In this document: positions 1-36,663 of the stretch, one piece after another | Layout of the letters: each line of letters opens with the position of its first letter | Position numbering within the stretch: position 1 is the stretch's first letter | Virus record (IMG/VR): IMGVR_UViG_3300042507_001284 | Location: 1-36,663 of that record | Direction: 5' to 3' (one strand) | DNA length: 36,663 nt | DNA from: a virus | Program-made: the position numbers and the translations under genes | Notes under the pieces: generated by a model | Databases searched by the model: none | Told to the model about the DNA's origin: nothing | Seen by the model: the letters and a program-made list of their open reading frames with translations, nothing else

Positions 1-125
1 TCTTCGGTTGCGAAGTTCAACCGCCTTGCGAACCTCGCCGATGAAGAAGATCACCGAGTCCGAGGCGCGTTCGTTTTTGCTGGAGGGGCTGCCACCGGAC
101 GTGCGTCGAGCTATGGCGCGCAAGT
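1..125. repeat. Left copy of the contig-end overlap
   Basis: Bases 1-125 are repeated at 36539-36663 with a single difference: G at 69 against T at 36607. Both copies lie inside the DNA polymerase gene in the same frame, and the difference is a silent third-base change (GCG/GCT, Ala). The simplest reading is a circular or circularly permuted genome of 36,538 bp that the assembly cut open inside the polymerase gene. True short terminal repeats are less likely because they would interrupt an essential gene. Confidence 0.9.
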
Positions 126-1077
126 TCACAACTTTACCCGCAAGTGCGCCAAAGACCCTGATGAAGTACGCCACGCTATGGTGCGTGGACACACAATCAC
201 GCCGCGATTTGGTCGCCGCATTACAGATGTGCTCAAGGGGATGCTCCGGCCTGCGCTGATCGCCAAGCCTGGTCACGTCCTGATCGCCTACGACTGGTCG
301 GCCATCGAGGGCCGCGTGCACCCGTGGCTGTCCAACAGCCCAGCCGGTGAGCAAAAGCTGGACGTGTTCCGCTCCGGCCTTGACCCGTACAAAGTCAACG
401 CAGCCGCCACGTTCCGCGTGTCCTACGAAGACGTCGCCGGTGACCAGCGCCAGGTCGGCAAGGTGCAAGAGCTGGCCCTTGGCTTTCTGGGCGGCGCAGG
501 CGCGTTCGAGGTGTTTGGCCGTGCCTACGGCATCCGGCTGTCACCGGGCGAAGTCCAGCGCGCTGTGGACGGCTGGCGCAGGGCCAACCCGTGGGCGCAA
601 CTGCACGGCCAACAACTGGAAGCCGCGTACCTGCGCGCCATGAGAAACAAAGGGCATGAATTTAAAGCAGGGCGTGTTGTGTACTTGTTTGACGGTCAGA
701 CCCTCTGGTATGCTTTGCCCTCCGGTCGGGTGCTGTGCTACCCCAACGCCAAATTTGATGATGAAGGCAACGTGACGTACACCAAAGCAGCATGGAAGCC
801 CGCCGCCGACGCCAAGGAGTGGCCCCGCGCCCGCCTGTGGCGTGGTCTGGCTTGCGAAAACGTCACGCAGGCCGCAGCGCACGACATCTTGCGCCACTCA
901 CTGCGCCAGCTTGATGGCGTCGTCTTGCACGTCCATGATGAGATCGTCGTCGAGTGCCCAGCCTCCGAGGCCGAGGCGGTCGCTGCGCGTATGCACCAGG
1001 TCATGTGCGCCCCGCCTGCATGGGCGGCTGGCCTGCCCTTGGCCGCTGAAGGTGTGACCACCACCCGATACTCGTAA
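1..1077 (+). CDS. DNA polymerase I family (PolA), C-terminal polymerase part
   Basis: This is the 3' part of a family A DNA polymerase whose 5' part is at 35684-36538. Joined across the contig ends the protein is about 643 residues. The frame is open from base 1. Motif A is YDWSAIEGR, with its metal-binding Asp near residue 383 of the joined protein. A motif B equivalent with Lys follows (KVQELALGFLGGAGAF), close to the variant seen in other phage PolA proteins. Motif C is HVHDEIVVE, with Asp/Glu near 598-599. It would copy the phage genome, probably with the primase-helicase 59 bases downstream. The ATG at 178 is internal and is not the start. The protein ends at TAA 1075-1077 and is followed by a hairpin. 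Confidence 0.95.
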   Translation, partial: SSVAKFNRLANLADEEDHRVRGAFVFAGGAATGRASSYGAQVHNFTRKCAKDPDEVRHAMVRGHTITPRFGRRITDVLKGMLRPALIAKPGHVLIAYDWSAIEGRVHPWLSNSPAGEQKLDVFRSGLDPYKVNAAATFRVSYEDVAGDQRQVGKVQELALGFLGGAGAFEVFGRAYGIRLSPGEVQRAVDGWRRANPWAQLHGQQLEAAYLRAMRNKGHEFKAGRVVYLFDGQTLWYALPSGRVLCYPNAKFDDEGNVTYTKAAWKPAADAKEWPRARLWRGLACENVTQAAAHDILRHSLRQLDGVVLHVHDEIVVECPASEAEAVAARMHQVMCAPPAWAAGLPLAAEGVTTTRYS

Positions 1078-1080
1078 AAA

Positions 1081-1105
1081 AGCCCCGGCGGGTTAGGCCG
1101 GGGCT
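1081..1105. terminator. GC-rich hairpin after the polymerase gene
   Basis: A perfect 9-bp stem (AGCCCCGGC with GCCGGGGCT) and a 7-base loop begin 3 bases after the polymerase stop. The six-A run at 1076-1081 lies on the left, so a T-run exists only for minus-strand transcription. On the plus strand no T-run follows, so it is more likely an RNA-stabilising or attenuating hairpin between polymerase and primase than a full terminator. Confidence 0.5.
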
Positions 1106-1135
1106 AACATTCCCAACTTACTAAAGGAGAAACCC

Positions 1136-3436
1136 GTGACAGATTTCATAGAACATCTTACCAGACTTGCCCCAGAGGGTGAAACTTTTTTGCTGGTACG
1201 GCAAAAACCGCGCCTCAAAGAGGGCGAGATGCAGTTCCACCCCGACGGCGCGATCAAGGCCACATGGCCCGCCATGCTGCCCACGACCAAGGTCAAGCCC
1301 GACTGGGCCATCTACGGCAACACCGCGTCGTTCATCATCGACCGCTTCAAGGACGGCCACATTAGCGCCAGCGCGGCCAACTGCGAGTATGTGCTGGTGA
1401 TGGTGCTGGACGACGTGGGCGACCCTGTGAAGGCGCCGCGTGTGCCTGCGCTTGAACCGACGTGGAAGATCGAAACCAGCCCCGGCTCGTTCCAGTGGGG
1501 TTATGTGTTTAGTGAGCAGCCCACCAAGGCCGAGTTCAGCGCGGCCATACGCGCCATCGCTGATGCTGGCTACACCGACCCCGGCGCCTGCAACGCCGTG
1601 CGTAATTTCCGCATTCCCGGCTCGATCAACATGAAGCCTGGCCGCAACAACTTCGCCGCCGCGCTGCGCGAGTTCCACCCCGAGCGTGACTTCACCCTTG
1701 AGCAGATTTGCACCGCCCTGAACGTGGTGCCCGGTGAAGCCGAGGACACCTATCGCCCGATTCGCCTGAGCGACGACGGCACCGACGACGTGATGGTGTG
1801 GCTGTCCGACAACGGCCTGCTGCTGTCCAAACCCAATCAAGAGGGTTGGGCTGGCGTGATCTGCCCCAACAACGCCCAGCACACCGACGGCAACCCCGAG
1901 GGCCGCTACATGCCCGCCAATCGGGCCTACTGCTGCCTGCACTCACACTGCATCGACCTCGATTCGTCTGTGTTCCTTAAGTGGGTGGCCGACAATGGCG
2001 GCCCCAAGCACACCCCCGGCCTGCGCGAGGAGCTGCTGGCCGCTGCGATGGAGTCAGCTCTGTCTAAGCTGGCCCCGACGCCCGAGTACCCCGACGCCGC
2101 CGCCGCTATCGTGGCCGAGGTCGAGCGCAAAGAGCTGGGCCGCGTCGAGAAGGAAGGTTGGTATGAGCGCTTTGCATATCTGCAAGACGATGACGCCTAC
2201 TTTGACATGCAAGAGCGCCGCGAGGTCAGCCGCGCCACGTTTAATGCCATTTTCCGGCACATCGGCTGCAACTCAATCCACGGGCGACGCGGCAAGATCG
2301 AAGCCGCTACCAGTTTCGATGAGCACCGCCAGGCCAAGGGCGCCCGGTCGCTGGTCGGCCTGACCTACGCCCCCGGCGAGTCGATCCTCTGCGCCCGTGA
2401 CGGCCTGGTATACGGCAACCGCTGGCGCGACGCCCGCCCGGTGGCCGTGGCCGGTGACGTCGGCCCCTGGCTGGCTCACGTCGAGCGCATGATTCCCGAT
2501 GAGCGTGAGCGTGAGCATGTCCTAAACGTGATGGCCTTCAAGGTCCAAAACCCTAACCGCAAGATTAACCACGCCGTCCTACATGGTGGCGCCCCCGGTG
2601 CCGGTAAAGACACCCTGTGGGCGCCGTTCCTGTGGGCCATTGGCGGCGACGCCCTGGTTAACGTGTCCCTGGTGCGTAACGAAGAGCTGACGTCCCAGTG
2701 GGGCTACGCCCTTGAAACCGAGGTGATGGTCATTAATGAGCTGCGCCAGGCCGAAGCCAAGGACCGCCGCGCCCTTGAAAACCAATTGAAGCCCCTGATC
2801 GCCGCGCCCCCTGACATGCTGCCGATTAACCGCAAGGGCTTGCACCCCTACATGGCCCTGAATCGTTTGTTTGTCCTGGCCTACTCAAATGAGCGCGTCG
2901 CGATCAACCTCCCCACGGAGGATCGTCGCTGGTTCGTTATCTGGTCCGACGCGGGCCGCATGTCCCCGGCTGAGTCCGTGGGCCTGTGGGCCTGGTACAA
3001 GTCCGGCGGCATGTCCCGAGTGGCCGCGTGGCTGCACCAGCGCGACGTGTCCGCGTTCAATCCTGGCTTGCCCCCAATGATGACCGAAGCCAAAGCGATT
3101 ATGGTTGAAGCTGGCATGTCCGGCGCTGAATCGTTCCTTGTAGAGCTTATGCGCGCCCGCATCGGGGAATTCTCAAAAGGCGTGGTCGGCGCGCCCTGGC
3201 ATGCGCTATGCGACCGCTTGCAAGGGTCCGCGCCAGGCGCCATTAAAGTGGTCCAGGGCGCGCTATTGCACGCGCTTAAAGAAGCCGGTTGGGTTGATAT
3301 GGGGCGCCTGAAATCGCGCCGCTATGACACGAAAAAGCACATATTTTGCGCGCCCGATATGGTTGAAATGTCCCGGTCCGATTTGCGCGACATGGTAGAG
3401 GATCCTCCGGCGTCGGTTTTGCAGCGCGTCAAATGA
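1136..3436 (+). CDS. Phage primase-helicase (AEP-type primase plus DUF5906-like helicase)
   Basis: This 766-residue protein probably primes and unwinds DNA at the phage fork. The first ~270 residues resemble the RepB/AEP-type primase domain of phage and plasmid replication proteins (segment FQWGYVFSEQPTKAEF and the following RNFRIPGSINMK). The C-terminal half holds a P-loop ATPase: Walker A GGAPGAGKDT at residues 484-493 (Lys491), an acidic strand VMVINELRQ near 535, and a later segment with NRLFVLAYSNE and EDRRWFVIW, typical of DUF5906/D5-like viral helicases. The start is GTG at 1136, chosen for the strong ribosome site AAAGGAGA at 1123-1130. It is the last gene of the plus-strand replication operon; its stop codon touches the bidirectional terminator. 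P4 alpha is a functional analogue that binds origin repeats; whether this protein does so is inference. Confidence 0.85.
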   Translation: MTDFIEHLTRLAPEGETFLLVRQKPRLKEGEMQFHPDGAIKATWPAMLPTTKVKPDWAIYGNTASFIIDRFKDGHISASAANCEYVLVMVLDDVGDPVKAPRVPALEPTWKIETSPGSFQWGYVFSEQPTKAEFSAAIRAIADAGYTDPGACNAVRNFRIPGSINMKPGRNNFAAALREFHPERDFTLEQICTALNVVPGEAEDTYRPIRLSDDGTDDVMVWLSDNGLLLSKPNQEGWAGVICPNNAQHTDGNPEGRYMPANRAYCCLHSHCIDLDSSVFLKWVADNGGPKHTPGLREELLAAAMESALSKLAPTPEYPDAAAAIVAEVERKELGRVEKEGWYERFAYLQDDDAYFDMQERREVSRATFNAIFRHIGCNSIHGRRGKIEAATSFDEHRQAKGARSLVGLTYAPGESILCARDGLVYGNRWRDARPVAVAGDVGPWLAHVERMIPDEREREHVLNVMAFKVQNPNRKINHAVLHGGAPGAGKDTLWAPFLWAIGGDALVNVSLVRNEELTSQWGYALETEVMVINELRQAEAKDRRALENQLKPLIAAPPDMLPINRKGLHPYMALNRLFVLAYSNERVAINLPTEDRRWFVIWSDAGRMSPAESVGLWAWYKSGGMSRVAAWLHQRDVSAFNPGLPPMMTEAKAIMVEAGMSGAESFLVELMRARIGEFSKGVVGAPWHALCDRLQGSAPGAIKVVQGALLHALKEAGWVDMGRLKSRRYDTKKHIFCAPDMVEMSRSDLRDMVEDPPASVLQRVK

Positions 3437-3461
3437 AAACGGCCCGTAAGGGCCGTTTTTT
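3436..3461. terminator. Bidirectional intrinsic terminator
   Basis: A perfect 10-bp stem, AAAACGGCCC with GGGCCGTTTT, closes a GTAA (GNRA-type) loop. Six T residues follow on the plus strand at 3456-3461, and the A-run on the left supplies a T-run for minus-strand transcripts. It separates the convergent primase gene (plus) and the small-gene operon (minus), whose last stop codon at 3460-3462 overlaps it. Confidence 0.85.
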
Positions 3462-3516
3462 ATAGGTTTAACAGTACTGCAAGCAGCGCGGCCAAAACAG
3501 CCGCTAGCGCTGTCAT
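3460..3516 (-). CDS. 18-residue hydrophobic peptide
   Basis: A tiny reading frame encodes MTALAAVLAALLAVLLNL. Its ATG (3516-3514) overlaps the TGA of the upstream gene as ATGA, the coupling used throughout this operon, and its TAA sits against the terminator. The peptide is almost wholly aliphatic and long enough to span a membrane once. I know of no family. It could be a real membrane-active peptide or a chance frame; the overlap and position favour the first. No ribosome site of its own is needed if translation is coupled. Confidence 0.4.
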   Translation of the reverse strand: MTALAAVLAALLAVLLNL

Positions 3517-3737
3517 GCGGACCGCCTGATAATGGCTAGCGCTTCACTGGCCGCGCCCGATGCTTGGCGCGCTGTCATCCCGTTTTCTTCAATCGCTACC
3601 AGCGCGGCGGTGGCCTGTCCTAGGGCATATTGCAGCGCGTCAATCCTAGCGAACAGAATAGCCGCGTTTTCGAAACCCTCCGCATAGCAAAGCCGCTCCG
3701 CTTCAACGGCGGGCATACGCATAAAATTAAAATCCAT
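3513..3737 (-). CDS. Hypothetical protein, 74 residues, small-gene operon
   Basis: An unrecognised Ala-rich, helix-prone protein that begins MDFNFMRMPAVEAERL and ends in an alanine-rich helix with a basic tail. The ATG at 3737 is preferred over an upstream in-frame TTG because AAAGGA (complement of 3745-3750) lies 7 bases ahead. Its start lies 11 bases inside the 3' end of the upstream 48-residue gene, and its stop overlaps the 18-residue peptide. Membership of the tight minus-strand operon is the main support that it is real. No signal peptide or conserved motif is visible. Confidence 0.6.
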   Translation of the reverse strand: MDFNFMRMPAVEAERLCYAEGFENAAILFARIDALQYALGQATAALVAIEENGMTARQASGAASEALAIIRRSA

Positions 3738-3873
3738 TTTCAAGTCCTTTCAAGTATTCGGCCACGGTCCGGCCCATTAAAAAAGCATGCTCCGCGCTTG
3801 GCATGTCCACGGGCGCGTTATCGGTTGCATCGGCTAGGTCAATCAACCATTGCCAAAATTCTTTTACTCGCAT
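3727..3873 (-). CDS. Hypothetical protein, 48 residues, small-gene operon
   Basis: A short gene that begins MRVKEFWQWLIDLADATD and ends in EYLKGLENGF. It is preceded by a very good ribosome site (AAAGGAGT, complement of 3880-3887) about 8 bases before the ATG. The frame overlaps the 3' end of the 63-residue gene upstream and the start of the 74-residue gene downstream, so the three are probably translated in series. The protein is acidic and helical with no motif I recognise. An early host-directed role is possible from context only. Confidence 0.6.
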   Translation of the reverse strand: MRVKEFWQWLIDLADATDNAPVDMPSAEHAFLMGRTVAEYLKGLENGF

Positions 3874-4055
3874 AAAAAATACTCCTTTAATGTGGGCTTG
3901 CCGTCGGTGTATCCATTACGCCAGCCCGGCAGACTTCGACCGACAATTTGGCCCGCGCGGGTTTTCCATTCGGTCTCATTTGGTTTTTGATGGCTTGGGT
4001 GCACATCTAGCGGGCCAATGGCCGCGAAAAATTCTTCTTTGCTTACTTGTCGCAT
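3864..4055 (-). CDS. Hypothetical protein, 63 residues, small-gene operon
   Basis: Unrecognised small protein that begins MRQVSKEEFFAAIGPLDVHP and has a central ETEWKTRAGQIVGRS segment followed by GWRNGY. The polar, Trp/Gly-containing composition looks like a folded small phage protein. The ATG lies 13 bases inside the 3' end of the upstream gene with no clear ribosome site, so it probably relies on coupling. The 3' end overlaps the 48-residue gene by 10 bases. The function is unknown. Confidence 0.6.
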   Translation of the reverse strand: MRQVSKEEFFAAIGPLDVHPSHQKPNETEWKTRAGQIVGRSLPGWRNGYTDGKPTLKEYFLCE

Positions 4056-4258
4056 GGTATGAAATCTTGCAAGTTTGCGGCCATTGTGGAATAGGGGCCA
4101 GTTTGAAAAACGGCCCGATATGCATGGTAAACCTCTAACAGTTTGACCGGGCGCCCTTTATGGTGGCCGTGCACGCCTGGCCGGGGCCATGTCTCGCGCG
4201 TCGGATACCGGTCCGGCGCCGGGTTATGCTTGTATCCTGGAATCGGTGATTCGATCAT
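4043..4258 (-). CDS. Hypothetical protein, 71 residues, small-gene operon
   Basis: A basic, Pro/His-rich small protein that begins MIESPIPGYKHNPAPDRYPT. The frame extends further upstream, but the ATG at 4258 is chosen because it overlaps the TGA of the 252-residue gene as ATGA and has GAGGG about 7 bases ahead. The longer form would read through another gene. No family is recognised. It sits directly after the Cys-rich 252-residue protein, so a joint role is possible but not shown. Confidence 0.6.
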   Translation of the reverse strand: MIESPIPGYKHNPAPDRYPTRETWPRPGVHGHHKGRPVKLLEVYHAYRAVFQTGPYSTMAANLQDFIPCDK

Positions 4259-5013
4259 GCTGCTACCCTCATTTGAATAACGCGCTTTTGGTGGCCGGTG
4301 GCATGGTCCGCGATGACCACGTCGCGCGCTTGTATGCTTGTACCAGCGCATAGCGTGCATTTGGCACATGTGGACCGACGGCCACCTTCAGCGCTAGCCG
4401 GACAAATGGTTTCGCCTGGCTGTTTGTCCACGCCCACGGACACGCGGAAAACGCGCATGCCCATTAGGTTAGCGCGCGCGGCCTGATCGATATTGTCCGC
4501 GCTTGCCATAACCAATGGCGCCCATGCACTGGCGTCAAAATTCGGGTTTTGCCATTGGTGCGTGTAGCCACGGCGACCGGCCGCATAGCGGGTTATTTGC
4601 GCCCACATTTGGACCGGCGCGGCGAACGGGTCGCCATAGGTGCCAAGCCGGACAATTTTTCCCGCCAGGGCGCGGGCGATTGTGGCCGGGTCCGCTTTTG
4701 TATATCGCCCGCGCTTGTACGCGTTAAACACGGACAACACGGACCGGCCCACATTCACATAACATGGGGCTTCGCCGTTTTTCGCGGCCAGTATTGGCCG
4801 GTGGACACAATCGCCACAAATTGACGCGTCGTCGCCCGTTTTAAGCGCTACCGTGGGCGCGACGTCGGACCGGATGATAAAAGTCTGTACAAGCGCGCCC
4901 GTTTTTTCGTTTTCGCTGTCGCTGTCAATTTTGTTCACAATGACGACAATGGGCGCGCCGTCGATTTCCGACGGACCCTCATACGCGATAAAACCCAAAA
5001 ATTTGTTTGACAT
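4255..5013 (-). CDS. Cys-rich conserved phage/plasmid-type protein, 252 residues
   Basis: The largest gene of the minus-strand operon. It has two cysteine clusters: CGDC at 66-69 with Cys84, and a C-terminal set at Cys204, Cys216, Cys219 and Cys222 (TCAKCTLCAG), probably binding zinc or an iron-sulfur cluster. A middle segment has GRRGYTHQW and a VFRVSVG strand. The layout (CGdC, then cYvn, a YTHQW segment, then a C-terminal CxxCxxC) recalls a widespread uncharacterised phage and plasmid family, from memory DUF7227, but I cannot confirm this. The ribosome site GAGGAAA precedes the ATG. The position beside the putative origin makes a replication or early control role plausible. It is not a known enzyme by any motif I can see. 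Confidence 0.75.
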   Translation of the reverse strand: MSNKFLGFIAYEGPSEIDGAPIVVIVNKIDSDSENEKTGALVQTFIIRSDVAPTVALKTGDDASICGDCVHRPILAAKNGEAPCYVNVGRSVLSVFNAYKRGRYTKADPATIARALAGKIVRLGTYGDPFAAPVQMWAQITRYAAGRRGYTHQWQNPNFDASAWAPLVMASADNIDQAARANLMGMRVFRVSVGVDKQPGETICPASAEGGRRSTCAKCTLCAGTSIQARDVVIADHATGHQKRVIQMRVAA

Positions 5014-5015
5014 GT

Positions 5016-5246
5016 TCAGATTTCCTCATTCAAACGGATAGATGAAATATTGCGGCGACGCAATGGCATGGGCATGCACGTTTGTTCGTACATTGCATCG
5101 CGCGCTTCATATGCGGCCCATATCGCGCGGCCGACGGGTTTGCGTGGGCTTGTTTGCGCTTGCGCGCCGCGCATGGTGCGATAGCCTTTAGGGTTGCCGA
5201 CAATGGCGTCGTTACAGTCACGGATAAAAAACATATCAAGCCCCAT
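5016..5246 (-). CDS. Hypothetical protein, 76 residues, small-gene operon
   Basis: Small protein that begins MGLDMFFIRDCNDAIVGNPK and continues with GYRTMRGAQAQ and a basic RKPVGRAIWAAY segment. The pattern FIRDCND...GxxKGYRTMRGA looks like a family met in several phages and plasmids, but I know no function. The ATG at 5246 is preferred over an in-frame TTG at 5267, because the latter lies within the 29-residue gene upstream and the ATG overlaps that gene's TGA closely. It ends 2 bases before the 252-residue gene and probably forms a pair with it. Confidence 0.65.
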   Translation of the reverse strand: MGLDMFFIRDCNDAIVGNPKGYRTMRGAQAQTSPRKPVGRAIWAAYEARDAMYEQTCMPMPLRRRNISSIRLNEEI

Positions 5247-5325
5247 AAAAGTAAAAATAAGCAGCAAACGGCGCGCCGATGCACGCGGCGAAAAGCAGCG
5301 CGTCGATGATTTCGGAGAATTTCAT
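5236..5325 (-). CDS. 29-residue membrane peptide, first gene of the minus operon
   Basis: A short frame that begins MKFSEIIDALLFAACIG and continues into a hydrophobic, aromatic stretch ending FYFYGA. One membrane span is likely (about residues 9-27). Its TGA lies within the start of the 76-residue gene, an 11-base overlap that suggests coupling. The ribosome site is weak (GTGAAAG). It is the first gene downstream of the repeat-rich non-coding region. No family is known. It could be a small membrane regulator or superinfection factor; this is inference. Confidence 0.5.
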   Translation of the reverse strand: MKFSEIIDALLFAACIGAPFAAYFYFYGA

Positions 5326-5354
5326 ACAGTACTTTCACTGGTTTGGTTGAACAT

Positions 5355-5804
5355 GTGGACAGTGTAACAGATTCTTTTGCACAAATGTGCATTGTAAGCG
5401 CGTTTGTTACAAACTGTTACAAATTAGCGTTTGTGGACATGGTGGACTGTTTGCGGACTATAGAAAAACGCGGGCATGGTCCACGCGGCGCGCCCCTATT
5501 TATGCGGGTTTGAGCTGTTTGTGGACAATGTGGACTATTAGATGAAATGTTAAAAAAAATGAACTGCCTATTTTTTAAGCAAATAGGGGTCTAGCGATTT
5601 AAACAGCATGGTCCACATGTCCACATTGTCCACACGCCCGCGCCCACTCCCCGCGTTTTATGCCATAGGTTAGCCGCTACTAACCTATTTGTGGACTGTC
5701 CACATTGTCCACAAACTACAGTTTATACAGTGATGTATATGCATACAGTACCAGGTTTTGCAAACTGCCCGCGCGGCTGTTTGTGGACTGTCCACATTGT
5801 CCAC
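5355..5804. repeat. Array of GTGGAC / GTCCAC elements
   Basis: GTGGAC starts at 5355, 5433, 5442, 5521, 5530, 5691 and 5783. GTCCAC starts at 5479, 5611, 5619, 5628, 5698, 5707, 5790 and 5799. Neighbouring copies within a cluster are mostly 7-9 bases apart. Four fall in the exact 9-mer TTGTCCACA or its complement (5520-5528, 5626-5634, 5705-5713, 5797-5805). This differs by one base from the E. coli DnaA box and matches the form used by high-G+C bacteria. The array could bind DnaA, the phage primase-helicase or a phage repressor. Confidence 0.85.
5665..5688. repeat. Perfect inverted repeat ATAGGTTAG / CTAACCTAT
   Basis: Nine-base arms at 5665-5673 and 5680-5688 flank a 6-base loop. The arm shares GTTAG with the 16-bp tandem repeats 140 bases away and runs directly into the first 28-bp block. 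It could be a dimer binding site or a cruciform/hairpin of the origin. It is not followed by a T-run, so it is not a standard terminator. Confidence 0.7.
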
Positions 5805-5807
5805 AAA
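5688..5807. repeat. 28-bp block duplicated at 5688-5715 and 5780-5807
   Basis: The two blocks are identical over 28 bases and 92 bases apart start to start. Each contains GTGGAC followed by two GTCCAC elements and is bounded by TTTGTGGAC on the left and GTCCACAAA on the right, so its ends form an inverted repeat. Each block would present three half-sites within under three helical turns, the arrangement expected for cooperative protein binding. Confidence 0.85.
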
Positions 5808-5808
5808 T

Positions 5809-5865
5809 GTTAGCGCGCACTAACGTTAGCGCGCACTGGCGTTAGTGCACACTGACGTTAGTAGC
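5809..5865. repeat. Three 16-bp tandem repeats plus a partial copy (iteron-like)
   Basis: The consensus GTTAGCGCGCACTGAC occurs at 5809-5824, 5825-5840 and 5841-5856 without gaps. The third copy has GTGCAC in place of GCGCGC, and a partial GTTAG begins at 5857. Each unit contains a self-complementary core (GCGCGC or GTGCAC), so a symmetric protein could bind each one. They start one base after the second 28-bp block. Confidence 0.85.
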
Positions 5866-5983
5866 TGCTTACTTGCATGCTGCCTAATATTTATGCATGC
5901 GGATAGACAGCTGGATGGTTGGATGGATTTTTGTCGAGGGGGAGGGGGTAGGGCCGGTCAATGGGCCAGCCGGTAGCGTAGCG

Positions 5984-6011
5984 TTCACGAACAATTTTTA
6001 TTTTTTACAAA
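5984..6011 (+). promoter_or_regulatory. Possible promoter for the terminase operon
   Basis: TTCACG (5984-5989), a 16-base spacer and TACAAA (6006-6011) match the sigma-70 consensus at 4 of 6 positions each. It lies 43 bases before the small terminase ATG in an AT-rich stretch. The late block needs a start point hereabouts, but the match is modest and a phage-specific activator cannot be excluded. Confidence 0.35.
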
Positions 6012-6054
6012 ATGCTTTACACTCCCCCGCACGCATCCACGCGGCCATACAACT

Positions 6055-6510
6055 ATGAGTTTTCATTCACTGCCACTTGTCATCAACGAAGTGCGCGCCA
6101 CAGAGGCGGTGCTTAACCGCATCTACGACGCCGCCAAGCTCGGCTTGAAGGGCGACAACTTAGCGCTTGCCGCAGGCATGGTGCCCACCGCCTACCGGCA
6201 GTTGTGCGAGTTAGACAGAGCGGCGCAGTTGGCCGAACAAAAAGGCCGCGCCGACGGGGAGCTGCTGGCGTCTAAGCAACTGCACAAGGCAGCCGAGCAG
6301 GGCGACGCCAAGGCAGCGCTGGCGGTCTTGCAAAACGTCCACGGCTGGGTAGCCAAGCAGGCCATCACAGTGGACGTCAACCAACAGATCAGCATCCTTG
6401 GCGCACTGGCCGAAGCCGAGCGCAGGGCAGCAGACGTGGTGGACGTTATCGCACACGAACCAAGCCCCGCACTGCAAGCGCGGCTGGCCCCACACAAACA
6501 AAGCGTCTGA
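6055..6510 (+). CDS. Terminase small subunit (putative)
   Basis: This 151-residue protein lies directly before the large terminase with a TGATG overlap, the usual place of the DNA-recognition subunit that selects phage DNA for packaging. The N-terminal ~55 residues (IYDAAKLGLKGDNLALAAGM then PTAYRQLCE) look like a helix-turn-helix. The middle is helical (HKAAEQGDAKAALAVLQNVHG), as in the oligomerisation region of small terminases. Sequence similarity in this family is low, so the call rests on size, predicted fold and position. No ribosome site is visible before the ATG, which is unusual for this genome. Confidence 0.75.
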   Translation: MSFHSLPLVINEVRATEAVLNRIYDAAKLGLKGDNLALAAGMVPTAYRQLCELDRAAQLAEQKGRADGELLASKQLHKAAEQGDAKAALAVLQNVHGWVAKQAITVDVNQQISILGALAEAERRAADVVDVIAHEPSPALQARLAPHKQSV

Positions 6511-8039
6511 TGCAAACCACAATCTATTCGGCTGAAGACGAACAAGAACTCATGGCGCGCCTGTGGGCGCCGCAGTACAAGGACAACCCACTGGCGTTTG
6601 TGCTGTACACGTTCCCGTGGGGCGTCAAGGGCACGCCGCTGGAACACTTCAGTGGCCCACGCAAATGGCAGCGCGAGGTGCTCCAGCAGATCGCCGAGCA
6701 CATCAAACAGAACAAAGGTCAGGTGGACTTCAACACCCTACGCCACGCGGTGTCATCAGGGCGCGGTATCGGCAAGTCGGCGTTAGTCTCATGGATCGTG
6801 ATCTGGATGCTGTCCACACGCATCGGCTCGACGACCATCGTGTCGGCTAACAGTGAGTCGCAGCTCCGCTCGATCACATGGGCCGAGATCACTAAGTGGC
6901 TGGCGATGTCGCTCAACAGCCACTGGTTCGAGGTGTCAGCCACCAGGCTGATGCCAGCCAAGTGGCTGACCGAGCTGGTCGAGCGTGACCTGAAAAAAGG
7001 CACGCGTTACTGGGGCGTTGAGGGCAGGCTCTGGTCAGCGGAGAACCCAGACGCTTACGCGGGTGTGCACAACTTCGACGGCGTGATGGTAATCTTCGAC
7101 GAGGCCAGCGGTATTGACGACGCCATCTGGGCGGTAACGGCGGGTTTCTTTACAGAGAACACGCCGAACCGCTTTTGGCTGGCGTTTTCCAACCCACGGC
7201 GCAACAGCGGGTATTTCTACGAAACATTCCACAGCAAGCGCGAGTTCTGGCAGACCAAGGTGGTGGACGCGCGCACGGTGGAGGGCACGGACAAGCAGGT
7301 CTACCAGCAGATCATCGACGAATACGGGGCCGACTCATCGCAGGCGCACGTTGAGGTGTACGGCGAGTTTCCAAACGCTGGCGACGACCAGTTCATCTCC
7401 AGCATGGTGGTGGACGACGCCATGAAGCGGCCCCTGCACAAAGACCCAAGCGCGCCGGTCATCATCGGCGTGGACCCAGCGCGGTTCGGGGCAGACGCCA
7501 CCGTGCTGGCCGTGCGGCAAGGGCGGGACATCGTGCGGATCATTCGGCACAGGGGCGACGACACCATGACGGTGGTCGGGCACGTCATCGACGCCATCGA
7601 AGAATTCAAGCCCGCGATGGTGTTCATCGACGAGGGTGGCCTGGGAGCGGGCATCGTGGACCGGCTCAAAGAGCAGCGCTACAAGATCAAGGGCGTCAAC
7701 TTCGGCTGGAAGTCCAAGAACCCGGCCATGTACGGCAACATGCGGGCGCAAATCTGGGGCGACATGCGCGACTGGCTCAAGTCGGCCAGCATCCCCAACG
7801 ACAGGTTCTTGAAAACCGACCTGATCTCACCTATGATGAAGCCGGACTCCAAAGGATCGATCTTCTTGGAGTCGAAAAAGGACATGAAAGCGCGAGGTTT
7901 GGCATCACCAGACGCTGCCGACGCCATAGCGCTGACATTTTCGTACCCGGTCGCAAACCGCGAGGGGTACAATTCTCGTAACACAATTCGTACACTGGCG
8001 CCCAGCCGCGCGGTGGCAACTGGATGGATGGGGTCGTAA
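6510..8039 (+). CDS. Terminase large subunit
   Basis: The 509-residue packaging motor ATPase and nuclease. The ATPase has a P-loop at residues 82-90 (SSGRGIGKS, Lys89) and Walker B VMVIFDE at 192-198. The C-terminal RNase H-like nuclease has its three acidic sites in GVDPARFGAD (Asp322), MVFIDEGG (Asp374) and SPDAADAIAL (Asp468/Asp471). It forms the packaging complex at the portal with the small subunit upstream. Length and motif order are standard for a full-length protein. It starts in a TGATG overlap and its TAA overlaps the next ATG, so it belongs to one continuous translation unit. Confidence 0.95.
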   Translation: MQTTIYSAEDEQELMARLWAPQYKDNPLAFVLYTFPWGVKGTPLEHFSGPRKWQREVLQQIAEHIKQNKGQVDFNTLRHAVSSGRGIGKSALVSWIVIWMLSTRIGSTTIVSANSESQLRSITWAEITKWLAMSLNSHWFEVSATRLMPAKWLTELVERDLKKGTRYWGVEGRLWSAENPDAYAGVHNFDGVMVIFDEASGIDDAIWAVTAGFFTENTPNRFWLAFSNPRRNSGYFYETFHSKREFWQTKVVDARTVEGTDKQVYQQIIDEYGADSSQAHVEVYGEFPNAGDDQFISSMVVDDAMKRPLHKDPSAPVIIGVDPARFGADATVLAVRQGRDIVRIIRHRGDDTMTVVGHVIDAIEEFKPAMVFIDEGGLGAGIVDRLKEQRYKIKGVNFGWKSKNPAMYGNMRAQIWGDMRDWLKSASIPNDRFLKTDLISPMMKPDSKGSIFLESKKDMKARGLASPDAADAIALTFSYPVANREGYNSRNTIRTLAPSRAVATGWMGS

Positions 8040-8302
8040 TGGCTACAAAGAAAAGCGTATCACTGTCTGTTGGACGCGGCGAGAAACTGCCCGTGTCCAA
8101 GGGTGCTGGGCTGACTGCCAAAGGCCGCGAGAAATACAATCGGGAAACCGGCTCCAACTTGAAGCCTCCCGCTCCGAACCCCAAAACCAAGGCCGATGCG
8201 GGGCGTAAAGCTGCGTTTTGCGCCCGAATGGAGGGGGTTGTCAAGAACGCCAAAGGCGATGCGGAACGCGCCAAGGCATCACTCAAACGATGGAAGTGCT
8301 GA
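8039..8302 (+). CDS. DUF6321-like small basic phage protein, 87 residues
   Basis: The protein begins MATKKSVSLSVGRGEKLPVS and carries GAGLTAKGREKYNR, NLKPPAPNPKTK, a single FCARM and a C-terminal AERAKASLKRWKC. This pattern belongs to a small family of phage proteins, from memory DUF6321, found in many aquatic phage genomes; the function is unknown. It is strongly basic, so DNA or capsid association is possible. The ATG at 8039 overlaps the terminase TAA by one base; an in-frame ATG at 8024 lies inside the terminase gene and is less likely. Confidence 0.8.
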   Translation: MATKKSVSLSVGRGEKLPVSKGAGLTAKGREKYNRETGSNLKPPAPNPKTKADAGRKAAFCARMEGVVKNAKGDAERAKASLKRWKC

Positions 8303-8304
8303 TC

Positions 8305-8469
8305 ATGGCTACAAAACCCGGACTCTACGCCAACATCCACGCCAAACGCGAGCGCATTGCTGCCGGTTCTGGCGAAAAGATGCGCAAACCCGGCTCTGCT
8401 GGCGCACCCACGGCCAAAGACTTCAAAGAGTCGGCCAAAACGGCCAAAAAGCCAGCGAAAGGTAAATGA
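8305..8469 (+). CDS. Small basic phage protein, 54 residues
   Basis: The protein begins MATKPGLYANIHAKRERI and contains GSGEKMRKPGSAGAPTAKDF, ending in a Lys/Ala-rich tail. Very similar small proteins (MATKxGLYANIHAKRxRI...GEKMRKPG) recur in phage and metagenome contigs next to terminase or portal genes; no function is known. The ATG at 8305 is chosen because GGAAG lies 8 bases ahead; upstream in-frame ATGs lie inside the preceding gene. It sits between two other small basic proteins, so the three may form a set for DNA or capsid handling. Confidence 0.75.
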   Translation: MATKPGLYANIHAKRERIAAGSGEKMRKPGSAGAPTAKDFKESAKTAKKPAKGK

Positions 8470-8618
8470 TGCCACTCGTCAAAAGTGCCTCAAAAGAGGC
8501 GTTTCGCAAGAATGTAAAGGCCGAAGTGGCCTCTGGCAAGCCCGTCAAACAGGCCGTTGCTATCGCCTACTCTGTCAAGCGCGAAGCCCAAAAACCAGCC
8601 CAAAAGAGCAAAAAATGA
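8469..8618 (+). CDS. Small basic phage protein, 49 residues
   Basis: The protein begins MPLVKSASKEAFRKNVKAEV and includes GKPVKQAVAIAYSVKR, a pattern I recognise from small conserved proteins near head genes in many phages and prophages, with no assigned function. Two adjacent ATG codons (8466 and 8469) could start it; both overlap the previous stop. It ends at TGA 8616-8618, overlapping the next gene's ATG as ATGA. It is rich in Lys and Ala and predicted helical. Confidence 0.75.
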   Translation: MPLVKSASKEAFRKNVKAEVASGKPVKQAVAIAYSVKREAQKPAQKSKK

Positions 8619-8857
8619 CCCTTCGTGCCATGCAAAACTGCCTGATCATCCAGCGTGATGTCGAAAAACATCCGCTGTTTGTGCTCCCACTCGACGAAAG
8701 CGGCGAGACAGGCATCGTGGTATCGGCTGGGCCGGACTGCAAAGAACTCAAGTCCGGTGATCACGTATACTTTGGGGTAGGGCAAGAATTTGCGCACGGT
8801 GGCACGAAGTACGTTGTCATCCGCGAACCCCATGTTTTAGGAGTCTTGAATGGCTGA
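8615..8857 (+). CDS. GroES-like co-chaperonin fold protein, 80 residues
   Basis: The protein begins MTLRAMQNCLIIQRDV. It shows the short beta-barrel pattern of GroES/Hsp10: GIVVSAGPD, then ELKSGDHVYFG, then TKYVVIREPHVLGVL, matching the G.V...G / l..Gd.V.f / y.vv.e.dilgvl signature. It is somewhat shorter than bacterial GroES (about 95 residues) and the mobile loop is reduced. Phage co-chaperonins such as T4 gp31 help the host GroEL fold the coat protein, and a gene just before the portal fits that role. The start is the ATG overlapping the previous stop. It could instead be a GroES-like barrel with a structural role. Confidence 0.6.
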   Translation: MTLRAMQNCLIIQRDVEKHPLFVLPLDESGETGIVVSAGPDCKELKSGDHVYFGVGQEFAHGGTKYVVIREPHVLGVLNG

Positions 8858-11048
8858 TCCTACCGGCATCGTAGCCGCAGCAGCAGTTGCTGTCGGCGGT
8901 TCGGCCAGAAACCAAAGCGAAGCTGACATTCTGGCAACCGCTCGATCACGTCTTGATCTGGCGGTGTCTGCGCTCTCCGAATCTCGTGAAGACGAGGTTG
9001 ACGACCTGAAGTTTTACGCCGGATCGCCCGACAACCACTGGCAGTGGCCTGCCGATGTGCTGGCAACCCGTGGCGCTGTGCAGGGTCAGACCATCAACGC
9101 GCGCCCGTGCCTAACCATCAACAAGCTGCCGCAGCACGTTCGTCAAGTGACCAACGACATGCGGCAAAACCGACCTGGCGCCAAAGTCATTCCGGTGGAC
9201 GACAAGGCCGATTTGGAAGTCGCCGAGGTTTTGAATGGCATGATTCGCCATATCGAATACATCTCTGACGCTGACGTGGCCTATGACACGGCCTGCGAGA
9301 ACCAGGTGGCCTATGGCGAGGGCTACATCCGCATCCTGACCGAGTATTGCGACGACGACACATTCGACCAAGACATCAAGATTGGCCGCGTTCGCAACAG
9401 TTTCTCGGTCTACATGGACCCCACGATCCAAGACCCAACCGGTGCAGACGCCAAGTGGTGCTTTATCACCGAAGACGTGACAAAAGCCGACTATGAGCGC
9501 ATGTACCCCGATGCAGCGCCCATCACCACGCTGCAATCACTCGGCGTAGGCGACCAGTCGATCTCTAACTGGCTCAACGAAGACACGATCCGCATTGCGG
9601 ATTACTACTACGTTGACTACGACCGCGCCACGCTGAACTTGTACCCTGGCAACGTCACGGCATTTGCTGGCACGCCCGAGGACAAAGACTTGCGCGCTGT
9701 CTATGGCAAGCCCAAGCGCTCACGCGAGGCCGACCGCGCCCGCGTGAAGTACTGCAAGATCAACGGCTACGAAATCCTTGAGAAAAACGAGTGGGCTGGA
9801 CAGTGGATTCCTGTGGTCCGTATTGTCGGCAACGAGTTCGAGGTCGATGGCCGTTTGTACGTGTCGGGCTTGGTGCGCAACGCCAAGGATGCCCAGCGCA
9901 TGTACAACTACTGGGTCAGCCAAGAAGCTGAGATGCTGGCGCTGGCCCCCAAGGCTCCGTTCATCGGCTACGGTGGACAGTTTGAGGGCTACGAGGAAAA
10001 GTGGAAGACGGCCAACACGAACAACTGGCCGTACCTTGAGATCAATCCTGACGTTACAGACGGTCAGGGCGCTGTGCTGCCACTACCCCAGCGGGCGCAG
10101 CCCCCAATGGCCTCCAGCGGCCTGCTGCAAGCCAAATCGGGCGCGTCTGAGGACATCAAAGCCACGACAGGTCAGTACAACGCATCGCTGGGTCAGGGTG
10201 GCAACGAACGCTCCGGCAAAGCCATTCTTGCGCGTCAGCGTGAGGGTGATGTGGGCACATACCACTACGGTGACAACCTGACTCGCGGTGTGCGTCACAT
10301 CGCTCGTCAACTGGTCGATCTGATCCCTAAGATTTACGACACGCAGCGCGTTGCCCGAATCATCGGCGAAGACGGTGTGACGAAAATGGCGAAGATTAAC
10401 CCTGATCAGGAAGAACCGGTGCGTGAAGTGCGCAACCAAGAGGGCATCATCATCGACAAAATCTACAACCCCGGTGTGGGTAAGTACGATGTCGTGGCGA
10501 CCACTGGCCCAGGCTACGCTACCAAGCGCCAAGAAGCACTTGATGCGATGGGCCAGCTGTTGCAGGGTAATCCTCAACTGTGGGCCGTGGCTGGTGATTT
10601 GTTCGTCAAGAACATGGACTGGCCTGGTGCTCAAGAGATGGCAAAGCGTTTTGCCAAGACCATTGATCCGAAGCTGATCAATGATGGTGAGCAATCGCCC
10701 GAGTTGCAAGCAGCCCAGCAGCAGATTCAGGCAATGAATCAGCAGATGGAGCAACTGGTCGGAATGCTGGAGAACGTCAAGAACTCCGAGATTGGCCGCA
10801 CCAACGAGATCAAAGAGTTCGAGGCGATGGTCAAGGCGTATGCCGCCGAAACACAGCGTATTGCCGCTGTTCAGGCCAGCATGACGCCCGAGCAAATCCA
10901 AGACATCGTGATGGGCACCATCGCGGCTGCACTCGACACCGGCGACCTGGTGGCAGGGATGCCTCAGATGCCTCCGCAGCAGTTGCCCGACATGGGTGAG
11001 GCTATGCCTGCGCCAGCGCCTGAACAACCGATGGGAGCACCCGTATGA
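8850..11048 (+). CDS. Portal protein (P22 gp1-like)
   Basis: This 732-residue protein forms the dodecameric ring through which DNA enters and leaves the head. Length and content fit the P22-type portal family: an N-terminal helical region, NARPCLTINKLPQHVRQVTN and DMRQNRPGAKVIP near residues 83-113, then YGEGYIRI and a long stem/crown region. The C-terminal ~100 residues are Gln-rich and coiled (QAAQQQIQAMNQQMEQL), then Pro/Met-rich, resembling the extended barrel of P22 portal. The start has AGGAG 7 bases ahead and overlaps the previous gene by 8 bases. The end overlaps the next gene as ATGA. Confidence 0.92.
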   Translation: MADPTGIVAAAAVAVGGSARNQSEADILATARSRLDLAVSALSESREDEVDDLKFYAGSPDNHWQWPADVLATRGAVQGQTINARPCLTINKLPQHVRQVTNDMRQNRPGAKVIPVDDKADLEVAEVLNGMIRHIEYISDADVAYDTACENQVAYGEGYIRILTEYCDDDTFDQDIKIGRVRNSFSVYMDPTIQDPTGADAKWCFITEDVTKADYERMYPDAAPITTLQSLGVGDQSISNWLNEDTIRIADYYYVDYDRATLNLYPGNVTAFAGTPEDKDLRAVYGKPKRSREADRARVKYCKINGYEILEKNEWAGQWIPVVRIVGNEFEVDGRLYVSGLVRNAKDAQRMYNYWVSQEAEMLALAPKAPFIGYGGQFEGYEEKWKTANTNNWPYLEINPDVTDGQGAVLPLPQRAQPPMASSGLLQAKSGASEDIKATTGQYNASLGQGGNERSGKAILARQREGDVGTYHYGDNLTRGVRHIARQLVDLIPKIYDTQRVARIIGEDGVTKMAKINPDQEEPVREVRNQEGIIIDKIYNPGVGKYDVVATTGPGYATKRQEALDAMGQLLQGNPQLWAVAGDLFVKNMDWPGAQEMAKRFAKTIDPKLINDGEQSPELQAAQQQIQAMNQQMEQLVGMLENVKNSEIGRTNEIKEFEAMVKAYAAETQRIAAVQASMTPEQIQDIVMGTIAAALDTGDLVAGMPQMPPQQLPDMGEAMPAPAPEQPMGAPV

Positions 11049-11416
11049 GCAAATGCACTTGCGCCGACTTTGTAGGCGCATTGTTCTTGGCCCGAGATGT
11101 GGCGCACAGCGTCCACCTCAACACCCGCAGTTTCTCCAAGCATTCTGCGCTGAACACGTTCTACGACGAAATAATCGATCTGGCTGACGGTTTTGCCGAA
11201 GCCTACCAAGGGCGGCATGGCCTGATCGGCCCCATCTCGTTGCAGTCGGCCAAGAAGACATCCAACATCGTTGAGTTTCTTGAAGCCTCGCTGGCCGAGA
11301 TCGAAGAAATGCGGTACGAGTTCATTGACAAAACCGATTCAGCGCTTCAAAACCTGATCGACGGCATCATTGAGTTGTATCTGAGCACACTGTACAAGCT
11401 AAAATTCTTAGCATAA
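11045..11416 (+). CDS. DUF5856-like, possibly ferritin/Dps-like helical protein
   Basis: A 123-residue all-helical protein. It begins MSKCTCADFVGALFLARDVA and continues HSVHLNTRSFSKHSALNTFY and DEIIDLADGFAEAYQG. The pattern (LARDVAHxxHLxTxSFxxHxALxxFYDxIxDLAD) belongs to a phage family, from memory DUF5856, that resembles the Dps/ferritin four-helix fold with His/Asp/Glu residues on the first two helices. The function is unproven; DNA protection or capsid association is possible. It is coupled to the portal by an ATGA overlap and is the last gene before a 52-base gap with a promoter-like sequence. Confidence 0.75.
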   Translation: MSKCTCADFVGALFLARDVAHSVHLNTRSFSKHSALNTFYDEIIDLADGFAEAYQGRHGLIGPISLQSAKKTSNIVEFLEASLAEIEEMRYEFIDKTDSALQNLIDGIIELYLSTLYKLKFLA

Positions 11417-11419
11417 CCG

Positions 11420-11449
11420 TTGTGCAATAATTGCCAGCAGTGGTACATT
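11420..11449 (+). promoter_or_regulatory. Possible internal late promoter
   Basis: TTGTGC (11420-11425), an 18-base spacer and TACATT (11444-11449) lie in the 52-base gap before the gene at 11469. TTGTGCAA here is the complement of the TTGCACAA core found at the 33.55 kb promoters and at 5.38 kb. The match to sigma-70 is moderate. Confidence 0.35.
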
Positions 11450-11468
11450 TATGAAAATAGGAGTTGTC

Positions 11469-11771
11469 ATGGAACTTTTAAGACCTCTGGCCGATGGAGT
11501 ATTCCCGGCAGCGACTGTTGCCTACACGGGCACTGCTGGCTCAACCAGCACTTGGGCCGCTGGTCCTCAAGGTGTTGTCATCTGGGCAACCACTCCGTGC
11601 TACGTTGTTGTGGGCGAAGGCGTTACCGCCACCACGGCAAGCACCCCAATTCCCGCATTTACACCAATTCCGTTCACCGTGCCTGAGGGCACAGGTGCTC
11701 CTTGGCGCGTCAGCGCGATCCAAGTGTCAACGGGCGGCTCGGTTTACTGCAAACCCATAAACATCCGATGA
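11469..11771 (+). CDS. Putative virion structural protein, 100 residues
   Basis: The protein begins MELLRPLADGVFPAATVAYT and is rich in Thr, Ala, Gly and Val with beta-strand character, typical of decoration or tail appendage proteins. A single CYVVVGEGVTA strand and the PIPAFTPIPFTVPEG segment are notable. The ATG at 11469 is chosen over one at 11451 because AGGAG (11457-11461) lies 7 bases ahead. Its stop overlaps the next ATG. The role is inferred from context between portal and tail fibre genes. Confidence 0.7.
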   Translation: MELLRPLADGVFPAATVAYTGTAGSTSTWAAGPQGVVIWATTPCYVVVGEGVTATTASTPIPAFTPIPFTVPEGTGAPWRVSAIQVSTGGSVYCKPINIR

Positions 11772-11932
11772 GTTTCGGGGTTGCCATCAGAAATGCTGTG
11801 TCCATCGGGCTGGGCGGCATCGCCTCGCTCTTTTCTGGCACGATTGACAGCAGCTTGACAGTAGACAATCTACTGACAGAATCTGGGGCAAACCTTGTTC
11901 AAGAAAATGGCGATTACATCCTTCTGGAGTGA
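11768..11932 (+). CDS. Small protein with LLTESG module, 54 residues
   Basis: The protein begins MSFGVAIRNAVSIGLGGIAS and ends with LLTESGANLVQENGDYILLE. The C-terminal module is a repeating phage element (LLTESGxxLVxExG) that occurs twice more in the tail protein at 19375-21036. The N-terminal half is hydrophobic and Gly-rich and might insert in a membrane or pack in a virion. The ATG overlaps the previous stop as ATGA. The function is unknown, probably structural. Confidence 0.65.
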   Translation: MSFGVAIRNAVSIGLGGIASLFSGTIDSSLTVDNLLTESGANLVQENGDYILLE

Positions 11933-11936
11933 ATAA

Positions 11937-12524
11937 ATGGCTGATCTTAAAATTTCCCAGTTGCCGTTAGCAACGACCCCGCTTGCAGGCACGGAAGTCC
12001 TGCCCATTGTTCAGACCGGTACGACCAAACAGGTGGCTGTTAACAACATTTTGCCTGCTGGTGCCACTACGGCAACCAACACCCAGACGCTGACAAACAA
12101 GACGATTGCTTTTGCAGACAACACCCTGACCGGTGTTGCAGGCACCACGGCAACTCAGACCCTGACCAACAAAACCATCGAAGCTGGCACGTTTACCAAC
12201 GGCTACACCGAGGAAATTGTCACTGCCAACACTGGCACAGCTTACACAATTGACCTCGCCAATGGTTCTGTGCAGTACCTGACATTGACAGGCAACTGCA
12301 CTTACACTTTCCCCACCCCCGTTGCTGGCCGCTCGTTCATCTTGATTCAACGTCAAGACGGTACAGGCGGTCGCACAGTGACATGGCCTGCATCGGTCGA
12401 TTGGCCGTCAGCCACAGCGCCCACATTGACCAGTACGGCCAACCGTGTGGACAAATTTGTATTTACAGCCATTGACGGATCGAATTGGCTTGGTTCAAAC
12501 GCAGGCCAGAACTACACCGTCTAA
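11937..12524 (+). CDS. Tail fibre/appendage protein, 195 residues
   Basis: The protein begins MADLKISQLPLATTPLAGTE, the common N-terminal start of phage fibre and appendage proteins that attach to the tail. The TQTLTNKTI segment occurs twice (about residues 49-57 and 74-82), a short fibre-shaft repeat seen in many phage receptor proteins. The C-terminal part is beta-rich (YLTLTGNCTYTFPTP, then RQDGTGGRTVTWP), like fibre tip domains. A ribosome site GGAG lies 8 bases before the ATG. It precedes the larger fibre gene and probably shares in host attachment. Confidence 0.75.
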   Translation: MADLKISQLPLATTPLAGTEVLPIVQTGTTKQVAVNNILPAGATTATNTQTLTNKTIAFADNTLTGVAGTTATQTLTNKTIEAGTFTNGYTEEIVTANTGTAYTIDLANGSVQYLTLTGNCTYTFPTPVAGRSFILIQRQDGTGGRTVTWPASVDWPSATAPTLTSTANRVDKFVFTAIDGSNWLGSNAGQNYTV

Positions 12525-12533
12525 GGGGTACAA

Positions 12534-14444
12534 ATGTTCAGTTCAAACACAACGCAGGTGTCGTCTGATGCCACCTTTATTGAAGATGTGTTCTCGACTT
12601 GGCTGTATACAGGTGACGGCAGTACAAGCCCCGGTCAAACTATTGTCAATGGTGTTGATCTTGCGGGTAAAGGCGGCATGGTGTGGAGAAAAAGCCGAAG
12701 TGCTTCGGGTAGCCATTATTTAGCGGATACAACGCGAACAGCGGCTGCGGGGCAGCTTAGTACCAACAATACAAACGCGCTGTCTTTTGCGGGAGCATTT
12801 ACATTCAATGCAAACGGTTTTACTGCGGCTGATGTTTATGGAAGTGGGGTAACAACTGCTTCATGGACCTTCAGAGAACAGCCGAAATTTTTCGATATCG
12901 TCACCTACACGGGCGATGGTGTTGCTGGGCGACAAATTGCTCATGGTCTTGGGTCTGTTCCGGGTTGCATTATTGTTAAATGCACAACTGATGCAACTAA
13001 TTGGGCTGTTTATCACCGATCCATCGGGGCAACAAAATTTCTGCTTTTGAACTCAACCAATGCAGAAGCAACGGCTTCAGACAATTGGAATAATACTGAA
13101 CCAACTGCAACGCACTTTACTCTTGGCACCTCCAACGGAGTTAACGCAGATCCAGCGGTTTGGGGTACTCGCACATACGTTGCATATGTGCTCGCCCATG
13201 ACGCAGGAGGCTTTGGCCTGACGGGTACGGACAATGTGATTTCGTGTGGGTCGTTTACTTCTACCGGTGCTGGCGCTGCAACGATCACGTTAAACTATGA
13301 GCCACAATTGATAATTGCAAAACGGTCCGACGCTACCAGTGGCTGGTTTATGATTGACAACATGCGAGGCTTTCCTTTTTCAGGGGCTTCCCAATTTGTG
13401 CAAGCAAACACATCTACTGCCGAAAACGGTACGCTGGACTTCACAATTAGAAACACAGGCTTCTATTACGATGGATCATCAAACGCCACATTCATCTACA
13501 TCGCCATACGCCGTGGCCCGATGAGGACTCCTACGACCGGTACGAGTGTGTTTGTGCCTGTTGTGGCTACAAGTGGTACAGCAACTACAAACTTCCCGAT
13601 TGATATGCAAATTCTTTCGGACAAGGGCAGCAATAACTCTATTTTGAATCAACAATTTGTTGACAGATTAAGAGGCGTATCAAGTACCGCAACACAGCAG
13701 GGTGTGTATTTACTTTCTCCTTCAACTGCGGCAGAAAGCAGCGCCTTTCCGTCTTCTTCGAAACAATGGAGCAATACGGGGTTTGATATTCCTCTAAATT
13801 ACGAAGGTGGGTCATCACTTTATTTGTCTTTCAGACGCGCCCCATCCGTATTTGATGAAGTTTGCTATAAGGGTACGGGACCAAATCAAGTTGTCACGCA
13901 TAACCTCGGGGTTGTGCCTGAACTAATTATCATAAAAGCCAGAACAGATACAACAGCTTGGAACGTCTACTCATCGGCTGTCGGCTCAGGCAAGCGTTTG
14001 TTCCTCAACACAACAGACGCTGTAAACAACCTTGACGGATACGCTGCACTTTCCTCAACAACTTTTACCACAGGTGCGAGCGCACAAGTTTGTGGAAGCG
14101 GTAATAACTACGTAGGATACCTGTTTGCTTCTTGCCCCGCCGTGAGCAAAGTTGGCAGTTACACTGGTACTGCAACAACGCAAGCCATTAACTGTGGTTT
14201 TACTGCCGGTAGCCGGTTTATCATGATCAAACGCACTGACAGCGCTGGTGATTGGTATGTTTGGGACTCTGCCCGTGGCATCGTGTCTGGTAACGACCCT
14301 TACTTGTTGCTCAACAGCAGTGCCGCTGAAGTCACATCAACCGACTGGGTGGACACTATTGCCAGCGGGTTTGAACTTACAAACACGGCACCAGCGGCTC
14401 TTAACGCATTGGGCGGCAACTACATCTTCTTGGCAATCGCATAA
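12534..14444 (+). CDS. Large tail fibre / receptor-binding protein with duplicated domain
   Basis: A 636-residue protein rich in Thr, Ser, Asn and Gly, of the type seen as fibre or spike in environmental phages (DUF7483-like segments, from memory). It has two related domains starting near residues 119 (FFDIVTYTGDG, then HGLGSVPGCIIVK) and 439 (VFDEVCYKGTG, then HNLGVVPELIIIK), each about 200 residues, with matching W-VY and LLLN/LFLN strands. The gene is clearly richer in A+T than its neighbours: 13621-13680 has 21 G+C of 60. That is common for host-range genes gained by exchange. The ribosome site is AAGGGG. It probably binds the host surface. Confidence 0.8.
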   Translation: MFSSNTTQVSSDATFIEDVFSTWLYTGDGSTSPGQTIVNGVDLAGKGGMVWRKSRSASGSHYLADTTRTAAAGQLSTNNTNALSFAGAFTFNANGFTAADVYGSGVTTASWTFREQPKFFDIVTYTGDGVAGRQIAHGLGSVPGCIIVKCTTDATNWAVYHRSIGATKFLLLNSTNAEATASDNWNNTEPTATHFTLGTSNGVNADPAVWGTRTYVAYVLAHDAGGFGLTGTDNVISCGSFTSTGAGAATITLNYEPQLIIAKRSDATSGWFMIDNMRGFPFSGASQFVQANTSTAENGTLDFTIRNTGFYYDGSSNATFIYIAIRRGPMRTPTTGTSVFVPVVATSGTATTNFPIDMQILSDKGSNNSILNQQFVDRLRGVSSTATQQGVYLLSPSTAAESSAFPSSSKQWSNTGFDIPLNYEGGSSLYLSFRRAPSVFDEVCYKGTGPNQVVTHNLGVVPELIIIKARTDTTAWNVYSSAVGSGKRLFLNTTDAVNNLDGYAALSSTTFTTGASAQVCGSGNNYVGYLFASCPAVSKVGSYTGTATTQAINCGFTAGSRFIMIKRTDSAGDWYVWDSARGIVSGNDPYLLLNSSAAEVTSTDWVDTIASGFELTNTAPAALNALGGNYIFLAIA

Positions 14445-14453
14445 GGAATCATC

Positions 14454-14939
14454 ATGCAAATCAGAATTCAATCGACAGGTGACGTGGTATCGGAGCAGGG
14501 CTTTCGGGCTTTGCACCCCAACACTTCCATGCCCCAGCAACTGACAGAAGCCGCTATCAACGAGTTGGGCGGCGATATAGTCTTTGAAGGCCCACAGGCG
14601 ACAGGTGGTACGGTGTACCAGTACAGCCAACTCGCTGGCGTAGAGCAGATCGGTGGCAAGTGGTACACAAAGTACATTCTTGGCCCCGTGTTCACTGATG
14701 GTGAGACAACTGTTGCCGAGCAAGAAGCTGCCTACAAAGCGGCCAAGGATGCCGAGCAGGCCAAGTCTGTCCGCGCCGCTCGCGACGCCAAGCTCGCCGC
14801 AACCGACTGGGTGGTAATCAAAGCCCTTGAAGCCGGTGTTGCTGTGCCTGTTGACGCTGCGGCTACCCGCCAAGCCCTTCGTGACATCACCTCGCAAGCC
14901 GGTTTCCCTTGGACCGTGACTTGGCCTGACGCTGCCTGA
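14454..14939 (+). CDS. Tail fibre assembly chaperone-like protein, 161 residues
   Basis: The C-terminal ~55 residues read RDAKLAATDWVVIKALEAGV, followed by RQALRDITSQAGFPWTVTWP, a close match to the Phage_tail_APC-type domain (W..i.al..g..v......RqaLRDit.q.gfp....WP) of tail and fibre assembly proteins. The N-terminal half begins MQIRIQSTGDVVSEQGFRAL and is a small beta-rich domain. It follows the large fibre gene, the usual place for such chaperones. An Ala/Lys/Glu-rich helix joins the two halves. The ribosome site AAGGAA precedes the ATG. A chaperone role is inferred from domain and position. Confidence 0.7.
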   Translation: MQIRIQSTGDVVSEQGFRALHPNTSMPQQLTEAAINELGGDIVFEGPQATGGTVYQYSQLAGVEQIGGKWYTKYILGPVFTDGETTVAEQEAAYKAAKDAEQAKSVRAARDAKLAATDWVVIKALEAGVAVPVDAAATRQALRDITSQAGFPWTVTWPDAA

Positions 14940-14941
14940 TC

Positions 14942-15427
14942 ATGCCTCAAGCAGTCACGCTTACCCCCTCGCCAAAAATGCAGTTTTTCACGGCTGCGGG
15001 TATCCCGTTGGTCGGCGGCAAACTGTTCACCTACGCCAGCGGCACCACAGTGCCCTTGGCTACGTACACCGACGACACTGGTGTTTTCGCCAACACAAAT
15101 CCAATCATTTTGGATTCGCGTGGTGAAGCTGGTGTGTGGCTCGGCCCTGCCAGGTACACGTTTGTCCTCAAGGATGCTGACGACAATTTGATCTGGACCG
15201 CTGATGGCGTAGGCACTGTGCAGGGGGTTCAAAACCCACCCATCACAGCAGCAGCAGGTCAGACCGTGTTCAGTGTGCCTCAGTACGGCCTTGGCGGCTA
15301 CCTGATGGTGATTGTGGACGGCCTCGTCAAAACGTACAACGTAGACTATACTGAAAGCAGCACGACAAGCATCACATTTGACGCTGGCCTCACAGCCGGT
15401 CAAATCGTAGTGACTCGAATGCTGTAA
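14942..15427 (+). CDS. Tail appendage / head-binding-domain-like protein, 161 residues
   Basis: The protein includes SPKMQFFTAAGIPLVGGKLF, PLATYTDDTG and NPIILDSRGEAGVWLGPARY, a pattern found at the N-terminus of many phage tail fibres and spikes where it anchors the fibre to the virion. Here it forms a short protein with a C-terminal beta domain (VFSVPQYGLGGYLMVIVDGL) rather than a long fibre. It may be an adaptor between the tail and the fibre. It starts 2 bases after the previous stop with no clear ribosome site, so coupling is likely. Confidence 0.75.
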   Translation: MPQAVTLTPSPKMQFFTAAGIPLVGGKLFTYASGTTVPLATYTDDTGVFANTNPIILDSRGEAGVWLGPARYTFVLKDADDNLIWTADGVGTVQGVQNPPITAAAGQTVFSVPQYGLGGYLMVIVDGLVKTYNVDYTESSTTSITFDAGLTAGQIVVTRML

Positions 15428-15477
15428 TCAACCAACCGTACCGGCGAGGTTCACCGGGAACTCAACAGAGTTAAAAC

Positions 15478-16272
15478 ATGACTGAAGAAGTCCAAGCCTT
15501 AGCGGAAGTTGACTCCGCGCCTGCGCCAGAAGTGACGGCCACTTCTGAGAATGCTGTAAATGCGCCGGAAGTCGCTGAGAACCAGCCCGATCAACCTGCG
15601 TCGAAGACATTCACGCAAGAAGAACTCGATGCTGCTATCGGCAAGCGCCTCGCAAGAGAACAGCGCAAATGGGAACGTGAACAAGCTGCACGGTTAGCAC
15701 AGCAAGCCGCGCCAGTTGCTCCGAAAGAGGTTCCGTCGATTGACAATTTTGAAAGCCCTGACGCCTATGCGGAAGCACTGGCGCTGAAAAAGGCTGAAGA
15801 ATTGCTCATGCAGCGGGATCGTCAAAAGGAGCAAGCTGTCATTGTTGAAGCCTACAGCGAACGTGAGGAAAAAGCACGGGACAAGTACGACGACTACGAA
15901 GACGTTGTGTACAACCCAAAGCTGCGAATCACTGACGTGATGGCCGAGACAATTCAGCACTCTGAAATTGGGCCTGACCTTGCCTACTGGCTCGGATCAA
16001 ACCCCAAAGAAGCTGATCGCATCGCCCGTCTGTCGCCTATCATGCAGGCACGAGAAATCGGAAAGATTGAGGTCAAGTTGACCGATAATCCTACGGTAAA
16101 GAAAACAACCTCTGCGCCAACACCTATCAGTCCGGTGACTGCGAGGTCTTCGGGAAGCCCGAGCCATGACACGACTGACCCCCGGTCAATCAAAACCATG
16201 AGCACTTCGGAGTGGATCGAAGCCGAACGCAACCGCCAGATTCGTAAGTACGAAGCGCAACGCAACCGCTAA
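15478..16272 (+). CDS. Capsid scaffolding protein
   Basis: This 264-residue charged protein lies directly before the coat gene, the standard place of the scaffold that guides capsid assembly. The N-terminal ~45 residues are acidic and disordered (Glu/Ala/Pro). FTQEELDAAIGKRLAREQRK starts a long helix with coiled-coil character, followed by EVPSIDNFESPDAYAEALA and a further helical part. The C-terminal ~20 residues are basic (ERNRQIRKYEAQRNR), matching the coat-binding tail of P22-type scaffolds. No protease motif is seen. Confidence 0.85.
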   Translation: MTEEVQALAEVDSAPAPEVTATSENAVNAPEVAENQPDQPASKTFTQEELDAAIGKRLAREQRKWEREQAARLAQQAAPVAPKEVPSIDNFESPDAYAEALALKKAEELLMQRDRQKEQAVIVEAYSEREEKARDKYDDYEDVVYNPKLRITDVMAETIQHSEIGPDLAYWLGSNPKEADRIARLSPIMQAREIGKIEVKLTDNPTVKKTTSAPTPISPVTARSSGSPSHDTTDPRSIKTMSTSEWIEAERNRQIRKYEAQRNR

Positions 16273-16291
16273 TTTTTGAAAGGACTTTTCA

Positions 16292-17503
16292 ATGTCTAAC
16301 AGCATTCTGACGATTGATATGATCACCCGCAAGGCTCTGGAAATTCTGGAGAACAACCTTGTGATCACCCGCAACGTGAACCGCCAGTACGACGACAGCT
16401 TCGCTGTTGAAGGCGCTAAGATCGGTTCCACACTGCGTATCCGTTTGCCCGACCGCGCTCTGGTCACTGACGGTGCCGCCCTGCAAGTTCAGGACGACAA
16501 CGAACAGTTCACCACTTTGACTGTCGCCTCGCAAAAGCACATCGGTGTGAACTTCACATCCGCTGAATTGACCATGCAATTGGACGATTTCGCAGAGCGT
16601 GTGTTGAAGCCTCGTATCAGCCAGTTGGCCTCCAGCATTGACGCTGACGTTGCCAACGCCTATCGCTCCATCGGTAACTCCGTGGGCACTCCCGGCACCA
16701 CTCCCGGCACTTCTTTGGTCCTGTTGCAGGCCCAGCAGAAGCTGAACGAGAACGCCGCTGTGATGTCTCCACGTTACGCCACCGTCAACCCTGCCGCCAA
16801 CGCTGGTCTGGTTGAAGGCATGAAAGGTTTGTTCAACCCCACCGACACCATCAGCAAGCAGTTCAAGAACGGCATGATGGGCACTGGCGTGTTGGGCTTT
16901 GAAGAAATCAACATGTCTCAGTCGATCAAGCAGCACACCACTGGTTCGCGTGACGCTTCCGCTTCGACCACCGTGAAAACTCCCGGTGTGACATCCGAAG
17001 GCGCTTCGACCGTTGTGTTGACCCAAGGTTCTGTGACTACAACAATCAACGCTGGTGATGTGTTCACTATCGCTGGTTGCTTCGCAGTCAACCCACAGAC
17101 CCGTGAGTCCACTGGTTCGCTGTTCCAGTTCGTTGCCCTGACCACCGCTACTGCTGTGTCTGGTGACTGGACTGTGACTGTGGCCCCGATGTACTCGGCC
17201 ACCCACGCTCTGGCAACCATGACTCAACTGCCTGCCACTGGCAGCGCTGTGACCTTCTTGGGCGCTGCTTCTACTCAGTACGCTCAGAACTTGGTCTACC
17301 ACAAAGATGCGATCACTTTCGCAACTGCTGACCTGTTGCTGCCTCAGGGTGTTGACATGGCTGCTCGTGCCGTTCACAACGGTATCAGCCTGCGCGTTGT
17401 TCGTCAGTACGACATCAACAACGACCGTCTGCCTTGCCGTATCGACGTTCTGTACGGCTTCAGCACAATCCGTCCACAGATGGGTTGCCGTATCTGGGGT
17501 TAA
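16292..17503 (+). CDS. Major capsid protein (P22 coat gp5-like)
   Basis: A 403-residue coat protein. It begins MSNSILTIDMITRKALEILE and has NVNRQYDDSFAVEGAKIGST and LRIRLPDRALV, which match the N-terminal arm and E-loop region of the P22 coat family, an HK97-fold protein with an inserted domain. The middle Thr/Val-rich segment (about residues 225-310) fits the inserted beta-barrel (I-domain). The C-terminus LPCRIDVLYGFSTIRPQMGC is typical. The ribosome site AAAGGA precedes the ATG. A UUCG hairpin follows the stop, suggesting mRNA stabilisation or partial termination to raise coat output. Confidence 0.92.
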   Translation: MSNSILTIDMITRKALEILENNLVITRNVNRQYDDSFAVEGAKIGSTLRIRLPDRALVTDGAALQVQDDNEQFTTLTVASQKHIGVNFTSAELTMQLDDFAERVLKPRISQLASSIDADVANAYRSIGNSVGTPGTTPGTSLVLLQAQQKLNENAAVMSPRYATVNPAANAGLVEGMKGLFNPTDTISKQFKNGMMGTGVLGFEEINMSQSIKQHTTGSRDASASTTVKTPGVTSEGASTVVLTQGSVTTTINAGDVFTIAGCFAVNPQTRESTGSLFQFVALTTATAVSGDWTVTVAPMYSATHALATMTQLPATGSAVTFLGAASTQYAQNLVYHKDAITFATADLLLPQGVDMAARAVHNGISLRVVRQYDINNDRLPCRIDVLYGFSTIRPQMGCRIWG

Positions 17504-17505
17504 TA

Positions 17506-17527
17506 AAATGGGGCTTCGGCCCCGTTT
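17506..17527 (+). terminator. UUCG tetraloop hairpin after the coat gene
   Basis: A stem of about 9 bp (including one G-U pair) closes a C(TTCG)G loop, 2 bases after the coat stop. The T-run is short (TTT, then C). This is one of three such hairpins at 17.5, 18.0 and 18.4 kb. It is probably a partial terminator or an RNA 3'-end stabiliser. Confidence 0.75.
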
Positions 17528-17555
17528 CTCGTATCAATTTTGAAAGGAAATTATC

Positions 17556-17957
17556 ATGGCTCTCCCTAATGGCGCAGGTGGTTACCAACTTGGTGACGGT
17601 AATATCAACGAAGCAACGCTGTTTGTTCAAGGTGCTCCCACTGCCGTGGCTGCTGCCGCGACAATGACCAGCGCTCAACTGGCAAACGGTCTGTTCGTGT
17701 TCAACGGCGCTGCTGGCAATTTGACTTTGCCCACCGTGGCACAAGTTGAAGCTGACATCTCCAGCGCTCAGAAAGTCGATGCTGCATTCGACTTCTTCAT
17801 CATCAACGCAGACGCTTCCGGTTCGGACGCTGTGACGTTGGCTGTCGGTACAGGCTGGACCATTGTTGGTGTGGCTGCTGTGTCTGCCGCCACTTCTGCC
17901 CATTTCCGCGCCCGTAAAACAGGTGCCGGTACTTGGACTTGCTACCGCCTTGGCTAA
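17556..17957 (+). CDS. Putative capsid decoration / structural protein, 133 residues
   Basis: The protein begins MALPNGAGGYQLGDGNINEA and is rich in Ala, Val and Thr with alternating strands (AFDFFIINADASGSDAVTLA). It lies immediately after the coat gene between two UUCG hairpins, in the position and size range of head decoration proteins or small structural proteins. I do not recognise a named family with certainty. The ribosome site AAAGGA lies 9 bases before the ATG. Confidence 0.7.
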   Translation: MALPNGAGGYQLGDGNINEATLFVQGAPTAVAAAATMTSAQLANGLFVFNGAAGNLTLPTVAQVEADISSAQKVDAAFDFFIINADASGSDAVTLAVGTGWTIVGVAAVSAATSAHFRARKTGAGTWTCYRLG

Positions 17958-17961
17958 ACCC

Positions 17962-17987
17962 AAATGGGGGCTTCGGCCCCCATTTTT
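17962..17987 (+). terminator. Strong UUCG hairpin terminator
   Basis: A perfect 10-bp stem (AAATGGGGGC with GCCCCCATTT) closes a TTCG loop and runs into a five-T tract (17983-17987). This is a textbook intrinsic terminator directly after the 133-residue gene. The next ribosome site (AAAGGA) begins just after it, so downstream genes need readthrough, antitermination or RNA processing. Confidence 0.85.
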
Positions 17988-17999
17988 AAAGGAACAATC

Positions 18000-18413
18000 A
18001 TGTCCTCCAATACCAAACCAATCGGCGTTGCTTTTGAAGACCAGAACATCATCGGGTCTGACTCTGTGATGTCTGGTGGCGAATTGGGTTACACCGCAGA
18101 AGCAAGCGGTACAGTGACTCAATTGACAAGCAAATCGACCGGCGTGACCTTGAACAAGTCTGCCGGTCAGATCACAATGAACGATGCCTCGCTGGCAAAC
18201 GTCACAAACGTGTCGTTCACTTTGACCAACAGCACAATCAGCGCCAAAGATGTCGTGGTTCTGAGCGTTGCTGCCGGTGCCACTGCTGGTGGTTACAACT
18301 GCTGGATTTCTGGCAAAGCCACTGGAAGCTGCACAATCACATTGCGCAACCTTTCGGGCGGTCCGCTGGCCGAAGCCGTTGTAATTAACTTCGCTGTGAT
18401 TCACGTACTGTAA
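18000..18413 (+). CDS. Putative virion structural protein, 137 residues
   Basis: The protein begins MSSNTKPIGVAFEDQNIIGS and carries TQLTSKSTGVTLNKSAGQIT and VSFTLTNSTISAKDVVVLSV, a beta-sandwich-like pattern that I have seen in small structural proteins near P22-type coat genes, ending INFAVIHVL. The ATG at 18000 is chosen for AAAGGA 7 bases ahead; an earlier in-frame ATG lies in the hairpin. It is flanked by two UUCG hairpins, so it may form its own mRNA unit. A decoration or head fibre role is inferred. Confidence 0.75.
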   Translation: MSSNTKPIGVAFEDQNIIGSDSVMSGGELGYTAEASGTVTQLTSKSTGVTLNKSAGQITMNDASLANVTNVSFTLTNSTISAKDVVVLSVAAGATAGGYNCWISGKATGSCTITLRNLSGGPLAEAVVINFAVIHVL

Positions 18414-18418
18414 AGCCA

Positions 18419-18440
18419 AACGGGGTCTTCGGACCCCGTT
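18419..18440 (+). terminator. UUCG hairpin between structural genes
   Basis: A 9-bp stem (AACGGGGTC with GACCCCGTT) closes a TTCG loop. No T-run follows, so it is an RNA-stabilising or pausing hairpin rather than a full terminator. It ends 6 bases before the next ATG and occupies the place where a ribosome site would be. Confidence 0.75.
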
Positions 18441-18446
18441 CACACC

Positions 18447-18656
18447 ATGAACATCTATTTAAAACACCCGGTTCACGGTCGCAAGATTGCCACATTGGAA
18501 CTTGAGGCTGAATATGATGAACAAAGCGGCTGGACGCGCTACAATCCAGATACGCCTTCGGACTCCGAAGATGCGGCCCCTATCAACCTTTTGGGGACCA
18601 AACGCAAATACACCCGTCGAGTTGAAGCTACCGAGGGTGCAACCGAAGGAGTCTGA
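18447..18656 (+). CDS. Small conserved phage protein, 69 residues
   Basis: The protein begins MNIYLKHPVHGRKIATLELE and continues AEYDEQSGWTRYNPDTP, a pattern (YLKHPVHGxKxAxxExEAxxDExxGW) common in small proteins beside head genes of P22-like and related phages. The C-terminus is charged (TKRKYTRRVEATEGATEGV). No Shine-Dalgarno site is present; a UUCG hairpin stands directly upstream instead. The function is unknown; a small head or connector accessory is likely from context. Confidence 0.75.
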   Translation: MNIYLKHPVHGRKIATLELEAEYDEQSGWTRYNPDTPSDSEDAAPINLLGTKRKYTRRVEATEGATEGV

Positions 18657-18658
18657 GA

Positions 18659-19375
18659 ATGACCACGTACACCGCTGGCGATCAAATCAACCGAGCATTG
18701 CGATTGCTAGGGGTACTGGCCGAAGGTGAGACACCAACGGCTGACATGTCAAACGATGCTTTGACTGCGATGGACCAGATGATCGACTCGTGGGACACCG
18801 AGCGACTGTCGGTGTTCAGCACACAGGACCAGATTTTCATATGGCCTGCTGGTCAAATCACCCGCACCCTTGGCCCCACCGGCAACTTTGTCGGCCTGCG
18901 CCCCGTGCTGCTTGATGACGCCACGTATTACCGTGACCCCGGCACCAACGTGTCGTTCGGCATCAAGTTCATCAACCAGCAGCAGTACAACGGCATCGCG
19001 GTCAAGACAGTCACGTCTACCTACCCGCAGGTCATCTTCGTCAACAACACATACCCCGATGTGACGATGACGGTTTACCCTCGTCCCACTCGGGACTTGG
19101 AGTGGCACTTTATCTCTGTGGAACGACTGGACAAGCCTGCCACGCTGGCGACAACTTTGCTGTTCCCACCGGGCTATCTCCGTGCGTTCACATACAACTT
19201 GGCGATGGAGATCGCGCCCGAGTATGGTATTGAGCCAAGCGAACAGGTCAAGCGAATTGCCATGACCAGCAAGCGCAACTTGAAGCGCATCAACAACCCA
19301 GATGACGTGATGTCGATGCCTTACGCCATTGTGGCAACCCGTCAGCGATTCAACATCTACGCCGGTAACTACTGA
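18659..19375 (+). CDS. Head-tail connector / tail accessory factor (P22 gp4-like)
   Basis: This 238-residue protein fits the P22 gp4-type family that binds beneath the portal and begins the tail. It has an N-terminal helical region (TAGDQINRALRLLGVLAEGE, then MDQMIDSWDTERL), the IFIWPAGQITRTLGPTGNF strand segment, and a C-terminal FPPGYLRAFTYNLAMEIAPE helix. Order after the coat genes and before a gp10-like protein matches P22. The ribosome site AAGGAG precedes the ATG; the stop overlaps the next ATG as TGATG. Confidence 0.85.
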   Translation: MTTYTAGDQINRALRLLGVLAEGETPTADMSNDALTAMDQMIDSWDTERLSVFSTQDQIFIWPAGQITRTLGPTGNFVGLRPVLLDDATYYRDPGTNVSFGIKFINQQQYNGIAVKTVTSTYPQVIFVNNTYPDVTMTVYPRPTRDLEWHFISVERLDKPATLATTLLFPPGYLRAFTYNLAMEIAPEYGIEPSEQVKRIAMTSKRNLKRINNPDDVMSMPYAIVATRQRFNIYAGNY

Positions 19376-21036
19376 TGAAAAGCCCAATTCTTGGGTCATC
19401 GTATGTGGCCCGTAGTGTCAACGCTGCTGACAGCCGCATGGTCAATTTGTTTCCCGAGATAGTCCCCGAGGGTGGCAAAGAACCTGCGTTTCTTAACCGC
19501 GCCCCCGGCCTGCGCTTGCTGGCGAACATGGGCGATGGGCCGGTTCGCGGCATGTGGCAGTTCAACAATTTCGGCTACGTTGTGTCCGGCAACGTGTTGT
19601 ACAAAATCGACTCGTTGTGGAGGCCGACTGTACTTGGCACTGTGTCCGGCTCACCCGGTCCTGTCAGCATGTCGGACAACGGCACTCAGTTGTTTGTAGC
19701 CTGCAACGGCCCCAGCTACATTTACAACAGCCTGACAAATCAATTCAAGCAGATCGACGACCCGGACTTTCCCGGCGCTGTCACAGTGGGCTATTTGAAC
19801 GGCTACTTCGTGTTCAACGAGCCGAACAGTCAGCGGCTGTGGATCACCCAACTGCTGGACGGTCAATCCATCGACCCGCTTGACTTTGCCAGCGCCGAGG
19901 GTTCACCTGACGGTCTGGTGTCGCTGCTGGTCAGTCACCGCGAGGCTTGGTTGTTTGGCACCAACTCGGTCGAGGTGTGGTACGACTCGGGCGCGGCTGA
20001 CTTTCCGCTGACGCCCGTACAGGGCGCGTTTAACGAGATTGGCTGCGTTGCCGCCTACTCGGTTGCCAAGCTGGACAACGGCATTTTCTGGCTGGGTGCT
20101 GACGCCCGAGGTCGCGGAATCGTTTACCGCGCCAGCGGCTACACGGCAACCCGAGTATCGACACACGCTGTCGAATGGCAGATTCAGCAGTACGGCACTT
20201 TGTCGGATGCGATTGCGTACACCTACCAGCAAGACGGCCACGCTTTTTACGTCCTGATTTTCCCATCGGCCAACACCACATGGGTGTATGACGTTGCCAC
20301 ATCGGCGTGGCACGAAAGAGCGGCGTTTGTCAACGGCAGCTTTACGCGCCACCGCTCCAACTGCCAAATGTCGTTCAACAACGAAATCGTTGTGGGCGAT
20401 CACGAGGTTGGCAACATCTATGCGTTTGACCTTGACGTGTTCACTGACAATGGTGATGTGCAGAAGTGGCTGCGGTCGTGGAGAGCGCTACCAACTGGCA
20501 CAAACGATCTCAAGCGAACCGCGCAGCACTCGTTGCAGCTTGACGCTGAGACTGGGGCGATTGACGCGAATGTCACGACGCCACCTGTCAATGTGGACAT
20601 TTCCGATCCGAATGACGACTTGTTGACGGAAAGCGGTGATTTCCTCGTGTGGGAGTATTTCACCGGCGATGTGAATGAAGTCCTATTGACCGAATCCGGT
20701 GACGACCTTGTTCAGGAAGATGGTGGGCAGATCGTCGTTGCAACGGTTCCGTCCAGTGCCGTTGGTGGCAAGCTGCTGGTTCAAAAATCACAACTTCAGG
20801 CAACAGCGATTGACCCTCAGGTCATGCTGCGCTGGTCCGACGATGGTGGGCACACTTGGAGCAACGACCACTGGCGTTCTATGGGCCTGACGGGCCAATA
20901 CGGTCGCCGTGTGATCTGGCGCAGGTTGGGCATGACCTTGAAGTTGCGTGATCGCGTCTACGAAGTGTCAGGCACCGATCAGACCAAGATTGCCATCATG
21001 GGTGCTGAATTGATCATGAGTCCTACGAATGTCTGA
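19375..21036 (+). CDS. Tail accessory / DNA stabilisation protein (P22 gp10-like)
   Basis: This 553-residue protein matches the P22 gp10 family that caps the portal and connects to the tail hub. It begins MKSPILGSSYVARSVNAADS, then RMVNLFPEI, and has repeating beta-propeller-like strands. The C-terminal MLRWSDDGGHTWSNDHW, GLTGQYGRRVIWRRLG and SPTNV end are typical of this family. Two LLTESG modules lie at residues 416 and 437, inserted before the conserved C-terminal domain and shared with the 54-residue protein at 11768. Overlaps on both sides (TGATG at the start, 8 bases at the end) show tight coupling. Confidence 0.88.
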   Translation: MKSPILGSSYVARSVNAADSRMVNLFPEIVPEGGKEPAFLNRAPGLRLLANMGDGPVRGMWQFNNFGYVVSGNVLYKIDSLWRPTVLGTVSGSPGPVSMSDNGTQLFVACNGPSYIYNSLTNQFKQIDDPDFPGAVTVGYLNGYFVFNEPNSQRLWITQLLDGQSIDPLDFASAEGSPDGLVSLLVSHREAWLFGTNSVEVWYDSGAADFPLTPVQGAFNEIGCVAAYSVAKLDNGIFWLGADARGRGIVYRASGYTATRVSTHAVEWQIQQYGTLSDAIAYTYQQDGHAFYVLIFPSANTTWVYDVATSAWHERAAFVNGSFTRHRSNCQMSFNNEIVVGDHEVGNIYAFDLDVFTDNGDVQKWLRSWRALPTGTNDLKRTAQHSLQLDAETGAIDANVTTPPVNVDISDPNDDLLTESGDFLVWEYFTGDVNEVLLTESGDDLVQEDGGQIVVATVPSSAVGGKLLVQKSQLQATAIDPQVMLRWSDDGGHTWSNDHWRSMGLTGQYGRRVIWRRLGMTLKLRDRVYEVSGTDQTKIAIMGAELIMSPTNV

Positions 21037-21694
21037 GCAAACGCCAAACATCACCAAGATTCCGGCATCTCGTGTGCCGCTATCAGACCCGCGCACAGGG
21101 TTGATTTCGCACGAATGGTTTCGGTTTTTCAACAACATCTACACCATCACAGGCGGCACTGAGCAGGGCATCACCCAAATCATCAACGGTGGCACTGGCG
21201 CATCGACTGCTGAGCAGGCGCGGGATAATTTAGGTGCGGGTACAGTACGCCGGGTAATTGGTACGGGTTTTGCAAGCGGTTTGACGCTTGTTGGCGAGGT
21301 TACTGACATCGGCACAATCTCTCTTGAGGGTGAGGTGATTGCCGACTTGAGTGGAGCCACAGGTGTGCTTGCGGTTGCCAATGGCGGCACAGGCTTATCT
21401 GCACGACCCTCGGTTGTGACCAAAACCGCTGACTTTACCCTTGCTGACACCGAAGGGTGGGTCATCAACAACAAGTCCGGCTCGACCTGCACCGTTACGC
21501 TGCCAGCCGCCTCGTTGTGGGGCGGTCGGTCAGTGACGTTTAAAAACCTGCAAGCGCAGACTCTTGTGTCAGCGGCAAGTGATGTTGCACCAATTGGCAG
21601 CGCCACTTTGGGCACTGCGATCCTTCCAGCCAGCGTGGGCGCATGGGCGACCCTCGTGTCGGATGGGGCAAACTGGGTGGTAATGCAATCATGA
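21029..21694 (+). CDS. Tail-associated structural protein, 221 residues
   Basis: The protein begins MSEQTPNITKIPASRVPLSD and has EWFRFFNNIYTITGGTEQG, then two NGGTG elements (IINGGTGAS and VANGGTGLS), which are common in phage appendage proteins. The C-terminal half is a beta-rich domain (TADFTLADTEGWVINNKSGS, then a TVTLPAAS strand) similar to fibre and appendage tips. It overlaps the gp10-like gene by 8 bases. I read it as a tail needle/fibre-like accessory; the exact role is unclear. Confidence 0.75.
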   Translation: MSEQTPNITKIPASRVPLSDPRTGLISHEWFRFFNNIYTITGGTEQGITQIINGGTGASTAEQARDNLGAGTVRRVIGTGFASGLTLVGEVTDIGTISLEGEVIADLSGATGVLAVANGGTGLSARPSVVTKTADFTLADTEGWVINNKSGSTCTVTLPAASLWGGRSVTFKNLQAQTLVSAASDVAPIGSATLGTAILPASVGAWATLVSDGANWVVMQS

Positions 21695-22233
21695 TCACAG
21701 TCACCTACGGCAAAGGCTTCCAAATCGCAGACCCCGAGCGGGTCAAGGTCAAGTTCCGTGAAAAGATCATGATTGTGCAAGATGGCCTGCAACAACTGAT
21801 CGACAGTGGGGCTGTGCAGTCCACCCTCGAAGACTGTACCCTCAAGCACTATTTCACCCCCAAGGACGAAACTTACGGGTGCTGCGCCTACGCCAGGGAA
21901 ATGATGATTCCGAAGGGAACTTTGATCATTGGCAAGATTCACCGTCACCAGCACTTGAACTTTATCTCTAAGGGTAAGGTCACAGTGTTCACGGAATTTG
22001 GGCAAAAGCACCTTGAGGGGCCGTGCACCTTCGTGTCTGAGGTAGGTTTGAAACGGGCTGTTTATGCCGAAGAAGACACACTTTGGACGACTGTTCACTT
22101 GACTCAGTTTGAATCTGAGTCAGAACTGGATAAAATCGAGCAAGAGGTCATTTCACCATCTTATGACGAGATGGGCCTGATTGCTTGCGTTGACGCTTTG
22201 CCGAAACTTGCGGCACAAGGAGAGAAATTATGA
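21691..22233 (+). CDS. Cupin-fold phage protein, 180 residues
   Basis: The middle segment reads REMMIPKGTLIIGKIHRHQH, LNFISKGKVTVFTEFGQKHL and EGPCTFVSEVGLKRAVYAEE, the order of strands in a cupin barrel. HRHQH gives the metal-binding His pair, and VHLT later may give a third His. Similar cupin proteins are found in phage genomes near ejection genes; the substrate is unknown. The ATG at 21691 overlaps the previous TGA; a longer frame start at 21643 lies in the upstream gene. The N-terminal ~60 residues (ADPERVKVKFREKIMIVQDG) are a short helical extension. Confidence 0.75.
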   Translation: MITVTYGKGFQIADPERVKVKFREKIMIVQDGLQQLIDSGAVQSTLEDCTLKHYFTPKDETYGCCAYAREMMIPKGTLIIGKIHRHQHLNFISKGKVTVFTEFGQKHLEGPCTFVSEVGLKRAVYAEEDTLWTTVHLTQFESESELDKIEQEVISPSYDEMGLIACVDALPKLAAQGEKL

Positions 22234-23687
22234 CATGGGGTTTTGTAGCCGTTGCGGCTGCCACAGTGGTGGGCGCAAAAATGGGGTCTGACGCCGCAGA
22301 AAGCGCCGCAGAAACTCAAGTTGCCGGTGCTGAAGCAGCGGGGGCCGTGTCTGAACGAATAGCCGACAAGCAAATCGCAGCGCAAACAACAGCGCTGGAC
22401 AGAACGCTTGCCGCAGGTGAAACAGCGCTTGACAAGCAGATTACCGCAGCTGACACAGCGCTTAACCGAACAATAACTGCAAACAAAGAAACCGTTGCTT
22501 TGCAAATTGCAGCGGATAAAGATACTGTTGATAAGCAAATCAATGCCGCTACGGTCGCGTTGAATGCCACAATTGCTGCTCAAGAACGCGCTGTCGCCGC
22601 AAACAACGCCGCAGCCGCCGCAGCGCTTGAAAAACAAATTGCCGCTCAAAGAGAAGCCCTTGATAAACAGTTGGGCTTGCAGCGCGAGTTGTTCGACAAA
22701 CAGGTCGAGAACCTCCGTTCGTTCAAGGAAGCGGGTGAAGCCGGTCAATCTCGGATGATGGACCTGTTGGGTCTAAGCGGTAACACAAAGGCTCCTGGCT
22801 ATGGTTCAGCAGCCAACACCTTTAAGGTAGAAGGCTTTGACCCGAACACGTTGTTCAAAGAGTTCAGCGCCGCAGAAATGGAGCAAGACCCCGGCTATGC
22901 GTTTCGCGTTGCCGAGGGTCAAAAAGCCATTGAGCGTTCGACTGCCGCCCGAGGCGGTTTGCAGTCTGGTGCTGCGCTTAAAGCCGCTGCTCGATTCGGT
23001 CAGGAGATGGGTTCTCAGGAATACCAGAACGCATTCAACCGATTCCAAGCCAACAAAGCGTTTCAGGCCCAGGAGTACGGCAACGCTTTCAACCGGTTCA
23101 TAAGTGAACGCCAAAGCCTGCTGGCACCGCTGCAAGGGTTGACCGCCAGTGGTCAAGCCGCTGCCGCTGGTCAAGCTGCTGCTGCTGGTAACTTGTCGAG
23201 CGCGTCGTCGCAAGCACTTCAAAATTTCGGTGCCGGTCAAGCCGCCGCTTACGGTAACTACGGGGCCAACATCGGCAGTGCTGCGCTGGCGCAGGGTGCT
23301 GGTCAAGCTGCTGCCTACGGTAATTTCGGCGCTGCTCAATCAGGCGCGTTTGGTGCATCGAATGCTGCCCGTCAAAGTGCCTACGGTCAAGCTGGGTCCG
23401 GTCTTGCGAATGCCTACGGTCAGTTTGGTTCCAATACGGCCAATGCTTACGGTCAAGCAGGGTCTAATGCAGCCAATGCTTTTGGCAACTATGGCAGCAA
23501 CTTGAGCAACATCTACGGCCAGTCGGGTGCCGGTCAAATCAATGCGATCACTGGTGCAGCCAACGCAAGAGCCGCAGGTCAGATTGGTTCTGCGAATGCA
23601 TTCACGAATGCCTTGAACACAGGTGTCAGTTTGTACGGTATGTACAACCAGAATCAGTTGTTGAACAGATACCTCTCACGAGGTTAA
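22230..23687 (+). CDS. Ejection / DNA transfer protein with hendecad repeats
   Basis: A 485-residue P22 gp7-like internal virion protein. The central segment DPGYAFRVAEGQKAIERSTA, RGGLQSGAALKAAARFGQE and SQEYQNAFNRF is the conserved core of this family. Residues 46-165 form about eleven consecutive 11-residue repeats (consensus DKQIAAxxTAL), predicted as a long amphipathic helix. Residues ~305-470 are low-complexity Gly/Ala/Tyr/Asn-rich (GQAAAYGN, YGQAGSN). A hydrophobic N-terminus (GFVAVAAATVVGA) may insert in membranes. The protein would leave the virion at infection to help DNA cross the envelope. It starts as ATGA with AAGGAG ahead. Confidence 0.8.
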   Translation: MTWGFVAVAAATVVGAKMGSDAAESAAETQVAGAEAAGAVSERIADKQIAAQTTALDRTLAAGETALDKQITAADTALNRTITANKETVALQIAADKDTVDKQINAATVALNATIAAQERAVAANNAAAAAALEKQIAAQREALDKQLGLQRELFDKQVENLRSFKEAGEAGQSRMMDLLGLSGNTKAPGYGSAANTFKVEGFDPNTLFKEFSAAEMEQDPGYAFRVAEGQKAIERSTAARGGLQSGAALKAAARFGQEMGSQEYQNAFNRFQANKAFQAQEYGNAFNRFISERQSLLAPLQGLTASGQAAAAGQAAAAGNLSSASSQALQNFGAGQAAAYGNYGANIGSAALAQGAGQAAAYGNFGAAQSGAFGASNAARQSAYGQAGSGLANAYGQFGSNTANAYGQAGSNAANAFGNYGSNLSNIYGQSGAGQINAITGAANARAAGQIGSANAFTNALNTGVSLYGMYNQNQLLNRYLSRG

Positions 23688-23696
23688 GGAATAAAC

Positions 23697-25166
23697 ATGG
23701 CGCTCGACCCCAGCATCATCCTTGGTGCAAAGTCACCACAATTCGACCTGTCGCAATTCTCGCCAATGAACACGCTGGCGAGCGCGATGAAACTCAAGCA
23801 GCTTCAGCAAGAAGGCGACATCAACGCTTTGAATCTTCGGGAGCGTCGAGGGCTGCAAGAGTTTTTGAGCGGTGGCCGGGAAACAGAAGCGCCTGACCTT
23901 AACTCACCTGAAGCCCGTACCGCACTCGTCACAAGGTTCGGCGAAACTGGTCGTAAGGTTGCCACCGGCTTGACTGGTATTGACAAAGCCCGTGCTGACC
24001 TTCTCAAAGCTGAAACTGATGAGAAAACACGCCGCAACGCTTTGACTGTCTCCAAGACAGCGCAGTACCGTGACCTGCTTGCTAACGTGAACGACCAGCG
24101 TTCTGCGATTCGGTGGATTCAGTTGCAGCAGAACGATCCTGACTTGGTTGACTCGCCTATCGCCAAAGTTTCGATCATGGACGCCGCCCGTAGCATCCCT
24201 GCTGACCCTGAAGGGTTCAACCAGTGGAAGCAGCAAGCCGCTCTGGGTATCAGCAAGTTCATCGAGTTGAACAAACCATCGACCATGCAGATCAACCGTG
24301 GCGGGGCGACAGACGTTATCCAAACCCCAGGTTTGGGCGGCGCGCCTAAGACCGTTGGCTCGTTTGTAGATGTGCCTTTGCCAGCGGATGTGCAAGCGCA
24401 GAACTTGCAAAGAGCAGCAGCTAGCCGCCCTGTCACCACGGTCCAGTTGCCGCCGCAAGAGAAAGCCGAGCAGATTGATCGCGGCAAGTTGTTGGTTGAC
24501 CAATACAAAGACATCTCCAAAGCAGCCGGACTGGCCGCTAAGACGCTGCCGTCGCTTGACACCAACTTGAACATTCTGAACAAAGGCTTTACGACTGGTT
24601 TTGGCACAGAAACCAAAGCTGCTGGCGCAAGCGTGCTGGCCGCGCTGGGCGTCAGCAACGCCGATAAATTTGCCACCAACGCGCAAATCTTTCAGGCGAA
24701 AGCCACAGAAGCCGTGCTGCAAAAGCAGTTGGAACAAAAAGGCCCGCAGACCGAAGCTGACGCGAAGCGTATCGACGCCGTGGGCGCGCAACTTGGCAAG
24801 ACCACCGACGGTAACAAGTTCTTGCTGACCGTTGCCAAAGAGCAGCTGCGCCGCGATATAGATCAGCGCAACTTCTACGACGCCTGGTGGAAGAAAAACA
24901 AGACCTACGACGGCGCCGAAGACGCATGGTTTGCTGGCGAAGGCGGCAGGTCATTGTTCGACCGCCCAGCGCTCAAGTCATATGCAGCGCCTGCTGAAAG
25001 CACTGCCGCGCAGATTCCTACGACCGCTACGCCTACACGCGCAGCACCCGCACCTGCCATCCCGCAAGCCGCGATTGATGCTCTTAGAGCTGGCCGGGGT
25101 ACTGACGCACAGTTTGACGCCATCTTTGGTCCTGGAGCTGCGAAACGTGCCAGAGGAGGCAAGTAA
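23697..25166 (+). CDS. Putative ejection protein 2, 489 residues
   Basis: The protein begins MALDPSIILGAKSPQFDLSQ and is mostly helical with coiled segments (NTLASAMKLKQLQQEGDINA). It lies between two other predicted ejection proteins, the slot of P22 gp20/gp16. The C-terminus is Ala/Pro/Thr-rich and ends in a basic tail (PGAAKRARGGK). No enzyme motif is seen. Sequence similarity in this family is poor, so the assignment rests mainly on order and composition. The ribosome site AAGGA precedes the ATG. Confidence 0.7.
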   Translation: MALDPSIILGAKSPQFDLSQFSPMNTLASAMKLKQLQQEGDINALNLRERRGLQEFLSGGRETEAPDLNSPEARTALVTRFGETGRKVATGLTGIDKARADLLKAETDEKTRRNALTVSKTAQYRDLLANVNDQRSAIRWIQLQQNDPDLVDSPIAKVSIMDAARSIPADPEGFNQWKQQAALGISKFIELNKPSTMQINRGGATDVIQTPGLGGAPKTVGSFVDVPLPADVQAQNLQRAAASRPVTTVQLPPQEKAEQIDRGKLLVDQYKDISKAAGLAAKTLPSLDTNLNILNKGFTTGFGTETKAAGASVLAALGVSNADKFATNAQIFQAKATEAVLQKQLEQKGPQTEADAKRIDAVGAQLGKTTDGNKFLLTVAKEQLRRDIDQRNFYDAWWKKNKTYDGAEDAWFAGEGGRSLFDRPALKSYAAPAESTAAQIPTTATPTRAAPAPAIPQAAIDALRAGRGTDAQFDAIFGPGAAKRARGGK

Positions 25167-27605
25167 ATGGCCGCTAATCCTTTTGCTGAATTTGCCCCTG
25201 CATCGGCGGCTACAGTAAATCCGTTTGCTGAATTTGCGGCTGCACCAGTCCAAACCGAAATACCTAGCGCCCGCCGAGAGCCGAGCTTTCTGACGCGGTT
25301 TGGCCGCAGCGCGGCTTCGCTGGCTGACGTTACGGTGGGCGGCGTGCTGCCTGCCGTTGTGCAGCAAGTGGGCTACCCGCTGGCGCGTTTGGGCCGTTCG
25401 CCGCAAGAAGCGCAGGCCGCTACCGCGCGCCTGGTTAGCGCAGTCGAGTCGCCAGTTGGCAAAGCCTTTGGCGTCACTGACACACCGGAATACCAGCAAG
25501 AAGCTGGCCGTCAGTTGGTGGACTTCATCGGGCAGAACTTCCAAAAGGGCGCCAAGTGGATCGCCGAAAAGACCGGCCTTCCTCAGTCGGACGTGGAAAA
25601 CTACATGGGTACCGCGACCGTGGCTGCGCCTACCGCTGTCAAGCCCGTGGCGAGTACAGTTAAGAAGGCGGCTGCGCCGGTAGTTGAGAAAGCCGTTATC
25701 GGCGCGAAGATGCCGTTTGAGCCTATGCTTCAAGCCCGCCGCGAACGCCAGTCGCTGGAAGACTACGCCCGTGGCCCGCAGATCGACGCAGCGGCTGATG
25801 CGCAGCGTTTGGGCATTGCGCTTAACCCAACAGACATCCAGCCTACCGTCGGCCCCAAGCTGCTGTCGATGGCCGCTGGCCCCCGCGCACCAGAAGCGTT
25901 GGCTAACGCCAACAAGAACCAAGTGCGTAAGGTGGCACTTGGCGACATGAACTTGCCGGAAACCACGCAGCTCAACAGCCCAAAGGCGTTCCAGCAAGCG
26001 CGTGCTCAAGTGGCCGCGCCCTACGAACAGGTCAAGAAGCTGCCTATCCAGCAGGCCGACGACGCGATGATCCAACAGTTGGAAGCGCTACGCGCAGACT
26101 TGGACGTCATCGGCGCCAAAGAGTACGCCCCGGCCATTGGCAAGATCGTTGACGACGCGATTGCCAAGACGCAGACGGGCCTGACCGGTGAGCAGCTGCT
26201 CAAGAACATCAGCGTGCTGCGTGAGCGCGCACGCAAGACATACAACAACAAAGCTGCCACCACCGAGGCGCTCGACATCGCCGACACCAACCTCAAGGTG
26301 GCGACTGTGTTGGAATCGATGATCGACAACAGCATCTTCAACCCGAAGCTGTTGAGCGAGTTCCGCGACGCCCGTCAAAAGATGGCGCGCACGTACGCCT
26401 ACGAAGGTGCGACGGACCTGAACACCGGCATGGTGGACGTGGGCAAACTTGCCCGTATCACGGCCAAAGACAACGCCTTGACCGGCGACATTGCGTCGCT
26501 GGGCAAGATCGCCGGTAACTTCCCCGACGTGTTCAGCGGTCAGCCCACACCTGGCTTCTTGAGCGCGCCGCGTCTGAGCCGGTCCGGTGCTGGCGGCGCG
26601 GCTGGCGCGTTGGTCGGCTCACAGTTCGGCTTGACCGGCTCTATTTTGGGCGGTGTGCTGGGCGGTGCGGCGGGCGAAACAGCCAGCGCCTTGGCCGCTC
26701 GTCGGCTGGCCTCGCCTGGCTACCAAGCTGGCCTGACCCTGCGCGACGCGCGCATTCCGGTCAACCAGTTGGCCGCGTCGATGCAGCCTATCCCGCAGAG
26801 CAACGCCTTGGTACCCTACCAAGCACCTGTGGAAGTGCTCGGCCCCGGCGAAGGCCCATACCGGCCAAACTTTGTCATGCAGCCCAACCAGTACGGCCCC
26901 CGCGTCACACCGGAAACGCCAGACCTGCGTAACGCGTTGCCTGCACCCAGCGCGGAAGGCACGCTCAACATGCTGCGCGCTGAAGACGCGCGTCGTGGTC
27001 AGATGTCTCGCACGCTGGGCCAGCAGGCCGAAGCGCAGCAGGCAGCAGCCGAAGCTGCGGCGCGCCGCCCCACCAGCGGTGCGGTGGAGATGCAGATCAA
27101 CCCGCTGACTGGGTTGCCCGAGATCGCTACCGGCATCAAGGGCGCCACGCCAGCCACGTTCCAAGACTTTGGTGCGTCGCTCAAGTCGGCCACCGACAAG
27201 GCCACGGCTGGCCGCATGTTCGACTTGACCGCAGCGGAAAAGGTTGCGTTCGACAAGACACGCGTTGACCTGGCTGAAGTTGTGTCGGGCATGAAAACGC
27301 TAAACGACAAAGCGCTTGCGGCCAAGATGCAAGACCGCGCTTGGGTGCAAGACACTATCGCCAAAGCGCAAGAGAAGGCGCGCGCGTTCGACGCTATCGC
27401 CGCCCGCGCCAGCAACGAGCGCCTGCGTCAAGACGCCATGATGAAGCGTGAGCAGATGATGGATTTGCTGGAAACCCTTGAAGGGCAGTTCAGCAAAGCC
27501 CGTCCGGTCAAGACCGGCGGTCAAGGCCCAAAGACGCGCGCGTTCCAGCGCAACATGCTGCGCCCAGATGGTGATGAGATTCAAAACGCATTGGTGAAGA
27601 AATGA
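25167..27605 (+). CDS. Putative ejection protein 3, 812 residues
   Basis: The longest gene of the window. It begins MAANPFAEFAPASAATVNPF, with the heptad NPFAEFA repeated at residues 4-10 and 18-24. The rest is Ala-rich and helical. A Gly/Ala-rich hydrophobic segment near residues 472-500 (GGAAGALVGSQFGLTGSILG) looks membrane-inserting. The C-terminal ~200 residues are coiled (EQMMDLLETLEGQF). I see no lytic transglycosylase motif. Size, position and composition match the large ejection protein (P22 gp16-like) that forms part of the DNA channel. It begins directly after the previous TAA. Confidence 0.72.
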   Translation: MAANPFAEFAPASAATVNPFAEFAAAPVQTEIPSARREPSFLTRFGRSAASLADVTVGGVLPAVVQQVGYPLARLGRSPQEAQAATARLVSAVESPVGKAFGVTDTPEYQQEAGRQLVDFIGQNFQKGAKWIAEKTGLPQSDVENYMGTATVAAPTAVKPVASTVKKAAAPVVEKAVIGAKMPFEPMLQARRERQSLEDYARGPQIDAAADAQRLGIALNPTDIQPTVGPKLLSMAAGPRAPEALANANKNQVRKVALGDMNLPETTQLNSPKAFQQARAQVAAPYEQVKKLPIQQADDAMIQQLEALRADLDVIGAKEYAPAIGKIVDDAIAKTQTGLTGEQLLKNISVLRERARKTYNNKAATTEALDIADTNLKVATVLESMIDNSIFNPKLLSEFRDARQKMARTYAYEGATDLNTGMVDVGKLARITAKDNALTGDIASLGKIAGNFPDVFSGQPTPGFLSAPRLSRSGAGGAAGALVGSQFGLTGSILGGVLGGAAGETASALAARRLASPGYQAGLTLRDARIPVNQLAASMQPIPQSNALVPYQAPVEVLGPGEGPYRPNFVMQPNQYGPRVTPETPDLRNALPAPSAEGTLNMLRAEDARRGQMSRTLGQQAEAQQAAAEAAARRPTSGAVEMQINPLTGLPEIATGIKGATPATFQDFGASLKSATDKATAGRMFDLTAAEKVAFDKTRVDLAEVVSGMKTLNDKALAAKMQDRAWVQDTIAKAQEKARAFDAIAARASNERLRQDAMMKREQMMDLLETLEGQFSKARPVKTGGQGPKTRAFQRNMLRPDGDEIQNALVKK

Positions 27606-27781
27606 ACACGATTGACGCAACAGACGCGCGCCTGTCAACGCACGAGGAAATCTGCGCATTGCGGTACGACCAGATCAACGCGCGCCTCAAGCGCATCGAG
27701 GGCATCATGCTCAAGACTGCTGGGGTCATGATCCTGTCAATGGCCGGAACAATCTTCTCGGCTGTCTGGATTCTCAAGTGA
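27602..27781 (+). CDS. XhlA-like small membrane protein, 59 residues
   Basis: The protein begins MNTIDATDARLSTHEEICAL and continues RYDQINARLKRIEGIMLK, a helical coiled part, then one C-terminal membrane span (about residues 40-58, VMILSMAGTIFSAVWIL). This layout (RL..hE..ca.RY..i..rl..ie, then one span) resembles the XhlA/haemolysin-type accessory of phage lysis cassettes. The ATG overlaps the stop of the ejection gene. A lysis helper role is likely. Confidence 0.7.
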   Translation: MNTIDATDARLSTHEEICALRYDQINARLKRIEGIMLKTAGVMILSMAGTIFSAVWILK

Positions 27782-27870
27782 AAGACTGGGCCGTCAGCTT
27801 CATTGCTGCGGTCCTTGTCGTAGGATTCATCGTCTGGTGCGTCCGTGTTTTTGTTCAGGTGCTGTCATGA
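27778..27870 (+). CDS. 30-residue single-span membrane protein
   Basis: A short frame with GTG start, overlapping the previous TGA as GTGA and the next ATG as ATGA. It encodes MKDWAVSFIAAVLVVGFIVW plus ten more residues, a single membrane span with a short charged N-terminus. It lies in a run of small membrane genes before the holin. Tight overlaps on both sides support that it is translated. The role is unknown, probably lysis timing. Confidence 0.6.
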   Translation: MKDWAVSFIAAVLVVGFIVWCVRVFVQVLS

Positions 27871-27947
27871 GGGTGAAAATTGCCGTCGGCATCATCGTGC
27901 TGTGGTGGCTGCTTCAAGTTGCCGTTTTCGTTGGTGGAGTTGTTTGA
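27867..27947 (+). CDS. 26-residue single-span membrane protein
   Basis: A very short frame encoding MRVKIAVGIIVLWWLLQVAV plus six residues. It has a basic N-terminus then a hydrophobic span, as in a signal anchor. It overlaps the previous gene as ATGA and the next as TGATG. It is the third of five consecutive membrane proteins before the endolysin. The function is unknown. Confidence 0.55.
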   Translation: MRVKIAVGIIVLWWLLQVAVFVGGVV

Positions 27948-28429
27948 TGGACCCGATCACATTGGCGCTTGCTGGCATGGCGGCTGTTCAAAAGACAGTC
28001 TCCATGATTAAAGAAGCCTCATCGACGATAGATGATGTGCGCAGTCTTGGCCCGTTGCTTGGCAGATACTTTGAGCAAAAGCACGAAGTCACCAAAGCGC
28101 TGAACCAAGCCAAAAGCAGCGGCGGCTCCAACATGGGCAAGGCGGTTCAGATTGAACTTGACCTGAAGGCCCAGCGGGACTTTGAGGAACAAGTCAAAGG
28201 CTTGTTCTTTCCAAACAACATGGACGTTTGGAACAGCATCATGGTCCGTGTGGCCGAGATGGACAAGCAAGACAAGATCGACATGCAGTTGGCCCGTGAT
28301 CGCGCATTGAGAGCCAAGAAAGAGCGTGAAGAACTCGTCGAAATTCTGATTGTGGTTGGCGGTGTAACGCTGATTTTTCTTTTGGTGGGCTTCGGGGCCT
28401 ACCTTGTCATGAGCGTAAGGAGTGCGTAA
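27947..28429 (+). CDS. Membrane-anchored helical protein of the lysis region, 160 residues
   Basis: The protein begins MDPITLALAGMAAVQKTVSM. The central region is helical and charged (DKQDKIDMQLARDRALRAKK), and the C-terminal span is about residues 130-156 (ILIVVGGVTLIFLLVGFGAY). Proteins with this start (MDPIT.A...) and one C-terminal span occur before holins in several aquatic phages; I know no tested function. It starts in TGATG and its TAA overlaps the holin ATG. A role in lysis or in membrane remodelling is inferred from position. Confidence 0.65.
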   Translation: MDPITLALAGMAAVQKTVSMIKEASSTIDDVRSLGPLLGRYFEQKHEVTKALNQAKSSGGSNMGKAVQIELDLKAQRDFEEQVKGLFFPNNMDVWNSIMVRVAEMDKQDKIDMQLARDRALRAKKEREELVEILIVVGGVTLIFLLVGFGAYLVMSVRSA

Positions 28430-28932
28430 TGCTGTCTCTCATTTCAACCCTCGGGGGTTTGCTGATCTCCGGCCTGCCCAAACTGTTGGAGTACTTCCAG
28501 AACAAGGCCGACCAGAAGCACGAGTTGGCGCTGGCCCGAGTTCAGACCGAGCGTGAACTCCAACTGGCGGCTGCTGGTTTTGCAGCGCAGGCCCGTGTCG
28601 AGGAGATTCGCACTGAACAGGTGGCGATGGAAACCGATGCCCGTATGACCGAGGCAGCGCTGGCGCACGATGCCAAGGTGCTTGAGAAGGCCGCTTCATG
28701 GGTGTCCAGTTATGTGGGCACAGTGCGCCCAACAGTGACCTACATCTTCGTAATTGAGTTGGTGGCAATCAACGCCTTCATGGCTTGGTATCTATACCAT
28801 CACCCCGGCTTGATTCAGAACATCGATGATGTCATCAAGTACTCCGACCTGATCTTCTCCAGCGACGAGATGGCGATGTTGGGCGGTATCATCGGGTTCT
28901 GGTTCGGGTCACGTAACTGGGGCAAGAAGTGA
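28429..28932 (+). CDS. Holin (3TM / GTA_holin-like)
   Basis: A 167-residue protein with an N-terminal hydrophobic segment (STLGGLLISGLPKLLEYF), a charged helix rich in Glu/Arg, the sequence VRPTVTYIFVIELVAINAFM that starts a membrane span, and a C-terminal span MAMLGGIIGFWFGSRN. This order (helix, then VRP-T, two spans, FWFGsR) is typical of the 3TM holin family that opens the inner membrane for the endolysin encoded next. Its last codons overlap the endolysin GTG as GTGA. Confidence 0.8.
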   Translation: MLSLISTLGGLLISGLPKLLEYFQNKADQKHELALARVQTERELQLAAAGFAAQARVEEIRTEQVAMETDARMTEAALAHDAKVLEKAASWVSSYVGTVRPTVTYIFVIELVAINAFMAWYLYHHPGLIQNIDDVIKYSDLIFSSDEMAMLGGIIGFWFGSRNWGKK

Positions 28933-29435
28933 AACTGAGCAAGGCAGGTGAAGACCTGATGCACAGGTTCGAGGGGTTCAGAAACAAACCCTACCTGTGC
29001 CCTGCCCATATCTGGACGATTGGCTACGGCCACGTCCTGTACCAAGAACAGATCAGGCTACCGATGGTGCGGGTGGAGGGTAAGGAAACGCCCATGATTC
29101 GCAGAGAAATGCCCCTAAAAGCGGAGGACAACCGTGCGTTCACGAAAACAGAAATCGACGAACTATTCCGCGCTGATGTCGGAACTTTTGAACGGGGTGT
29201 TCTTCGTCTTGTTCCCGGTGTGGTTGGGCGTCAAGGCGCTTTCGACGCTCTTGTCTCTATTTCCTTTAACTTTGGGCTAGGCAACCTCCAGCGCTCCACG
29301 ATCCGCATGAGAGCGAACCGAGGAGACTGGGAGGGCGCCGCCGAGGCGTTTATGGTTTGGACAAAGGGTGGTGGTAAGGTGCTGCCAGGTTTGGTGCGGC
29401 GCCGCGAAGCAGAGCGAACTCTGTTTCTGTCCTAG
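28929..29435 (+). CDS. Endolysin, GH24 lysozyme
   Basis: A 168-residue muramidase that cuts the peptidoglycan sugar chain. The catalytic set E15, C24, T30 fits the GH24 spacing E-8-C-5-T (FEGFRNKPYLCPAHIWTIGY); here Cys takes the place of the Asp of T4 lysozyme, a known variant. A long insert (about residues 36-66) follows the active-site strand. The C-terminal FDALVSISFNFGLGNL and WTKGGGKVLPGLVRRREAER are typical. There is no signal peptide or SAR span, so release depends on the holin. The start is GTG overlapping the holin stop. The 3' end overlaps the convergent zinc-finger gene by 86 bases. Confidence 0.9.
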   Translation: MKLSKAGEDLMHRFEGFRNKPYLCPAHIWTIGYGHVLYQEQIRLPMVRVEGKETPMIRREMPLKAEDNRAFTKTEIDELFRADVGTFERGVLRLVPGVVGRQGAFDALVSISFNFGLGNLQRSTIRMRANRGDWEGAAEAFMVWTKGGGKVLPGLVRRREAERTLFLS

Positions 29436-29565
29436 CCCACACCCGCTCCTCGGTTGAAAAGCGGTGCAGGTTTGCACACTCGTATCGGCGCGTCACCACG
29501 CCGTCTGTCTTGCGTGTTCGGGTTTGTTTTACCGACGTCCACACTCCACATATTGGACATTTCAT
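29350..29565 (-). CDS. Small zinc-finger protein, 71 residues
   Basis: The protein begins MKCPICGVWTSVKQTRTRKT and continues DGVVTRRYECANLHRF. Cys3, Cys6, Cys30 and His34 make a plausible zinc site, and the CPxCG...TRxxxDGVxRRRxCxNxHRF pattern resembles the NrdR-type zinc ribbon and other small phage zinc proteins. It would bind nucleic acid or a host protein. The ATG overlaps the previous gene as ATGA. The 3' end lies inside the endolysin gene on the other strand. It is the last gene of the operon. Confidence 0.75.
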   Translation of the reverse strand: MKCPICGVWTSVKQTRTRKTDGVVTRRYECANLHRFSTEERVWARTETEFALLRGAAPNLAAPYHHPLSKP

Positions 29566-29774
29566 AGCTCGTGTTTGTTCTTGGATGGTTTGATTTTGGG
29601 GTGTGCTCGGCTGTGGATGCTGAACTGCTTGTATGCTAAGACATTTTCCTCTTTGGTCAGGTGCTCATACACTTGTGTGGCCCTGGGCCTGAAATACGAA
29701 TCGCTGGCGAATATGCTGGCGCGAGGGTTCCGGCGCCAAAGGAACGGCGAGTCGGGGTGGCATTTACATTTCAA
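29562..29774 (-). CDS. Small Cys/His basic protein, 70 residues
   Basis: The protein reads MKCKCHPDSPFLWRRNPRAS then IFASDSYFRPRATQVYEHLT and ends in a lysine-rich tail. Cys3, Cys5 and His6 lie in a short metal-binding-like cluster. The start is TTG at 29774, which overlaps the previous TGA (TTGA) and has GGAG 7 bases ahead; the longer frame start at 29834 lies inside the upstream gene and lacks a site. No known family. Confidence 0.6.
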   Translation of the reverse strand: MKCKCHPDSPFLWRRNPRASIFASDSYFRPRATQVYEHLTKEENVLAYKQFSIHSRAHPKIKPSKNKHEL

Positions 29775-30073
29775 ACGGTTGCTCCTTGAATACTGACCCA
29801 ATGTGTGCGCGGCTTGTATGTGTTGCCGCCCCACTTAACGCGGTCCTTCGGGTGTGGGCAGTCCTCAGGCACTCTGATCGCCACCCACACCTTGGAATAC
29901 TGCCCGCGCTTGCCTAACTGCCAGCGGTCCACATAAACGTCAGGCATCGCCCGCAGCGACGTCCTGACGTTGGCGACGTGCATTCCAGTTGCCGCCGCGA
30001 TCTCATGCGGCGTCATCCCGTCGGGCCTAGCCCGTAGCAGCGCCCTCACTTTTCTTTGGCGTACTGGCGTCAC
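29771..30073 (-). CDS. Winged-helix / HTH DNA-binding-like protein, 100 residues
   Basis: The start is GTG at 30073, with the strong site AGGAG 8 bases ahead, overlapping the previous gene as GTGA. The N-terminal VRALLRARPDGMTPHEIAAA, then TGMHVANVRTSLRAMP, is a clear helix-turn-helix of winged type (MarR/ArsR-like), with a wing strand (YSKVWVAIR). It is likely a transcription regulator of the phage or an antagonist of a host regulator. It is the only obvious DNA-binding protein of the minus-strand operon besides the zinc proteins. The role is inferred. Confidence 0.7.
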   Translation of the reverse strand: MTPVRQRKVRALLRARPDGMTPHEIAAATGMHVANVRTSLRAMPDVYVDRWQLGKRGQYSKVWVAIRVPEDCPHPKDRVKWGGNTYKPRTHWVSIQGATV

Positions 30074-30702
30074 TCTTGCTTCTCCTCGATTGTGTAAAAC
30101 CAATCGTCACCAGCAGACCACTTGCGTGTGCCATCCACGGTGTAGAACTCTTTGGCTGCTTGGAAGTCAGGAAACTTGACCTCGGCGGGGATCAGGCTCT
30201 GGTCGTACCACAAGCACCGGTTGTTGGGCTGCGTGGCAAACTGACCGTTCTCCAGTCGAATGAAGTTAAACGACTTGTGCTCCTCGGCTTGTTCGGTAAA
30301 CCCAGTGTCAGCGTCCATGCCGTCAGCGCAGAAGTCCACGGTAAACATGTAGCGTCCGTGGTGCCACTCTTTGTCCTTGCCCAAGAACTTGACGCCGAGG
30401 TTGCGCAGGCCAATCTTCTCGCATACCGTGAAGCGGTAGCCCATGCAGTCCCACAGTTGCAGCGTGTCGATGGGTAGATCACCGTACTCCTCTTTCCACA
30501 CGTAGGCGTGAAGGGGTAACTTGTCGTACAGAGCGCCGTAGTTGGGCAGCAACGATTCGATGCGAAACACTTGGCCGCGCAGCGCTTTGATGCTGACCCA
30601 AATAGCAGGCTCCAACTCGCCGTGACCTTTGGTGTGGTTGTACAGGAACTCGCGGCGCACAAAGCACTTGAGTGGTGGCAGTGATGCAATGATGTAACTC
30701 AC
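30070..30702 (-). CDS. Hypothetical protein, 210 residues
   Basis: The start is GTG at 30702 with AAGGAG about 9 bases ahead; a frame start further upstream lies in the preceding gene. The protein begins MSYIIASLPPLKCFVRREFL and has YNHTKGHGELEPAIWVS, then SIKALRGQVFRIESLLPNYG, and HGRYMFTVDFCADGMDADTG further on. It looks like a folded globular phage protein; I recognise no enzyme motif. Its stop overlaps the next GTG. It is conserved in shape with early phage genes of unknown function. Confidence 0.7.
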   Translation of the reverse strand: MSYIIASLPPLKCFVRREFLYNHTKGHGELEPAIWVSIKALRGQVFRIESLLPNYGALYDKLPLHAYVWKEEYGDLPIDTLQLWDCMGYRFTVCEKIGLRNLGVKFLGKDKEWHHGRYMFTVDFCADGMDADTGFTEQAEEHKSFNFIRLENGQFATQPNNRCLWYDQSLIPAEVKFPDFQAAKEFYTVDGTRKWSAGDDWFYTIEEKQE

Positions 30703-30818
30703 TCTTGCTTCTCCTTGACCGTAGCCCATGCCACTTGGTTGCACTTAGCGCATTGGTAGTGGTACTGACTGCGGTGTGGTGATGGGGTCAGCAGCCAGCG
30801 GTGTTTGCATTGGTTCAT
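30699..30818 (-). CDS. Tiny zinc-ribbon-like protein, 39 residues
   Basis: The protein begins MNQCKHRWLLTPSPHRSQYH and continues YQCAKCNQVAWATVKEKQE. Cys4, His6, Cys23 and Cys26 form a likely zinc-binding set (C-x-H...C-x2-C). The ribosome site AAGGAGAG precedes the ATG, which overlaps the previous stop as ATGA. The 3' end overlaps the next gene as GTGA. The function is unknown; a protein-binding adaptor is possible. Confidence 0.7.
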   Translation of the reverse strand: MNQCKHRWLLTPSPHRSQYHYQCAKCNQVAWATVKEKQE

Positions 30819-31066
30819 TTCAACTCTCCTTGCGACTCAATGGTTGCCTTGACCAGTTGTTCATCATCGCCACAGGCTTTCCACAATGCGTTCATCAAAA
30901 CTTCTTCATTGTGTTTAGACTTCTCCCGCTCGGCCTCCGCACTGACATCCACCAACTCCATCAAGCGTTGCATCATGAAGTCGTGTGTCCAAGTTTGAAA
31001 ACGTTCGGCCTTGCTGTATTGCGCGGCAATCTCCCGCGCCAAGTCCAATGCTTTGTCTTTGGTCAT
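30815..31066 (-). CDS. Hypothetical helical protein, 83 residues
   Basis: The protein begins MTKDKALDLAREIAAQYSKA and continues with Glu/Lys-rich helices (VSAEAEREKSKHNEEVLMNA). The ribosome site AGGAA precedes the ATG, which overlaps the stop of the 58-residue gene as ATGA. It has no recognised motif. It is predicted to be a small coiled-coil protein. Confidence 0.65.
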   Translation of the reverse strand: MTKDKALDLAREIAAQYSKAERFQTWTHDFMMQRLMELVDVSAEAEREKSKHNEEVLMNALWKACGDDEQLVKATIESQGELK

Positions 31067-31239
31067 TTCAGATTCCTAAAGGTTATCCACGCTGGTTCTT
31101 TGTTGACCACAGGCGGCGGCGTGATCTTCTCGCTGGGCGGCGTCCAGCCGTACTTGCGCCACAGCGCCTGCACATCAGAGCCGCTGCTCCATTTGAAATC
31201 AGGGTGTCCTACTGGAATCCACGGTATTGTTTTGTTCAC
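31063..31239 (-). CDS. Hypothetical protein, 58 residues
   Basis: The protein begins MNKTIPWIPVGHPDFKWSSG and has LWRKYGWTPPSEKI, with many Trp and Pro. The start is GTG at 31239 with an excellent site, AAGGAGAAAACC. It overlaps the 66-residue gene upstream by 41 bases in another frame, so one of the two may be shorter than drawn. Its stop overlaps the 83-residue gene as ATGA. The function is unknown. Confidence 0.6.
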   Translation of the reverse strand: MNKTIPWIPVGHPDFKWSSGSDVQALWRKYGWTPPSEKITPPPVVNKEPAWITFRNLK

Positions 31240-31399
31240 GGTTTTCTCCTTCGATTATTAAGTGCCGGTAGGCACGGATCGCTGCCTTCAAGTCTGCTTG
31301 CAGACTCTCGATCAGCGCTTCTTGCTCAGACAACCGCATGGCGGCGTCTTGGGCAAACTTAGCCAGGTTGTGCGTTTCCCACGCCGCAAACCTGTTCAT
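31199..31399 (-). CDS. Hypothetical helical protein, 66 residues
   Basis: The protein begins MNRFAAWETHNLAKFAQDAA and continues MRLSEQEALIESLQADLKAA, a coiled-coil-prone sequence, then a short C-terminal tail that overlaps the 58-residue gene. The ATG overlaps the previous stop as ATGA. No family is recognised. Confidence 0.6.
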   Translation of the reverse strand: MNRFAAWETHNLAKFAQDAAMRLSEQEALIESLQADLKAAIRAYRHLIIEGENREQNNTVDSSRTP

Positions 31400-31587
31400 G
31401 ACTTGGTGGCCTGCGCCAGCAGCTCGGCCCTCTCTCTTGCCACACGCAGCGTGTTGTAGCGCTGGTGCAGGCGCTCGATCACCTTGACGCGGCGCGCGCC
31501 TGCCATCTCAGAGTCCAGCAGCGCCTTGACATCTGTCTCTGGCAGCAGCGCCAGCACCTCGTTAAGTTTTCGCCATGTGTAGCTCAA
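31396..31587 (-). CDS. Hypothetical helical protein, 63 residues
   Basis: The protein reads MSYTWRKLNEVLALLPETDV then KALLDSEMAGARRVKVIERL, a charged helix-rich sequence. The start is TTG at 31587 with GGAG 7 bases ahead; an earlier in-frame TTG at 31608 lacks a site. It overlaps the upstream 53-residue gene by 26 bases. No family is recognised. Confidence 0.55.
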   Translation of the reverse strand: MSYTWRKLNEVLALLPETDVKALLDSEMAGARRVKVIERLHQRYNTLRVARERAELLAQATKS

Positions 31588-31723
31588 TTTTCTTCTCCAG
31601 TTGTTCAATCAGTTTGGTCGTGCGGGCGTGTGTCCGCTGCGCTGCGTTGAGCTGGCGCGTCTTGTGCCGCAGCTCAGACTTGGCCGCGCGCAGCTTGGCT
31701 TTCCATTGGTCTATTCGTTTCAT
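31562..31723 (-). CDS. Small coiled-coil protein, 53 residues
   Basis: The protein begins MKRIDQWKAKLRAAKSELRH, continues with KTRQLNAAQRTHARTTKLIE and ends QLEKKIELHMAKT. It is strongly basic with a single helical coiled-coil pattern. The ATG at 31723 has AAGGGG ahead; an upstream in-frame ATG at 31756 lies inside the preceding gene. It overlaps the previous stop as ATGA. Nucleic acid binding is possible. Confidence 0.6.
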   Translation of the reverse strand: MKRIDQWKAKLRAAKSELRHKTRQLNAAQRTHARTTKLIEQLEKKIELHMAKT

Positions 31724-31986
31724 GTGTTTCCCCTTGCGCGAATGGCGGCGGCGCATTCTTCATAAAGTATGTCGTGATTGTTGTATGCATCAACTGCAAG
31801 GTCATCACACACCTTTGCACACGCCTCACGTTCGGCTGAAGCGACAAGGGCGGCAAAGCGCTCAAGAGTCTGAACACCACGCTCACCGGATAACCACACC
31901 TCAATCCCGCACTCAATGATGTCTTCGGCGGTATCAAACTCATCAAGAATTCCAGCCTCACGGGCCATGTCTATCGTGGTTTTCAT
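31720..31986 (-). CDS. Conserved phage protein, 88 residues
   Basis: The protein begins MKTTIDMAREAGILDEFDTA and contains ASAEREACAKVCDDLAVDAY and ILYEECAAAIRARGNT. The pattern EReACAKvCddla...AaaIRARG is common in small phage proteins of unknown function in Gram-negative phages. The ribosome site GGAGG lies ahead of the ATG. It follows the helicase with an ATGA-type overlap. Confidence 0.7.
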   Translation of the reverse strand: MKTTIDMAREAGILDEFDTAEDIIECGIEVWLSGERGVQTLERFAALVASAEREACAKVCDDLAVDAYNNHDILYEECAAAIRARGNT

Positions 31987-33269
31987 TTAAGTGCCTCCAA
32001 GGCAATGGTTGAAAGGCTTTGCTTGTCATGCAGCGCGCCCCAGATTTTGTGATCGACAGTAGCGTCGGTCAGAAATACGTAGCACCACACGTCATGCCGC
32101 TGGCCGCTACGATGCAGGCGCCCGACGGTCTGCTCGTACAGTTCGAGCGACCAGGGCAAGGACAAGAAGACGATGTGGTGGCCTCCGTGCTGAAGGTTAA
32201 GGCCGTGGCCTGCCGACTTGGGGTGGACGGCCAACAAGGCGACCTCGCCCCGGTTCCAGCGCTCGATGGCGTCGTCGTCGTCAAGGGTTGTAAGTTTAAA
32301 CCGTCGTTTAAGCTCGGCGAGTTCTTCTTGGTATTGGTAAACCAGTAGGGTGTTGGCATGTTGGTTCTCGTCAAGCAGTTCTTCAAGGCGGTCAAACTTG
32401 TGTGACGACAGCCAGATCGGGCCGTTGTCGGAGTACAGAAAACCAGACGACATCTGCTGGAGCTTCTGCGTAACGACAGCAGCGTTGATCGCCACCACGT
32501 CGTCCAGCACGAAGTCCTTCTTCATTTTGTTGTAGTCGGTCATGTCCATCTTGCAGGCCACCTCCACGGTGTGCAAGGGCGGCAGCTTGTCCTTGTACTC
32601 GCCAGGCTCCAGCACGAACGTCGCGGGCTTGATGCGCTGCATGACCAGCTCCAGCGATCCTTTACGCGGCTGCCACTCGTTGAAGTCCTTGTTGATCAGC
32701 GTGAAGTACTGCTGCATGAACGCGCCTTTGGCGCGGCCCAGCAGCGACTGGTCCACGATCTTGCACTGGCCGAACACGTCCTCCAAGCCGTTGCTGGTGA
32801 ACGAGCCGGTCAAGCCCCAACGCACGGTGATCGGGTCCATGACCTTGAGCAGCGCCTTGAACCTGGTGCCGGACGGGTTCTTCAGCTTGGTCAGCTCGTC
32901 GAACACAATGGCGTCGAAGTTCAACTCTTGCTCGGCCAGCCATTGGATGTTGTCGTAGTTGGTCACCACGATGCGGGCGTTGCTCTTGAGCGCTGCCTTG
33001 CGCTGTGCTGGCGTGCCCACGGCGACGGCCAGTGAGGCCATCGGCGCCCACTTAGGCTGCTCGACAGGCCACACGTCGGTGCAGACGCGCTTTGGCGCCA
33101 GCACAAGGAAGCGCTTGACGTGCTCGTCGCGCAGCATCTCCCACATGGCCGTGAGCGTGATGGCTGTCTTGCCCGCACCCACCGGCGCCAGGATCATGGC
33201 GCGGTCGTGCTCGTACAAGAAGTCAGCAGCCGTGTCTTGATAGTCACGCAGTTTCACGCAGCCACCCAT
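31983..33269 (-). CDS. SNF2-type (superfamily 2) DNA helicase/translocase
   Basis: A 428-residue DNA translocase. Motif I is APVGAGKTA (Lys34), the DEAH-type box is IVFDELTKLK (Asp124-Glu125, in the DE-L-T form), and motif VI is near the end (QTVGRLHRSGQ, about residues 388-398), all typical of SNF2-like phage helicases. It shares an operon with a VRR-NUC nuclease, a common phage pair for replication, recombination or strand processing. The start is ATG at 33269; GTG at 33257 (VKLRDYQ) is an equally good choice as related proteins begin at that point. No clear ribosome site is seen for either. Confidence 0.88.
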   Translation of the reverse strand: MGGCVKLRDYQDTAADFLYEHDRAMILAPVGAGKTAITLTAMWEMLRDEHVKRFLVLAPKRVCTDVWPVEQPKWAPMASLAVAVGTPAQRKAALKSNARIVVTNYDNIQWLAEQELNFDAIVFDELTKLKNPSGTRFKALLKVMDPITVRWGLTGSFTSNGLEDVFGQCKIVDQSLLGRAKGAFMQQYFTLINKDFNEWQPRKGSLELVMQRIKPATFVLEPGEYKDKLPPLHTVEVACKMDMTDYNKMKKDFVLDDVVAINAAVVTQKLQQMSSGFLYSDNGPIWLSSHKFDRLEELLDENQHANTLLVYQYQEELAELKRRFKLTTLDDDDAIERWNRGEVALLAVHPKSAGHGLNLQHGGHHIVFLSLPWSLELYEQTVGRLHRSGQRHDVWCYVFLTDATVDHKIWGALHDKQSLSTIALEALK

Positions 33270-33519
33270 CGATTTGTTCTTTATTCCATAGACAAACGTA
33301 TTTCTGATTCATCAGCGCCATGTCACTGGCGAAGACCTTCTGCAACTCGGACAGCCTGCCGCCCTCGGTCTTGACCTCAACGAACCATGTCTGGCCGTTG
33401 GGCAGGCACACGATCCGGTCGGCTACGCCGCGATGCGCAGGGCTGGTGAATTTGTACGCCCGACCACCCAGCTCTTTGACGCGCTTGACGAGGTAGGCTT
33501 CGATTTGTTTTTCTAACAT
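33244..33519 (-). CDS. VRR-NUC domain nuclease, 91 residues
   Basis: A stand-alone VRR-NUC nuclease of the PD-(D/E)xK group, the type that cuts branched DNA such as junctions or flaps. The core is HRGVADRIVCLPNGQTWFVE, with Asp34, the EVK motif at Glu48-Val-Lys50 and Gln60. The ATG at 33519 starts a protein that matches the family from its first residue; a longer GTG start at 33552 lies across the promoter. No ribosome site is present; the predicted transcription start is at or next to the ATG, so the mRNA may be leaderless. It overlaps the helicase by 14-26 bases, depending on that gene's start. Confidence 0.88.
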   Translation of the reverse strand: MLEKQIEAYLVKRVKELGGRAYKFTSPAHRGVADRIVCLPNGQTWFVEVKTEGGRLSELQKVFASDMALMNQKYVCLWNKEQIDGWLRETA

Positions 33520-33526
33520 GGCCCGA

Positions 33527-33554
33527 ATAATACACGAAAAAAAGTTTTGCACAA
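33527..33554 (-). promoter_or_regulatory. Early promoter for the minus-strand operon
   Basis: On the minus strand TTGTGC (complement of 33549-33554), a 16-base spacer and TATTAT (complement of 33527-33532) form a good sigma-70-like promoter. The predicted start site falls near 33520, one base from the VRR-NUC ATG. It overlaps the divergent plus-strand promoter in the -35 region. Confidence 0.55.
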
Positions 33555-33576
33555 ATTATTTTTTGTGTGTTAAAAT
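33547..33576 (+). promoter_or_regulatory. Early promoter for the plus-strand replication operon
   Basis: TTGCAC (33547-33552), an 18-base AT-rich spacer and TAAAAT (33571-33576) match sigma-70 well. It lies 29 bases before the first gene of the replication block (33606). It shares its -35 region with the minus-strand promoter, so one bound protein could control both. The 12-mer TTTTGCACAAAT here recurs at 5375-5386. Confidence 0.6.
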
Positions 33577-33605
33577 CAAGCCCTCATCAACTACAGGACA
33601 GTCAA

Positions 33606-33791
33606 ATGGAATATCACATCCCCGCTGCCGATTACAGCAGCATCAACATCAGCGGCTATGAAGGCGGCGTCTGGATCAGCGTCATGCGTCACTGCGGCTA
33701 CACATCCACCCACCTCACACGCGGACAGGCCGAGCAACTGCGTGACGCCCTGATCGCTTTGACCACGGAGACAGAAGATGCAGCACAGTAA
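33606..33791 (+). CDS. Hypothetical protein, 61 residues
   Basis: The protein begins MEYHIPAADYSSINISGYEG and continues GVWISVMRHCGYTSTHLTRG, then a Gln/Ala helix. It is a small beta-then-helix protein; GVWISV...LTRGQAEQLRDALIAL resembles small early phage proteins without a function. The ATG at 33606 has AGGA ahead; an earlier in-frame ATG at 33567 overlaps the promoter. It is first in the replication operon and overlaps the nuclease gene by 14 bases. Confidence 0.65.
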   Translation: MEYHIPAADYSSINISGYEGGVWISVMRHCGYTSTHLTRGQAEQLRDALIALTTETEDAAQ

Positions 33792-34908
33792 TATCGTCGG
33801 CGGCTCGACCGCCAAGCGCGTCATCAACTGCCCCGGCTCTGTGGCGCTTGTCAACAAGATGCCCAAGCAGCCGTCCAGCGAACACGCCGACCGTGGCACG
33901 ATGCTGCACGACGTGATCGCCGAAATCCTTGGCAAAGACCTGCCGTGGGATCAGTTCATCGGCACAACGTACGAAGGCCAAGTGCTGACGCAAGAGCTGT
34001 TCGACGAGAAGATCGTCGTAGCGCTTGAGCTGCTGGACGAAGTTGACCCCGACAAAAGGATGGAATATGAAGTTGAGACACGCGTCGGTTTTGGTGATCT
34101 CCTTCCTGGCGTATTTGGTAGCACTGACCTTGTTGGTCGTATTGGTGATCGCGCCATCGTTCTTGATTGGAAGTTTGGCGATGGGGTTGTCGTGGATGCT
34201 GAAGAAAATCCACAACTGATGTTCTACGCTGCCGCCAGCATGCGCACCGAAGAAGCCAAGTGGGCGTTTGAGGGTGCAACAGAGATCGAGTGCATCATCA
34301 TCCAACCGCCCATGATCAAGCGTTGGGTTACTGACAAACTTCGCATCTTGCGTTTTGAGCAAGAGCTGGTGCAGGCGGTTATGGCCGCGCAGCAGCCCGA
34401 CGCCAAGCTGACCGTGGGCGACCACTGCCGCTGGTGCACAGGCAAACCGATCTGCCCCAAAATGACCGGCGCTGTGGACCGCGCCCTGCAAGTGCAACTG
34501 AAAGAAATAGACGTTGACACGCTGGGCAAATACCTCAAGAATGCAGAGCTTCTCGAAGACTGGATCAAAGACCTGCGCGCTCTGGCGCTCCAGTTGCTTG
34601 AGAAGGATTTGCCCGTACCTGGCTACAAACTGGTCGCCAAGCGCGGCACACGTCAGTGGACCGACGAAGCAAAAGCGCTTGAGGCGTTGCACGACATGGG
34701 CGTCCCCCGTGCCGAGCTGCTCAAGCCCGAAGAATTACTCAGCCCTGCTCAGATGGAGAAGGTGCTGAAAAAGCGCAAGATGGCACTGCCCGACGATCTC
34801 GTCGTGTCGGTGTCGTCAGGCACAACACTGGCAAGCGAGGACGACCCCCGCCCAGCAGTGTTGCAAATCGGGCAGCAATTAACCGCTGCTCTCTCTAAAC
34901 TTCAGTAA
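33778..34908 (+). CDS. DUF2800 / Cas4-RecB-like nuclease with Fe-S type cysteines
   Basis: A 376-residue PD-(D/E)xK nuclease. The active-site region is GSTDLVGRIGDRAIVLDWKF with Asp117, Asp130 and Lys132; Gln146 (ENPQLMFYA) follows. Cys18 (VINCPGS) together with Cys217, Cys220 and Cys226 (CRWCTGKPIC) matches the four-cysteine iron-sulfur cluster layout of Cas4 and AddB. This corresponds to the phage DUF2800 family, found beside an SSB-like protein and a PolA-type polymerase, as here. It probably acts as a 5' or 3' exonuclease in replication or recombination. It is not part of a CRISPR system. Confidence 0.85.
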   Translation: MQHSNIVGGSTAKRVINCPGSVALVNKMPKQPSSEHADRGTMLHDVIAEILGKDLPWDQFIGTTYEGQVLTQELFDEKIVVALELLDEVDPDKRMEYEVETRVGFGDLLPGVFGSTDLVGRIGDRAIVLDWKFGDGVVVDAEENPQLMFYAAASMRTEEAKWAFEGATEIECIIIQPPMIKRWVTDKLRILRFEQELVQAVMAAQQPDAKLTVGDHCRWCTGKPICPKMTGAVDRALQVQLKEIDVDTLGKYLKNAELLEDWIKDLRALALQLLEKDLPVPGYKLVAKRGTRQWTDEAKALEALHDMGVPRAELLKPEELLSPAQMEKVLKKRKMALPDDLVVSVSSGTTLASEDDPRPAVLQIGQQLTAALSKLQ

Positions 34909-34917
34909 AGGACAATC

Positions 34918-35556
34918 ATGTCAAATCTCGCAACTTTCTCCTCGGCAAATCTGCCAGCAGTCTCCACCCTCTCCACCGCTTTGCGTGCGCTTGAACAAGG
35001 CGCGGGCACATCGGGCGTCGTGATCCTGAAAATGGACAAGACGGGCCACTGGGTGTTTGGTGCTGACCAGACTGAAGTCGAAGACGACTCCACTTGGGCC
35101 GTCAATCCTTTCTCTTTTGTTCACGGCTTCATCGCCTGGGGCGACGGCGAAGTGCTTGGCGAGAAAATGACCGGTGTGCAGCACCCCCTGCCTGAGCTTG
35201 ACGTAGCGCCTCCTGGCGCCAAGCGCGGCTGGGAAACGCAGATCGGCATGTCTTTGAAGTGCCTCACTGGTGAGGACAAGGACATGGAAGCGCGCTTTAC
35301 CACGACCTCGGTCGGCGGTAAGAAGGCCGTGCAGGCATTGGGTGTTGCCATCGCCACGCAAGTGGAGAAGGACCAGTCCAAGCCTGTGGCTATCGTGCGC
35401 TTGAAGAAAGACCATTACGTCCACAAGTCCTACGGTCGCATCTACACCCCGGTGTTTGAGATCGTGGAGTGGGCCAGCATGGACGGCGCTGCTGAAGCGC
35501 CAGCGCCTGAGGCCGAAGCAGCACCCGCTGCTGGTCGCCGCCGCCGCGCAGCCTAA
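34918..35556 (+). CDS. Single-stranded DNA-binding-like protein (DUF2815-like), 212 residues
   Basis: The protein begins MSNLATFSSANLPAVSTLST. The core is beta-rich (SGVVILKMDKTGHWVFG and SFVHGFIAWGDGEVLGEKM), as in OB-fold type proteins. It sits between the DUF2800 nuclease and the polymerase, the place of DUF2815-type phage SSB-like proteins. Unlike most SSBs the C-terminus is not acidic but ends in a basic AGRRRRAA after an acidic/Ala/Pro stretch. The ribosome site AAAGGA precedes the ATG. The SSB role is inference from context and fold; direct motif evidence is weak. Confidence 0.6.
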   Translation: MSNLATFSSANLPAVSTLSTALRALEQGAGTSGVVILKMDKTGHWVFGADQTEVEDDSTWAVNPFSFVHGFIAWGDGEVLGEKMTGVQHPLPELDVAPPGAKRGWETQIGMSLKCLTGEDKDMEARFTTTSVGGKKAVQALGVAIATQVEKDQSKPVAIVRLKKDHYVHKSYGRIYTPVFEIVEWASMDGAAEAPAPEAEAAPAAGRRRRAA

Positions 35557-35683
35557 GTGAAATCGGGGCCGAAAGCGGATGCTGTGCACCCTACCCATCA
35601 CAGAAACTGCGTTTTGACGCTACGGTTGATGGATGCATTCACAGACGCAGCGAGTAGGCCCCACCTATAAAGTAAAGTACAGT
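35557..35683 (+). other. 127-base intergenic gap before the polymerase
   Basis: No gene is visible. The sequence CCTATAAAGT (35664-35673) could be a -10 element but no -35 element lies at the right distance. The ribosome site before the polymerase ATG is weak (AAAG, 35674-35677). Nothing else stands out. Confidence 0.4.
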
Positions 35684-36663
35684 ATGAATCTTTGGCTTGA
35701 TTTTGAAACCCGCAGCCGCTGTGACCTGAAGGCCAAGGGCGTCTACAACTACGCGCAAGATAGTACGACTGACGTCTTGATGATGTCCTACGCCTTCGAC
35801 GATGATGAGGTGCAGACATGGTTGCCGGGTCTGCCGTTTCCCGAGCGTGTGCGCAAACACACTGGGCTGATCTACGCCCACAACGCCGCCTTCGAGCGGT
35901 TAATTTTTTGGTACGTACTCCAGATTGACTTCAAGCTGGAGCAGTTCGTCTGCACCGCAGCGCAGGCCCGCGCCAACTGCGCGCCTGGCTCACTGGAAGA
36001 CGTGGGCCGCTTTGCTGGCGCTGACATGCGCAAGGACCACCGGGGCGCGCAACTGATTCGGCTGCTGTCCGTGCCGCAGGCCAACGGCCAGTTCCGCGAA
36101 GACGCCGCCCTGATGCAAGAAATGGTCGAGTACTGTGAGCAAGACGTGCGGTCTATGCGTGCCATCAGCAAAGCCCTGCGGCCACTGTCTGCGGACGAGC
36201 TGGCCGACTACCACGTCAACGAGCGCATCAACGACCGTGGCGTGCTGGTGGACGTGCCGCTGTGCCAAGCCGCTGTCAAGTACGCCGCCGATGAAACCGT
36301 CGAGATTCAGCAGATCGTGGTCGAGGTGACCGAGGGCGCCATCACCAGCGTGCGCAGCCCCAAGATGCGCGAGTGGGTGCTGGAGCGCGTCGGCCCTGAG
36401 GCCAAGAAGCTGATGTGGACGGGCGAGAAGTATTCGATTGACAAGACTGTGCGGGCCAATCTGCTTGCAATGGAGAACCCCGATGAGATTCCGGCCCATG
36501 TTGCAGACGTCATCCAGTGCGCGGACGACCTCTGGGCGTCTTCGGTTGCGAAGTTCAACCGCCTTGCGAACCTCGCCGATGAAGAAGATCACCGAGTCCG
36601 AGGCGCTTTCGTTTTTGCTGGAGGGGCTGCCACCGGACGTGCGTCGAGCTATGGCGCGCAAGT
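35684..36663 (+). CDS. DNA polymerase I family (PolA), N-terminal exonuclease part
   Basis: This is the 5' part of the polymerase that continues at base 1. It starts at ATG 35684 (MNLWLDFETRS). It carries a proofreading 3'-5' exonuclease: Exo I Asp6-x-Glu8, Exo II around IYAHNAAFER (His66, Asn67, with Glu71 where Asp is usual, as in other phage proteins of this type) and Exo III YCEQD (Tyr150, Asp154). Residues 160-285 lead into the polymerase palm. The frame runs through the duplicated end segment to the last base without a stop, so it joins the left piece in frame. Confidence 0.93.
   Translation, partial: MNLWLDFETRSRCDLKAKGVYNYAQDSTTDVLMMSYAFDDDEVQTWLPGLPFPERVRKHTGLIYAHNAAFERLIFWYVLQIDFKLEQFVCTAAQARANCAPGSLEDVGRFAGADMRKDHRGAQLIRLLSVPQANGQFREDAALMQEMVEYCEQDVRSMRAISKALRPLSADELADYHVNERINDRGVLVDVPLCQAAVKYAADETVEIQQIVVEVTEGAITSVRSPKMREWVLERVGPEAKKLMWTGEKYSIDKTVRANLLAMENPDEIPAHVADVIQCADDLWASSVAKFNRLANLADEEDHRVRGAFVFAGGAATGRASSYGAQ
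36539..36663. repeat. Right copy of the contig-end overlap
   Basis: The same 125 bases as 1-125, with T at 36607 for G at 69. The polymerase frame is the same in both copies, so the two ends can be merged to give the full gene. Confidence 0.9.

Follow-up and report, generated by a model that had tools for sequence, protein, structure and literature searches.

Genes and features around the array

We analyzed a linear IMG/VR virus record of 36,663 bases, and this whole stretch of DNA is called the window here. In the window, we found genes for terminase, portal, major head, head closure, tail fibre and endolysin proteins, and no integrase was found among the scanned ORFs. The record is best explained as a podovirus-like phage with a genome of roughly 37 kb. 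Near the contig end, the C-terminal part of a family A DNA polymerase (178–1077, plus strand) adjoins a gene for a 766-amino-acid primase-helicase (1136–3436, plus strand), which has an N-terminal AEP-like primase, an SF3-like helicase (DUF5906) and a predicted C-terminal winged helix. This protein is the proposed reader of the array described below; codons for its residues 720–733 (3293–3334, plus strand) include the wing tip, residues 724–731 (RLKSRRYD), where we found the residues that track the word of the array. Small leftward genes follow, including one for a Cys-rich 252-amino-acid accessory protein (phrog_2554; 4255–5013, minus strand), so that the end of the primase gene (3436) is separated from the start of the array (5355) by several leftward ORFs over about 1.9 kb. 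To the right of the array are a presumed terS (6055–6510, plus strand), which has no family match and is assigned by its position right of the array and directly upstream of the large terminase, the large terminase subunit gene (6510–8039, plus strand), the portal gene and the virion genes. The array lies between divergent operons, as an earlier note on this DNA had stated; these are the leftward early and rightward terminase operons. Elsewhere in the window, a ferredoxin-family gene (30070–30744, minus strand; phrog_3704, E 3e-74) is a possible auxiliary metabolic gene, and the C-terminal part of the product of 8357–8857 resembles a phage co-chaperonin GroES (phrog_3188, E 9e-6).

We found 15 exact copies of GTGGAC or GTCCAC within 450 bases (5355–5804), as compared to a mean of 0.21 copies and a maximum of 3 in 2000 first-order Markov simulations of positions 5326–5865, which confirms the count in the earlier note. 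The spacing and the reversals of orientation that it described are also present: start-to-start distances of adjacent copies inside clusters are 7, 8 or 9 bases, and the orientation flips from cluster to cluster. The copies are mainly tandem GTCCACA pairs and triplets about 9 bp apart. On the left side, there is a pair of GTGGAC copies with 9 bp spacing (5432–5447, minus strand) and a second pair, TGTGGACAATGTGGAC (5520–5535, minus strand), that adjoins an AT-rich gap. The gap (about 5536–5608, up to 78% AT per 40 nt) separates the opposed iteron sets and is a candidate unwinding element. On its right side, there is a triplet of GTCCACA (5609–5634, plus strand) and an iteron module, TTTGTGGACTGTCCACATTGTCCACAAA, in two copies (5688–5715 and 5780–5807, plus strand). 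Iterons left of the gap are thus in one orientation and those to the right are mostly in the opposite one. The DnaA-like form TTGTCCACA, one base off the DnaA box, occurs in four exact copies in the array (5520 on the minus strand; 5626, 5705 and 5797 on the plus strand), again as the earlier note had counted, and in one copy outside it (12446). When we scanned all 36,663 bases of the window, we found no second GTCCACA tandem array.

No gene of a recognised family overlaps the array. The broader claim that no gene overlaps it does not hold for mechanical ORFs, however, as the first copy (5355) lies inside one (5030–5392, minus strand). A leftward ORF of 29 codons (approximately 5238–5325), identified by eye, stops just short of the array. 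GC skew, which had been suggested as a check, was negative or uninformative: there is no clear inflection at the array and the cumulative minimum in the window is near 19–20 kb. No Rfam family was matched, and a promoter scan gave a result no better than chance.

Three other elements lie in or beside the array. A second short repeat with a spacing of about 16 bp, GTTAGCGCGCACTAAC / GTTAGCGCGCACTGGC / GTTAGTGCACACTGAC, adjoins the array at 5809–5863, and ACTAAC words are also common near the array in several relatives. ATACAGT words are present beside the left promoter region (5324) and within the array (5725 and 5743), and 61 of 138 relatives also have them upstream of terS; they are possibly a second operator. 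A G-rich element, GGGNAGGGCCG, precedes terS (5938–5970); 119 of 138 relatives have it no more than 300 nt from terS, and it could be a packaging signal.

Relatives keep the array in place with different words

To compare relatives, we used 155 loci from IMG/VR and then about 160 further loci. Because automatic motif finding locus by locus sometimes gave poly-T, we scanned the last 1 kb before terS with a fixed pattern, [AG][CT][CT]NA[CA]A in tandem, 8–10 bp apart, to which words outside this pattern are invisible. A tandem 7-mer array of at least 4 instances was found at 203 of 213 loci, with a median of 10 instances, as compared to a median of 0 in reversed sequence and a mean of 0.19 in shuffled sequence. 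Of 1071 adjacent pairs, 911 are spaced 9 bp apart. At 145 of 183 loci, opposed iteron sets lie 50–200 bp apart around an AT-rich gap, and the richest 40 nt of the gap have a mean AT fraction of 0.81 as compared to 0.63 in the control.

In contrast to its place and layout, the word of the array is not kept, so that conservation, another check suggested in the earlier note, was found for position and arrangement only. The majority word is GTCCACA at 61 loci, ACCCAAA at 27, GCCAACA at 26 and ACCCACA at 18; rarer majority words are GCCCACA (6 loci), GCCGACA (4), ACTCACA (3) and GCCTACA (2). For example, locus L007 encodes a primase 92% identical and a TerS 97% identical to those of the window and has GCCAACA where the window has GTCCACA. 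A count of GTGGAC alone had suggested that half of the relatives are without the array; we rejected this, as the array is present and the word has changed. The closest named relative by primase, MW202483.1 (50% identity), has a GTTTACA array at the corresponding place, and no named phage matched the array region in a search at the DNA level.

In one locus, L172, the array (5551–6112) is chimeric: its left half is ACCCAAA, its right half is GTCCACA, and the primase wing matches ACCCAAA. This array may be the product of recombination with a crossover inside the array, or an assembly chimera. We also looked for satellites with a GTCCACA array among 71 newly fetched loci, of which 11 had no primase or TerL in the piece covered. 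In those of the 11 that were inspected, the copies are scattered or otherwise arranged, and we therefore claim no satellite.

Primase-helicase residues 724–731 track the word

The primase columns that share most mutual information with the word class are residues 724–731, near the C-terminus. In the first set of loci, GTCCACA primases have K726 and D731 in 44 of 44 cases, GCCAACA primases have A726 with Q or G at 731, and ACCCAAA primases are without R728. At the level of single bases, over about 1970 iteron instances, R728 goes with C at position 6 in 1477 of 1608 (92%) and G or S at 728 goes with A6 in 346 of 362 (96%). D731 goes with T at position 2 (672/791, 85%) and other residues at 731 go mostly with C2. 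K726 goes with C at position 4 (985/1044, 94%), S726 with G4 (31/40) and G726 with A4 (23/23), and A726 is found with any base at this position. L724 goes with A at position 1 in 85% of instances. Exceptions to the R728, K726 and D731 rules amount to 6–15% of single instances.

We then applied the first-set rules to held-out loci, 55 of 100 of which have wing sequences absent from training. Residue 728 predicted base 6 at 99 of 100 loci, residue 731 predicted base 2 at 96 of 100 and K726 predicted base 4 at 25 of 25; the single failure for residue 728 is the chimeric locus L172. The array, its conserved place and layout, the diversity of its words, and the covariation with its held-out prediction are all direct results of computation.

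To account for shared ancestry, we placed independent contrasts on a tree of primase residues 1–650. Switches between T and C at position 2 were accompanied by the expected change at residue 731 in 14 of 16 phylogenetically independent contrasts, and switches between C and A at position 6 were accompanied by the expected change at residue 728 in 6 of 6. Some of these contrasts separate phages that are merely 0.015–0.04 apart over the rest of the primase. In the two remaining position-2 contrasts (wings RIKSRDHD and RIKSRDFE), the word changes without a change of the expected type at 731. Among 1426 columns of primase, TerL and TerS, those that best split switched from same-word pairs are primase 726 (differing in 8/18 switched pairs as compared to 0/50 same-word pairs), 731 (9/18 as compared to 4/50) and 729 (7/18 as compared to 0/50). 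Primase columns 744 and 745 vary among same-word pairs too.

The residue-to-base code is incomplete. Wing RLASREYQ occurs with several words (GCCAACA, ACCCACA and GCCTACA), indicating that position 4, and sometimes position 1, is not set by residues 724–731. The RIKSRD wing group has a mix of GTCCACA and GCCCACA. Two further relatives, L428 (wing RLKSRRHD) and L426 (A726), have GTCCACA, which fits the rules, and GCC[ACT]ACA, respectively. Contact of an arginine or lysine with the G of a C:G pair would be of an ordinary type.

Where near-identical phages differ in word, they are diverged over a block that starts at the primase 3' end, takes in the accessory genes and reaches the array, and are nearly identical on both sides of it, indicating that the word switches mainly by cassette exchange. 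Because this whole block, variable genes included, is often swapped as a unit, linkage contributes to the covariation, and a hidden partner could be carried along by it.

Word-tracking residues are predicted to lie in a wing

An AlphaFold model of the whole primase-helicase has a moderate mean pLDDT of 72. The fold of the full model matches the NrS-1 helicase (6k9c, E 3e-13), SaPI PriRep (7pds and 7ola), poxvirus D5/E5 and AEP primases, and a profile search also matched the NrS-1 helicase region (6k9c, E 3e-11). Taken by domain, the DUF5906 helicase matches the folds of the NrS-1 helicase and the SV40 large T helicase, and the N-terminus has AEP/RepB-type fold matches (6zp9 and 3h25) and a weak RepB_primase match.

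When the C-terminal domain was modeled alone, the model was confident from about residue 667 onward. It has helices at approximately 688–696 and 707–717 and strands at 720–725 and 734–738, with a loop between the strands (726–733), and the mean pLDDT is above 90 over the strand-loop-strand region (720–738). A fold search with this domain alone gave no significant PDB match; many of the weak matches are winged helices. Bases are usually read by a recognition helix, not by a wing. Here, the models predict that the word-tracking residues 724–731 lie in the wing and not in the usual base-reading helix, and we dropped the idea that they form a recognition helix.

The array is very probably a replication origin read by the primase-helicase

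Taken together, we consider it very probable that the array is the phage replication origin and that the phage-encoded primase-helicase binds its iterons with the C-terminal winged-helix domain. The earlier note had listed sites for such a protein, as in P4 alpha, among several possibilities, and the residue-to-base covariation strongly supports this one. In the proposed mechanism, the wing tip (724–731) would read the 7-mer, with residue 728 reading base 6, residue 726 base 4, residue 731 base 2 (and 3) and residue 724 base 1. Primase-helicase subunits would bind iterons on both sides of the AT-rich gap and build hexamers there, and these hexamers would melt the AT-rich DNA, self-load and prime the two forks. 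Word and wing would have been swapped jointly many times, mainly as a cassette extending from the primase 3' end to the array. Binding, melting, origin activity and bidirectionality are what we infer for this locus.

The same iterons could in principle be read by a host protein. If they were DnaA boxes (TTGTCCACA is close to TTATCCACA), host DnaA would open the phage origin, and the four exact copies of TTGTCCACA, the 2–4 TATCCACA words that some GTCCACA-type relatives also carry and the AT-rich gap adjoining the sites would all fit. However, only the GTCCACA word is DnaA-like: relatives with 92–97% identical primase and TerS have GCCAACA at the same positions, which is unlike a DnaA box, ACCCAAA, ACCCACA and GCCGACA arrays are not DnaA boxes either, and the word follows residues of the phage primase. 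The DnaA-type origin proposed in the earlier note is thus disfavoured, and we regard it as very unlikely. The covariation might also be hitchhiking, with the array read by the product of a different gene of the exchanged cassette to which the primase wing is only linked; near-identical phages do differ over one block comprising the primase 3' end, accessory genes and array. But no accessory gene family near the array is found at more than 65 of 186 loci (as families were grouped on sequence similarity, diverged homologues may fall into separate ones). Linkage would also be expected to make all C-terminal columns track the word, whereas the signal is concentrated at 726, 729 and 731, and rules from one set of loci predict the bases in another. 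Such hitchhiking therefore seems highly improbable. The Cys-rich 252-amino-acid protein was rejected as a general reader, its family being present at just 43 of 186 loci.

The position of the array might also suit two other functions. It lies between divergent operons and covers their upstream regions, so that its main role could be to regulate these two operons, leftward early and rightward terminase, through binding of the primase-helicase or a different phage protein, with replication starting elsewhere. Initiators of this kind often regulate transcription as well. On the other hand, opposed iteron sets around an AT-rich gap suit an origin, the word forms no other array in the window, and the accessory gene families are too infrequent to encode a dedicated repressor, leaving the repressor array of the earlier note with no support. 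We find it unlikely that the array is mainly an operator, and repression may be a side effect of initiator binding. As the array is directly upstream of terS and near the conserved G-rich element that could be a packaging signal, it might instead be the region bound by the small terminase beside a cos or pac site. However, TerS identity is 91–97% among phages that differ in word (L007, L054, L055 and L064), and the columns that best track word switches include none from TerS or TerL, so that both proteins were rejected as readers and a packaging site is extremely unlikely.

Comparison with known initiators

The class of origin to which the array would belong is already known. PICI origins have two iteron sets on either side of an AT-rich region (PMC6092414), and the C-terminal domain of SaPI Rep recognises its own iterons (PMC7581432). 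Common to these systems and the phage are iteron sets flanking an AT-rich region and a primase-helicase or helicase that loads itself and carries a DNA-binding domain at its C-terminus (for the phage, both the self-loading and the domain are predicted), and the phage primase model matches the SaPI structures 7pds and 7ola. In SaPI and PICI Rep, the C-terminal domain fixes iteron specificity, and the covariation of residues 724–731 with the word in sequence comparisons suggests the same trait here. In contrast, the SaPI array is immediately 3' of rep, whereas here leftward accessory genes and about 1.9 kb separate the array from the primase gene upstream of it; SaPIs and PICIs are satellites that have an integrase and an incomplete set of virion genes, whereas this phage has its own terminase, portal and capsid genes and no integrase among the scanned ORFs; and here at least 8 words are found within one family. 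The P4 alpha protein combines a primase, an SF3 helicase and a C-terminal winged helix that binds origin repeats (PMC4234260), an arrangement shared with the phage protein, in which the winged helix is predicted; however, P4 alpha has a TOPRIM primase domain whereas the phage protein is AEP-like, and P4 is a satellite with a different word. The closest solved helicase region to that of the phage protein is in the NrS-1 polymerase. Phage NrS-1 has an 8-nt recognition sequence with two genome copies, and the C-terminal Tail domain of its polymerase was described as a novel fold (PMC7102993); NrS-1 has two recognition copies and no iteron array, in contrast to the phage described here.

Joint change of initiator and origin has also been described. 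In the PLE RepA of Vibrio cholerae, the DNA-binding domain and ori covary and are swapped as a module, cognate pairing was shown experimentally, and the origin-directed ICP1 nuclease Odn was proposed as the force selecting on the PLE ori (PMC8263062). The phage shares the covariation and the exchange as a module. However, PLEs have a RepA_N initiator and two specificity groups in five PLEs, whereas here there are an SF3 primase-helicase and at least 8 words, and the covariation narrows specificity to a few wing residues. In geminiviruses, the iteron words of close relatives differ and correspond to short specificity stretches of Rep (PMC12548392). This resembles the tracking of the word by a short initiator stretch here, but geminivirus Rep is a rolling-circle initiator of ssDNA plant viruses with an unrelated fold, whereas the phage has dsDNA and a winged helix.

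The array is thus ordinary in its class and unusual in its diversity and readability. In the open-licence literature, we did not find a description of a free phage family with so many words and a residue-level wing relation, and a multi-word series read at residue level by a wing appears to be new. We put forward, as a tentative possibility only, that this one phage family has at least 8 initiator-iteron pairs, that these are read base by base by the wing tip rather than by a recognition helix, and that they have been cassette-switched repeatedly as an escape from parasites or rivals by which the origin word is recognised.

The residue-to-base relation for the specificity of a replication initiator comes from natural variation and was borne out by the held-out loci. 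With it, one can test why phages repeatedly alter the word of an otherwise conserved origin, for which candidate reasons are superinfection incompatibility, satellites that borrow the origin and origin-directed nucleases as in the conflict between ICP1 and PLE. The words offer a way to predict initiator-origin pairing from metagenomic contigs, and having many of them could give orthogonal origins for laboratory replicons.

The related phages are lake phages, in which the layout of the array is kept and the word differs together with a few wing-tip amino acids. Phage relatives L426, L428 (MAG of Rhodoferax sp.) and L430 (beta proteobacterium MAG) were found in contigs binned with freshwater Burkholderiales. 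These bins hint at the host, although relatives also occur in actinobacterium and Mucilaginibacter bins.

Follow-up and report, generated by a model that had tools for sequence, protein, structure and literature searches.

Long helical repeats, some of which change in length by whole units, are found in several known systems. The cytoplasmic region of bacterial chemoreceptors (MCPs) is an antiparallel helical hairpin with a conserved tip, in which arm lengths change by matched insertions or deletions of whole heptads, giving discrete length classes (Alexander and Zhulin 2007, as cited in PMC5907407). The tape-measure proteins of siphophages carry a single array of 11-residue units with W/F markers, duplicated or lost in whole numbers (PMC3271669). 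The H protein of phiX174 forms a decameric DNA-piloting tube of single helices, part hendecad and part heptad, with hendecads such as QKEIAEMQNET and with 18 of 23 inward positions occupied by N, Q or R (PMC7354561). Among short-tailed phages, T7 gp14/gp15 and DEV gp72/gp73 form helical, DNA-wide ejection channels (PMC8954989, PMC10925440), and P22 is reported to inject about 12 copies of gp7 (PMC8402733).

Here we describe a 485-aa protein, encoded at 22230-23687 on the plus strand of IMG/VR virus record IMGVR_UViG_3300042507_001284 (the window, 36,663 nucleotides), that combines elements of these systems. It carries two arrays of 11-residue units, and in 111 of 112 scorable homologues the two arms that contain them differ in length by the same number of residues—the arms therefore very probably lie side by side as one hairpin of adjustable length. 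How the small P22 gp7/T7 gp14-type ejection proteins are folded, and how short-tailed phages bridge an envelope of given thickness, are the questions on which this finding bears; a phmmer search found no solved structure for P22 gp7.

Two hendecad arrays in one gene

The window contains a P22-type morphogenesis cluster: portal (Pfam P22_portal, E=1e-179), scaffold, coat (1e-39), a P22_Tail-4-like factor, an Hc3-type closure protein, and two probable tail genes, followed by three consecutive genes of 485, 489 and 812 codons. The first of these matches PHROG 598 'DNA ejection' (E=2e-19), the family to which P22 gp7 itself belongs (E=2e-95). It does not match the narrower Pfam model PF25688 P22_gp7 at E<=0.01, which P22 gp7 hits at 9e-129; hence, membership is claimed at PHROG level only. 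The 489-aa (23697-25166, plus strand) and 812-aa (25167-27605, plus strand) genes have no Pfam or PHROG match at E<=0.01, although the gene order is conserved in relatives, and they are assigned to the P22 gp20 and gp16 positions by place and size only.

An earlier note, made from the sequence alone, reported eleven consecutive 11-residue repeats at residues 46-165, with hydrophobic residues at positions 4 and 11 and a partly repeated 33-base DNA unit. This observation is confirmed. The units run from residue 46 to residue 166 (22365-22727), so the end given in the note, 22724, is one codon short of 11x11=121 residues. BLOSUM autocorrelation gives z=9.6 at a shift of 11, 7.3 at 22, and 6.7 at 33, against a maximum of 4.2 over any shift in 2000 shuffles; there are 42 identities at shift 11 against 12.3 expected. 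The consensus is DKQIAAQxxAL, with unit 8 (AANNAAAAAAL, residues 123-133, 22596-22628) and unit 11 (DKQVENLRSFK) imperfect. Repetition at the DNA level is real but limited—2.5 copies of a 33-bp period with 76% matches at 22388-22471. The hydrophobicity spectrum alone does not exceed shuffles at the 11/3-helix angle (98 degrees), so the claim of helicity rests on structure prediction and on the conserved pattern.

The note missed a second array, at residues ~307-449 (23148-23576), which is rich in Gly, Ala, Asn, Ser and Tyr and about 2% charged. Its clearest units are found at residues 384-438 (AYGQAGSNxAN), with z=8.1 at shift 11 and 9.2 at shift 22, and it has its own 33-bp tandem repeat at 23378-23479. 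None of the other genes among the 23 scanned comes near this periodicity; a weaker 11-residue period (z=4.3 over residues 1-110) is observed in a 167-aa protein of unknown function (phrog_6637) at 28429-28932, plus strand. Elsewhere in the window, a tandem array of about 3.3 copies of a 16-bp unit (GTTAGCGCGCACTGAC) at 5809-5861 precedes the gene at 6055, and is a possible regulatory or packaging site.

Matched arm lengths across homologues

A scan of IMG/VR kept 80 loci, and later scans added more; relatives were also found in cultured Vibrio, Rhodoferax and DSL-LC05 phages, while a genome collection returned one MAG hit only. In a MAFFT alignment of 42 homologues we counted residues between invariant anchors, defining an N-arm from Q30 to G169 (22317-22736; 139 residues apart in the window) and a C-arm from L298 to G450 (23121-23579; 152 residues apart). 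N runs from 29 to 150 and C from 42 to 163; C = N + 13 in all 42 homologues, and every difference is a multiple of 11. The tip region between the arms (residues 170-297, 22737-23120) carries conserved DPGYAFR and SQEYQNAFN motifs, but its length (97-180 residues between G169 and L298) varies without relation to the arms (r=0.04). Tail length does not track the arms either (r=-0.48 over all, -0.08 in the close clade). Within the tip, at residues ~264-292 (about 23019-23105), there is an optional 18-residue duplication (QEYQNAFNRFQANKAFQA / QEYGNAFNRF), equivalent to five helical turns, that some homologues lack and that is not mirrored by the arms.

The rule, found on 42 sequences, holds in 111 of 113 non-redundant homologues. 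Of the two misfits, L027 is an ORF cut by its contig end and cannot be scored, and L160 (C-N = 23) has a diverged C-terminal anchor region, so it may be misaligned or a true exception; hence, 69 of 70 further scorable sequences obey the rule. Permuting C among rows gives 22 matches on average and 38 at most, against 111 of 112. The N classes are 29+11k with k=0 to 11, and the window is at k=10. One homologue, L171 (N=80, C=93), departs by 7 residues and mirrors this change too, so matching is not restricted to 11-residue steps. Two homologues, L003 (6001-7485) and L028 (6001-7191), end in a Peptidase_S74 (endosialidase chaperone) domain after the C-arm (Pfam E=7e-9 and 4e-10), which would lie at the open end of the hairpin; the arm rule still holds in both.

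INDEPENDENCE. On a core tree built from the tip region alone, N changes 33 times, C changes 33 times, and their difference changes once. This tree has few columns and is weakly resolved, and we therefore rely on a conservative count: with branches under 95% SH-aLRT collapsed and polytomies resolved in favour of fewest changes, 19 and 20 changes remain, with one of the difference. The same pairing is seen in DNA. The window gene and its nearest relative, L001, differ by two indels only and are otherwise gapless at 85% identity—66 bp (two units) at residue 60 (22408-22473) and 66 bp at residue 383 (23378-23443), both present in the window and absent from L001. Two further homologues, L012 and L016 (93.6% identical), differ by 33 bp in each arm, the second split 6+27 by the aligner.

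Matching may extend to levels as well as totals. Within the window's clade, an irregular N-arm unit (GNAAAAAAL type; in the window, unit 8) lies 43 residues before G169, and an irregular C-arm unit (AxxxGAG type; residues 349-361, 23274-23312) lies 58 residues after L298, in all members where both motifs are recognised except L028, which lost one unit on the tip side and has distances of 32 and 47. Matching thus holds segment by segment in the one case that tests it; however, this comparison covers recognisable motifs in one clade, was made after the length law had been seen, and is supporting rather than independent evidence.

Predicted structure and possible mechanism

AlphaFold2 predicts a helix at residues 16-180, a tip, and a second helix at 248-456. 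The mean pLDDT is 67, with values of 72-91 in the N-arm (means per ten residues, from residue 31 on) and mostly 68-75 in the C-arm, lower past residue 420; the pTM is only 0.35, and contact between the arms is inferred rather than read from the model. For the shortest class, helices are predicted at 21-72 and 125-198. Many of the top PDB fold matches of the window model are long antiparallel hairpins (Tc toxin channel, chemoreceptor, SMC, MukB), with chemoreceptor 2ch7 second, but none reaches E<=0.001; the short model gives only weak helical matches, some to alpha-pore toxins. Significant matches in a viral structure library are uncultured phage relatives, several labelled DNA transfer protein. 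PDB sequence searches returned nothing relevant.

Over 25 clade members, the N-arm unit on an 11/3 wheel has charged positions 8, 1, 9 and 2 on one side, while the opposite side has Gln at 3 and 7, flanked by an Ala face (6, 10) and a Leu/Ile face (11, 4); the N-arm is 23% charged. The C-arm is 28% Ala, 20% Gly and 1.9% charged, with Gly at 3, 6 and 8, Tyr at 2 and 5, and Asn at 4 and 11. Two lateral apolar faces, with an amide face between them and a charged back, are what would be expected of a stave in a helical barrel. Residues 1-22 (22230-22295) form an almost uncharged Gly/Ala/Val-rich segment with low pLDDT, which may be a membrane segment at the open end of the hairpin.

The explanation we favour is that the protein is a remote member of the P22 gp7 (T7 gp14-position) ejection proteins built as an antiparallel helical hairpin: the N-arm would run from the membrane-like N-terminus to the conserved tip, and the C-arm back beside it to the C-tail, each N-arm unit lying level with one C-arm unit. 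In this view, a gain or loss of units persists only when mirrored, and hairpin length is quantised in steps of 11 residues. After ejection, the hairpins would assemble side by side into a barrel, with the charged face of the N-arm outward, its Ala and Leu/Ile faces against neighbouring helices, and Gln of the N-arm and Asn of the C-arm lining a DNA channel, as amides do in the phiX174 H tube. Unit number would then set the distance between the termini and the tip, making the arms an adjustable spacer of the DNA conduit. Helices rise 1.5 A per residue, so each unit would add about 1.65 nm, the window's arms would be about 21-23 nm long, and those of the shortest class 4-6 nm. Our analysis itself establishes the two arrays, the exact length matching, the level matching in the window's clade, and the prediction of helices. 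The side-by-side antiparallel pairing is a strong inference that we consider very probable, whereas packaging and ejection of the protein, the oligomer, and the amide-lined conduit are inferred from sequence and by analogy; we put the conduit of hairpins at a probability of roughly 0.6. That unit number acts as a functional ruler, matching the conduit to the envelope or tail geometry of each phage-host pair from about 4 nm (P22-like) to about 22 nm, is more tentative still. Portal open-frame length does not follow arm length (r=-0.01, n=21), and the gp20- and gp16-position genes show no compensating change in size, so among these nothing was found to which the length is tuned.

The interpretation in the earlier note—a long straight or right-handed coiled coil serving as a trans-periplasm tube or membrane-lining helix in a P22 gp7-type protein—is only partly supported. 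The long helix is predicted, and the remote relation to P22 gp7 is borne out. The two outcomes that the note had named as contrary to its reading, loss of register in close relatives and a predicted compact fold, did not occur: the register is kept while unit number varies. However, a lone coiled coil is rejected as a complete description because of the second array and the length law. The long array is also not universal, as relatives range from 0 to 11 extra units; a fixed trans-periplasmic tube is therefore not the family's common role, and if the arm is a tube its length must vary from about 4 to 22 nm. A tube or membrane-lining function remains inferential.

Several other readings must be considered. 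The hairpin could be a storage or packing element within the virion, for example standing around the portal or its barrel, that is refolded on ejection, so that arm length would matter for packing and not for a conduit; N4 gp51 forms an alpha-helical hairpin beside the portal in the virion and is gone after ejection (PMC12633501), and ejection proteins change fold between virion and envelope (PMC8954989). We consider this possible but unlikely, given the lack of correlation with the portal and because the Gln/Asn faces seem better explained by a DNA-facing or self-associating surface. Somewhat less likely again is pairing between neighbouring subunits, or a rod-like dimer or trimer stalk acting as a tether of adjustable length. 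Length and level matching do not distinguish pairing within a chain from pairing between chains, and the two S74-carrying relatives hint at trimers, since that chaperone is typical of trimeric fibres; however, two separate non-polar faces with Gln between them are more readily expected of a barrel stave than of a two- or three-stranded rod.

A membrane-lying arrangement, in which the 11/3 helices lie flat on or in the membrane like the 11-mer helices of synuclein or perilipin and line the outer-membrane pore, is very doubtful. T7 gp14 and DEV gp73, in the same operon position, are membrane pore proteins (PMC8954989, PMC10925440), and the C-arm is uncharged and Gly/Ala/Tyr-rich, but the N-arm is 23% charged with a narrow hydrophobic stripe, and lying in a membrane gives no reason for exact 1:1 length matching. 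Although MAFFT placed the anchor columns, an alignment artefact, with gaps set in multiples of 11, is contradicted by the data: N and C are residue counts between anchors that are the same letters in 42/42 rows and nearly all of 113, they do not depend on gaps inside the arms, and pairwise DNA alignments show the same paired indels.

Comparison with known systems

Each ingredient described here has a precedent, and hendecads in DNA-conducting phage proteins are not new in themselves; however, we found no report, in the open-access literature, of hendecad or matched-arm repeats in a podophage ejection protein. Length changes were mirrored at least 19 times—in effect, evolution has repeated a double-mutant experiment in which changes persist only when both arms change together. 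This gives the likely fold of a whole ejection-protein family and a precise register, and it offers natural, quantised lengths for studying DNA-conducting helical assemblies.

P22 gp7 belongs to the same remote-homology family and occupies the same place before two larger ejection genes. P22 gp7 gave no match to a profile that includes long members, but a profile of the shortest class aligns to seven P22-type gp7 sequences with probability 96.5 and E=7e-10, with no gap within the N-side match (up to the tip) and none in the C-side stretch aligned. P22 gp7 (229 aa) therefore looks like the k=0 hairpin, with no extra units where the window has ten, which would make the model testable in P22. The DEV and T7 channel proteins share the operon position, but no hendecad arrays or matched-length arms were noted for them, and the window family has no sequence match to relevant PDB chains.

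The phiX174 H tube shares hendecads of similar wording (QKEIAEMQNET vs DKQIAAQTTAL), a 121-residue helical segment, and an amide-rich face for a DNA channel; it differs in conducting ssDNA and in having no second array, and we claim no homology. Tape-measure proteins share the gain and loss of whole 11-residue units, and their length is functional, but they have no mirrored second array and belong to long-tailed phages. The chemoreceptor hairpin is a parallel in behaviour, and symmetric whole-period indels are its known signature. The protein described here differs in that the unit is 11 residues rather than 7, the two arms have quite different compositions, and it is a phage ejection protein with no detected sequence relation to chemoreceptors; what the two share is matched indels in two arms joined by a conserved tip.
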